A DNA stretch of 64,000 nt, taken from positions 31,190,545-31,254,544 of the forward strand of contig NC_088790.1 of assembly GCF_949628265.1 (NCBI RefSeq), in the 5' to 3' direction. The notes under the pieces are model-generated. The model saw only the letters and a list, made by a program, of their open reading frames with translations. It searched no databases and was not told the origin of the DNA. The DNA is from Cloeon dipterum. Its lineage: Eukaryota; Arthropoda; Insecta; Ephemeroptera; Baetidae. Shown here in pieces: positions 1 to 64,000 of the stretch. How positions within the stretch are numbered: position 1 is the stretch's first letter; each line of letters begins with the position of its first letter. Position numbers and translations under genes: made by a program.

Positions 1-464
1 TAAACGGCTGCGGGCGTCTCCCTTTCTGCAGCACTCAGCATGTACAAAGCACGCGCGCCCGCGCGCACAGCTGAATTTGCAAATCCAGCATCTTGCAAAT
101 CACCCAGCATAATACGATCCCTGCGCGCGTTCTGTTTCCGCATACACGCCGAGATTTATTCGCGAGCCTGCAATTAACATGGGGAGACAAGAACTTTTGC
201 AGCGTGCGGCCAGGATTATGAATATACCAAAGTGTGCGCGCCAGCTTTACATTCGGATTCGAAAAGCCGGCTTCGAGTGAGTGGATCCCTTCTCCTGCAA
301 ATCCACTGCTCAAATAAAGAAATAAACCTGCAGCGTTTCCTTGTTCAATTGAAATTTACGAAAAAAGACCCTTGATGACCTTTGGTGTTTGACCAGAGGA
401 ATTGACCAGGATTTGCCAAATAAAAAAAAAACATGACATTTATCGATTTTTAGGGTTCTTTGCA
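1..464. other. Non-coding; GC-richer block 1-330
   Basis: No exon with splice sites and coding character is seen on either strand. The first 330 bases are clearly GC- and CpG-richer than what follows and resemble the islands listed further on; the rest is AT-rich filler leading into a palindromic repeat array. Confidence 0.4.
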
Positions 465-1395
465 GCTCCAAATCTCGAGTTCTAACCGTTAGAATTGCAA
501 AAATTATCCACCGTTAGACTCGTCTTAACCTCCACTTACTAGCTAAAGTGTTTAGAGGGTGCTTACCACCATCCCCTTTTAACCCCATTGCTACAATTTT
601 TTGTAAAAAATATTTTGGCATTCTTAAAAAAATTATTTTTTCTCAACTCCTTCTAAATTACCACCCTGTTCCTTATTTCAAAACCAAAGCAGAAATTTAT
701 TTTTAAATTTAATGCAAATTAATTCGAAAATCGAGATTTATAAAAAATATTTCACTTTCACAAGGGGGTTGATGAAGTGTAGCAACTTAGGGGTGGACGG
801 TAAGAGCTTCTAAACCCTTCGGCTGGTCAGGGGTGGTTGAGACGTGTCCAACGGTGGACAGTTTTTGCTATTCCAATGGTTAGAACTCGAGATTTTCAGT
901 TGCAAAAATATCAAAAAATTGAAAATTGTCTATTTTTTCGTGTTTTTGCGTTTTTTGCACCTCCAAATCTCGGGTTCTAAGCATTAGAATTGCCAAAACT
1001 ACCCACCGTTATGCTCGTCTTCATTTTTAATAATCAGCTAGAGAATTTACGGGGTGCTTACTCCCATCCCCTTTCAACCCCATCGCTACAATTTCAGTAA
1101 AAAAAATTGGAATGCTTAAAAAATTTAAAATTTCCAAAACTCCTTCTAAATTACCCCCTTGTCCATTCTCTCAAAACAAAAAGAGAAAAATATTTCTAAA
1201 TTAATAAAAAAATCCAGAATAAAAAAATATTAAATTTTATTTTTTCTGGGGGGTTGATGAAGTTTAGCAACTTAGGGGTGGAATGCAAGCATGTCTAAAC
1301 CCTTCAGCTGGTCAGGGGAGGTCGAGATAAGTGCAACGGTGGGTAGTTTTTGAAATTCTGATGATTAGAACCCGGGATTTGGACAAAATTTGAAA
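465..1395. repeat. Palindromic repeat array, family D (2 units)
   Basis: Forward arms that start like CCAAATCTCGGGTTCTAA (near 470 and 960) alternate with reverse-complement arms that end like TTAGAACCCGAGATTTGG (near 890 and 1380). Between the arms lie the conserved stretches with GGGTTTAGGGGGTGCT and its complement. The two units are spaced about 490 bp, longer than the units in the other arrays of this family at 6.6, 8.4 and 12.2 kb. Confidence 0.85.
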
Positions 1396-1489
1396 AATTC
1401 CTATTTTTAGAGTTCTTGATTTGTTTGGTTGAGTGACTGATCAATGGTGTGATTAATTAAAGCACAAATTTATTTCAATACCGAATTCA

Positions 1490-1503
1490 TTTTATTTTAT
1501 TTC
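1490..1503 (-). terminator. Poly(A) signals of the lectin-OBP gene
   Basis: On the minus strand two overlapping AATAAA hexamers lie 50-65 bases after the stop codon of the lectin-OBP gene, the expected place for the cleavage and polyadenylation signal. Confidence 0.6.
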
Positions 1504-1552
1504 CCCGCCACGCAAAGCCATCAGCCAAAACCAAGAAAAAGCAAGAAAACGT

Positions 1553-4500
1553 CTACTTTTGAGCCTCATTGGGATCGACGTAGGATTCGCAGTAGAAGTA
1601 ATTGACCCTGGTGTCGAACATGTGGCTGAACATGAGCGTGGTCAGCTTGTACAGAGGTTTGCCGCCGCGTCGCGTGTACAAGAACGATCTTTCGTGAGAA
1701 AGACTGAAGTTATCGGCCGTCATGTCGACGTGCAGTTTCGCGTCGTTCCGGCACCAACGCTCGCCCTCCGGATTCGAGAAGGTTTCGCCGTAGTAATTGT
1801 CAACCGCCGAACCTATGTTTAATATTAAAACAGATGGAAATCATAGTTTTGTAATAATTATACCGTTGATCGAGTCGTAGAGTTTTTTGAATTCGTCAAA
1901 GGTCGTCGTAATCGGCAGGTACATATTCAGGGCGCAGCATGATCTGTACGCGTATTCATACGTCTAAAATTTAAATTAAATTTGAATCCAAATGAAATTT
2001 TAAATTAAATCGTACGTGATTCAAAGCCCACTCAGATTTGTACCACAGTTTGCCATCCCATCCAGTAAATGCTGTACCACCGAAAGATGCTGAAATATCA
2101 AGGTTTTTAATTTTTTTTTAAAGTTTGATTTTTTTCGCATTTTTTTAAAATTAAATTAAAATTTCCCTTAGTAAATTCTGCTAGAGAATTATAAGTTTGG
2201 CCCGTTAATTGGTGAATCGACCGTTAGATGGCAACAAATGTAACAAAATACGCGGGAATGAAATTATAAGGTCGGCACGCCTCTTTTTGGACGCTTCTGA
2301 TTGGCCGCTGGACTGTCTCCTGATTGGCCACCATTTTTTCGACGCCATTTTGACTTCTGACCGGCGGGAACAAACACAGATCGCAACCAGGCCTCCCGGT
2401 GGGAATTGCGACTGCGCAGAAGGTTTTAAATTGGGTCACGCATGCGCAGTGATTAGTTTCAGCTTCTCTATGATATGAAAAAGCGATCTGAACTTACTGC
2501 GCACGCTTAAGATGCACATACGTTTACTGCGCAGCTTCGAAATGGGGGAATATTCAAACAATTATAAATTTCGACGCCATATTGACTTCTGACTGGCGGG
2601 AATCAACACAGATCGCAAATTAAATTATTAACTAATTCAATTTAAATAAAATAAGGAGCCCTTTCCTTTTTTTAGAGAAAAATTCTTAGAAAACTGTAAT
2701 TATTCAACCCTTTTCAAACCCCTACAAAATAAATCCTTAAAAAATCAACAATTTACTGGCGTTTTTTGTGTAGAATTCGTTCATCATGGTCCGCTACAAA
2801 GCATCAATCAAGAATTATGTGATGATCATCAAAATTTATCTAATATCTAGGCCATAAATACGTTTTGTCTGCAGTCCACATTCTGGTTCATGTTGCAAAT
2901 GCGCGGCACCTCGATTTTCACAGGCGGATAAACCTGCGTGTGTTTGGATTATTAGTGAGCACGCAGCAGCCGAGTGCCATTTGGCCAATTACATAACCAT
3001 CGATGCGGAACTTGTACACAACCACTTTGCCGAAAACCACTGGGGCCTCGCGCTTACCGCACATGTACATTCGATACGCGCTTTCGCAGTCGTCGTTCTC
3101 CACTGAAATCAAAAAGCGACAAGCGATCGTCCATTTCAAATCAACACACAATTTACAAGGGATTTTCAACGATTTTTAATAAGAAAAAAATGCTCAACTT
3201 TTAATAACTGAATTTTAGACTATTGCTGATTTTTTTCTGAAGTAAATGGGCTTTTGAGTGAAACCTTTTGCCCATATTTTTAATTTTTTAAGACATAAAA
3301 TCGATATTAATCAAATTAAATTAAATTATAAAAATGATTTTTTGGATTTAATTTTACCTCGCTCGCTTTTGCACTTCTGGATGGCATCGTAACCCCTTTG
3401 CATGTCGCTCTTTTCGTTCGAGCTCTCCATGAGTTTAAGCACATTGCCCTCTTGCAACGTGTTGTTAACAATCTGAATTTTGTTTTTAAGTATTGAAATA
3501 TTTTAATTCAGTAAATAATGTTCACCATTCCAAGATTATCTCCCAAACACTTGACGTAACACTGAAATTTTTATTCACAAATTAATAACAAGAAATCTTT
3601 CCTCAAAATCAGCGGGGTCCAGATTCGTGCGACGCGCAGATATGCCGTCCGGTGGAGTTTGGCGCGAAAAAAGGTCACGTGAAAAAGTTTTGGTCAATAT
3701 TGTGACGCATAATTTGCATTACTCTAAACTAATTGTGTCTTTTGGATCGTAAAAACAAACTCCTGACACTCGTACGGCAATTTTGCTTCCCACATTCAGA
3801 TGCCATCTTGGATCTGCGCAGTGCAAACCAATTTTATTGCACATCTGGACCCCGCTGCTCAAAATAATACGAAAATTATTACTTTCATTCTGTAAGTGTA
3901 ATTTTCCGGAACATCCAATGCATAGACCTCCTCTGTGTCATAATTTATTAATAATTTAAGTAAATTTAAAATAAAAAAGTCCAACCGAGAGAGAGGACCA
4001 TCAACTCCGCACACTCCTTCTGCACGGCTTCGACGCTCGTTCCAGATTGACGAACCTCAGATTAAAAATATGAAGTGAAAATTTTTAAAAATAATAATAA
4101 CTTTACCTCGCAGGCGTACTGCATTTGGTCAGTGCATTTTGCAACGTGGAGAGTCGTGTTTTGCGGATGAATTGCACTGGTTTTGACATAAACGCAGTCG
4201 CCTTTAGTCACCATCGGTTCGCCAGGGCCCCAATTAATTTCCTTTCTCAAAAAGGCCCTGTCCACCGAGCACCAGCGGAAATTGTTGGGACACCCGAAGT
4301 CCGCCCCAGAAGTCCAGTAGTTGCCGATAATTTCCGGATAATCTGAGTTGTTTTATTTATTTAAAAAACGGTCCGGGGACATTAAAAAAAGCACCTCTTG
4401 CCAGTTTCGTGAGGCACTTCCTTTTCGCCTCAGTTTTAATCGCGAGCAGGCGGGTGTTCAAGGCGCAACACTTGTCACGAGCTTCGAAATACGTTGCCTT

Positions 4501-5511
4501 TGTGAACAAATGTATTGTAAAAATCATGTTGCAGCGCTGGATAGAAAACAACAATCGCGCACCTTTTCCTTCGAAAACAGGAAGTAGCGCCCGCATTTTG
4601 AAACCCAGCGGCCATGTTTGTAGCGATCTGACGGAATTTTCAGTAAAATAACCAGCCGTCGAAACGCAAACGCAATATTTCACCTTTCAGCTCAAACTGT
4701 TCTCCCAAACCTGGCTTGAAAAATGTCGTCTGCAAGATTTTATTTAGTAAAATTTCTTAAATTAAATCAAAAATTGAATTATTAACGTTTCTGACGCATT
4801 CCTTGTTTATGCACTTTGCCCTGCAATTTTTGCTTCCCTGAAAATGACGAAAAATTAAATTTAAAAAAAAAATCAACGGATTAAATCTTACAACAAGGTC
4901 GATTGTTGTCTTCTCGACCGATTCGCACATGAGATTGTACGTGTTCTCGGGCTTCCAGTTGGTGAGCAGCGTGCTGTAGTCGAAGCTGAGCTGGATGGCC
5001 GTGTCCTCGAACTTGCTCTCGTCGTTGCTGATCTCCGTGATCAAACTGTCGTCGATTGGCTCGGGGCTGTCCTTGGAGCACCACGACCACATGTTGTTCA
5101 GCTCGTGCTTGAAGCCGCCAGACCAGTACGCAGTGTTCGGCGGAACGATTGCTGCAGATTGTTTCCTTTAGTTTAATTTATTTCTAAAAAAAGAGGGTAA
5201 AACATTGTAGTTTTGAAGCCAGGCACTGCGACTCGTCCATGTTGTCGACAATCACGGGCTGCATCCCAATTGCACAGCACGTTTGCCAGTTTTCATCCCA
5301 ATCTTTCTGCGTTTTTTTTATTTAGGATATTTTAAAAAAAATGTAGGAAAAAGGAAATTGTACCAAAGGGGAGCCGATCAGGTAGGTTTTACCGCAGGCC
5401 TCGACGAACTGTCCATAAGAGCTGGGATCTAATTTATTTTTAAAGCAGAAAGTCTTACATATCTGATTTGGATTTACTTGAAATTTTTCCGGTTGTGTCT
5501 AGAAACGTGGA
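1553..5511 (-). CDS. Multidomain C-type lectin/OBP fusion protein
   Basis: Eighteen exons, 5' to 3': 5511-5478, 5428-5364, 5306-5204, 5151-4892, 4837-4787, 4729-4684, 4568-4395, 4342-4107, 4055-3986, 3932-3883, 3561-3526, 3472-3358, 3102-2993, 2933-2862, 2793-2757, 2089-2016, 1963-1864, 1812-1553. They join in one frame (1893 nt) to give 630 residues plus stop. Numbering from the first residue seen, CTLD1 spans about 23-143, CTLD2 199-322, an OBP domain 338-428 and CTLD3 about 463-619. Each CTLD carries a CC pair in its first helix (TCCAIGM, KCCALNT, SCCALNM), so the three look like internal duplicates. OBP cysteines are 338, 364, 368, 409, 419 and 428, with spacings 25-3-40-9-8, the classical pattern. 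CTLD2 has GEP...GDC where sugar binders have EPN, so calcium-dependent sugar binding is doubtful. Many introns are only 40-70 bp; larger ones carry repeats. The N-terminus and signal peptide are not fixed. Role inferred: secreted recognition or ligand carrier. Confidence 0.82.
2190..2630. mobile_element. Family C element in lectin-OBP intron
   Basis: A dispersed repeat recognised by ACCGTTAGATGGCA, CACGCATGCGCAGTGA and GGTTGCGATCTGTGTT-like segments, also found at 22.8, 26.8, 33.4, 33.6 and 35.0 kb. This copy sits in the 667-bp intron between 2757 and 2089. No open reading frame or clear terminal repeats were seen, so it is non-autonomous and its class is unknown. Confidence 0.8.
3610..3857. 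mobile_element. hAT-type MITE, copy 1
   Basis: A 248-bp element with terminal inverted repeats CAGCGGGGTCCAGAT and a perfect 8-bp target duplication CTCAAAAT on both sides. An 8-bp duplication with CAG-starting termini is the hallmark of hAT transposons. It is non-coding and lies in the intron between the exons at 3883 and 3561 of the lectin-OBP gene. Confidence 0.9.
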
Positions 5512-6589
5512 CTGTGGGATTTTAAAACTGTGTTAATTATTAAATTAAGATATAAAAGAATAAATTTTAACTTTTATCCATACTCAATGTTTGAAGAATC
5601 CAAAATATTTTTACATTTGTCTGATTAACTTAAAGGCGTGAGGTGAACAGAATATATGCAATTTTTACACCTTTGAGCTACACTCTAAATGATTTAAAAT
5701 AAATTTATGGTTTATAAAATGATTTAATCGCTTCTAATGCCAGAAAAATAAATTTAAAATGCAAAAAAAATCATTTTAACAAAAATAAAAATTTTTTAAT
5801 CTGTGATATTTTAAAATTGTTTGTTGAAAATTTACGCTTAAAGCTATAAATTCAGTAAAAAATCAGAAAAATCGTCTATTATTGGTTTTTTTTGGTGGAA
5901 AAAATAAAAATAATATTTTCTTTAAAAGCCCCCTTGCGATGGACTTTTGTGAACGCTTTGAAGTTTGAAAACTCTTGTCGGTAATGATCCAAACATGCAA
6001 TATTTAGAGTTATAAACAAAAAAAATTCAATTACAAAGTGGCGAAAATTGTTTAAAATAAAGGTGCCTTTCAGAAAAATAATTTAATGATCAATTGCTAT
6101 AAAAATTGGAGTGTCTGCGTGGTGGTTAGTAGTTTAAGTAGATATCTAATAACACAACAAAACTTTAATTTTAGCTTTCCATAATTACTGAAAATTGAAA
6201 ACTCCTAGGTAGATAATAAACAATAACTTAAAACGGGACATTTTCACTGATTTGTCAATATTACCAAAAATATGATAATCTCTAATTGTAAGCTAAATTT
6301 AATTCAATTTTTGTCATTTATGAACGTGGCAAAAATAATTTAAACCCTTAAAAATATTCAATAAAGTTATTTAATCTAACTGGAAATTTTACTCTTTAAT
6401 TGTTAAAAAAAATCAAATGTCTAATTCAGTTTTTTAATCCGTTTAAAATAAAAATACTCATATTTAAAATGTTATTTGACATTTTGCGTCTTACGCAAGC
6501 CAAAATTTTCATCAAAATAATAGCGTTTCTCTTCGAATTTGAATCAAATTATAAATTATTACGTTAAAATGTCAAATTTTCAAAGGTTT
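5512..6589. other. AT-rich stretch, probable intron
   Basis: Very AT-rich sequence with stops in all frames. It would be the start of a roughly 2.2-kb intron if the lectin-OBP gene begins with the exons near 7.8 kb. No coding exon or conserved block is seen. Confidence 0.4.
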
Positions 6590-7265
6590 GCTATTCCAAA
6601 TCTCGAGTTCTAATTATCAGAATTGCATAAATTACGCGTCTTGACCTCTCCTGATTAGCCAAAGGGTTTTGGGAGTGCTTTCCTTCCACCACAATTGCCA
6701 TAAATGTTGCAATACCCATTCAAAAAATGATCACAAGTAATTTTAATGAAAATTTTGGCGCTGGGGTTGAAAAGGGGGGAGAGTAAGCACCTCTTACACC
6801 CTTCAGCTGCTCAGAGGACGTTGAGATAAGTCTAACAGTGGGTAGTTTTTGCAATTCTGATCGTTAGAACCCGAGATTTGGAGTTTTAAATGTTGGAAAA
6901 ATCACGAATTTATCGATTTTTTCGTTTTTATCTTTTGCAAACTCCAAATCTCGGGTTCTAGCCATCAGAATTGAAAAAACTAAGCACATTTAGACAAATC
7001 TCAACCCACCCTGACTAGCTGAAGAGTTTAGGGGCTGCTAACCATCCACCCTTTTCAACCCCTGCTAAAATTATGTTAGTAAAAATGTATTCAAAACCAT
7101 TTTCCTCATTTTTAAAAATATATTAGTGATTGGGGGTGGAATACAGACACCCGCTAAACCCTTCAGCTGGTATGGGGAGGTTAAGATGAGTCTGGTACTG
7201 GGTAGTTTTTGCAATTCTGATTGCTAGAACCCGAAATATGGAGTTGCAAAACACTAAAAAAATCA
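6590..7265. repeat. Palindromic repeat array, family D (2 units)
   Basis: Two units of forward arm followed by inverted arm; forward arms begin near 6592 and 6944 (period about 352 bp). Arms share CCAAATCTCGRGTTCTA, the TTAGGGGGTGCT-like core and their complements with the other arrays. Confidence 0.85.
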
Positions 7266-7666
7266 TTTTTAAGTGGAATTTTTATGAAACTACTACTCTA
7301 ACAATTTCAAACAATCTCAATCATATCATGAGTCAATTTTTAAAGTATGTAGCTGGAAATGTTGCTGTTGAATTATAGGAAATTGTCTAATTCAGTTTGG
7401 TAATTGGTTAAAAATGTTATTTAACATTTTTCGTCTCACGCACAGCAAAATTTTCTCTATGATTTTGAGGCAAAATATTAATTATTACGTTCGGATGGCA
7501 AGAATCGTAGCAGCTGAAGCCCTGAAAACGGAAGTGATGCTGACAGAATTTCCCAATTAATCAAATTCATACAGTATCGACGTCAGGAGTGGTTTCCAAA
7601 GTGACTATTTGTCATAGCAAAGTTTAACATTTCCCATTTAAATAAATATTTTAGAATATTCACGGT

Positions 7667-7838
7667 TGAACGGATCTCCCGTGATGGTTTGCACGGCCTT
7701 TTTCCTAGTCGTGGCAATCGGCTTGGTGGTCGACCGAGGTCTTCGAGTTGTAGTTCGTCTTCTGGTCGTGCCCGCACGCTGTACTTGCTTCTGCTTAGCC
7801 TTCGCTTTTGATTTCGACTGGGCATCGGTCGTCATAAT
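7667..7838 (-). CDS. Candidate basic Thr/Lys/Arg-rich exon
   Basis: After a possible acceptor (CTGCAG) at 7839 the frame reads MTTDAQSKSKAKAKQKQ and then a Thr/Arg/Lys-rich run with TTRRRTTTRRPRSTTKP, the kind of low-complexity linker common in secreted insect proteins. Joining it to the next lectin exon at 5511 needs a phase-0 donor; GCC|GTGCAA near 7690 or CAA|GTACAG near 7783 would do, while the GTGAAT near 7670 would be out of phase. It may be the N-terminal linker of the lectin-OBP protein, or an unrelated low-complexity frame. No transcript evidence is available. Confidence 0.35.
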
Positions 7839-7896
7839 CTGCAGTATTTCGGCCAGACTTATGAAAATTATTGCGTTTTAGTTTTACATAAAATAC

Positions 7897-7960
7897 GTGC
7901 CAGAAAAGTTGCGATGAGCGCTGCGAGGCCGATGAAATGGAGCCATGATCGGCACCGCAT
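7897..7960 (-). CDS. Candidate signal-peptide exon
   Basis: From the ATG at 7960 the frame gives 21 residues, a basic start (MRCRSW) followed by a hydrophobic stretch (LHFIGLAALIATFLA), typical of a secretion signal. A GTATTT donor follows at 7896. Its phase (1) does not match the frame of the Thr-rich exon at 7838, so the link is unresolved: a small exon may lie between, or this may be chance. Weak support only. Confidence 0.25.
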
Positions 7961-8439
7961 CTCTGACGCGATTGCCGCTTTTCAACTGCGAAAGCGATGC
8001 CACCAACGGAAGTGTTGCTTTCATCCGTCCGAGTTTCGTGTCAGAATCGGAAATTAACATCGCATGCAGGCGAATATTCAAAAGTCTGTTCTGTATTATG
8101 CGCTGTAGATTCAGATTTTTAATATTTTGTGATTGCAAATTAATTTCATTAGCGAAATGTACGTGGGAATCATTTTTCTGCGGTTCTAATGTCTGATACG
8201 TGAGTTAAATTAACATATTTATTTTCCAGAGTGTCAAAGGGAGAAAAAATTAAATTTTACAGTTTTAGAGTTTTCTGAAAAGACATTTAAAAAAATTCAC
8301 GGCTTTCTCTGTCTTGCTCGGCGCAAAATATGACTAAAGATGGAAATATGAATGCGGAAAACACAAAAATTGCGGCAAATATTGGTGATTCAAAATGATT
8401 TTCGATTAATTTGAAACATTTTGAAGCCCTGAAATTATA
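7961..8439. other. Possible promoter region, unassigned
   Basis: Moderately GC-rich up to about 8100 and then AT-rich. If the signal-peptide exon is real, its promoter should lie here. No clear TATA box or initiator could be singled out. Confidence 0.25.
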
Positions 8440-9450
8440 TCAGGGGGAGGGGGTTGAAACTGGTTGGGGCAAGCACCCCTTAAACCCTTCAGCTGGTTAG
8501 AGGAAGTCAGGATGAGTATAACGGTGAGTAATTTTTGCAATTCCGATCGTTAGAAGCCGAGATTTGGAGTTTTAAATGTTGGAAAAACACGAAATCATGA
8601 TTTTCCAACTTTTCGTAACTTTGCAAACTCCAAATCTCGGGTTCTAACCATCAAAATTGCAAAAACTAAGCACCGTTAGACACGTCTCAACCTTCCCTGA
8701 CCAGCTAAAGGGTTTAGGGGGTGCCTACCCTCCGCCCCCAATCGTTAAAATATTTTAAAAACGGAGAAAAATGCTTTCGAATGCATTTTTACTAAAAAAA
8801 ATTAGTAGGGGGTTGAAAGGGGTGGACAGTTAGCACCCCCTAACCTCTTCAGCTATTCAGGGTAGGTCTAGAAGTGTCTAATGGTGCTTACTTTTTGCAA
8901 TTCTGATGGTCAGAACCCGAGATTTAGAGTTTGAAACATTGACAAAACACAAAATCATGATTTTTTTACTTTCAGGTATTTTCTTAACCCCAAATCTCGG
9001 ATTCTAACCATCAGAATTGCAAAAACTAAGCATCTTTAGACACAACTAGGCATACCCTGACTAGCTGAAGAGCTTAGGGGGTGCTAACCATCACCCCCTT
9101 TCAACCCCCTGCTAAAACTTTAATAGTAAAAATGTATTCGAAAGCATTTTCCTCGGTTTTAGAAATACTTTAGCGATTGGGGATGGAGAACAGGCACCCC
9201 CTAAACCCTTCAGCTGATCAGGGAAGGTAGAGACGAGTCCAACGGTGGGTAGTTTATGCAACTCTGATGGCTAAAACCTGAGATTTGGAGTTTGAAATAT
9301 TGGTAAAACACGAAATCCTGATTTGATTTTACTTAAGGTATTTTTAAAACTAAAAATCTCGGATTCTAACCATCATAATTGTTAAAACTACCCACAATTA
9401 GACACATCTCAACCTATCCTGAATAGCTTCACCCCTTTCCACCCCCTTGC
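8440..9450. repeat. Palindromic repeat array, family D (about 3 units)
   Basis: Alternating reverse and forward arms: reverse arms ending near 8570, 8930 and 9295, forward arms starting near 8626, 8988 and 9352. The period is 362-364 bp, so this is a short tandem array whose monomer is itself palindromic. It is the longest array of the family in the window. Confidence 0.88.
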
Positions 9451-10080
9451 TCAAATTCTAGCATCAAAAATTTAAAGAAAATTAAAAAAAACAATGTCTG
9501 ATCATCTTTACAAAAAAATTTAGTTTCACCACACTCGAAATTCTGCACATATAAATTCCCTCTCGAAAACTGAATACTGCAGTGTCTAGAAGGGTTCAGC
9601 ACTTAATATCCGCGATCCAATTAAAAGCTTCTGACTAATCATCTGAGCCGTGAAAGTTATCGGAGAACTCTCTTTGGCGCACACGAAACGAAGAAAGAGG
9701 GTTGCTGGTCTTTTTTCCGCCGCCCAAGGCGATGATTGTAAACTCTCTTTTATTCGATTCAAATGATGGAAAGAAAAGGATGGGATAAAAGAGGCGGCCG
9801 GTCGGCCTGCGAACGCAATCAATACCTCGGCTGCTTTTCCGGCGGCATTCGTGCTCAGTATCAAACACGTGCGGATGCGGAGCAGGGAAAAACTCAAACA
9901 CACACAAACACGCGTTCGCTATCAGCGCTAAACAGCGAAATCGAGAGCCAATGGCGTAAAATGAGAGTCTCTCGGTCTCGGCTCTATTTAGGTAATTTGT
10001 TTATTGATCGGCAAAAGCAGTTTTGCTCCTCGCTCCCATCAGCAGCGAAAGCGTCTTATTGCATGCATTCTCTCTAAGGC
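9451..10080. other. GC-richer non-coding island (9580-10080)
   Basis: A short AT-rich lead is followed by a block with normal base composition and many CpG. Frames on both strands are open for about 100 codons, but none has splice sites or family likeness. It resembles the other islands in 9.5-43.5 kb and could be a regulatory element. Confidence 0.35.
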
Positions 10081-10439
10081 TTTGATCTTCTATAGATACA
10101 TCCATACAAGCACCAACATAAAAATATGGAGCAAATAAACTCAAGAGAAATCAAATAAATTGTGAAATGTCGGTTTTGTAAACAGAAAATTTTCGTGTCA
10201 AGCAAAATGCTCATGAAAGACAGACTGGAATTTAGGTTTTGACAGTTTTAATCGATTTCTGAAGGTCAAATTAGGATCAAAAGCTGAATTTATTTGTCAA
10301 CCATTCGACAAGATGTGCTAAAAATAAGCTAATTCGTTAAAGCCGTTATTTTGGCGGCTTTTGGTTCGAACTTAGAACGGGAAGGGGGCGCACGATTCTC
10401 TGATTGGTTTAAGATCGAGACAGCAGCGCCACAGCGACA

Positions 10440-10760
10440 GCCAGAGCAACCAACAAGGCAGCTCGGTCAGCTTCTTGGCTTTTTTCAAATTTAAAATTAT
10501 TTCTTTGTAAATTCCTGGAAAATGCTTGTTGGGAATGCATGAAATCATCCCTTGGGATGGTTTTGAAGCAAAAATTGACCTAATTAGCACTGCAAATCTT
10601 ATAGAAAAGCTTTTAAAATGGTGAGGACTGTCTCCTTACTTGAAATCCTATTTTATTTCTCAACAAAGAGTTTCCCTAAAAGCTTTGTTGGACAGATCTC
10701 GACGAGAGGAATCGAAATCTGCCAAGAAAATATGGTCAGGAGCTGGGAATTTCGGTGGAA
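10440..10760. mobile_element. Family H dispersed repeat (inverted copy)
   Basis: Shares a block of about 280 bp with 14590-14850 and 21490-21730, here in the opposite orientation. Hallmarks are GGAGACAGTG, TTGTGAAATAAAA and CTTGGCAGATTTCG in the other copies and their complements here. No coding capacity is seen. Confidence 0.75.
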
Positions 10761-11129
10761 ATTTGGAAAATTTGAATTTTTTATGTATAGCAGGCTCCCC
10801 TTTTGATGAGAACAATTTTTATCGATCAATAATTGCTTATTGCATCCAAAAATTCAATTAGTTTTCAATTGTTGCCAAGCAGGAGGCTTAGGTGCATTTA
10901 GTTTCAAGCAATGAATTCATAAAAATTACGCCATATATTATAATTTTAGTATTAATTTTTTTTATTTTGCCATTTTCCTAGCCTATGAATATAAATATTT
11001 TTACCATGACTCCTCCTTTCATAATAATTTTAGGCTTCAATATTGAAATTTATTTAAAAAATAAATATAGCAAAATATTAATTCATTTTTATTTAATGTG
11101 AACTAATAAATAAATATTTTGATTATTAT
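10761..11129. other. AT-rich filler
   Basis: Very AT-rich, with stops in all frames and no recognised repeat or gene. Confidence 0.4.
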
Positions 11130-11700
11130 TTCGCTTTTCTCAGCAGTTTGCACACCCAAATATAACGAATGCAGCTATAGAAAAAGTCCTTTTCAACCGT
11201 TTCCGCGTGCAGGATGATAATAGCAAAAAAGGGCAGCCCCTACCTCCGTAATGTGGGCCATTCCGGCCGTTCTGCAATGAAGAAGTTTGCCTGCCATTCA
11301 CGCAGTGTTGGCGCCGGCCCATTCACTATATGTATTATTCTGCTGACTGCATATTCGGGGTTCGAGGGCACAAAGATTTCTTCGTCTTTTATTTTCTTTT
11401 TTTGCTTTCGGTCCGGCCTACGCATTTGCATACGCGTAAACACCATGAATATTTAATGCGCCGGCCGGGGATGCTTTTTTGGTGCGCGCAGTAAAATGCA
11501 AATTGCCGCGCGGCCATTCGGCTGCATGGGCAATATTTTTAAGCAGCCAGATCATCGCAGCCTTTCTTGCTCTGCTTATTTGCATTATGTTTGTTGTTTG
11601 TTGGCGGAAATGCGCGCTCGCCACTGCCAAATCTGCACCGTAATTCATTTCGTGCATCTGCCCCTTGTTCTCGCAAAAATATGCTAAAATCTCGTTGTTT
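11130..11700. other. GC-richer non-coding island
   Basis: CpG-containing unique block between AT-rich flanks. Short frames on both strands lack exon borders. It holds several TTTGCAT/ATGCAAAT-type words (octamer-like), for example near 11427, 11579 and 11498. Candidate cis-regulatory block only. Confidence 0.35.
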
Positions 11701-12219
11701 GAGATTCTTTTCATGGACTACATCATCCAGATTGTTCCAAAATGAGTCGTTTTTTTGTGTTGTTTGGTATTAAGGACTATTGTGACCGTTTTCTTTTGTT
11801 TAAGTTATAGAAAAATTAATTTAAAGAAGGCAAATTTCATATTTTTAGGTGAGATGTTTTAGCTCAAAAATATTCTGCAATTTTTTCGAATTTTTTAATT
11901 AATTTATAACAAAATGCATGACAAATTTTTTTAAAAATAAGGCTTGCATTTGGTTCCTCTTGCCAAGCCCGATCAAACTGATACCAAATTTGATGATCTA
12001 GGTCAAAGTCAAGGGTAATTTTGGTTTTTTAAATTAAATTTTGGTAACGAGCTCCGGATTTTAGAATTTTGAAAATGTACATAAAAGATGTCCAATGATA
12101 GGTGTGAACGTGTTTTAAAATTTAAGAGTGGTATTCTTCATTGTTTTCAAAATATTCCTCTTCAAACCAAAAAAAATACATTTTTTTAATTTTTCATGAT
12201 TTTCAAAATTTTTGCATCT
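11701..12219. other. AT-rich filler
   Basis: No gene or assigned repeat is seen; the sequence runs into the palindromic array at 12.2 kb. Confidence 0.4.
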
Positions 12220-12895
12220 CCAAATCTCGAGTTCTAATCATCACAATTGCATAAACTAAACGTCATTAGACTCGTCTTGAACTCTCCTGAATAACCAAAG
12301 GGTTTAGGGGGTGCTTTCCTTCCACCCCCAATTGCTATAAATATTGGAAAAGCCGTTCAAAAAATTGAAAATAAGTGCGTTTTAATGAAAATTTTGGCAC
12401 TGGGGTTGAAAAGGGGTGAGGGTAAACAACCCCTTACCACTCTGGCTGATCAGGGGAGGTTGCTACGTGTCTAAAGGTGCCTAGTTTTTGCAATTCTAAT
12501 GGTTAGAACCCGAAATTTGGAGTTTTAAATGTTGGCAAAACACGTAATCACGCATTTTTCGACTTTTTCGTATTTTGCAAACTCCAAATTTCGGATTCTA
12601 ACCATCAGAATTGCAAAAACTAAGCACCTTTAGACACGTCTTGACATACCCTGACTAGCTGAAGAGTTTAGGGGGTGCTAACCATCCACCCCTTTCAACC
12701 CTCTGCCGAAATTTTTGAAGTAAAAATGTATTCGAAAGCATTTTTCTCGGTTTTAAAAATATTTTAGTGATTGGGGGTGGAATACAGGCACCCCCTGAAC
12801 CCTTTAGTTGGTATGGGGAGATTAAGACGAGTCTGGTAGTGGGTTGTTTTTGCAATTTTGATTGCTAGAACTCGAGATATGGAGTTGTAAAAATG
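12220..12895. repeat. Palindromic repeat array, family D (2 units)
   Basis: Forward arms begin near 12220 and 12578, reverse arms end near 12525 and 12885; the period is about 358 bp. This array is closely similar over its whole length to the one at 6590-7265, including the sequence that follows the last arm. Confidence 0.87.
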
Positions 12896-13274
12896 TGGAA
12901 ATCACGAAAAAGTCATTTTGAAGTGGAATTTCTCTTAAACTGCTGCTCTGAAATTTTAAAACAAGCTCAAACAAATCATAAGACAATTTTAAAGTAGATT
13001 TTCTTAATTCCAAAATCCAGAGCTTATTTCCAAAATTTAAATTTAAACCTCTTGAATTAACATTAATGACTAAAGACATCAAATTTGATGTCAGTTTGAT
13101 TGAGAATGGCTAGAGAAATCTAAAGAACACTTTTTAATTTACACAACGAGAAGATGAGATCCTGAGGGCTCAAATCCCGTAAAAATAAATATAAAATTGC
13201 AAAAATATTTCCTCTCTGATGGTGTAAATTTTGTTGATTTTGTTTGACATTATGCCAATAATACTGTATTTCAT
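12896..13274. other. AT-rich filler
   Basis: No coding exon or repeat is recognised. Confidence 0.4.
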
Positions 13275-13910
13275 CGGCTAGAAGTCAAAGAGCTGCCATG
13301 GATTTAGGATAAAAGAGTGGAAGTTGCCGAGTCCCTCAATCAATTCCAATTTTGAGAACACACATTCACACAAAGAAGGATGGCTAAGATTTGCGGCTGG
13401 TGAAAACGTCAGGTTGAGTCTGAATGCGCGCGGTGGAAGAGCAAAAGCTTTTTGGCTATCACACGCATATAATATAATACTGGGCCGAACCAACTTTCCT
13501 CTTGGCACCAGCAACGCGCGGCTCGTCGCTTTCAGGGGGAAGGGAGAAGGCAAGGTTCATTCAAAACAGCCGACGAGGCGAACGAAAATTTGGCGTGTGC
13601 TCTTTGTCCCTGCCACTATGTCAAACTAAATCATTGCTTTTCCTACCCGCACGACGGCGACGACAACTCTGGCGGCGCTGGCTATATTTACGTTAGAGCG
13701 AGAAATCAAATTCGATTAACACAAACAGCGTGTTGAAAATTGGGAATGCCGCATCGCAACTCGCGCTGGGGGCTGCGGAATGTACAACAATGTGTCTATG
13801 TGCTTTTACGCCAAAACTAATGGACATTGATAACGAATTTGGAGCACGAGCGCCGTTCTCGAACAGTATGCTATTTATCGCGTTTGTCTCTTGCACTGTG
13901 CGGTAAAATT
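13275..13910. other. GC-richer non-coding island
   Basis: Unique CpG-bearing block with open frames of up to 101 codons on both strands that overlap each other and match no family known to me. Treated as a non-coding or regulatory island. Confidence 0.35.
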
Positions 13911-14589
13911 ATTATTTTGTTTAAAAAACGAGCATGGGTCTTTTCACTTTTTGGATGTCTTTAATTTTATTCCATCCCGTCAGAAGTGGTAATTTAACTT
14001 GAAATTCTATCTGAGAATTTAGTCTTAAATTAATTTTAATGTAGACAATTTAATATTTAAAGCTATGTATAATTTATTTAATGAATTTTAATTATTAACA
14101 CAGTTTAAAATATATTTCCTATTTTTATGATGTTTTAAATAATTAGTAAATTATTATTCCCATTTGCAGATTTATTTTCTTGTATATTAAAAAAAATTAT
14201 GGAATTATTTATAAGTAATCTAGAGCTCTCTAATTCGTGGTCTTAAAAGTACTAAATTAAAATAGAGGACTGATCTCCTATGCTTTTACATTTGTAAATT
14301 ATCCTGCCACAGATCAAAAAACGACATTAAAGTCTCGCTCAATTGATCGACTGATGCCACTTTTTTCAATTAAACGTTGATTGTCGCAAGATAATTGTGT
14401 TTGATAAAAAAAAAATGGTTAAAATGAGCAACAACAAACAAAATGACGTATCGAATGTTCAATTTAGGAGGCCTCTAAAGTGAATCTATATACAGGACAA
14501 TAGAAATTATTTTAATTGTTGGATGCAATACACAATTGTTTTTAAATTAAAAATAATGGACCTTTTGCTAGAGTAAAAATTAAAAATTT
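13911..14589. other. AT-rich filler
   Basis: Very AT-rich; nothing recognised. Confidence 0.4.
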
Positions 14590-14850
14590 CGAATTTTCTC
14601 CAAAATTTCTAGCGCTTGAGCACATTTTCTTGGCAGATTTCGGCTCCTCTAGTCGAGATCTGTTCAACAGCGTATGAAACCTTTTGGGGAAACTCGTTGT
14701 TGTGAAATAAAACAGGATTTTAAGTAAAGAGACAGTGCTAACTTTGCAGACAGTGTTCTAAAAAATTCGCTCAATTGTGGCTTCAACTGAATCCCAAATG
14801 ATAATTTCATGCACTGGTGACAAGAAATTTCCAGGATTTTGTAGTATCAT
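14590..14850. mobile_element. Family H dispersed repeat
   Basis: Same element as at 21490-21730, in the same orientation, with CTTGGCAGATTTCG, GTGAAATAAAAYAGGATTT and GGAGACAGTGC in order. No terminal repeats were recognised. Confidence 0.75.
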
Positions 14851-15349
14851 TCATTTAAACAAACATTATTTATCTTTTAAGCACGTTTTGTTATTATTTT
14901 TTGCATTTTTCCAATTGCTAAATTGCAATAAGAGATTCTAGAAGGTGTTAATTGGACGCCCATTTTAATTTTTTTAAAATTATGAATGGCACCACCCTGA
15001 ATTATGGACGAAATAAATTTTCTTCGATCAGGAAATATGTTTAGGATAATAGAAAAAAAATACTTAGACCCAAAGAGTTGTTAATACGTAAAAAATAATG
15101 CCAAGTAAAAATTTTAGCTCTTAAATTGTTCAAGAAACCATAATCTGTCTAATTCTGTAAATGTTAATCATGAAGCTTAATTTTAAAACAGACAACAACC
15201 TCTTGAATAAGTTTTATTTTACGATATTCATTTATTTCAATCCGAATTCCTAGACAAAATTAATTCAAATCCGTCGGAATGAATTTATTTGGATTTTTTA
15301 GCTTTGCCGAATTTTAATTTTCTGTTAAGCAGAAAGAAAAATAATTAGG
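14851..15349. other. AT-rich filler
   Basis: Nothing recognised. Confidence 0.4.
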
Positions 15350-15945
15350 AGACACTGAGAGCCCTTTCTTTGGCTGTGGACAGCAGGTTGGCGGTCCTGC
15401 CGCTTGCACACACACACACACACTCTGACATAATAGTCGTTAAAAGACCAATTACAGAGTTTGTCAGCGGCACTCCCGAGTCTTATTTGTGCGTGCGAGT
15501 GGACGCGGTTGGCTGTCTTCGCCACAACAAAGGCCTCGAGCGGAGGCCGGCTTGCCGCCTGCAGACGCTGTCGTGAGCGCACCTTGGGAAATCTAGCCAA
15601 CACACACACTCAATAATATCAAAAGGGTGGACGGCAAAGCAAAGCAAAGCAAAGCAGCTTTACAAAGTATGATCGGGCTGCTCCACTCCGGCGACAGCCG
15701 AAACTTCGATTTCCGCTCGGGGGTGAAAGCAAAAAAAACAAACAAACAAACAGCTGTTTTTTGGGTGCATGCGGCCTTTTGCTGACTGCGTGCGTATGGC
15801 AAATAATTTAAAAAGCATGTAGAGATTCTGCCGCAGTATGCAAATTTTTATCACGGCAGGGATGATAGCCTTTTCGGATTTTTGAAATGGAAATGAGTGC
15901 ATGTGTGGTGATAAAAATTAAAAGTTGATTAGAGAGGGTGGAAAT
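15350..15945. other. GC-richer island with simple repeats
   Basis: Unique block holding a (CA)n run at about 15405-15423, an (AAAGC)n run near 15636-15656 and a short (CAAA)n run near 15738. Frames of 60-95 codons on both strands have no exon borders. Confidence 0.4.
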
Positions 15946-16175
15946 CAGCGGGGGCCACGCGCAGATATGGCGTCCGCAGGAGTTTGCTCACGTGAAAATG
16001 CGCGAAAAGAAGCAAGTTTTGGTCAATATTGAGACAAAAATGTAGTAATTGTGTCTTTTGAATCGTAAAATCAAACTCTTGTCACTCGTACGGCAATTCA
16101 TTGTTTCCCACATTCAGACGCCATCATGGATCTGCGCAGTGCGAACCAATTTCACAACACATCTGGCCCCTGCTG
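15946..16175. mobile_element. hAT-type MITE, copy 2
   Basis: A 230-bp copy bounded by CAGCGGGGGCCA and TGGCCCCTGCTG, with a perfect 8-bp target duplication GTGGAAAT on both sides. The interior matches copy 1, including a GATCTGCGCAGTGCGAACC segment. Confidence 0.9.
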
Positions 16176-16869
16176 GTGGAAATCGCTTCGAGAATCATAA
16201 CTTTTAATATCGTAAGAGTGCTTATTGCCCTTAATGCCCTTAAGATATTTTACCAGCTTCAGTTTTCGTGTAATAAAATGTGTATTATGTAATATTTAAT
16301 TAGAATCTACTCTGCGTATTGAAGAAAATATTTTAATCTTTCTATGATGTTCAATTGTCAGGGATTAATTTATTTTTTAATCAATAATAATTATAATGTA
16401 CATGTTTCCAGACACTCTTTATTTAAATACGCTTTTATTAAGAAGATTTAACTACAATAATTGATCAAAATTAAAATTCATACCAAAATTTAAAATACAC
16501 CATAACATCAATTTTTAAAGCCATATAAATCGTTTAAATCAGCTAAAATGTTCCGTGATCAACTGAATTATAAATTTCATATTGCTGATCGGATCACGAA
16601 TATAATTTTCCACTTGTTTGGCAAACCAACCAAATTTTGGTGTGTCAGTTGACACCATTTTTATTTCACAAATAATATTCGTTCACATCAATTTTTTTAA
16701 AAAATAATATGTAAAATAAGCAACAATTCAATCGATTGTTAAAAATAATTCAGTTCAAAGCTTTTATTGGTCAAATACTTATAAATTGTGCCTAAATGGC
16801 TTCTAAGTCGACGCGAAAATTAACTGGGATCATATTAAGAGCCGATCCAATCAATATCCTACGAATAGA
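16176..16869. other. AT-rich filler
   Basis: No gene or assigned repeat is seen. Confidence 0.4.
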
Positions 16870-17420
16870 TTAATTTTGAAGTTTGAAAAACGTGATTTTT
16901 TTAACACTTTCCAAAAGGATAATTCTAAATTCACGATTTCTTCCAAACAGAGGAATCTTAAAGGGTCTTTACCAACTCCGTTACACGCACAGATCTAACG
17001 CTGGTCTGGAAACCGATTTTCAGATTTTTCGCGCCCATAGAAAAATTAAAATTAATTTTTTTCTGTTTTTGACTTCAGAGGCGAACATGGTTTTATTTTT
17101 GTTAAAATTCGGCCGTTTGTCCGATCGTCGACCCCAACCCCTCATTGGACAGGTCCTGAACGGGGCTTTAATCTTCGGTACCCTGACGACCTTTTTCAGG
17201 GTACTCCGCGACCTGAGATCCACTCCCAGGCTTGTTTTTAATGTTTTTTCAGTAATTTTGAGCATATTTTGATGATAATCGTTTACGGTTTTAGACCCTT
17301 GCATGTCACCGACCTTCCCCAGGTTACGTGACCTGAGGACTGTTTTTTGCGCTGTGTCTAAATTGGTTTGAAAACCGTCTAGAGCCGACAATTTTAATTC
17401 AAAAAAATTTCAGTGTTTGA
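16870..17420. mobile_element. Family X dispersed repeat
   Basis: Shares in order AACGTGATTTTTTTAACACT-like sequence, GCCCATAGAAAAATTAAA and the palindromic core ACCCTGACGACCTTTTTCAG with copies at 20.4, 21.0, 36.6 and 45.5 kb. The core is an inverted repeat (ACCCTGA/TCAGGGT). Frames of 123-129 codons lie on both strands over the same bases and look like shadows. Confidence 0.7.
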
Positions 17421-17689
17421 TTGAAGTCAAGAAACCAGCGATAAATATTATTCAAAAGTCACAAAGGTGTTATCCTTTCCGCTGGCAAGGATAAAAACGC
17501 ATCAAAAGATGTAGGACAATATTTTCCGCACTTTATTTTCATCGGTATGTATACAAACAAAAATTTGCATGCGCCGGTGCAATTTTCTCGAGATGGAAGA
17601 TCAACAATCGCCATTGAATGAATTTATATACATTTTTTTTTCGTGTGAAACAGAATCTATAGCATAAATAATTTGCATTTGTCGGCGCG
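17421..17689. other. AT-rich filler
   Basis: Nothing recognised. Confidence 0.35.
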
Positions 17690-18390
17690 GCGGGGTCTAT
17701 TGTAGGGCTAAAATTGCTTTCGTGCGCTGCGGCACAATATGCTGGGAAACTGCTCTCTTTTCACGCTTTCCTGCCGCTATATATACCGCCGGAGAAGAAG
17801 AATCAATTTTAATAAAAAGCAGCAGCAGCAGCAGGCTGATGCTGAGACGGCGGAGAACGGAGAATGGAACGATGTCGTTACAGAAAGAAAGCAGGTGAGA
17901 GCAAAGCAAAATCAATATCAAATAACAAGATGAGGCGAAAAATGTTATAGTGCATGCAGGTGATTTTCCATCACATTTCGCGCGCTCGCGTCTCCCAAAA
18001 TCTCACACACTCGCCGAGACTTTTGTTTCCATCCCTCTGCTCTTTATTATGAACGCCCTGCGTGTTTTTCCCCGAGAAAAAAAAAATATTGCAGCTCCGC
18101 GTGTGAAGGAAAGCTTTCCAAAGAGTGAAGTTGCTGCCTGTCACTGTGAGGCGCGAGATAACAAAAACAAAGGGATTTCTTTCTCTTTCTCTCTCTCTCT
18201 TTGTATAATAAGAGCAGCAGAAAAAGGCCAGCAGCCCAGGGATGAGAAAAAGAGAAAGGCGGCAGAAAGGCCAGCCAGCAGCCACGCAAGAAGTGCTTTT
18301 CGGCCGAGCCCAAGCCTGGCTCTCCGCTGACGATCTGACCGAACAAGTGTGCGGTGGGAAATGATTTCAGTGCTGAAAAATAACATACAT
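17690..18390. other. GC-richer island with CAG run
   Basis: Unique block with a short (AGC)n run at about 17819-17834 and a CT-rich run near 18180-18201. Frames up to 126 codons exist on both strands, but they are mutually overlapping and low in complexity, and no splice-bounded exon is convincing. Confidence 0.35.
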
Positions 18391-19263
18391 TTGATGATAA
18401 GCTTACTTTCGGGCTATGCCAGCACGCTTAAAATTCGAGATTTTTTACAACGATGACCATGAGCTCCAAAGGGTTCGCAAAAATTTGCAGTGCGCAAAAA
18501 AATCAGCTGCATGGAAAGAGAACAATAATTTTTTCTGCATCTATCCAAAGAGGTCAAATTTTGCACACAAAAAAATCAGAAAATTTCGAGAATTTCGATG
18601 AGTGTTAAATTTTCGGTCTTTCGGTGACTTTTATAATAATTTTGAAAATGCGGAAAATTACCAAAAAAACACGCTTGCGAATAGCAATTTCAATTGTAAA
18701 TTACAGTTGAAAAAATTAATTTCTGATTTAAATTTAGATATTTTCCATTTAGAAGGAGGACACTAATCATTTGTGCTTTTCATCAGCAGCATAATTGAAG
18801 TTAAAAAAAATCTATTAGCAGTTTTCTAGCCATTTTTACATTTTTAAAATATAAAATACTAGAAAAATAAAAGATTAAAGAAAAGTAGACAGTTTTAAAG
18901 GCCAAAAATAAATAAAATTATCAATCGTGAGAGTTTATTAAATTTATTGTTTGTGAAAGAACCAAGGAACAGTTAAATTTCAGATTTTGCTAATTTTCTT
19001 TAAATATTACCTAATGATTTTTTGCTTGATTTTGATCCCTCTTGTTGCGATTTATCAAATGGTGTGCAGATTTTGAGGGAAAGAATCCCTAAATTGTGAA
19101 ATAAACCGTAATTTTACGGTAAAGGAGACACTGATGCTCTTGAGCTGGTTTTAAATGGTACCTTTGATGGAAATTTTTAGCTTTTACCTAATTTCAAAAA
19201 GAATTAAAAGGATTTTTCTTAAATTTTCTTCACTGGTTTACTTAAAATTTATTTTGTAGGATC
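18391..19263. other. AT-rich filler
   Basis: Nothing recognised apart from AT-rich sequence with stops in all frames. Confidence 0.4.
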
Positions 19264-19543
19264 CAACGGGGTCCAGATGTGCGACAAAACTGGTTCGCAC
19301 TGCGCAGATCCAAGATGGCGTCTGAATGTGGGAAAGAAAAAGCTCTCTTTGGATTGCCGTACAAGTGTCAAGAGTTTGTTTTTACGATCCAAAAGACACA
19401 ATTAGTTCAGAGTAATGCAAATTATGCGTCAGAATATTGACAAAAACTTCTGCTTCTTTTCGCGCTTTTGTACGTGACAATTTTTTCGCGCCATGCTTCA
19501 CCGGACGCCATATCTGCGCGTCGCACCAATCTGGCCCCCGCTG
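19264..19543. mobile_element. hAT-type MITE, copy 3
   Basis: A 280-bp copy with termini CAACGGGGTCCAGAT and ATCTGGCCCCCGCTG and the same interior as the other copies. Flanking 8-mers do not match, so this insertion is older or its ends are rearranged. Confidence 0.82.
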
Positions 19544-20439
19544 ACCTTTTCAGGGCTAAACTCGGAAAAATGCGGACAAACCAAAGCTGGTTTTATTTTT
19601 ACGCGAAAAAAATTATCAGAGATCAAGAAAATATTGCAAGGGATCCTAAAATAAATCCGAGTTGATATAAAAAGGCTCATGGGTTGAGCAAGCTGTTTTT
19701 TGGTGATAATCGAGCGTCGAGTGGGCGCCCCCGAAATGCTCGTTTTCTCATTAGCCAGCGAGCGAGTAAAGCAGAGCTTCCCTTTTCGCATCTTTTCACG
19801 AATTCCAGCGGCAAAGGCTGGGAAATCCGTCCGCCCGCCCGCTCGCCGACTTGAACTATGGCTGCGGGTCAATTTGAAAAGGATTCAAAGGCTAATAAGA
19901 GTAGGTGAAGCAGGAATGCCGCGCCGCGCGCCGTGCACTCTGCATCAGGAGCTTCAAAGCGACGCGCGCTGGAATTTGAATAAGTGGCCCGCTCGACGAG
20001 CCTTGAATATTACATGAGCAGCCAACAACTTATTCTCATTTTTCGCGTCCCGAATATTCTTTTATCCCCCAGTAGACTAATAAGTCTCCGCGTGCTGTCT
20101 GCCTGCTTTGAGAAATATCCTTCAGCGCTTTGAATTACTATACACTCGCCCAGCTGCTGTTGCATCCTCGCGTTCTCACAGCCAACAGAGAGAAGAGACC
20201 CTGCACTTCATACTTGGCTTCATTTTTCAAGAAGAGAAGTAGCTAACTCGCTGATAAAATCGCGTTTGGGACGCTCAGCAGCGCTGGGATTCAGGTTTCT
20301 TGGCAAACGAAACCGAAAGAAAATGGTTCAACCCCTAATTTTTATTTTTCTCATTTTGAAAGCAGATTAAATAGACGAAACTTGATTTTATTCATTCATG
20401 GTGGTTTATTGATTTCCCTTAAAATAATAGAAAATTTTT
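19544..20439. other. GC-richer island, then filler
   Basis: From about 19690 to 20280 the base composition is normal, with CpG-rich patches (for example near 19820-19990). Frames of about 105-124 codons are overlapping and lack exon borders. No gene is called. Confidence 0.35.
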
Positions 20440-20740
20440 AGTTAATATTTTCGTTTTTTTCGCCTTTGGGGCCGAAAATGGGTTTATTATTGTTAAAATT
20501 CGGCCGTACGTCCGATCATCGACCACGACCCCTCATCAGAAAGATCTTTGATTGGGCTTTAATCTGCAGTACTCAAAATACCTTTTTCAGGGTACCCTGC
20601 GACCTGAGATCCGCTCCCTTGTCGGTTTTTAATGTTTTTTCAGTAATTTTGAGCGCATTTTAGAGATACTTGGTGACTATTTTAGACCCTTGCCAATCAC
20701 TGACCTTCCCCAGGTCACTAAACCTTTAATTTCCTTCCGT
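20440..20740. mobile_element. Family X dispersed repeat
   Basis: Partial copy closely matching 17085-17330, with TTATTRTTGTTAAAATTCGG, CCTTTTTCAGGGTACCC and GACCTTCCCCAGGT in order. Confidence 0.7.
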
Positions 20741-21480
20741 TTGGAACCCTGATTGAAAACAAAGGCTAGCCGCTTTTTCCTTGAATCCAAAATGGGAAGG
20801 TTTTCGGGGGTTGAAAGATCGCCTGCAACCGAATTTCGAAAAAAAACCTTGAGCAATCAGTATCTCTATTCACGATGAATCGAAGCGGACCAATTACGGC
20901 CCATTTGGGCCCACAAGGACCCCGCAAAAAAAATTAAACCCGAAGGAAAATGACGATTTTCTATTTTTGACCGGCTCATGGGGCCCGAATAGGACCCTGT
21001 GTGGACCCCAATCGGCTAGAATTAAACACCGTTCGACGCGGAATTTAATAGGCATCAATTTTATTTTTAGTTCAGCCAAATCAAAACCATACAGCCTGAG
21101 TTATTAATTTTCAAAGTCCAAAAATCGTGTTTTTTTTACACTTTTCCTGTTCGGAAATGGAAAATTCTTCATTTTTTCCACAAATGGATGCAGATTGCGA
21201 TCTTTGCTGTTCCATCGCACACGTAGGCTCAACACCAGTCTGGGAACTGATTTTGAGTATTTTAGCGGCCATAGAAAAATTAAATTTGATTTTTTTTCTT
21301 TTTTTTTCTTCGGCAAGCATAGCCAAAAATGGTTTTCTTTTTGTTAAAATTCGACGGGTTGATGGATTTCAAATCAAAAGGTCTTAAACGAAAGATATCA
21401 GCGATCCTTACCGACTGATTTACCCTGACGACCTTTTCCAGGGTACCCCACCCTGAGATCAGCCGCGGAGCCACTTTTCG
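20741..21480. mobile_element. Family X dispersed repeat
   Basis: A further copy from about 21080, with GCCATAGAAAAATTAAATT and TACCCTGACGACCTTTTCCA. The preceding 300 bp (GGACCC-type words near 20900-21010) appears to belong to the same or a neighbouring element; it has no coding capacity. Confidence 0.6.
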
Positions 21481-21489
21481 AGATTTTTC

Positions 21490-21730
21490 CAACGCTTTTT
21501 CTTGGCAGATTTCGATTCCTCTCGTCGATATGTGTCCAAAAGCGTATGAAATCTTTTAGGGAAACTCTTTTTTGTGAAATAAAATAGGATTTCAAGTAAG
21601 GAGACAGTGCCAACTTTGCAGCCACTTTTCTCAAAAATTTACGCTACCCCTTAGCTCAATTTTTGCTCCAACTAAATCCAAAAGGAATCAGTTCATGCAT
21701 TGCCAACAAGCATTTTCCAAGATTTTGCAG
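21490..21730. mobile_element. Family H dispersed repeat
   Basis: Matches 14590-14850 directly and 10440-10760 as reverse complement. It follows a family X copy without a gap. Confidence 0.75.
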
Positions 21731-22774
21731 CAAAACAGAAAACATCAGAGAAAAACAAAAGCGAATTTCGAGGAGACAGAGCTCAGGTTATAATAACAGA
21801 AGCAGGAGAAGATCGAAAAAAAATATATTTTCAGCTTTCACTCTTCACTCGGCTGCTTGATCTGGCAAATAACAAGCATATATAAATGCACATAGTGACG
21901 TGCGTTGCGAGTGCGAGAGCTCCGAATACAAACACGTCGATCTGTCGGCACGGATTTTATCCTGCTGCCTTTCAAGAGGCCGGCTGCCGACTCACTGCTC
22001 TGCCAAAGGTGTCTTATTTTCTCTCTCTTTCTCTCTTGATATTTTATGCATGCGCAAAATCCGAGAAGGAGAAGAAAAAAACTACACAGTTTGAAATAAT
22101 TTTCCCGGCCATTAATCCGCGGAAAACAAAGGCAGATGGCGTCGCAAATCGCTGGGCTGCGGCTGATTCAATTATTACGAGGGGAGCGAGGCCCTTTCGC
22201 TTTTGTTGTTGCTTGCCGGGCCGGCGTGAAAGGTTCGGGGTCGCAGAATCCGAGTCTATGCCGCTGGTCATTCCAACCCTAAAAGGAAGCGCACACGCTT
22301 TGTTCCAAAGAGATAATCTCTGAGGCGTCCTCAAGGTTTTAGCATGAAAATTAAATTTATGCTGCAAAATGGACACAAAGAGCAGAATAAATTCATTTTC
22401 AAGGCATTGTTTCTAGCAATAATTCTTTTCTCGTGGTCAAATTTCTTTGTTTTTCTGAACTTACAGACAAATATTCATTTTATAAAATCTCAAAATTCAT
22501 TTTTGAACTTTTTTGAAAATTTCAGGGTGATTTCAAAATTTATTTTCGGAAAATCGATCTATAAATTTAGAAAAAACGGATATTTAATTTTTTTTTTTGC
22601 AATTATTGTCACCGCCAAATTTTGTCAGAATTGTCTTGATCTTCCCAAATTTAATTTAGAGCTTAAGAGGTGTTTATTTTAAAATTTTAATTGGGAAAAA
22701 GGATTTATTTTCCAGTCACTTTGTGCAACTGGAGGGCTTCCACCAACCCTTCTGCAAATCTGCACTGAACCACC
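21731..22774. other. GC-richer island (21840-22330), AT-rich flank
   Basis: The island carries frames of up to 145 codons on plus and 110 on minus that overlap each other. Composition is normal, but no family, start context or splice pair supports a gene. From 22330 on it is AT-rich filler. Confidence 0.35.
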
Positions 22775-23205
22775 GGGGTCTGGGTTGCGATCTGTTTTGT
22801 TTCCCGCCCGTCAGAAGTAAATATTGCGTCAAAATTTATAGTTGTTTGAATATTCGCCCATTTTGAAGCTGCGCAGTAAACTTGTGCGCATGTTAAGCGT
22901 GCGCAGTATGCTCTGATTGCTTCTTTATCTCAAAGAAAAGCTGAAACTCATTAATGCGCATGCGTGAACAAAATTAAAACCTTCTGCGCAGTCGTAATTT
23001 CCACCGGGGGCCGGGTTGCGATCTGTGTTAATTCCCGCCGGTCAGAAGTCAATATGGCGTCGAAATAATGGCGGCCAATCAGAAGCGTCGAAAAAGAGGC
23101 GTGCCGACCTAATAATTTCATTCCCGCGTATTTTGTGACATTTCTATTGCCCTGATGTGCCATCTAACGGTTGATTCGCCAATTACCGGGCTAATCAGCT
23201 GTTCG
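22775..23205. mobile_element. Family C element
   Basis: Contains, in order, the CACCGGGG..GGGTTGCGATCTG block, the CTGCGCAGTAAACTTGTGCG segment, a CGCATGCGTG site, a second CACCGGGGGCCGGGTTGCG block and the end GCCATCTAACGGT. The two CACCGGGG blocks show an internal duplication. Confidence 0.82.
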
Positions 23206-23859
23206 TCATGAATTATATTATATTTATAAGTTAAAAAAAATGATCAGCCTCAATTCCACAACCCGGAGGCATCTCGGCAGTCGGGTTCATCGGTTTACCG
23301 GTGCAAACGCCTTAGTGTTTTCCTTTCCAGTTGTTTGCCCATGTAACCTGCAGGCGGGAAGGCAGCAGCGCGCGTCGCTGTCTTCGTAATTGGATTACGC
23401 AAAGTGCTTCCTCAAATATTTCAAACGTCTCCAGCAGCCGCAGCAGCCGGGCCGGGCGGCTGCTGCACCGCGCGCGCGACAGCTTATTTTTTCTGTCTCC
23501 CCGCCGCCGTGTCTCGGACCCCAGCAGCCGGCTGTTGTCCAAACAAACCATCTTCGTTGCTCTGCGGCAACTCACCTAAAGAGTTAATTAAATTACTGGG
23601 AACGGTATAGCGGTGCAGAAAAGAAGAAGCGCCCGCCATGTGCGAGCCGGCCTTCGCGTGATTGCCGCCCGTTTGAACCAAAAACACGCGTTTCTGTCGC
23701 CCCCAGACCCCAGACGACGTAATTTGCGCTTTTTATGCATGTTTAGATCTTGTCTCACTTCTAAAATGCAATCAGCACCGTTAATTTCTTTTAAAAAAGA
23801 CAGGAAGAAGCAGCATAGAGATTTTATTTCACTGTCTAAATGATAATGAATCAATTAAG
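23206..23859. other. GC-richer non-coding island
   Basis: Among the most GC-rich blocks of the left half, with CAG/GCAGC words near 23432-23465 and 23520-23530. Overlapping frames on both strands look like composition effects. Possible regulatory island. Confidence 0.35.
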
Positions 23860-24120
23860 TTAATTTTCAGACGAATTTTGTGTGAAAATAGTGAATTTGA
23901 GAAAAATTTTCTCAGTAGGCAAAAACAGGAAATTTAATCAGCTTTCTGAATTGAGGCAGTTTTTGACGCTATTATCAACTGCTAAATTTTAATCAGGCCA
24001 AAAACACACCCCTGCAATTTTTAAAAAAATAAAAAACAGCTTTCAAGACTCAAAAGAACTATTTTTTTATCTTCTCACTGTTAAATTTTCGTAATTTTTC
24101 TCACCCCGGAAGTTCTCATT
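23860..24120. mobile_element. Family G dispersed repeat (inverted)
   Basis: Reverse complement of the elements at 32195-32600 and 43670-44060; TTTAATCAGGCCAAAAACAC here matches GTTTGGCCTGATTAAAATTC there. No coding capacity. Confidence 0.75.
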
Positions 24121-24743
24121 AATTTGCTTTGCTCAAAAAAGTCGGTAAAATTAAAAAATTTGGATTTTACAGTAAAAAATCTCTATCATTCCACAGGCAT
24201 CAACTTTCCCCGTTCTTTCCAAAGCTGAAATCATAATTGCCAGTGAAAAAAAGCAGTGATTGTTAGCGCAGAGATATATAAGTTGGAAATTTGCTCTCGC
24301 TTTCGGAATTAATGGGCGCTGCGCCGCGCACGTTAGAGCAGAGGGCGAAGGATTTTATTGTTCCGGCTCGCAAAGTTGGTGTGCCAGCAGACGAGAATCC
24401 TTTTTAAGTCTCGTCGGCACTCTCTCTGCCTGCTCGCTGGCTCGGCGTACTTTTGCAAATAATACGCTGGCTTGCTTGCTAATGTGTACATTTAAATAGA
24501 GGGTTGAAAATGAAGATCAACGAACGCCACTCGCACACGTACGTACGTACCGTCTGCGCACTGCCCATAAATTGAATGGCTAATTGTGTTTGACTGTTCC
24601 GCCTCGCAGATTACTCCTCTCATTTGATTTCTCGACTGCGGATTTCAGTCCGAATTTCATTTGTTTTAGCACGAGTTAATCAAAATTGCATGTCAAATAA
24701 TTGATTTTTTTATCCCTGATCACTCCTGAGATCAGGAAAGACC
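24121..24743. other. GC-richer island (24260-24640)
   Basis: Unique block with a short TACG run (CGTACGTACGTACC) near 24538-24551. No exon is supported. Confidence 0.35.
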
Positions 24744-25123
24744 TTTAAGACCGTTTTTGATGAATTTTCTGAGCTCACCAATCGATTCCTGAGGGTCGAA
24801 TTAGGTGATATGGATGTTTTTTCCGGCCAAAAAGTCCAGCGCGACGTGCGAACTTTTTTCCCGCCAAAACTTTATGAACGTATGATGCGAGAAGTGCGCA
24901 TGCGTTAGAGCTGGTTTGAGCACTTGCCTATACGAATGACTTCTTTGTAAGATCCAGCCAGCTCTGACGCATGCGCACTTCTAGAATTCAAATTGTTTTG
25001 GCGGGAAAAATGTTCGCACGTCACGCTGCACTTTTTGGTCAGAAAAAACGTCCATTTTACCTAATTCGAGCCTCAGGAATCGATTGGTGGGCTCAGAAAA
25101 TTCGTCAAAGACGGTGTTTAAGA
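24744..25123. mobile_element. Fold-back element, family B, copy 1
   Basis: Nearly the whole element is an inverted repeat: the left arm has AATCGATTCCTGAGGGTCGA, CAGCGCGACGTGCGAACTTT, CCCGCCAAAAC and AAGTGCGCATGCGT, and the right arm has their complements in mirror order (arms about 150 bp, centre about 60 bp). It is non-coding and related to copies at 28.2, 40.9 and 53.3 kb. Confidence 0.87.
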
Positions 25124-25639
25124 AATAAAAACCTAGCCGTCGAGGATAAAAATATTTTAATTTTAATTTTTTGTCCACTTTACCGACGCCTGACGGGCTC
25201 TGTAATGGTTCCAATTGTGAGATTTGCACACCGTTGGAACAAAAAAGTTGAGACCTTTCAGAATATGTGCAATTTGACCCTTTGGAGGGCATCAGAGTGC
25301 CCAGGGAACACCCCAAACCTCGCTCCTGAGTAACCTGAATTTTCCAAAAAGTTGATTTGCATATATTTTAAAAGCTTAAATATTTCCTGAATTAATTTTT
25401 TCGATCATAATTAATAGAAATATCTAAAAATTTATACATAATATTCAAAATTATTTAAAAATTAATTACATTTCGTACCTTTTTAATTTTTTAACGTTAT
25501 TTTAGCACTCAAATCTAAAAAATAAATAAAATGACCTATAAAGTAAATAAAAAGAACATTTGATTTTTAATCAATTAAGCATTGAGCCTGAATGTTCGTA
25601 TAATGATGCACCGTAAAAAGGTAAAATCACAAAGCGATA
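25124..25639. mobile_element. Family J element fragment, then AT-rich filler
   Basis: 25150-25330 shares GACGCCTGACGGGCT with 55808-56138 and TGTGAGATTTGCACACCGTT-like sequence with 59868-59997. From 25330 it is AT-rich with nothing recognised. Confidence 0.55.
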
Positions 25640-26599
25640 GCTAGCTTCCATAGCACGAGGTACAAAATAAGCTCCGCATCGAAGAAAAAGTTTGTACCAA
25701 GTCGTGAACCGCTAAACAAATTTCCTGGGGCTGCAACTTTTCCTGCTGCTCTGCCGCGCCGCTTTTAGGTGGAAAACTTTTGTCAGACATCTGATTACAA
25801 ACATATTGAAAGCCGGAGCGGCTCGACTTAATTAACATATCGCATGTCGCAGCGGCATAAAGATCGGCTGCCGGCGATTAGCCCGCCACCAGGAAATGAG
25901 ACCGCGCCGCGTAATAATGTTCGCCACCCTTCATGTGTGTATGTATGCTCGCCAAGGTCACCCACCACGTGCCACTCCAGCTTCGCAATTCAAAAAGAAA
26001 TTACAGAAATTTGTAAACAAAAAAATATCATTTTTTACGTACACTTGAAATCTAAAAATGAGAAAAAAGGTGACATTTTTTTGGAGAGCAAAGCAGCGAG
26101 CATAAATTGTTTGGTTTTTAATAATTTCAATTGGACAAAAAAGTGCAATTGTTTAAGAAATATTATTTAAATGATTAATTTGGTAATTTTTTTTAAAATA
26201 TTCCAAAAAACATTTTTACAATTTTCAATTGAATGATTGAGTAAGCACACGTGGTTGAAGTGACCTTGGCAATTAGCGTGCTGGACGGACATTATTTCCA
26301 GGTGGTGCGGACTGCGGATTCGACCCAATTAGTGGCTAGCGTCCCTTTGTGCGTGGCAGCAAATGAACGCGCGCCTCTGCCTCTCTTTTCTCTCGGCTTT
26401 TTGAGCTTGTGCGCGCGGTAATTGGCCCCTGACGCAAGCAATTTATATTCTAGGATGCCTATCATTATTATTTGCTCGTCCAGATTTGCTTTAAAATATG
26501 CACAATGTTGTCGTCGGGAATGAGACGCTATGGGACACGCTGTGCCGTCAAAGCAGCTTTGAATTTTGAAAGATTGGACAGACAATTGCGGTATACTAG
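25640..26599. other. Two GC-richer islands (25640-25990, 26240-26590)
   Basis: Two unique blocks separated by AT-rich sequence. Short frames exist on both strands; none shows a splice-bounded exon or family likeness. Confidence 0.35.
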
Positions 26600-26804
26600 T
26601 TTGTTGTTCACGACGAGGAAAATCTTCCCTTGCGATACAGACAATTTTCAGAATAGTTTTTACTTTATAAATATGCTACAAATATTTTTATTGTTATTTT
26701 GAAGTCTTAGAGGTGTCAGAAAAATAAATAACACAAAATGTTCTTATTTTCTGACTGTTTAAAGTGGTATTCCTGTTTGATAAATTAAAAAAATAATCTG
26801 GGTC

Positions 26805-27185
26805 TGATTTTTCCACCGGGGGCCGGGTTGAAGCTGCGCAGTAAACTTGTGCGCATCTTAAGCATGCGCAGTGTGTTCAGGTCGCTTCTTGATCTCACAG
26901 GGAGGCTGAAACTCATCACTGCGCATGCGTGACCCAAATTAAAACCTTCTGCGCAGTCGTAATTCCCACCGGGGGCCGGGTTGCGATCTGCGTTAGTTTT
27001 CCCGCCTGTCAGAAGTCAATATGGCGTCGAAAAAATGGAGGCCAATCAGGAGACATTCCACAGAAGCGTCAAAAAGGGGCGTGCCGACCTAATAATTTCA
27101 TTCCCGCGCATTTTGTTGCATTCCCATTAGCATAATGTGCCATCTAACGGTCGATTTGCCAATTTCCGGGCTGATCAGCTTTTAA
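26805..27185. mobile_element. Family C element
   Basis: Same order as the copy at 22775, including CGCATGCGTGAC and CACCGGGGGCCGGGTTGCGA, ending at GCCATCTAACGGTCGATTTG. The first CACCGGGG block is truncated and joins directly to the CTGCGCAGTAAACTTGTGCG segment. Confidence 0.82.
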
Positions 27186-28162
27186 TAAATAAATAACAAC
27201 AAAAATATTCATTGTGCTGAGGGCGTTGATCCGGCCTCCGGTGGAATTTTCCGAGTTTTTTTTCTTTTCGAGGCGATTTCCCCAAAATTCCGTGGGCATT
27301 ACGATTTTCCGCACAGCTGGAAGAAGATCATAACTCAAATTATTCCCGTGAGCACAATGAGATATTTCCTGCTGACAACTTAACGATCTTGCGTCACGTA
27401 TAAAAAAGTTACTTCCTTTTCTCTCGGGCCAGATGATTTTTCGCTTGGCAGAAATTAGAAATTAATGTCGAGAGCGACGACTCGAGATTAGAGTCCCTTT
27501 TTTATTTTTATTGTTCTTGCGCCGTGCACAACAGGTCCGCGCGCGCGTGTAAGCTGCTTGTTTTATGTCAACGCTCGGCCAACAGCCGGGTGGCCGGCCT
27601 GCACCCTCGTAAATCTCCTTAAAGGGTTGCCGCGCGTTGATGGCGAATGTTGCGTGAAAAAGAACGCAACTCACCCTCGCACGTACGCTTTTTCGGACAC
27701 GCACTCGCTCCACCGAGTGTCTCGCAGGAATTTATTGCAGTAGCTGACGAATCGCTCGCTGCCCGGACGTAGTTAGCTCCCAATTATTTCTCCGTTACTT
27801 TAGAATTTTCATTTATTTATTTATTGTGCCTTGTCACGCCGCGTGAATCAGCTTACTTAGCGAGATTAATCTGTTTATACTTGATTTATTACTTGGTAGG
27901 CGTCTATTGAAGCTTTTTATTTTACATTTAGCATTTTGACCAATAAATTAATTGTTTTAATTAAGTATTACGACTATTTAATTATGCAAAATATATGCAA
28001 ATTATTCCTCTCGAATTACCTTCATTGTTTCCGTTTAGTATAACATTTATTAATTTCCGTAAAGCAAATAAAAGAACAGAATTTATAAAAAAATTTAAAA
28101 ATTCATCGATAATTTTATTTATAAATATTATATATAAGAAAATTCATAAAAAACATTTAAAT
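27186..28162. other. GC-richer island (27200-27790), then AT-rich
   Basis: A unique block with CpG runs (CGCGCGCG near 27538) is followed by AT-rich filler to 28160. No gene is supported. Confidence 0.35.
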
Positions 28163-28545
28163 TGTATTTAAAGAACGTCTTTGATGAAGTTTCTGAGCCC
28201 ACCAATCGATTCCTGAGGGTCGAATTAGTTAGAGTTGATGTTTTTCCCGTTTATAAACGTGCATCGCGACGTGCGAACTTTTTTCCCGCCAAAACGAATG
28301 CGAGAAGTGCGCATGCGTGAGAGCTGGTTTGCGCAATTGCAGGGATACCACCTGTACGAATGAATTCTTTGTCACATCCAGCCTTCTGTCACGCATGCGC
28401 ACTTCTCGCATTTAAATTGTTTTGGCGGGAAAAAAGTTCGCACGTCGCGCTGCACTTTTTTAACGGAAAAAACATCCACTTTACCTAAGTCGACCCTCAG
28501 GAATCGATTGGTGGGCTCAGAAACTTCGTCAAAGACTGTCTTTTA
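28163..28545. mobile_element. Fold-back element, family B, copy 2
   Basis: Arms of about 160 bp carrying GTCTTTGATGAAGTTTCTGA on the left and its near complement on the right. It contains the GTGCGCATGCGTGAGAGCTG site and its mirror ACGCATGCGCACTTCTCGCA. Confidence 0.88.
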
Positions 28546-29181
28546 GTATTTTTGGCAATTTAATTTTTTTAAATTACGGCTGAATTTTCCGTAAAAAATA
28601 GTCTGCCTCAGAAAAACCAAACAAACAATCCTGCAAATACAAAGAATGTTTTTTGAATCTCTCTGGTTCATTTAAATATAGACAGACGCACGCATGGACC
28701 GAGTCTCGCTCACTCACTTTCCCCCTTTCGTCCATTTTTTGGGTAGAAAGTGGAAATTTTGCCCTCCGCGGTGAAAATACAGCATTATTCACTCGCAAGT
28801 GCGAAAAAAGGAAGCGCGCGAGCATGCTTTTTAGTCGAGAGGCGCGCTCGCTCCAAAAATGTAAAATCCTCTCGGCTCTAAAACCACAAACTTGTCGCAC
28901 ATTTTTCGGTACTTGGCGGAAAGGCGAAATGCGAAATAAAACTCAGCAGCAGCAGCAGCAGCAACGGAGGAGAAAATATATCTGCAGACAAAAGGATTGA
29001 CCCAAGGCTGCGAAATTCATGCTTTATAAAGCACAAGTAAATTTTCTCCGTCTTTTTGTACCAATTTATTGTGTATAGCAGCGAAAACGTCGACTGTGAC
29101 ATAAGAATACTGCATGAAATGAGAGAAAACCTCCCCGAAATTATATCTGCTGGCGAAAATGTTACTTCATTTTGTGTAAAA
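28546..29181. other. GC-richer island with (CAG)n
   Basis: Unique block with a (CAG)n run of about seven units near 28945-28965. Frames of 108 and 115 codons on opposite strands overlap; neither is convincing. Confidence 0.35.
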
Positions 29182-29451
29182 CAGCGGGAGTGCGATAAAA
29201 TTGGATCGCACTGCGCAGATGCAAGATGGCGTCTGAATGTGGAAAGAAAAAGCTCTCTTAGGATTGCCGTACGAGTGTCAAGAGTTTATTTTTACGATCC
29301 AAAAGACACAATTAGTTCAGAGTAATGCAAATTATGCGTCACAATATTGACCAAAACTTGCTTTTTTTCTCGCATTTTCACGTGACAATTTTTACGCGCC
29401 ATATTCCACCGGACGCCATTTCTGCGCGCTCCACGAATCTGGCCCCCGCTG
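29182..29451. mobile_element. hAT-type MITE, copy 4
   Basis: A 270-bp degenerate copy starting CAGCGGGAG and ending TGGCCCCCGCTG, with the usual interior (AGACACAATTAGTTCAGAG). No clear target duplication. Confidence 0.8.
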
Positions 29452-29529
29452 CGAGTAACGAAAGCAACTCTCGCATTTGGAAATGAAACAATTTTCATGG
29501 TAAAAAGACATGCAAAATGTTCCACCAAA

Positions 29530-30560
29530 AAATCTAATTTCCTGATGCGAAATGCACAAACTTTTTAACTGTTTTCAGACACTTTTAAAACCAAATTTCT
29601 TCGTACAGCTCAAACATCATTTAATGTTTGGTGATATTTCACTAGAGTTTTTAGATTAACGCAAAAAAATAAGTTGTTGATAAATTTAAAAGCGTTTAAG
29701 GTTGTTTATGTTTTTTAAATCATATTTTTATTTATAAAAGTCTGGAAAGAAAGTTAAAATGAATTTTTTCACATGTAAAAAACCTCTTTCAGTTTTAAAA
29801 AGTGGAATTTAACTTGCGATAAAGAGTCCGCCCGTCTCTGCTTTTATTTCAATCTTTCATAAAAAATAAAATTCAGCAGTAAAATTCTACATATTTTTTG
29901 AATAAAAATTGATTTTGCTTCAACCATTTTTGAAGGATATAATTATTTTCTCTTTTACCGAATGAAATTTACTGTAAAACCGATCAAAAATAGCTCTGGT
30001 TGAAATGTTCTGCCACTAAATAATTCAACTTCCTGATGCGAAACACAAACTAGCTTTTTTTTTAAAGTTTTCAGACACTTTGTGAACCAAATTTAGTCGT
30101 ATAGCTATAGTAACTCAATAAATGTTTGGTGATTTTAAATCTACAGATAAAAACTTACGCTAAAAATTAGTTGTAGATAAAATTAAAAGCGTTTAAGGTT
30201 GTTTTTAATTTTTTAAATAATATTTTTTATACATAAAATTTGGAACAGAAAACTTCTTTCAGTTTTAAAAAGTTAAATTGATCTTGCGATAAAGAATCCA
30301 TCTCTGCTTTTATTTCAATTTTACATTAAAAAAATAAAATTCAGCAAGATTAACTCTTTTAACATATTTTACAAATGGAAAGTTAGATTTTTACATTGTT
30401 CATGAAATATTATTTTCTATTTTACAGAAATTTGCTGGAAAACCGATCAAATTTAACTCCGGGCAAAATACTCTACAAAAAAAATTAATTTTCTGTTGCC
30501 AGCCCTTTTTAACATTTTTCAGAAAACTTTAAAATCAAATTCAACTGAAGATAGAAGAGT
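29530..30560. repeat. Degenerate tandem duplication, about 470 bp
   Basis: The segment from about 29545 (TTCCTGATGCGAAATGCACA) recurs from about 30025 (TTCCTGATGCGAAACACAAA) with TTTTCAGACACTTT, AATGTTTGGTGAT and AAAGCGTTTAAGGTTGTTT in the same order. A weaker third copy of the start lies near 30480-30560. AT-rich and non-coding. Confidence 0.7.
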
Positions 30561-30599
30561 CAATACTTCACTTCCTATTAAGAGTAATTTAAAATTCTC

Positions 30600-31190
30600 C
30601 TTTCTAAATGCAGTTTTAAACCCGTCTCGCAAATCAGGCGTTTGCTAAATCAAAAATGCGCTCGACAGGAGATTAGGAAAGAACAAAAGACGGCTTTAAG
30701 TATCTTGCATCTCGGGCCGGAAATGAGAGGAGAAATCCATCGCGCGATATTAAAGAAGAAGATGAAGAGATAAATAAATAAAGAGGCGCGGCGTCTCGGG
30801 GAAATAACGCGATATCAGCATAAAAAGCCAACCGAGAGAGAGCAAGAGCAGGGAGGGATGCAGGTAACGTAAGGAAAGCTTCCCCTCGGCAATAAAGCCG
30901 GTGCCGGTCATAATGTGCCTTCAACTACACTCTCTGGTCCGCAGAAAAGAATGACACACACAACACAGCGGGTCGATAAGTCGGCACGCACGCCGCTCTT
31001 TATGCATTCGGGGATGCTCTATTATCCATTATACATATACGCGGCCTTTCTCGCCTTTCCTCCGCTGATAAACAGATCAAGCAGTCAATTGTTGGTTGGC
31101 TGGACGGTGCAGCGGAAATGAAACTGTGACAGGGTGCAACGCTGCAGATATCTATAATTTCTCCCGCTGGGGGTGTGAAAGCCATGAGAT
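30600..31190. other. GC-richer non-coding island
   Basis: Unique block in an AT-rich setting. Overlapping frames of 60-83 codons, no exon borders. Possible regulatory element. Confidence 0.35.
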
Positions 31191-31267
31191 CCGCAGAAGA
31201 TCATCGCTTCATTCAGCGGCTACGAGGATTTTATTTAATTTTTTTAATTGTCTAAAATCATCTTAAG

Positions 31268-31510
31268 CAGCGGGGCCAGATTCGTCCGGTTGAGTACGGT
31301 CACGTGAAAATTCGCGAAAAGAAGCAAGTTTTCGTCAATATTGTGACGCATAATTTGCATTAATTTTACTAATTGTGTATTTTGGATCGTAAAAACAAAC
31401 TATTGACACTCGTACGGCAATCCAAAGAGAGATTTTTGTTTCCCACATTCAGACGCCATCTTGGATCTGCGCAGTGCGAACCAATTTTATCGCACATCTG
31501 GACCCCGCTG
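31268..31510. mobile_element. hAT-type MITE, copy 5
   Basis: A 243-bp copy bounded by CAGCGGGGCCAGAT and ATCTGGACCCCGCTG, with a perfect 8-bp target duplication ATCTTAAG. Confidence 0.9.
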
Positions 31511-32194
31511 ATCTTAAGGAAGTATAAAACGAATTAAATTGGCAATAACCTATAACAGCATTAAAAATACATTTTTTTCTTGAGGTTGTTTTCATTTTTT
31601 GGTAGAATTTATCAGTGCGATAAATTTTTAACTGTTTTTTTCAGTCTAAAAAAATTATTTTATTTTATTCTTTCGTTTTATATTCTTTATTTAGAATAAT
31701 AAAATTCATTTGATCTTTTAAAACAAGTTGGGTATAATTTCAGCAATGAAAATGCCGTTCTTTTTGTACATTTTCAAATAACTCATAAAAAATATCAAGT
31801 ACGACACGTATTTAGCTTTCTGTGGTAATTCAAGAGAAGCATTATAAAATTAGAATTAAAAGTAAAAAATTAAAATTAAAGAATTAGGTATATGATTGTT
31901 AATTAGTCTAGCGGTGAAAAAAGGGTTAAATTCATACTCTCTACTCTAATTCAATTCCTCCAATTTTTTTATTTTAAGTAGCACAGTGAAATGTTTGTTT
32001 GAAAATTATTTTGTTGGTACAAATGGAAATTACAAAAATCTTGAAAGTAGTGAAAAAACATTTTCCAATTAAACGTAAAATTGTGTTAAATGGGCTTGGA
32101 AACCGTTCAAAACTGCCTAAATTCCTCGCAAAACACCAATCTAAATTATTTTTCATTAATTAATGAGATAATTGTTCATTTAACATTCCATTTT
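31511..32194. other. AT-rich filler
   Basis: Nothing recognised. Confidence 0.4.
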
Positions 32195-32600
32195 TTCATT
32201 TACTTCTGGCCAAAAGTGCCCCAAAATCCAATTTTTTGGAATTTTACCGGTTACGCACCCTTTTTTGAGCAAAGGAAATTAATAGCTTCCGGGGAGAGAA
32301 AAATTATTAAAATTTAATAGTGAGAAGATAAAAAATAGTGCTTTTGTGTCTTGAAAGAAATTTTTTATATTTTCAAAAATTGCATATTTTCGAAAGGGGT
32401 TTGAGTTTGGCCTGATTAAAATTCAGCAGTTGATAGTAGCGGAAAAAACTGCCAAAATTCAGAAAGCTGATTAAATTTCCAGTCTTTTTCCTATTGAGCG
32501 AATTTTTCTCAAATTTACAATTTTCACACAAAACTTTAACTGGCCGTTAGAGAACCTTCAATTTTTTTGGGGGGAAAATCAAAATGCCCAAAGTTAAGTT
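32195..32600. mobile_element. Family G dispersed repeat
   Basis: Collinear with 43670-44060: TTTACYGGTTACGC, GTGAGAAGRTAAAAAATAGT, TTGGCCTGATTAAAATTC, AACTGGCCGTTAGA in order. It is about 400 bp and non-coding. Confidence 0.8.
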
Positions 32601-33359
32601 AACTTATTTAAATTTATTCAAAACCCCTTCCAAAAAATTCAAATTTCTTCTGATTTTTGCCGTTTTCTTACGATCTTCGCAAATTATCACTGTTTAAAAT
32701 GATTAGAAAGTTAAATTAAAATGTCATGATTCGTGTTGATGACGATTGGAAGGTCAGAAAAAATTTAAATCGACCGCCGCATAGCTTGAAGCCAGTTCAT
32801 AAATTGGTGCGTCTGTTCGCGCGGAGCACACGGTGCGGGCGAGAGATAAAGAAAGCTCTCGGAAATCTGTTCGCCAATCGGATGTGCGCGCGGCTGTGCA
32901 GTCGCAGTCGCGGGGGAATTACTGCTCCAGACCAGAGGCACACGCGTCCCATTGATCGCACTTTTCAGCTGAGCGAGTGCGTTTCTATCCGAAGAGAGAG
33001 AAGAACTCGCCGTGTCAGTCGATTTTTCGGCACCAAATTCGATCTGTGCTTTTTTAACGCCGGCCGGCAGGCAGGCAGGCAAGGGGTTAAAAACTGCATT
33101 GTTCGCCATCGAAAATCAATCCGCGGATGAGAGGCAAAAAGCGCCGCGTCATCGAAAATTGCGTCATTTAATCGAGATTGTTTTAATATCTATAGCGAGG
33201 GGCTACAGAATTTATACCGTGTTTATTTAGGCTTTGATGGTTTTTAATTATTTTTTTGCACCAGAATATTTTTTATTTAGGTTATTTATTGCGTTTGGTG
33301 CAAAAATAAATAAATGAATTTGATATTTAGTAATTTACAACACTCTGTTTTATTTATTG
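32601..33359. other. GC-richer island (32780-33190)
   Basis: Unique CpG-rich block, open on both strands for 114-134 codons but without family likeness. It contains a GGCAGGCAGGCAGGCAAG run near 33066. It looks more like a promoter or regulatory island than an exon. Confidence 0.35.
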
Positions 33360-33925
33360 TAATTTTCAAGGGGGTCCGGGTGGCGATCTGTGTTGGTTCC
33401 CGCCAGTCAGAATTCCATATGGCGTCGAAATAATGGAGGCCAATCAGGAGACATTCCCCAGAAGCGTAAAAAAGGCGTGCCAACCTAATAACTTAATTCC
33501 CGTGTATTTCGTTACGCTTTCAAGGTGCTTAAATTAACTTTTTTGAAGTTTTTTGAAAATACTCCCATTTTGAAGCTGCGCAGTAAACTTGTGCGCATCT
33601 TAAGCATGCGCAGAATGTTCAGATCGCTTCTTCATCTCACAGTAAGGCTGAAACTCATCTCTGCGCGTGCGTGGCCCAAATGAAAACCTTCTGCGCAGGC
33701 GTAATTCCCACCGGGGGCCAGGTTTCGATCCGTGTTGGTTTTCCCGCCGGTCAGAAGTCAATATGGCGTCGAAATTAAAGGAGACAGTCCAGCGGCCAAT
33801 CAAAAGCGTCGAAAAAGGGGCGTGCTGATCTAATAATTTTATTCCCGCGTATTTTGTTTTATTTCCATTGGCCTGACGTGCCATCTAACGGTCGATTCGC
33901 CAATTACCGGGCTAATCTGCTGTTC
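33360..33925. mobile_element. Family C elements (partial plus full copy)
   Basis: 33360-33520 holds only the GGTGGCGATCTGTGTTGGTT to GCGTGCCAACCTAATAA part. 33560-33925 is a fuller copy from CTGCGCAGTAAACTTGTGCG to GCCATCTAACGGTCGATTCG. Confidence 0.78.
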
Positions 33926-34954
33926 GAAAATAAATAACAACAAAAATATTCAAGCTATTTTCATGGTAATTAAAATTTTCAAGTCAGTTTTATCCTCGAA
34001 ATAGACTAAATTTTTATTTAACCTGTAAAAATTCCGTAAATTTACCTTCAAGTCCCCTTTTTCAAATTCAAATGTAATAATTTAATTAAATAATTAGTGT
34101 CAAACCCCGCTTAAAAGCGTCTAAACCGCACAAATGCGCGCTCACGGTCCATTTTGTGCAATCAGCAGAGTCAATAAGGCGGAACGAAGCGTCGCAAGAG
34201 CTTATTAACTAACTGAATTGCGCACTCGCCGCTTTAAATAATGCAGCAGACGCGAGATTAGCTGGCGCGTGTACACGTTATTATTATTATTGCTGCATAG
34301 CGCTACATCAATTTGCATGCGGAACACACGATTTTTGCGCAATTTAACGACAACCGTTAACCGTCAACATCCTGCAAATTGAATTATTATTTTGCTCTGC
34401 TGCAATTAGGATGGAAAAATCGCTGTTTACGGTCTAGATTGCAAAGTTGATGTCTGGTAAAGTTTTTTTTACATAAAAATTAGCCATTTTATAGGTTTCG
34501 CAAGTCAATAAAAATGGGACAATCACATAGCAGGTAACTACTCTTGTGTATTCAATGATTGGATCTATCAGTTAATTTAAATATTTTGAAATTACTTTTT
34601 CAACTCTACATAAGTTTTCATTTAATAAAAATTAATTGCAAACTATTATGAGGGAAATAAAATATTTATTTAAATTGCTAAAATAATAAAACGTATAAAA
34701 AAAATAAATACTAAAGAATATTTTGTGTTTTTTACCAGGAATTAAGTAAATAATGTTTTAATTTTATATGTTACATAAAATAAATAAAATTAAAGTTTTT
34801 GAGTAGGACAAAAAATCCTGAATTTTAACCTCGGAAACATTTCGCCCCATAAAAACTCAAAATTTGTTTCTTCTACAACTATTTTTTATTTAAAGGTGAA
34901 AATTTTAGCTGAAATTGGCTTTCAAACAATTTTATTCACTCACATCTCATCAAC
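33926..34954. other. GC-richer island (34110-34440) in AT-rich DNA
   Basis: A unique block with ATTTGCATGC near 34311 is surrounded by AT-rich filler. No gene is seen. Confidence 0.35.
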
Positions 34955-35405
34955 GAGGTCTAGGTTGCGATCTGTGTTAGTTCCCGCCGGTCAGAAGTAA
35001 ATTTGGCATCGAAATTTATAGTTTTTTAATATCTAACCAATTCGAAGCTGCGCAGTAAACGTATGCGCATCTTAAGCATGCGCAGTGTGTTCAGATCGCT
35101 TCTTGATCTCACTGAGAGGCTGAAACTCATCACTGCGCATGCGTTAACAAAATTAAAACATTCTGCGCAGTCGTAATTCCCACTGGAGGCCGAGTTGCGA
35201 TCTATGTTGGTTCTTTGCTTGTCAGAAGTGAATATGGCGTCGAAATAGTGTAGGCCAATCAGGAGATGGTCCAGCGGCCAATCAGAAGCGTTGAAAAAGA
35301 GGCGTGCCGACCTAATAATTTCATTCCCGCCTATTTTGTTACATTTCCATTGGCCTGATGTGCCATCTAACGGTCGATTTGCCAATTTCCGGGCTAATCA
35401 GTTGT
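34955..35405. mobile_element. Family C element
   Basis: Full copy with both GGTTGCGATCTGTGTT-type blocks, CACTGCGCATGCGT and the terminal GCCATCTAACGGTCGATTTG. Confidence 0.82.
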
Positions 35406-36630
35406 TTGTAAAGAAATAACAACAAAAATATTTATTGTGGTAAAGTGTGGTAAATTTTTACAATGAATTTTGCAAGCCCTTTGCATCTCAATAATAAAGT
35501 GAAAGGAAAATATCTCTATATATCATTTACTTTAATTTTTTCCTTTAATTTTGAAGCCAAAAATTAAGTTTGGATTCTTAAACCTTTTAATCCACGTTTT
35601 ATTAATGATCCAAAACCGTTTAAAAATGAAGATAATAATAATTTAAAGAGGCCTGATCCGTAATAAACAAAATTTGAATCTAAAAAGAAGTGATTAAAAG
35701 TTGGACAGTAATTTCAGTGTTTTACGACTTGCGTTTAATTTAAAAGTTGATCCTCTCTCACTGCTTTACGACCAACAAGATTTCAATTATTTTCCCCTGC
35801 ACGCGCGTAGAAAAATTATTTTCCGCTTAAACACGCGTAATTACTTTGGACGTGGAAACAAATCCCCTGCCGATTTGTTTGATTAGTCTAATATCGAGTT
35901 AGAGCCGCGGGCACGCGGGCGGGCAGGCTCGTAAAAGCAAATGCGCAAACCAAACCACAGCAGAACAATAAAATCGGGCCGCGGGAGCAATTTTAAAAAT
36001 AATGAAATATCTCGCGTGCCAGAGTTCAATTGCGCCCCCTCCCTCCCTCCCTGCCTTCCACCCCCGCGCGATGTGTCACTGGCCGCTGCATTCGCCATAA
36101 ATTACGCCCCTTTAGACTTATTACGTAATTCAACGCATTATCGCAACAACATTCCGGCCGCCTTTGGCACGCGAGCATTCGGCTTCGCAATACAGCAGGA
36201 AAGGTGTTTGTTTCTGGTTTATAGCCCCTGCCGCACTTGTGAGGTATGCAACGCGCGCGTCCATAGCGATTCGCCGGTCGTATACCTGGTAAATCGCATG
36301 TTTCGCAGATTCCACGTGGCTTTTTAGATCAATTAATACAAAATTGGCTACAGAATCATGAGCAGAATAATTCATGGATGTCAACAATTGAAACGAACAT
36401 TTTTACAATTTAAATCAAAGAATAATTAACCAAAAATCTTTAAATGCGTTTATTTTTAATCTTATCTTTTATCTTCCTGGGTAAAAAAATTGCTCAAAAC
36501 GCAAATATCAACACAAAACTATGCCAATTGACGCCTTAAATAAATTGTCGAGCAGTCAAAATCCCTCTCCAGCTCATAGATGAATTATAAAAAAAATCTA
36601 AACGCTAATTTGTCTTTTAACGCGGGTTTC
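35406..36630. other. GC-richer island (35740-36330)
   Basis: AT-rich to 35740, then a unique block with a CCCTCCCTCCCTCC run near 36039, then AT-rich again. A 128-codon plus frame and an 85-codon minus frame overlap; neither has support. Confidence 0.35.
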
Positions 36631-37480
36631 GGGGGGTTTGGGGGTGGCGGGTGCGGACGGGGGTGTTTTTTTTAATTCATTCAGCGCGAAATTTTACGGC
36701 AGGTCTAATGAATTTAAGTTAAAGTCTCTACGACCAATAGGAGACGAGTTATTAATTTTTAAAGATGAAAAAACGAGGTATGTGACATTACAAAGTTTTG
36801 GTTTTTGGGGCCTGGCCAGGGCCCTATGGGTCGCAGGGCACTGATTCTGGTACCAATCGATGCCCCTTAATGAGACTCGTCCGTCCGTGTTTAATTTTTT
36901 AAAATTGAACCATTTTTGGAATTACTACGATTTTTTAAATTTCCAGTTTTTGGATATAGTTAAAACCCTGAAACCTTTCAAAGAGGATGAAATATATTAA
37001 TGGTCGAAATTAAAAAATCTTTAATACGGACCCTGTGAGTAATTTCATTACGCGTAATTTGACACCAAATTTTCCAAAATATCTTTGAAAACAGCCGAGA
37101 TATAAGGGTTTGAATTCCGAAAATTAGCTTTTTTTGTCGATTTACATGGAAAGCGTCGATTTTTCGGTATTTTCAACTTCTACCGGGAATTTTTGTTCTT
37201 TTTTGGTATGCATTCTCTCGAAATGACACCAAATGAAAAGAAACCGAGTTTCAAGTCCGTCGGTGCCATAGAAAAATTTAAATAATTTTTTTAATTTTCT
37301 ACAATTTCTGACTCGACACGAACGCAATAATTCAACGGTTTGACGGATTTCAAGTCACGAGATCTCAAACGAATCGTCTCGACGAGCCCTATCATCTGAC
37401 CTACCCTGACGACCTTTTTCAGGGTAAAACAACCCTGAGATCGGTCCAGGAGTCACTTTTTCGACAATAAAATCGAATTG
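36631..37480. mobile_element. Family X dispersed repeat, longest copy
   Basis: The right half (37100-37455) is collinear with 21080-21470: GCCATAGAAAAATTTAAAT and TACCCTGACGACCTTTTTCA. The left half opens with a G-rich stretch (36630-36665). No reverse transcriptase or transposase frame was found. Confidence 0.65.
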
Positions 37481-37817
37481 ATATTTTTTATCCTAAATAA
37501 TTCTTTTAAATCTGAAGTTTTATCCCTTGAAACCCAATTTTCCTAGGTGTTTTATATATTTCTTGCGTTCTAGAAGGGTAGAATTTTCTCGGAAATAGCG
37601 TTGCATCATTTCGTTCCGAGTAATTTGCCTGCTGCGCCGTAAATAACTCGGGTCGTCCGGGGGAAAAGGGTTTTTATATTATTTCCTGCTTGGCTTTTGC
37701 AGGTCAAAGTGGGATTGATGGAGCCAGTTGAGTTAAAGGTTATTCCACGGCATACAACGGACGGACTGACGGACGGACTCCTCTGAGAATCGAGTGAAAA
37801 ATAAAGCGGCGACTTAC

Positions 37818-40800
37818 CTGCAGCCGGTGAGAGTTTGGTCACGACGCCCCAGCGCTGCTTCCACTGCAACAACAAAGCAAAGTTGACTGTCAAAACGGAC
37901 TCATTAATCACGGGAAGCAGCGAGTCTGTAAATAAAGCATTATATGTATGCGCCAAGCGCGCGCCGCGCGGCTCTGCATGCGGATTAGCAAAGGCTCAAT
38001 TCGTCAATTAAATATTTATTGCCTTTTGCCTGGCGACTAGGCCTGCATAATTTATTATGCACGGCCGCCGCCACTAGTTTCAAACTGCTATCTTGCAAAA
38101 GTGGATTACGTTGCACCATCAACAATGATACATGATTTTCTCTGCAGTTTATTAATTTTTATTTGCAGCATTTTTGCCAGGAAGTGCATAGATTGAAGCC
38201 TTTTTATCGGTTTAGAATTTATTGAAACGGAATTCATTTGAAAATATTGGTTTAACTAAACCCAAAATCCACCCTGAGGAGTGAATAATCAATTCCAACC
38301 CCCAAAACAATTGGTAAATTGTCAAATCTGTTCGAAATCGGGAAAATTTAAAAATTAACCCAGTTTCGGAGCCTGAAAAGCCGGAAAACCCACGTTTTTT
38401 GCTGTAAATTTCTTGAAAACGAATAAATTTGGCTTTGGATTTTAAATTTATAATTAGTTGCCTATTTAATTAGCTTTTAAATTTTTTTCATTTGCACTTT
38501 TCGAAGCCGAGATAATTAAATTTTAATCTTTCTATTTGTGTTTTCAAAATCCGCAGCAAATTAGGAATTTGTTGAATTATTTAACAATTTTTAATTGTAA
38601 GCTTTCCGCAGAAACACGTACATTAATCAAGTGTGTGTTTATTTGGTATTTGTGATTAGAGAAAGAGCCGAGATTGGCTTTGCTACACACACACGTCCTT
38701 TTGCTTATTAACCTACTCTTTCTCTGCGCTGTGAGGAAAAAGTCCATTAATTCGCGCTCGGCCGCAGTAACCACCACTTCACGAACACTTGTGCCGCACC
38801 AAATGGGCTCGCTTCGATCGCTCGCTGATTGTGAGTAGCTGGAAAAGCGATTGACTCGAGTCACGAGTCCGCATATATGTATAATGCTGCAGATTCCTCC
38901 AAGACGCAATATAGGAGACAAAAAGGAAAATAAGCTTAGATGTTATTTATTTTCATTCATTTTTCAACTGATATTTACAAGAAAAATAACCCAAAGGACT
39001 CAAAGAGGTATTTTTTTCTGTAATAAATCCTTCTCGTGGAATAAAAATCAATGTTTTGAAGTTCTATAAATTTAAAAACCGATGAAAAGTTGATATAGAT
39101 CGTTTTAATTGCGAATGAAAACACGCAAACTGGAAAAATCAGCAAGAATTCTTTGCTGGAAAATCCTTGACGCTGATTGTATTGTGAATTGCGCGGGAGA
39201 TGCGCTGTCATGCGCGTACGTCAACCAATCAGCGTCGAGAATTCTTCCAGCAAGGAAGTCTTTTATCCAATTTCCGTGCCTTTAATCGCAATTAAATCAA
39301 CTTTTAAACGGTTTCTCCAATTATTGCTGTCTTTTTGCAGCTATAAAGAGTTCATTTATCGATTTTTATAATCCCAGGAATTCACCAAAAGTCCATTTAA
39401 TGACGAATGAAAACAAGAAAACTGGAAAAAGTAGCAAGAATTTTTTGCTGGAGGAATTCTTGACGCTGATTGGCTTACGCAACACGCTTGTCAACAGCTC
39501 CCGCGGTTGCTTAGCAACAGTTGTATTGTGAATTGCGTGGGAGATGTGACGTGCGCATACGCCAGCCAATCAGCGTCGAGGATTTTTCCAGCAAAGAATT
39601 CTCGCTGTTTTCTCCGATTTTCGTGTCTTCATTCGCAATTAAATCAACTTTTAATGTGTTTCTACGATTAAAAATTAATAAACCAACTCTTTTACTGCAA
39701 GTAGACACATAAAAGGATCGGTTTTCGCGATCTACAAGGCATTTTACATGAGATTATAAGGATAAAAATGGCGTCCAGCGACTTTTTAAGACTTGGCTTA
39801 TGTTCATGCTTTAAAAACTTAATGAATTAAATAATAATTTATTAATTTGATATTTTCATTAATTTATATTTTTATCAATGCATGGATAAGAGAATTTCAC
39901 AGGAAAAGAACGGGATTTAATACCCTTCTAGATAAATAAACATTAAAATTTATATTGAAAGCTAATAACTTCAATAATATTATTAATCTTACATTAATTT
40001 AAAATAAGGGACCAAAAATTGTTAATAAAAATGCTAATTACTACATCGATCTGCTGAAAATATGAGGGTTTTAAGTTTTAAAAACCCCAAAATAATATTT
40101 TTAACGCGTAGAATGCACAGTAATAATAAAAGAACGTACTAAAATTTTTATTTGAAGCCCTCTTTCCTCCTCCGTGATAACAAGCAAGGTTTTTAGCATA
40201 AAGAGAAATTTGGCTGCATAATTTGAGTCTTGGCATATTCTGGAAAGTAAGGCAATTGGAGGCGGAATTTGGTCGCGTCTTTTTGTTTGCCTTGCGCATA
40301 ACTAAAAGCTCTTTGTACGCCAACCAGCCAGCCAGCCAGCCAGCGCTTGCCATGCATGCAATTTTTATTATTTGACGTCGGCGCTGACAAAGTATACATG
40401 AGAATTACTTCATAAATTTCAGCTTAACTTGTTTGCTCTCCGGCAGCAGCGTCCCGCGGGCTGGCGAACTTTACATATGTAAAAGCGGCACAAACTTTAT
40501 TTGAAGCAAGGGGAAAATTTATTTGCGGCCAAAACATGCATTAATTCCGATCGGACAGTCGAGACTAATGCTCTTTATTGTTACTCATCCCCCTGGCTGA
40601 TTGTGAGTGAGGGGAAGGAAAGAAAGAAAGAATACACGCATTTTTTAATTTGATCAGCACAAAAGCAACCCTGTTTGTGCCAGTGAAGAATGCACCTGTC
40701 ATTGTACGCCGAATTTGCGTACGAACGCACGCCATTCAAAGTCAGTTTGCAAACAAAAGTGTCAAAAGTCGGATGAATATAAAAAGAGAGGACAATGGAG

Positions 40801-43800
40801 CAGAATTAATGGGCAATTTTGAATGCTACACCGCTCTTTAATGAAAAAAAAATGAATCGTTGAAACTGAATGAAAGAAAGGGTCAGTTTTTATTAGTTTT
40901 ATTTCCAGTAAATAATTTAAATTAGCAATATGTTTTAAAGACAATATTTGACGCAGTTTCTGAGCACACCAATTGATTCCTGAGGGTCGAATTAGTTAAA
41001 TTTTTCCCATAAAAAAGTGCAGTGCGACCTGCAAACTTATTTATCCCGCCAAAAGAAGAACTGCGCATGCGTCAGAGCTGGCTGGATGTGAAAAATAAGT
41101 CATTCGCACAGGCTGTCTCTCTGCAAGTGCTCAAACCAGCTCTCACGCATGCGCATTTCTCGCATTTAAATTGTTTTGGCGGGAAAAAAAGTTCGCACGT
41201 TGCGCTGCACGTTTTGGACGGCAAAAAGATCCAATTTACCCAATTCGACCCTCAGAAATCGATTGTTGGGCTCAGAAACCTCGTCAAAGACATTCCTTAA
41301 GCCACAAAAATCACACTTTAAACCCATAAAATTGTGTAAACCAGCAGAAATCATCTGAAATCGGTAATAATTCTAGTAAATATCTGCATGAATTTTTTCT
41401 CTTTTAGTGAATCATATCAGTGAGTGCATATTTTTCATCAGAAGAATATTTTTAATAGCTTTTATAGTAATTAAGAACAAAATTCTTTTAAAAAATCTTG
41501 TTAGCCATAACTTAATTTACTTTACATTTTGGGAAAAGTGTTTGAATTTTTTTCCAATTGATTAAAAATCATGAAAACCTCATTTTGCTTATTTTAAATA
41601 TTCAATTTATTTAGAAATAAGCTTTTAAAACCACTCAATTTTACTGGATATCTTTAAATAATAATTAATAAATAAATTAAAATGCCAAAACTAAATATTT
41701 TTGTTTATGTTAAATTCCTAATTATAATTGAAACGTTTAAAATAATAATTCTTGTGGCGAATTGGCGTGATGCTTAAAAGGTTCATCAAAAGATATGGAA
41801 ATTGTCTCACGTCAAATGCAAACGCGACACTTTGCAATACTTTGGCAAAAAATATTACACCACCAAGGAAAGCTTAATTATTATGCTTTGTATTTTGCAG
41901 ATAAACTGCAAAGAATCATCATATTATATATTTGCTACATTACTAGGGTTGATAATTTTACAGTCGGAATTTTTACTGAACTGCCAGTCGGAAACAGACA
42001 AAACTAATTTATAGCAAGTTTCTGAGACTTAACAGTGCTGAAATATTTATGCAAAATTTTTATATCAAAATCATTTGAACACAAAATCTGTTTAATAATT
42101 ATATAAAATATTTTTTTTTAATAAAAGTAAATTATTTAAAAAAACTTACTTTTAAATTCCAAAGCCCATTCAATTATATATTAATACAGTTAAAATTTTA
42201 TATCATTGAATCTGGTTCACAAATTCCTGCTAGTTTTATTAGTTTTGGTTTCAAATAGGGCTGCAAATTTTAGACAATTGACTATTTTGTTCTAAGCTTC
42301 AAATCATGCAATATTATGCTGTTGAAACCATACTTGAAACCGTCTAAAATCAACTAATTCGTGGTAAAAAATCTTTAAAATTATATAATTTAACCTACGG
42401 TGACGGTGAGTAGTTTTTTTTTGCAACTCTAATAGTTAGAACGCGAAATTCGGCAGTGACAATATTTGCAAAAAATTAAATCTTTCGATTTTTTGCCAAC
42501 TTTTCACTAAATCTCGGGTTCCAATCGTCAGAATTGCAAAAACTGCACACCATTCGACTTGGCTTAACCTCCTCTAGCTATTCAACGAATTTGGGGTAAA
42601 TTCTTTCCAATTTAAGAGCTTTTTGAACAGTGAATAAATATGCTGAAAGTGCAAAACGATGCGATTACTTTAATAAACGGGGTGGACGGGGCATGAGGGT
42701 TGATCACCCTAAAAACATTTTGGCTATCTAGGGAAAATTAAGACGAGTTGAACGGAATGCAGTTTTTGCAATTCTGACAATTACAATACGATATTGGAGG
42801 TTGTTAAAATATTTGAAAATTTCCTGTTTTTTTCTGCGTGTGGCGCTATTTTATTTAGAAAAATTAAGGTCAAAAAAATTTAACTCGACACCACGTGTTT
42901 TTTACAAGAAAATCATGGCGCTACAAATCAAATTTTGCCGTAAATCACGAAAAAATATTATTTAAATAATAATAAATAAACCAAATCCGTCTAAATTTAT
43001 CCGAAAACCCGTCTAACTATTTTCCCGAAAATAATCGTTTAAAATTCACAGCCCTAATAGTTAAAAAAAAAAACTCCACTAGCGATTCAGTTTTTCAGCC
43101 ACGAGCGAATTTGTTTAAGTCTGCAATAGCTGCTGGCAAATAACGACTCTTGTCTCATCCGCCGTTGAGAAATAGAAAATGGAGGCAAATAGTCGTAAAT
43201 AAATAAGTGCGGTTGTTTCCGTATACGAGCAAATAAAACCTGAGCGGCTATCAAATAAGTCAACCGTACATAAATAAATGCTGACCACGCCGAGCCAACG
43301 CCACGTGCTTTTTCCTTTTTTTCTTTCTTCGGGCCTCTCGGAAGAATACATACTTAATTTGCAGCCGCTATAAAAAAGGCTGGCCTAGCTGATAGCTCTG
43401 CTTGTTGGCGGAAAGAGTGCAAAAAGAGGCAATTTCTATCAAATAGGCTCGCGCGGCCCGGGGCCGAATTAATTAACTTATGCCTCGGCTGCACTCGTGA
43501 GTAGGCAACCGGCGCAGCCTTTCTGCCGCGCAATTTGCCAATTTAGTGCCGCTATTACGACCGTTATATCGTGCACGTATCAAAGAGGAAAGTACATTTC
43601 GTGTAGATGAAAGAGCATGGGCAGAAATTTTACAAAAACTGTTCTGTTTAAGCGGAGTGATCGTGATTTTTTATTTTAAATTTACTGGTTACGCCCCCCA
43701 TTTTTTAGGAAAAGGGAAATTACTTGCTTCCGGGGGTAGAAAAATTATGAAAATTTAATAGTGAGAAGGTAAAAAATAGTTCTTTTGAGTCTTGAAAGGT

Positions 43801-46800
43801 ATTTTTTATTTTTTCAAAAATTGCAGATTTTCGAAAAGGGTGTGTGTTTGGCCTGATTAAAATTCACCAGTTTTAAGTAGCGTCAAAAACTGCCTAAATT
43901 AAGAAAGCTGATTAAATTTACACTTTTTTTCCTACTGAGCAAATTTTTTTCAAATTTGCCATTTTCGCACAAAATCCGTCTGAAAATTTCAACTGGCCGT
44001 TAGATAACCTTTAATTTGTTTGGGAAAAATCAAAATACCGAAAATTAAGTTAATTTATTCGAGAATCATCTCAGAAAAAATATTTTTAACAAGGATTTTG
44101 CAGGGAAATTCCACTTTTTAAACACACATATGACAAATAAACCTACACAAAAAAATCTACGGCCATTTTCTTATTTTCAAAAGTTAAAATTTCAATTTTG
44201 AGATAGATTTTCTGATTACTGACAGTGAAAATTAAATAAATAGAATAATTAAATAAAAACCAGCCTCTTTATAGTAAAATAAGTCGCTCAAAATTTGAGG
44301 AAAATCGCCCTAGTTTAAAAAATACGATTTTCAGGGTGAAAACACTTATGATCCCCATTTTGGCCCATTTTCGATATTTGATTTTTTAATTTGACCGGAT
44401 TTTTGTGACCTTGACCTTATATATGTCACCAAGGGCACCTTTTGTACCGTGAAATTTACATATTTTCGACACGAATTTTTTGTTCTTCCTCAAACCAGGC
44501 GAAATATTTTATTTTTCTTAAAATATCGCCATTTTTAAACTAGGAGTCCTTGCAAAACTGGCAATTTTAGGAATCACCCACCAAGAAATCGGACAAGTTT
44601 TGACGAGTCAGACGAGACGGACCGGTGTGGACCAGTTTTGGACGGTCCAAATCCGGTGCTTAAACTCGTCCTCTTTGTCCTGTCCAATAATGGATGAGTC
44701 GAGTCAAGACCAGTTTAGGACATTTGAAAATAATAATGGTTAAAATTAAATTAATTTTGAATTTGAGGGCGGCAAAGTGGTCCTTGTGAGAAGTAGTTAT
44801 TTATACAACCATCGAAAAGATGGATATCCTTTTATTTAAGAGTGGTTTAAAACTCATCCAAGGACGAGTCGAGTCAAGTCAAGTCCAGCTTAGGACATTA
44901 CGACTGTGTCCGATTAGAGACGAGTCAAGTCGAGACCAGTTTAGGACATTTGAAAATAATAATGGTTTAAATTAAATTAATTTTTAATTTGAGAGCGGCA
45001 AAATGGTCCTTTTGCGAAGTAGCTATAATTTCCACCATCGAAAAGGTGAATTTCCTTTTATTTAAAAGTGGTTTCAAACCCATCCAAGGACGAGTCGAGT
45101 CAAGTCAAGTCCAGCTTAGGACATGTCGACTGTGTCCGCTCAAAGACGAGTCACGTCGAGACTAGTTTCCGACAATTCAAAAATTTTGTAGTTTAGAATT
45201 TAAAATTTTGAAATCTAAGAGCAACACATTGGTCCTTTTAAGTTCAAAAATTAAGTTTGTCAATAAAAAAGGAGATTTCCCATGTTTTCAAAGTGGTTCA
45301 TAATTGGTGCAAGGAAAAGTCGAGTCGAGTCGAGTCCAGATTGTGACATCTTGAATTTAGCAACTTTAGAACGTGACAAGTGAAGAAATTTTTGGACAAA
45401 ATAGTGTGATTTTATGATTGCATCGCTAACTGTGAAATAAAGTGCAGAAAAAGCACCAAAATAACGCTTCGGACGCGATCTCAGGTTGGGGTACCCTGAG
45501 AAAGGTTGTCAGGGTATTGCCCATGGAAGCCGAGCCAAAGACCTATCTGATGAGGGGTCATGGTCGAGGATAGCACGAGCGGTGAAAATTTGCGGGGAAA
45601 AAACATCGTCGAACGCGATTTACTCAGGGAGCTCCTGCGAAGCCCTTACGGGTCCGTCGGGCCCAAAACTCTCGTCACCCAAGATAATTTTCGAAGGTGC
45701 ACAACCTGCGCCGGGATTCATCCGTGGTTGGAAAAAAGCAGGCACGCGCCACGCGCGCCGAATTATAAATTTTAAGTAGGGTAAATTTCGTAAATTTCAG
45801 CCATTTTATAATAGATTCAATGAGAATGGAGATAGGATAGCTGCATTATTTCCTCATATTCGGAAATCCCGCCACCCGCCACCTCGCCAGAATAGTCGAA
45901 GCCGTGATTCAAACTTTTGAAAAACACGCGCACTATCGCATTAGCTGCAGCGAGCCAATGAGCGCGGTCCGGTCAGTTCACTTGCGTGCTGCTGCTGCGC
46001 TGTAGTCATTGTCACTAGTCAGCCGAGCCGACCGGAGCAAGCGGAGAATGCGAACCGCGCGAGTGCTAAGGAAAAGCCGTTGGATGTCGGCTCGTCAAAT
46101 AATGCCGATTTTCGGCTGAATTTTCGCCCTCGAGTCGACCAGCAGGAGGCCATGGATGTTGGAGAAGCTCTTTTATCCGCAAACAATGCCAGGTAAGGAC
46201 TTGCTATTTGTTTATTTTGCTCTCGCCGGCCTCGCCGCTGGTTCAAAAATGTCTTTCACGTCTTTCACCGATTTGTTCCATTTTAATTGATTATGTATTT
46301 GGCCTATTTTTGTTAAAGACCTGACCCGTGCCCGCAGCCTGTTCTCGTGGCGTCGTGACAACAATGCAACTCGTAACAACTGCGTAGCGCATACATACAT
46401 TCGCCCTGAAACTTGCGATCCCCGGCACAGTGAAATTGCTGGTATGTATGTATGTAAGATTTTTTTGATACATAATTCTCATAATTCCATAAAATAAATT
46501 CATCATAATTATCATGTATTACGTTTATGAAGAGCAAAAACGTAATTTTTTATATGCTTGAAATAGTTGTTTGTACATATTATGCATATGTATTCTTCTT
46601 AATATGTGATGTATGTAATTAAATCGATATTTCGGTATAATATTTTATGTACATATGTATTATCGGATGTGTGTTATGACGTACCTATGTACATGCATAA
46701 CACGTATGTATTTAAATGCATATTGAATTGCAATTACATGCATAGTACATAATTTATGTATGTATGCATTCATTTTTAACAATTTTTAAATAATGTACAT

Positions 46801-49800
46801 TATTTGAGCCAGGGTCGCATTTATTTGCATAACACTGGGCTTTGTCACCGCTGGTTTCTAACGGTTTTTACCATTTTACCGCTCTATTTTTTACCAATTT
46901 CTTGTGCAAGTACGTGGCAGAATTCATATAAAAATAAATTCCAACATTTGCCTTAATGATATTAAATTTTATTGTAATATAATTTAATCATTTTAAGATC
47001 GATCCTGTAGCAAAAGGTGCTTACAAAAAATTCATTTAAGCTGTATTTTACATCTTTAATTGGCATACATTTATATCATAATAATTAATTTGATATATTA
47101 GACAGTTCAAAATCTAACTCATTAATGAATTGCAGCAATGCAAGGGTCACAAATTATTGCCTTTTTAGTTAAATGGTATGAAATATTAAAATAATATTGA
47201 CCACTCGCCGGCAACTTCTCTGGTAAAATAAAAAACTTCCCTTTACTTTTTAAATTTATTCCGTATAATTCTCCTGCGAAACTCCAAAATTTGTGGTTGG
47301 AGTGAGCAAGCAAAATTTCCTCTAATGTGCAAATTTTTAATTTTAAATTGCCATTTTTTGCTGCTTCAATTTCTCCTAAATTTTCTCAAACTATATTTCA
47401 AGTCGTGGCCTTGAGCTAATATTTCGAAAATTTCCTGAAAGAAACTTGTATAAATGGATAAAAAACCAACTTACACGGCACTGCATTTTAATATTAATGG
47501 GTTTTTTGGCAACCCTAATGTGAGCAACACTTAATAATGTGCAACAATAATATTGTTTATTCCATGCTATGCATTTTTGTTTAATGATTTACTATCATTT
47601 ATTCTGCAATAAGTGTGCATATTTTTATTTCTTGTATGATAACAAATTAACCACTGCACAACAAAAAATATAACACATTATGCAACAAGTATTTAATTTT
47701 AATTGCTCTTTTGCTCTTCCAATAATTGGCAGAATTTTTAATCGATGCCAGAATAAATACGCGCTGAATTCTTCGCAATTTACTAGGGAAGACTCGCATT
47801 ACGTGTTGATATGTGTACGAATGTAAAACATGTTGTGCGTGCAGTATATCATAAATTCGATTTTTGGCTAATGACATTTCAATGCAATCGGCTCAAATGA
47901 TGTATAACAAGAGTAATGCACGTTATTAACTTAGTTGCTGAAATTTTTATGCATCATTTTAGCCTGATGCATAACGCGTAAAGTCATAAGCCAAAAATCA
48001 AAAGCTTGCTGTCCTTATTGTTAATTCAAGAAATCAAAACATGGACCTTTATTGCAAAATAAGTCATAAATAATAAATATACAAAAAAATATGCACAATA
48101 CGAAATAAATTCCACTGTGTTTATTCAGATCTGAAACCTACGCAGGAGTCCAAACCACCAAACCCTCGCTCCCTAACCTGAGCCAACCCCCAAAAGAGCT
48201 GCTTAGCAAGGTGGCCGCGCCGCCAACAGTCACAGGTCGTGTTCGCACCTATGTAAAAGGTTCTTAATGAAAAATTTCCTCCTGTTGTCAATATTTTGTA
48301 AATTTTATATGAATTATTAAACATAGCACCTTGAACCTAAAAATTTTATTGATTTTCTTTAACTCTAACCTCATTTTTAGTGTAGGTTTTGGTTCATTAT
48401 CTGCAGGGAACTAAAACTTGGCGCGAAAAGGACATCTTGGACTAGTTTCTGAACAAGATTGAGACGAGACAAGAAAAACGTCCATGAGCCCTCTTTTTCC
48501 TGTCTCGTCTCAAACTTTTCCTGACTTGAAATGTTACGTCCTCGGTACGTCTTTTTTCCGTTTATTTTGGTCAACCTGAAAATGAGCCCAATCGTGGGTC
48601 ATTACTAGTCCCTATGGGCCACTAAAGGCATTTAGAAGGCCCAAAGAGGCTGTGGGGCCCAGCTGGGACGCGGGGGTCGAGCCGGGCCGCGCGGGCCGGG
48701 GTGGTCCGAAAATGTCCCTAACTGGTCGGACTCGTCTCGTCTCAAATTTGACTCGTCCGCCACATACGACTCAGGGACGTACCAGGGTACGGTCAAAATC
48801 CTTCAGATGGTACGTCTCCAGGACCTTTGGACGAGACAGGTTTTGAACGGCCCACAGACGTCTCATTTCTTGGTGGGCAATGGCCCAAATATGAACGAAG
48901 GGGTGTTTTGAGAAATTCTAAATCGTATTCAAATTTATCTATTTGTCTATTTTAATTTTTTTTTATTTGATTTTAACTTATAGTTATAATTAGGGTTATT
49001 GGACAATTTTGGGTGGTTTTATGGCTTCAAGAGAATGCTCTACTTTAATTTAATTCTTAATTGACTCAAGTCACGAATCCGCAAATGCTGCTGATTCCTC
49101 CAAGATGCAAAAAAGGAGACAAAAATGGCCTTAGCAAAAAGAGCTTTTTAAATATAAAAGCATGATTTTTATTTCTTGTTAGAAATAGGTGGACTCAAAT
49201 AGATATTTTTCCTTTTTTAGACACTATTATCTCATAGATTGTAAACTACTATGAGTTGAAAACAGACTGTTTGAAGGTCTATCAGTTAGGGAAATAAATA
49301 ATCATTTTCAGGGATTGATTTTTTTTTTAAATTTGACCTGATTTTTGTGACCTTGACTCTTGACGTACGAAATGTGACACCAAAGGCAACTCGTTTATCG
49401 TAAAATTTAAATATTTTTTACACAATATTTATTTTATTTCCCTCAATCCAGGCAAAATGGTTGATTTTTTTTAAATGTCACCATTTTTAAACTAGAAGTC
49501 TCTTTAAAAACAGGTAATTTTTAAAATTTCAGGTGTTTTGAGAAATTTTAAATCATATTAAAATTTTTCCTAAAGTGCTGTTCATTAATATCATATTTTT
49601 TCACGATTTACATAATTTTATTTGTCAGTTTTCGGTGGTTACAAGTCTTTTAAAACGATTGCCTTCATTAAATTTAATTTTAAATCACAATAAAACAATT
49701 TCACGTGTACTGACCCTCTTGTTGTCGCGGAACTTGACGTATCCATCGACGACGGTGACCTCCTTGCCGTCCCACTCGGTCTCGACGACGAGCGTGGCGG

Positions 49801-49942
49801 CCGGCGAGGCCCACCGGCCGCCGCGGTGCGCCGGCGAGCCCATCAGAGAGCTGGGCTCCGAAGAGCACAGTCTCTCGGACGAGTCGTTGAATTTCGAGCC
49901 CCGCATCGGCGGCGGCGTCGCGCACCCGAGGAACTCACTCAT
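37818..49942 (-). CDS. Dok-7-like PH-domain protein, first two coding exons
   Basis: Exon 1 is 49942-49715 (76 codons, MSEFLGCATPP...); exon 2 is 37863-37818 (15 codons plus one base). Both splice sites are good (AGG|GTCAGT; TTGTTGTTGCAG|TGG; GCAG|GTAAGT) and the phases agree. The joined frame reads VVDGYVKFRDNKR then WKQRWGVVTKLSPAA, matching the start of a PH domain and, as I recall the family, the start of Dok-7 (EGQVKLRDGKK / WKSRW). Dok-7 is a membrane-recruited adaptor with PH and PTB domains that activates the kinase MuSK in vertebrates; the role in insects is less clear. The first 50 residues are Ser/Pro-rich. The next exon, expected to start with the last two bases of Asp and then Cys, was not found at lower coordinates. 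The 11.9-kb intron holds a gene on the other strand. The PH call is firm; the Dok-7 assignment is likely but not proven. Confidence 0.62.
37864..39084. other. Intron 1 of Dok-7-like gene: unique and AT-rich
   Basis: GC-richer sequence to 38090 and again at 38640-38880, AT-rich between. The piece 38845-38930 (GACTCGAGTCACGAGTCCGC, GATTCCTCCAAGACGCAATA) recurs in degenerate form at 49058-49130. No exon is supported. Confidence 0.4.
39085..39310. mobile_element. Palindromic MITE, family E, copy 1
   Basis: The left arm has AATTGCGAATGAAAACACGC, AGCAAGAATTCTTTGCTGGA and TTGACGCTGATTG; the right arm has CAATCAGCGTCGAGAATTCT and AATCGCAATTAAATC. Arms are about 90 bp with a short centre; no coding capacity. 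Confidence 0.85.
39385..39665. mobile_element. Palindromic MITE, family E, copy 2
   Basis: Same arms as copy 1, with a longer centre that contains TCCCGCGGTTGCTTAGCAAC. Copies 1 and 2 are direct neighbours, about 75 bp apart, in the same orientation. Confidence 0.85.
39666..40937. other. AT-rich, then GC-richer island (40180-40850)
   Basis: The island holds a (CCAG)n run near 40322-40341 and a GAAA run near 40616-40630. Frames of 60-90 codons have no support. Lies within intron 1 of the Dok-7-like gene. Confidence 0.35.
40938..41300. mobile_element. Fold-back element, family B, copy 3
   Basis: Inverted arms with TTGATTCCTGAGGGTCGAAT and TTCGACCCTCAGAAATCGAT. Internal CTGCGCATGCGTCAGAGCTG and its mirror CTCACGCATGCGCATTTCTC. 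Confidence 0.86.
41301..42404. other. AT-rich filler
   Basis: More than 1 kb of very AT-rich intron sequence with nothing recognised. Confidence 0.4.
42405..42800. repeat. Degenerate family D palindromic unit
   Basis: Weak copies of the arms: AATCTCGGGTTCCAATCGTC and CAGAATTGCAAAAACTGCAC, with a diverged reverse arm on each side. It is a single decayed unit, unlike the arrays at the left end. Confidence 0.65.
42801..43669. other. AT-rich, then GC-richer island (43080-43560)
   Basis: No coding exon is seen; the block around 43430-43530 is GC-rich. Confidence 0.35.
43670..44060. mobile_element. Family G dispersed repeat
   Basis: Collinear with 32195-32600, from TTTACTGGTTACGC to AACTGGCCGTTAGATAACCT. 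The plus frame just before it (from 43546) is a chance frame running into the repeat. Confidence 0.8.
44620..45360. repeat. Three tandem units of about 225 bp
   Basis: Units begin near 44693, 44919 and 45142 and share ACCAGTTTAGGACATTTGAA, GGCAAARTGGTCCTT and GACGAGTCGAGTCAAGTCAA. The third is the most diverged. The GAGTC/AAGTC-type 5-mer pattern is a nested microrepeat. Related GACGAG/GTCTCGTC sequence lies at 48.4-48.85 kb. Confidence 0.8.
45470..45780. mobile_element. Family X dispersed repeat (inverted)
   Basis: Carries GGGTACCCTGAGAAAGG and GTCAGGGTA, the reverse complement of the family X core, next to GATGAGGGGTCATGGTCGA, the complement of TCGACC..CCCCTCAT in the 17-kb and 20-kb copies. 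Confidence 0.65.
45850..46151 (+). promoter_or_regulatory. Promoter and 5' UTR of the 59-residue candidate gene
   Basis: GC-rich, CpG-rich block directly before the ATG at 46152. TCAGTT and TCATTG words near 45970-46010 could serve as initiators; no TATA box is seen. Composition drops abruptly after the first donor site, as expected at an exon-intron border. Confidence 0.45.
46152..48267 (+). CDS. Small two-exon protein of 59 residues, unknown
   Basis: Exon 1 (46152-46192) reads MDVGEALLSANNA and ends in AG|GTAAGG; exon 2 (48129-48267) follows TTTATTCAG and continues in phase with RSETYAGVQTTKPSLPNL to a stop at 48265-48267. The splice pair is good, the phase fits, and exon 2 is GC-richer than its AT-rich surroundings and bounded by the acceptor. 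Pro/Thr/Ser-rich, no signal or membrane segment, a basic end (GRVRTYVKGS). A possible donor (TAT|GTAAAA) just before the end leaves open that more exons follow; none was found up to 49.7 kb. Not recognised. It lies on the opposite strand within the 11.9-kb intron of the Dok-7-like gene. Confidence 0.5.
46430..46800. repeat. ATGTA/TACAT-rich simple-sequence region
   Basis: Within the intron of the 59-residue gene, GTATGTATGTATGTAAG near 46441 is followed by some 350 bp unusually dense in ATGTA, TACAT and CATATG words. It looks like a decayed tetranucleotide microsatellite. Confidence 0.55.
46801..48128. other. AT-rich intron of the 59-residue gene
   Basis: Unique AT-rich sequence with no coding exon or assigned repeat. 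Confidence 0.4.
48268..49714. other. Intergenic/intronic repeats
   Basis: 48400-48850 holds GACGAGAC/GTCTCGTC sequence related to the 225-bp tandem repeats at 44.6 kb, with a GC-rich centre (48640-48720). 49058-49130 repeats 38845-38930. 49300-49530 is similar to 44370-44560 (CTGATTTTTGTGACCTTGAC, CACCATTTTTAAACTAGAAG). No exon of the Dok-7-like or the 59-residue gene was found here. Confidence 0.5.
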
Positions 49943-50470
49943 GGTTATAATTAACACGAATCAAATCTCGCGAAACACACTTGAAACAAACAAACGCACA
50001 CACGAAAAAGCAGCACACAACGCGCGACACAACAATAATTATTATTCCACAGGACGGCACGCGCGAGCGAGAGGAGAGAACGAGAGAACGAGAGAGAGAG
50101 AGAGACGCGCAGAGAGAGTTCTACTCAGTGCCCATGCCGGGTGCTGAATGCCGAATGCGTTCACCCTGGCAGCGGCCAAGACTGCTTGCCGCCACCGCCA
50201 ACCACCCCCGAAGGCATGCGCGCCGCGCAGCGAGTGCAAAAACTCAAGTTTCCGCACCAAACAAACACGCCGCGATTTGAATTGACGAGTCGGCGCAGCC
50301 ACAGATTGACGCACCTTGCGAAGGTGCAAATTCCCGGCGAGCCGCATTCCTGCATTCATGACAAGTTCGTACACGAAATACATCCGGCAAAAATAACTAA
50401 CAGGAGAAGAAAGCAGAAACGAGACCAACTGGCATCCGCAGAACAAAAGAAAATAATAAAATACAGTTAC
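49943..50470 (-). promoter_or_regulatory. Promoter and 5' UTR of the Dok-7-like gene
   Basis: GC-rich, CpG-rich block upstream of the ATG at 49942 (minus strand), with a long GA/CT run (50085-50120, GAGAGAACGAGAGAACGAGA on plus) that would bind GAGA-type factors. No TATA box was recognised. Frames of 134 codons on both strands in this block overlap and look like composition effects. Confidence 0.45.
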
Positions 50471-51600
50471 CTCGTGTTACAGTTTCAGTTAATTCAAAAA
50501 TTTAAATTATATTCATGCCAAAGAATTAATTTAATTAGGAATTGAATTTCAGTTCCAAACTTAAAATAATTTCCAATTGTGTAATTTCTTTTAAAATTTA
50601 ATTCCAAATTGTTCAAAATTTATTTTTTCACAATTTAAAAAAAGGGGGATGATATTTTTAAAAGAGTGAATGAATTTGAAATCCCTTTTTGAATTAAATT
50701 ATAACATTTTGCGATTTTTAACTGTTGCAATTCCATCCTTTGCTTCCCCCTTCAAATTTATTTTTTTTCCTTCGTTTTTTGGTGGGGATGAAATAGGGTT
50801 GAAGGGGGTTGGCATGTTTTTATTGCTTTTTCTATCATTAAATCTCAAATTATTTGAAATTTTTACGTAAATCTGATTTTTAGAAGCTTTGATTTGGAGA
50901 AAAACATGATTTTTTCAGAGACTGGCAAAATAAAAAATAGTTTGAATGCTAAATCTCAGGTTCTAAAGGTCGCATTTACAAAACATGAATACCAACCATT
51001 TCGTAATTACATCCCAAAGTGTACTGAAGTATTTTCAGGGGGATAAAATTTAAATTCCGTAGCGCAGTCGGGTGCAAAAATAAAAAAATTTGTAAAATCT
51101 CACGTTTTTTAGGGTGGAAAAGGGGGGATGAAAAATTACCCCCCTCAAAGTACTTTCACTGTCTAGAAGAGGTTAATTCTAGTCTAATGGTGTTTGGTTT
51201 TTGAAAATCCGAATAATAGAAGCTGAGATTTGGGCGTTAAATTTTTTTAAATACCCAAAAATTCACAAATTTTGTAGTTTTTATTTTTTTATTTAAAAAT
51301 CGAAGCAAAATTTTCATTAATGTTAGATATTTAGGCACAAATAGGAAAGTTACTTCTATACAACATGGAAAGTTTACTGAGAAAATATTTATTTTAGCGT
51401 TAAATTTAATTCAACCTGAACATTTAAATAATTGTTTTAATTAAACAAAAATAAAAACCGTAAAATTATATTAAAATTTGGCTTTTTTTCATGACGATAT
51501 TTCATTATTAATAACAAAATATTGTCGAAATAAATTCAAAACATTAATAAAATTGGTCCAAACAATTTTATTCAAAAGAAAAACCAAATCCCACAAAAAA
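50471..51600. repeat. AT-rich intergenic with degenerate family D unit
   Basis: AT-rich DNA between the divergent Dok-7-like and B9D1 genes. 50925-51245 contains decayed arms of the palindromic family (CTAAATCTCAGGTTCTAAAG; AATAGAAGCTGAGATTTGGG). The rest holds nothing recognised. Confidence 0.55.
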
Positions 51601-51709
51601 ATCAGAAGCTTCCCTTAAATCAGGGGGTGGGTGGTGGTGGCACTCTGTCGGCAAAGCGCGAAACCACGTCGATCCAGCGCGAAAGCCGCGAAAGGAAGCC
51701 ACGGCGCGC

Positions 51710-51723
51710 GTTGCCATGGCGAT
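51710..51723 (+). promoter_or_regulatory. RFX X-box-like site of B9D1
   Basis: GTTGCCATGGCGAT lies 28-41 bp before the B9D1 start codon. The X-box bound by RFX/DAF-19 factors is an imperfect palindrome of the form GTTGCCATGGCAAC; this site keeps the whole left half and spacer and deviates at three bases on the right. RFX factors drive cilium genes, including B9-family genes in nematodes, so position and target gene both fit. Confidence 0.6.
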
Positions 51724-51750
51724 CGAAACGCTACAACAAAAAACATTCCA

Positions 51751-54700
51751 ATGTCGAAGGACGTGTCTCCGAACAACGCCGTCGGCCGGTCGTCGGCCGA
51801 AGGGTCGTCGTCGCGGCAGTTTTTCGTCGTGTCGATCAGCGGATCGGTGGAGGCGGCCGAGTTTCCCGAGCACGACGAACTCTACTGCAGATACTTCGTC
51901 GAGTTCGGCTCCGACTGGCAAATCATCTCGGTGAGCTCATTAATTTCTGTTTGAACTGGCAATCAGGGCGGCGAGACGCAATTTGCAGGGAGTAGCCGAG
52001 GGCATGTCGCAGATTTCTAAGAAGAGCAAGTGCCACATTGACGACAGGCAGCTGTGTGTCTGGAATTTGCCAGTCGAGCTCACCCTCAAGTCGACCAACA
52101 TCACCGGATGTAAATATATTAATTTGTAAATTAGTCAGGGGAATTATAGCTTTTTTTCTGGCTCATTTAGATTTTTTTTTAAAACATAAAAAATAACTAA
52201 TTTATTATAAATTTCCCACGTAAAATGAAGTCAAAATCGTTTTTGGCTCTCTATGCTTCACTCCAATAACAGAAAAAGAGCAATTCATCGTCCAGAAACT
52301 ACCTCTTATATTCTCGAATGTGTAATGAACGTATATACAATGATTGTATACAATTCAGCGGGGACCAGATTCATGTGCGACGCGCAGATATGGCGTCCGG
52401 TGAAGTATGGCGCGAAGAAACGGTCACGTGAAAAAGTTTTGGTCGATATTGTGACATATATAATTTGCATTGCTCTTAACTAATTGTGTCTTTTGGATCG
52501 AGAAAACAAACTCTTGACACTTCTCGCGTACGGCAATCCAAACGAGAGCTTTTTGTTTCCCAAACTTAGTCGCCATCTTGGATCTGCGCAATGCGAACCG
52601 ATTTTATCGCATATATATCTGGTCCCCGCTGATACAATACAATATTTGAATCCACAGAAAAAATTTCTCACGATCCTCAACATTGATGATTACCTTCTTG
52701 ATATTTGTAAATTGGCATGAGGCAACGCTTACATTGAGTTAGCTCATTGCAATCTGAAGTGTTCAAAGGCAGAAGTGTCCATTTTGTAAAGACCTTTCTT
52801 ATAGAGTAAATTAGGTTATCCTGGTGAACAGCTGATCTATGCTGGATTAAATCCTCAAAGTTGAATTATGGCACATCAAGCAATATCCCCAATCCCTATT
52901 TGGAGCGTCGGCTGAGTAATTTGGCGAAACAGGGCAGCGATGGTTGAAGAAACGACGTCTGTAAAACACCTTTTCACAAAAGAAGCATTCTTTCAACTCT
53001 TCCTTAAGTTTTATGCCAAAGTAAAAAAGTAAACGTTTTTGATTAAACGCTCCAACTACATAGAACTTATTTGGTTCACGTTCACTACTGCCAGATAGAC
53101 GATGCCACTCTTTTCTATGTTCAAAAATATCATCAACATCCGCCTCGCACATCAGACAAAATCCTCTATTGTTTGAGCTACGGGCAAATTCATCGTCGGA
53201 GCAGCGCACTGAAAATTATAAGAATAATTAATTTACTCCAATAATTTAAAGATCATCTATATGACGAAGTTTGTGAGCCCACAAATCGATTCCTGAGGGT
53301 CGAATTAGTTAGAGTAGACATTTTTTCCGTAAAAACAGTGCAGCGCGACGTGCGAACTTTTTCCCGCCAAAACAATTTGAATGCGATAAGTGCGCATGCG
53401 TGAGAGCTGGCTGGATCTGACAAAGAATTCATTCTCTGCAAGTGCTCAAACAATCTTTGACGCATGCGCACTTCTCGCATTCATATTGTTTTGGCGGGAA
53501 GAAAAGTTCGCACGTCGCGCTGTACATTTTTAACGGAAAAAACATCCACTTAACCTAATTCGACCCTCAGGAATCGATTGGTGTGCTCCAAAACTCATTT
53601 AAGAAAGTCCTTTTGAAGGAATTTATGTACTTAGGGCTTTGTTAGCTTTCAAAATTTCGATTGAAGATAGTTCTAGTGGTAAAGGAGAAATCTTGGTCTG
53701 CGCAACAGGACCAGACGCTGACATTCCAAAACTTTCAGATCTGTGTTGAGTTTTTCGTCTTTTAGGAGCCGGCAATTGCGTTCCCTCTTTTGAATTCTTC
53801 ATCTGATTTGTTGCAGTAGTTTGAGCATTGTTGACATTTTTAAAAATTGTTGAGCACCCTCCGCCAGAGAAATTTGGTCTTAAATAAAGCATTAAAATTA
53901 CAATTTAATTATAAAAACCTGAATTTGTTGTTTAGTTTGGAAATTGCAATTGTCCGGTCTGGTTTTCTTCCATGGCAGGAGTAGCCAGCATATTCTGGTT
54001 AGAGCAGAGAACGATTTTTTCCTGCAGTTCTTGAGAATTTAAGATTTTCTGCCCTGTTTCTTTCCCTTTGGAGTGAAGTGAAGCTGCGTCTGAGTTTGAC
54101 GACTGCTCGTCATTTTGTGTTTTGTTGGATTCACTTAAGCTTGGGCAGTACCAGTTGAAGCACTGGCCTTCCAAATAAAGACATTGCTTGCAGTGAGCGC
54201 AACTCATTTTTACTTAAAATTATTGGTCCTGAAAGAAGTAAAAACAAATGCTTTTTTGACAAAACACTCTTAAATGACTTAAACAGTGGAAAATGGGTTA
54301 AAAATCGTCCTTACCGAGGGGTGAATTTCATCTTTTTTAGAGTGCAGTTTGCTGACCACTTTCTTTCACGAAATGAGCAGAACTAATACACGTACCAGTC
54401 ATTCCTCTTGTTGGATTTCGATGCATTTCTTAAGAATGATAAATATTCGAGCCATTATTATATTGATCAAATAATGCGTTTAATATGCCAAGAATTTCTT
54501 CTCAAATTTTGCTCTCAAAATTGTTTAATGATTTTAGTTTAAAATTTTGCTATTTTAAATCACCTTAAAGGCACGAGATATACTCAAAATGAAAATTCAA
54601 ACTAATTTGAGGAGAAATAGTGGGCCTGAAAAAATTAAAATAATTAACCAGCGTATCTGACTGAAAATTACCAAAGGGTTGAAAAATCATTTATAAAAGC

Positions 54701-55246
54701 TGATATTTTATTAATTACTGAATTATTTGTTCCTTTTTAGGGCCGAAAATTGTGGTTAGCGTCTACGGAAACGACTCGTTTGGCAATGACGTTGTCAGAG
54801 GCTACGCATGGAGTTTTGTTCCGCTCGAAAGCACTTCTACCACATTGAGGTAAAATAAATACACTTTTTCTAACTATTATTTAATTAATTTAATTTTCAG
54901 CATGCCGGCATTTGTTCCTGCATCTTCATCCAAACTGCAAGAAATGACGGCTTGGTTCACTGGAAGACGACCCGAATTTCTCAATCCGGCAATCGTCGTG
55001 CACGGAGAAAGCAGAGAACGTGAGTAAAATTAATCCTCTGATGTTAATTAGTATTCTAGGAATTAATTATTGGGTGATATTCTGTTTGCAGTTCTGCGCA
55101 CTTCTTCTCACGGCCACGTATTCGTCAAGGTGAACACCCTGATCAAGGACCTGAGCAAGTGCGGCTACGAAAACTGCTACAAGCAGGCGCAGTCGTACAG
55201 CCTGGCGTCGATTGTGAGCGAAATGGAAAAGTTCTCCGTCAGTTAA
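51751..55246 (+). CDS. B9D1: B9 domain-containing protein 1 (MKSR-1)
   Basis: Five exons: 51751-51930, 51989-52109, 54741-54849, 54901-55019 and 55092-55246, together 684 nt or 227 residues. All junctions have GT..AG and matching phase. The protein follows the B9D1 family over its length: [65 protein letters not shown] and [12 protein letters not shown] are all family hallmarks. B9D1 is a lipid-binding C2-like (B9) protein of the MKS complex at the ciliary transition zone, acting with B9D2 and MKS1 to gate entry into cilia and sperm flagella. The N-terminus is about 20 residues longer than vertebrate forms and Ser-rich. Intron 2 (2.6 kb) contains a MITE and a gene on the other strand. An X-box-like site lies just upstream. 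Very secure identification. Confidence 0.95.
52356..52631. mobile_element. hAT-type MITE, copy 6 (in B9D1 intron 2)
   Basis: A 276-bp copy from CAGCGGGGACCAGATT to TCTGGTCCCCGCTG, with target duplications ATACAATT and ATACAATA (7 of 8 identical). The interior carries a few small insertions relative to the other copies. Confidence 0.88.
52847..54207 (-). CDS. Nested Cys/His-rich protein in B9D1 intron 2
   Basis: Three coding blocks on the minus strand: A 54207-53932 ([14 protein letters not shown]..., 91 codons then stop), B 53878-53631 and C 53208-52847. B and C join cleanly (CTAA|GTACAT to TTTTCAG|TG, phase 1) to give ...ANKALMRCSDDEF.... C has CLMC..H..H, CFFC..H.C and CLMC motifs typical of zinc-binding modules. 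A is Gln/Asn/Ser-rich after an N-terminal CxxCxxC. A and B do not join with a GT donor: the only GT sites leave a stop or a wrong phase. A GC donor at 53947 would join them in frame and give about 289 residues, but its context is poor. So the gene may be intact with a non-canonical intron, two transcripts, or recently broken. The family is not recognised. Intron B-C holds a fold-back element. Confidence 0.55.
53246..53610. mobile_element. Fold-back element, family B, copy 4
   Basis: Left arm AAATCGATTCCTGAGGGTCG, CAGCGCGACGTGCGAACTTT, GTGCGCATGCGTGAGAGCTG; right arm mirrors it to GAATCGATTGGTGTGCTC. It fills most of the 422-bp intron between coding blocks B and C of the nested gene. Confidence 0.87.
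54208..54740. other. B9D1 intron 2, right part
   Basis: The first part may hold the 5' end of the nested minus-strand gene (a TTCTTTCAG acceptor lies 20-30 bases before its ATG, at about 54229). The rest is AT-rich, with nothing recognised. Confidence 0.4.
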
Positions 55247-55253
55247 ACAAGCA

Positions 55254-55299
55254 AATAAACTAGCTTTTATTTTATAATTGAGTAACAGGGTTCTTTATT
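55254..55299. terminator. Convergent poly(A) signals of B9D1 and aconitase
   Basis: AATAAA on plus at 55254-55259, eight bases after the B9D1 stop, and AATAAA on minus at 55294-55299 (and 55266-55271), about 250 bases after the aconitase stop. The two transcripts therefore end within about 50 bp of each other and may overlap at their 3' ends. Confidence 0.6.
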
Positions 55300-55545
55300 T
55301 GTATTCAAATCTCTGCGTTGCACACGTGGAGCAACAATATTGATTCCCGTCCGTCAGGCAAGGTGGTTTTGTACAACGCCATTTTTTGCGTAACTGCCAT
55401 CTTTCGTTTGCCGCTGCTTATTAGAATAAGTTAAATGGCTAGAAACAAAGTCTACTGCATCACAAGGCTTGCTAAACGTCGACACAAAATGCGGTCTCTC
55501 CCTTTTCTTTTTTACTTTCCAGTCCGTCTACGGGGTTTGACTAGT

Positions 55546-61005
<5,460 letters not shown>

Positions 61006-61489
61006 GATTGCGAGAGAACCGAGAAAAATTCTGAGCAGGAAAGGCTAGGATAGGATTAAGAGCGCTCCCTGTTCAAAGTCCGTGTTCTTAACTTGCAGCG
61101 GGAAATTTGAAATTCGCTAAGAATTTCAAGTGCAGCGCCTCTTTTGTAACTGAATCACCAGTCTTCCCGTTCAACATGAACGAGCCTTCTAGAATTTAAA
61201 CTAGCTACCTCGATTTCATTGGTTAATCTGACTGACGCATGCGCACAGCAGCACAACCGAACAGTTCGATCTGCGCGTCTCCTGCCCCCTGCCGCCGCCA
61301 GCGCCAAAGCCAGTTCAACTCAAGCTGATCAAGCTCCATGTTTGTTATCGGCCGATTGAAGTGAGTCGTATTTTAACCAAATTACGTGTTTCGCGGAGAC
61401 ATTCGCTGGTTTTCTGTGTGAAAATCAGTGAATTTTAGTCTCGGGCAGTGACTGGATACTGAAACGGCGGCCGCAGAGCCACATTAAAA
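61006..61489. promoter_or_regulatory. Bidirectional promoter of ACO2 and U2AF50
   Basis: 484 bp separate the divergent start codons at 61005 and 61490. The block holds ATTGG (inverted CCAAT) at 61218-61222 and ACGCATGCGCA at 61235-61245, close to the NRF-1 (insect Erect wing) palindrome GCGCATGCGC, a factor that drives nuclear genes for mitochondria and other housekeeping genes. GC-rich pyrimidine blocks follow at 61280-61300. No TATA box is seen on either side. Confidence 0.65.

Positions 61490-64000
<2,511 letters not shown>

Follow-up and report, generated by a model that had tools for sequence, protein, structure and literature searches.

Predicted chimeras of C-type-lectin-like and odorant-binding domains form a large family of loci in the mayfly Cloeon dipterum

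A locus of the mayfly Cloeon dipterum, at which an odorant-binding protein (OBP) domain lies in frame between C-type-lectin-like domains (CTLDs), raises the questions of whether one gene encodes such a chimera, whether the chimera stands alone in the genome, and what a protein of this kind would do. The locus is contained in a stretch of 64,000 nucleotides (contig NC_088790.1, positions 31,190,545–31,254,544), termed here the window, to which all coordinates given without a contig name refer.

Eighteen minus-strand exons between 5428 and 1553, spliced from the window sequence, have AG/GT borders and compatible phases and yield 617 residues and a stop without an internal stop. The first of these residues was set by an added placeholder base, and is N, not D, in the spliced alignment to P0001, a C. 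dipterum database protein of 728 aa. The domain order of the spliced protein is CTLD1–CTLD2–OBP–CTLD3. The original prediction, made from the sequence alone, had described these 18 exons and their phases, an OBP placed between CTLDs, and exon junctions at 4107/4055 and 2862/2793, all of which are reproduced in the spliced model.

The gene also starts further upstream than 5511, where the prediction had placed it. Spliced alignment of P0001 to the window gives 23 blocks from 7960 to 1556, which puts the start near 7960. Beyond 1553–5511, the blocks comprise a first coding exon with a hydrophobic N-terminus (7888–7960), a probable signal peptide to which the hydrophobic windows of P0001 are confined, a Thr/Arg/Lys-rich exon (7664–7804; P0001 residues 22–92 are modelled at pLDDT <50) and two short exons, one for an N-terminal linker (7573–7604) and one for a CYDSCHPN linker ahead of CTLD1 (7489–7521). 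How the two outermost blocks at the 5' end splice together is tentative because the residues there are unlike those of P0001. A further exon at 5478–5511, encoding an STFLDTTGKIS linker, brings the blocks inside 1553–5511 to 19. The remaining features, all on the minus strand and joined by splice phases, are CTLD1 (4892–5428; exons 5428–5364, 5306–5204 and 5151–4892), a linker with cysteines (4684–4837; exons 4837–4787 and 4729–4684), CTLD2 (4107–4627; exons 4627–4563, 4497–4395 and 4342–4107), the OBP domain (2993–4055; exons 4055–3986, 3932–3883, 3561–3526, 3472–3358 and 3102–2993), a second cysteine-bearing linker (2757–2933; exons 2933–2862 and 2793–2757), and CTLD3 with the stop (1553–2089; exons 2089–2016, 1963–1864 and 1812–1553).

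Elsewhere in the window, a short element with 'GGGTTCTAA' and 'CAGAATTGCAAAAACTACCCA', seen by eye, recurs at ~360–1450, 3' of the gene, and at 6600–7230, in its 2-kb intron, and is probably a dispersed repeat. On the minus strand at 57020–60405, matches to aconitase (PF00330) in three open frames, with E 2.3e-19, 4.8e-39 and 5.7e-18, probably represent one ordinary aconitase gene with introns.

The identity of the OBP domain is supported by several kinds of sequence comparison. Its six cysteines have the classic spacing C-25-C-3-C-40-C-9-C-8-C, as had been read from the exons before, and Cys2 and Cys3 are encoded by the 36-nt exon 3561–3526. The Pfam profile PBP_GOBP (PF01395) matches at 44.5 bits against a cut-off of 22 (E 1.9e-11), a sequence search against solved structures finds the OBP ASP5 (E 2.2e-5), and profile comparison of the sequence picks out solved OBPs, among them the ligand-binding LUSH. 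Structure models predict helices in this part of the chain (residues 429–539 in P0001 and 298–416 in the relative P0019); OBP structures are absent among the 50 matches listed for each fold search with these two models, the lists being occupied by lectin folds. The domain shares with classic insect OBPs (LUSH and ASP5; PF01395) the six-cysteine frame and spacing, predicted helices, and matches to Pfam and to the sequences of solved structures. Classic insect OBPs are described as ~120–170 aa long (PMC13205551), whereas the OBP of this family makes up a single domain within a multi-lectin protein: P0001, to which the window gene was aligned over its full length, has 728 aa and three CTLDs and is not a small stand-alone secreted OBP, and database models of the family reach 1088 aa.

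The lectin-like domains are recognized less evenly. A scan for Lectin_C (PF00059), proposed beforehand together with that for PBP_GOBP, is borderline at CTLD2 (21.1 bits within the whole protein, cut-off 22.6, and 25.8 bits for CTLD2 alone), and CTLD1 and CTLD3 have no Pfam match. In the P0001 model, CTLD1 and CTLD2 both match solved lectin folds, and both have the CTLD fold. CTLD3 is modelled mostly at pLDDT 67–93 and is absent among the fold-search matches listed; its putative assignment relies on its position in the chain, on a match to an HMM built for this analysis (P0001 residues 598–719) and, by visual inspection, on the pattern W-C ... Y-F-Y-C-E.

A protein search with the 617 residues matched four relatives, P0001–P0004. 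P0001 has 97% identity over 100% of the query, and P0002, which is the Neocloeon triangulifer orthologue, 76% over 100%, so that the spliced model is no product of chance. Identity is 50% over 98% for another C. dipterum protein, P0003, and 51% over 75% for P0004, which is from N. triangulifer. Both species belong to the Baetidae (Ephemeroptera), and the whole domain order, which the original prediction had suggested seeking in related genomes, is present in database proteins of both. The second cysteine-bearing linker is also found in P0002, and in more diverged form in P0003. The database entries, labelled 'uncharacterized protein LOC...' or 'C-type lectin domain-containing protein', are the same proteins without a name, and their shared architecture is not pointed out in the literature found. 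A K-C-C motif (K-C-C-G where visible) occurs near the N-terminus of P0006, P0007, P0009, P0016, P0029 and P0062.

These results indicate that a single C. dipterum gene almost certainly encodes one lectin–OBP polypeptide. Neighbouring genes can be fused when exons are joined without transcripts, and the 667-nt intron ahead of CTLD3 contains short ATG frames, but it is extremely improbable that the splice model wrongly joins two or three adjacent genes. Database proteins from both mayfly species show the identical order, the introns between CTLD2 and the OBP and between the OBP and the next linker are short (51 and 59 nt, respectively), and at 96 paralogous loci the CTLD–OBP junction lies within a single exon, as described below. 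The original prediction had held that transcripts stopping between the lectin and OBP exons, and thus separate genes, would speak against it; short of transcripts, separate adjacent genes were rejected on the evidence of the one-frame junction exons and of annotated proteins that span the whole order. An assembly artefact was likewise rejected, as agreeing database models come from other contigs of C. dipterum and from the second species.

The chimera is not singular. In searches of the C. dipterum genome (contigs denoted C1–C5), a query for the OBP part gave at least 33 matches and a query for CTLD2 with the start of the OBP at least 152, many of them running through the junction. At the 15 loci spliced from both searches, a CTLD is followed by an OBP in every case, with more CTLDs where the stretch allowed. 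With a 91-residue junction query, for which the best 150 of 411 candidates were scored, at least 97 matches without a stop were found at 63–92% identity; 96 of the 97 extend to query residue 90 or 91, and so carry both the end of the lectin domain and Cys1 of the OBP in one open exon. At least 100 matches were obtained with a separate 40-residue query directed at the large OBP exon that follows, and such an exon lies 251–1242 bp downstream on the same strand in 96 of the 97 cases. The 97 junction exons are located on C1 (44), C4 (39), C5 (9) and C2 (5), and are grouped in arrays of up to 22 with gaps of <60 kb, the array of 22 being at C4:33.58–33.82 Mb. Three adjacent junction exons at C4:29302902–29316031, two of them with equal score and identity, are probably recent duplicates.

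Further loci add to this number. Eight junction matches reach residue 88–90 (seven at C3:13.74–13.78 Mb and one at C5:13.18 Mb), and the two of these that were spliced, L038 and L039, encode CTLD–CTLD–OBP followed by the start of another CTLD. The clade of the window gene comprises six loci, all spliced (the window, two at C4:16.09 Mb and three at C3:8.76 Mb), in which the junction is split by an intron, and two additional loci lie at C4:31.08 and 31.18 Mb. The family total is therefore ~113 loci (97 + 8 + 6 + 2), a lower bound for a large family in which loci were counted by sequence, gene activity aside, and OBP exons were demonstrated at 106 of them (96 + 2 + 6 + 2). Outside this count are 45 of the 150 junction matches, which stop at query residue 70–83; six belong to the window clade, and some of the other 39 may be further fusions. 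Weak OBP-exon matches (E 0.13 to 1.3) 300–400 bp downstream of lectin exons at C4:1557437, C3:1453023 and C3:1458187 are possible more diverged fusions. A set of 16 spliced models has open frames throughout, and many members of the main clade have an extra CTLD in front. It is thus very likely, judged from these genomic matches, that the window gene belongs to a large family of CTLD–OBP junction loci; of the original prediction of 'a chimeric protein', the chimera is upheld and its singularity is not.

A six-frame genome search with PF01395 gave one match at E 0.001 and four at E 10. Short exons probably account for this yield, and the search is unusable as a count of OBPs, stand-alone ones included. 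A possible stand-alone OBP at C3:3.6255 Mb (L001/L027), with spliced alignments scoring only 28–50, was left out of the intron comparison.

In a tree of 59 OBP domains, which carries long-branch warnings, the window gene and its N. triangulifer relative are grouped with support of 100/100 within a 12-member clade (100/97) apart from the main clade. Three N. triangulifer relatives (P0002, P0004 and P0044) were found against 59 C. dipterum proteins in three protein searches of limited sensitivity, which hints that the main expansion may have occurred in the Cloeon line. A search reaching for other insects (alignment A3), with scoring limited to the 7992 candidates that had the most words in common with the query, found six proteins, all from Cloeon or Neocloeon.

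The domains of the family have not diverged alike. In the three CTLDs that precede the OBP, mean pairwise identity is 0.53 (34 domains), 0.56 (52) and 0.55 (52); the OBP itself has 0.51 (41), and the last CTLD 0.32 (29). Values of dN/dS were obtained by the simple Nei–Gojobori method on our own spliced models, and are rough, with the last CTLD cut short in several models. In the five pairs compared by domain (two from the main clade and three from the window clade, the three being from the same three loci), dN/dS is <1 throughout for the CTLD before the OBP (0.25–0.47) and for the OBP (0.18–0.58). In the two pairs from the main clade, the last CTLD has values of 0.81 and 1.00, and the window-clade pairs show no steady contrast (last CTLD 0.39–0.87, OBP 0.20–0.58, CTLD before the OBP 0.40–0.47). 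In whole alignments of 10 pairs, eight values are finite (0.10–0.62) and two are saturated. We infer that the CTLD–OBP core would be the common working part of these proteins and the last CTLD the variable part.

The best explanation of the whole, which we consider fairly probable, is a family of lectin–OBP chimeras working as secreted docked ligand carriers; the docking mechanism taken by itself has a little less than an even chance of being right. In this mechanism, the protein would be secreted and its CTLDs would anchor it to a surface or matrix that bears glycans or proteins; the OBP, fused straight behind CTLD2, would capture a small hydrophobic ligand, and which surface or partner each paralogue meets would be decided by its last, fast-changing CTLD. 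Alternatively, the OBP domain might lack a working pocket and act as a structural spacer braced by disulphides, and the proteins might be adhesive or matrix lectins. The OBP stands behind the same CTLD in the inspected models and is fairly conserved among paralogues, as a structural part might be; against this stand the six-cysteine frame, the match to ligand-binding OBPs such as LUSH and the low dN/dS in two pairs, which are no proof of a pocket. The six cysteines are complete in 36 of the 41 family OBP domains of >105 residues in database models, and the other five are without the Cys2–Cys3 stretch, by either an annotation slip or alternative splicing that would give a four-cysteine form. 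The spacer function is, in our view, quite unlikely.

Docking by the CTLDs need not depend on sugars. EPN or QPD together with WND are motifs of the calcium-dependent sugar-binding site, in which QPD is the galactose-type motif and WND is the second half of the usual calcium site. A motif scan of the window protein found none of EPN, QPD and WND, so that it lacks the usual motifs of a calcium-dependent sugar-binding lectin and sugar binding by it is doubtful; its CTLDs may bind protein instead. CTLD2 of the window protein reads EPM, and its orthologue in N. triangulifer reads EPN. In the family, QPD is found in 48 of the 52 CTLDs two places before the OBP, that is, in all except the four of the window clade, and EPN in 4 of the 52 CTLDs directly before the OBP; WND is found in 0/34, 0/52, 0/52 and 1/29 CTLDs at places –3, –2, –1 and +1 relative to the OBP. 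In the main clade, one CTLD may thus bind sugar by way of a calcium site of unusual form.

The nearest folds are those of the mannose-receptor group (mannose receptor, Endo180/uPARAP and PLA2R), which give the top Foldseek matches for both models and likewise have tandem CTLDs. Proteins of this group are membrane receptors with CysR and FNII domains and are without an OBP. Unlike these, the lectin–OBP relatives have no transmembrane segment by hydrophobicity: hydrophobic windows are present at the N-terminus in 8 of the 10 relatives scanned, and none lies past the N-terminus in any of the 10. The window protein is thus probably secreted. The receptor-like or opsonin-like molecule proposed in the original prediction is a candidate reading.

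Features of this kind might also be explained by a role in immunity. The protein would then be a soluble, opsonin-like factor of the haemolymph, the gut or the surface of the gills, with lectins that attach to microbes and an OBP that takes up microbial lipids or other small compounds. A large, varied and arrayed family, with up to 22 junction exons in one array, would mirror many targets, and the fast change of the last CTLD, the QPD motifs and the nearness of the folds to multi-CTLD receptors are all in keeping with it. However, similarity of fold demonstrates no function, and expression of C. dipterum OBPs in HRP-positive, nerve-like cells of the gills (PMC7250882) points to sensing, if those OBPs are the chimeras. 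We regard the immune function as rather unlikely.

For the secreted docked carriers, the likely setting would be water-exposed tissues of the nymph (head and gill), where a free OBP would wash away. In C. dipterum, 191 OBP genes were reported, the largest set described by 2020; 121 of 152 clustered OBPs fall into four nymphal or pre-nymphal clusters, 82 of 167 are expressed in gills, where OBP199, OBP219 and OBP260 were stained, and the OBP count served as part of the evidence for chemical sensing by gills (Almudi et al., 2020; PMC7250882). The 191 genes would include the loci described here, because many of the family proteins carry PF01395 and the published annotation used Pfam-based profiles (PMC7250882). 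The OBP expansion of C. dipterum might thus consist largely of lectin–OBP chimeras, and the gill-expressed OBPs might be among them. Another aquatic mayfly, Parafronurus youi, is reported to have 10 OBPs of 135–252 aa (2026; PMC13205551), an argument against aquatic life in itself requiring such carriers; that study curated an annotated protein set, so that fusions could have been missed.

Double-domain OBPs join OBP to OBP, whereas here the OBP is joined to CTLDs. An OBP domain inside a larger protein is a feature shared with the double-domain OBPs of Nasonia and mosquitoes (PMC3428353; PMC3892079). The word 'lectin' is absent from the main texts of the studies of C. dipterum (PMC7250882) and P. 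youi (PMC13205551), and a 2025 review of OBPs is without the terms lectin, mayfl-, Ephemeroptera and fusion (PMC12495806). In the report on a damselfly genome, four OBPs are given, and lectins appear a single time, in the context of immune genes (PMC5381652). Consistent with the earlier statement that no established family is known to combine these domains in this order, no description of a lectin–OBP fusion was found in searches of an open library of papers.

OBP copy number serves arguments about smell, and if many of the 191 genes are lectin–OBP fusions, the interpretation of gill chemosensing needs re-examination: instead of free carriers, these proteins may be docked ones, or their role may lie in immunity and not in the senses. 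An early-branching winged insect would then have taken over an OBP domain into another class of protein and expanded it about a hundredfold. We tentatively suggest, as a possibility somewhat weaker than the docking mechanism itself, that the largest reported insect OBP expansion is mainly a new secreted class of lectin-docked OBPs, in which about a hundred paralogues with a conserved ligand-carrying OBP core and a fast-changing terminal lectin would serve lineage-specific chemical or microbial recognition in the aquatic nymph, the gill included.
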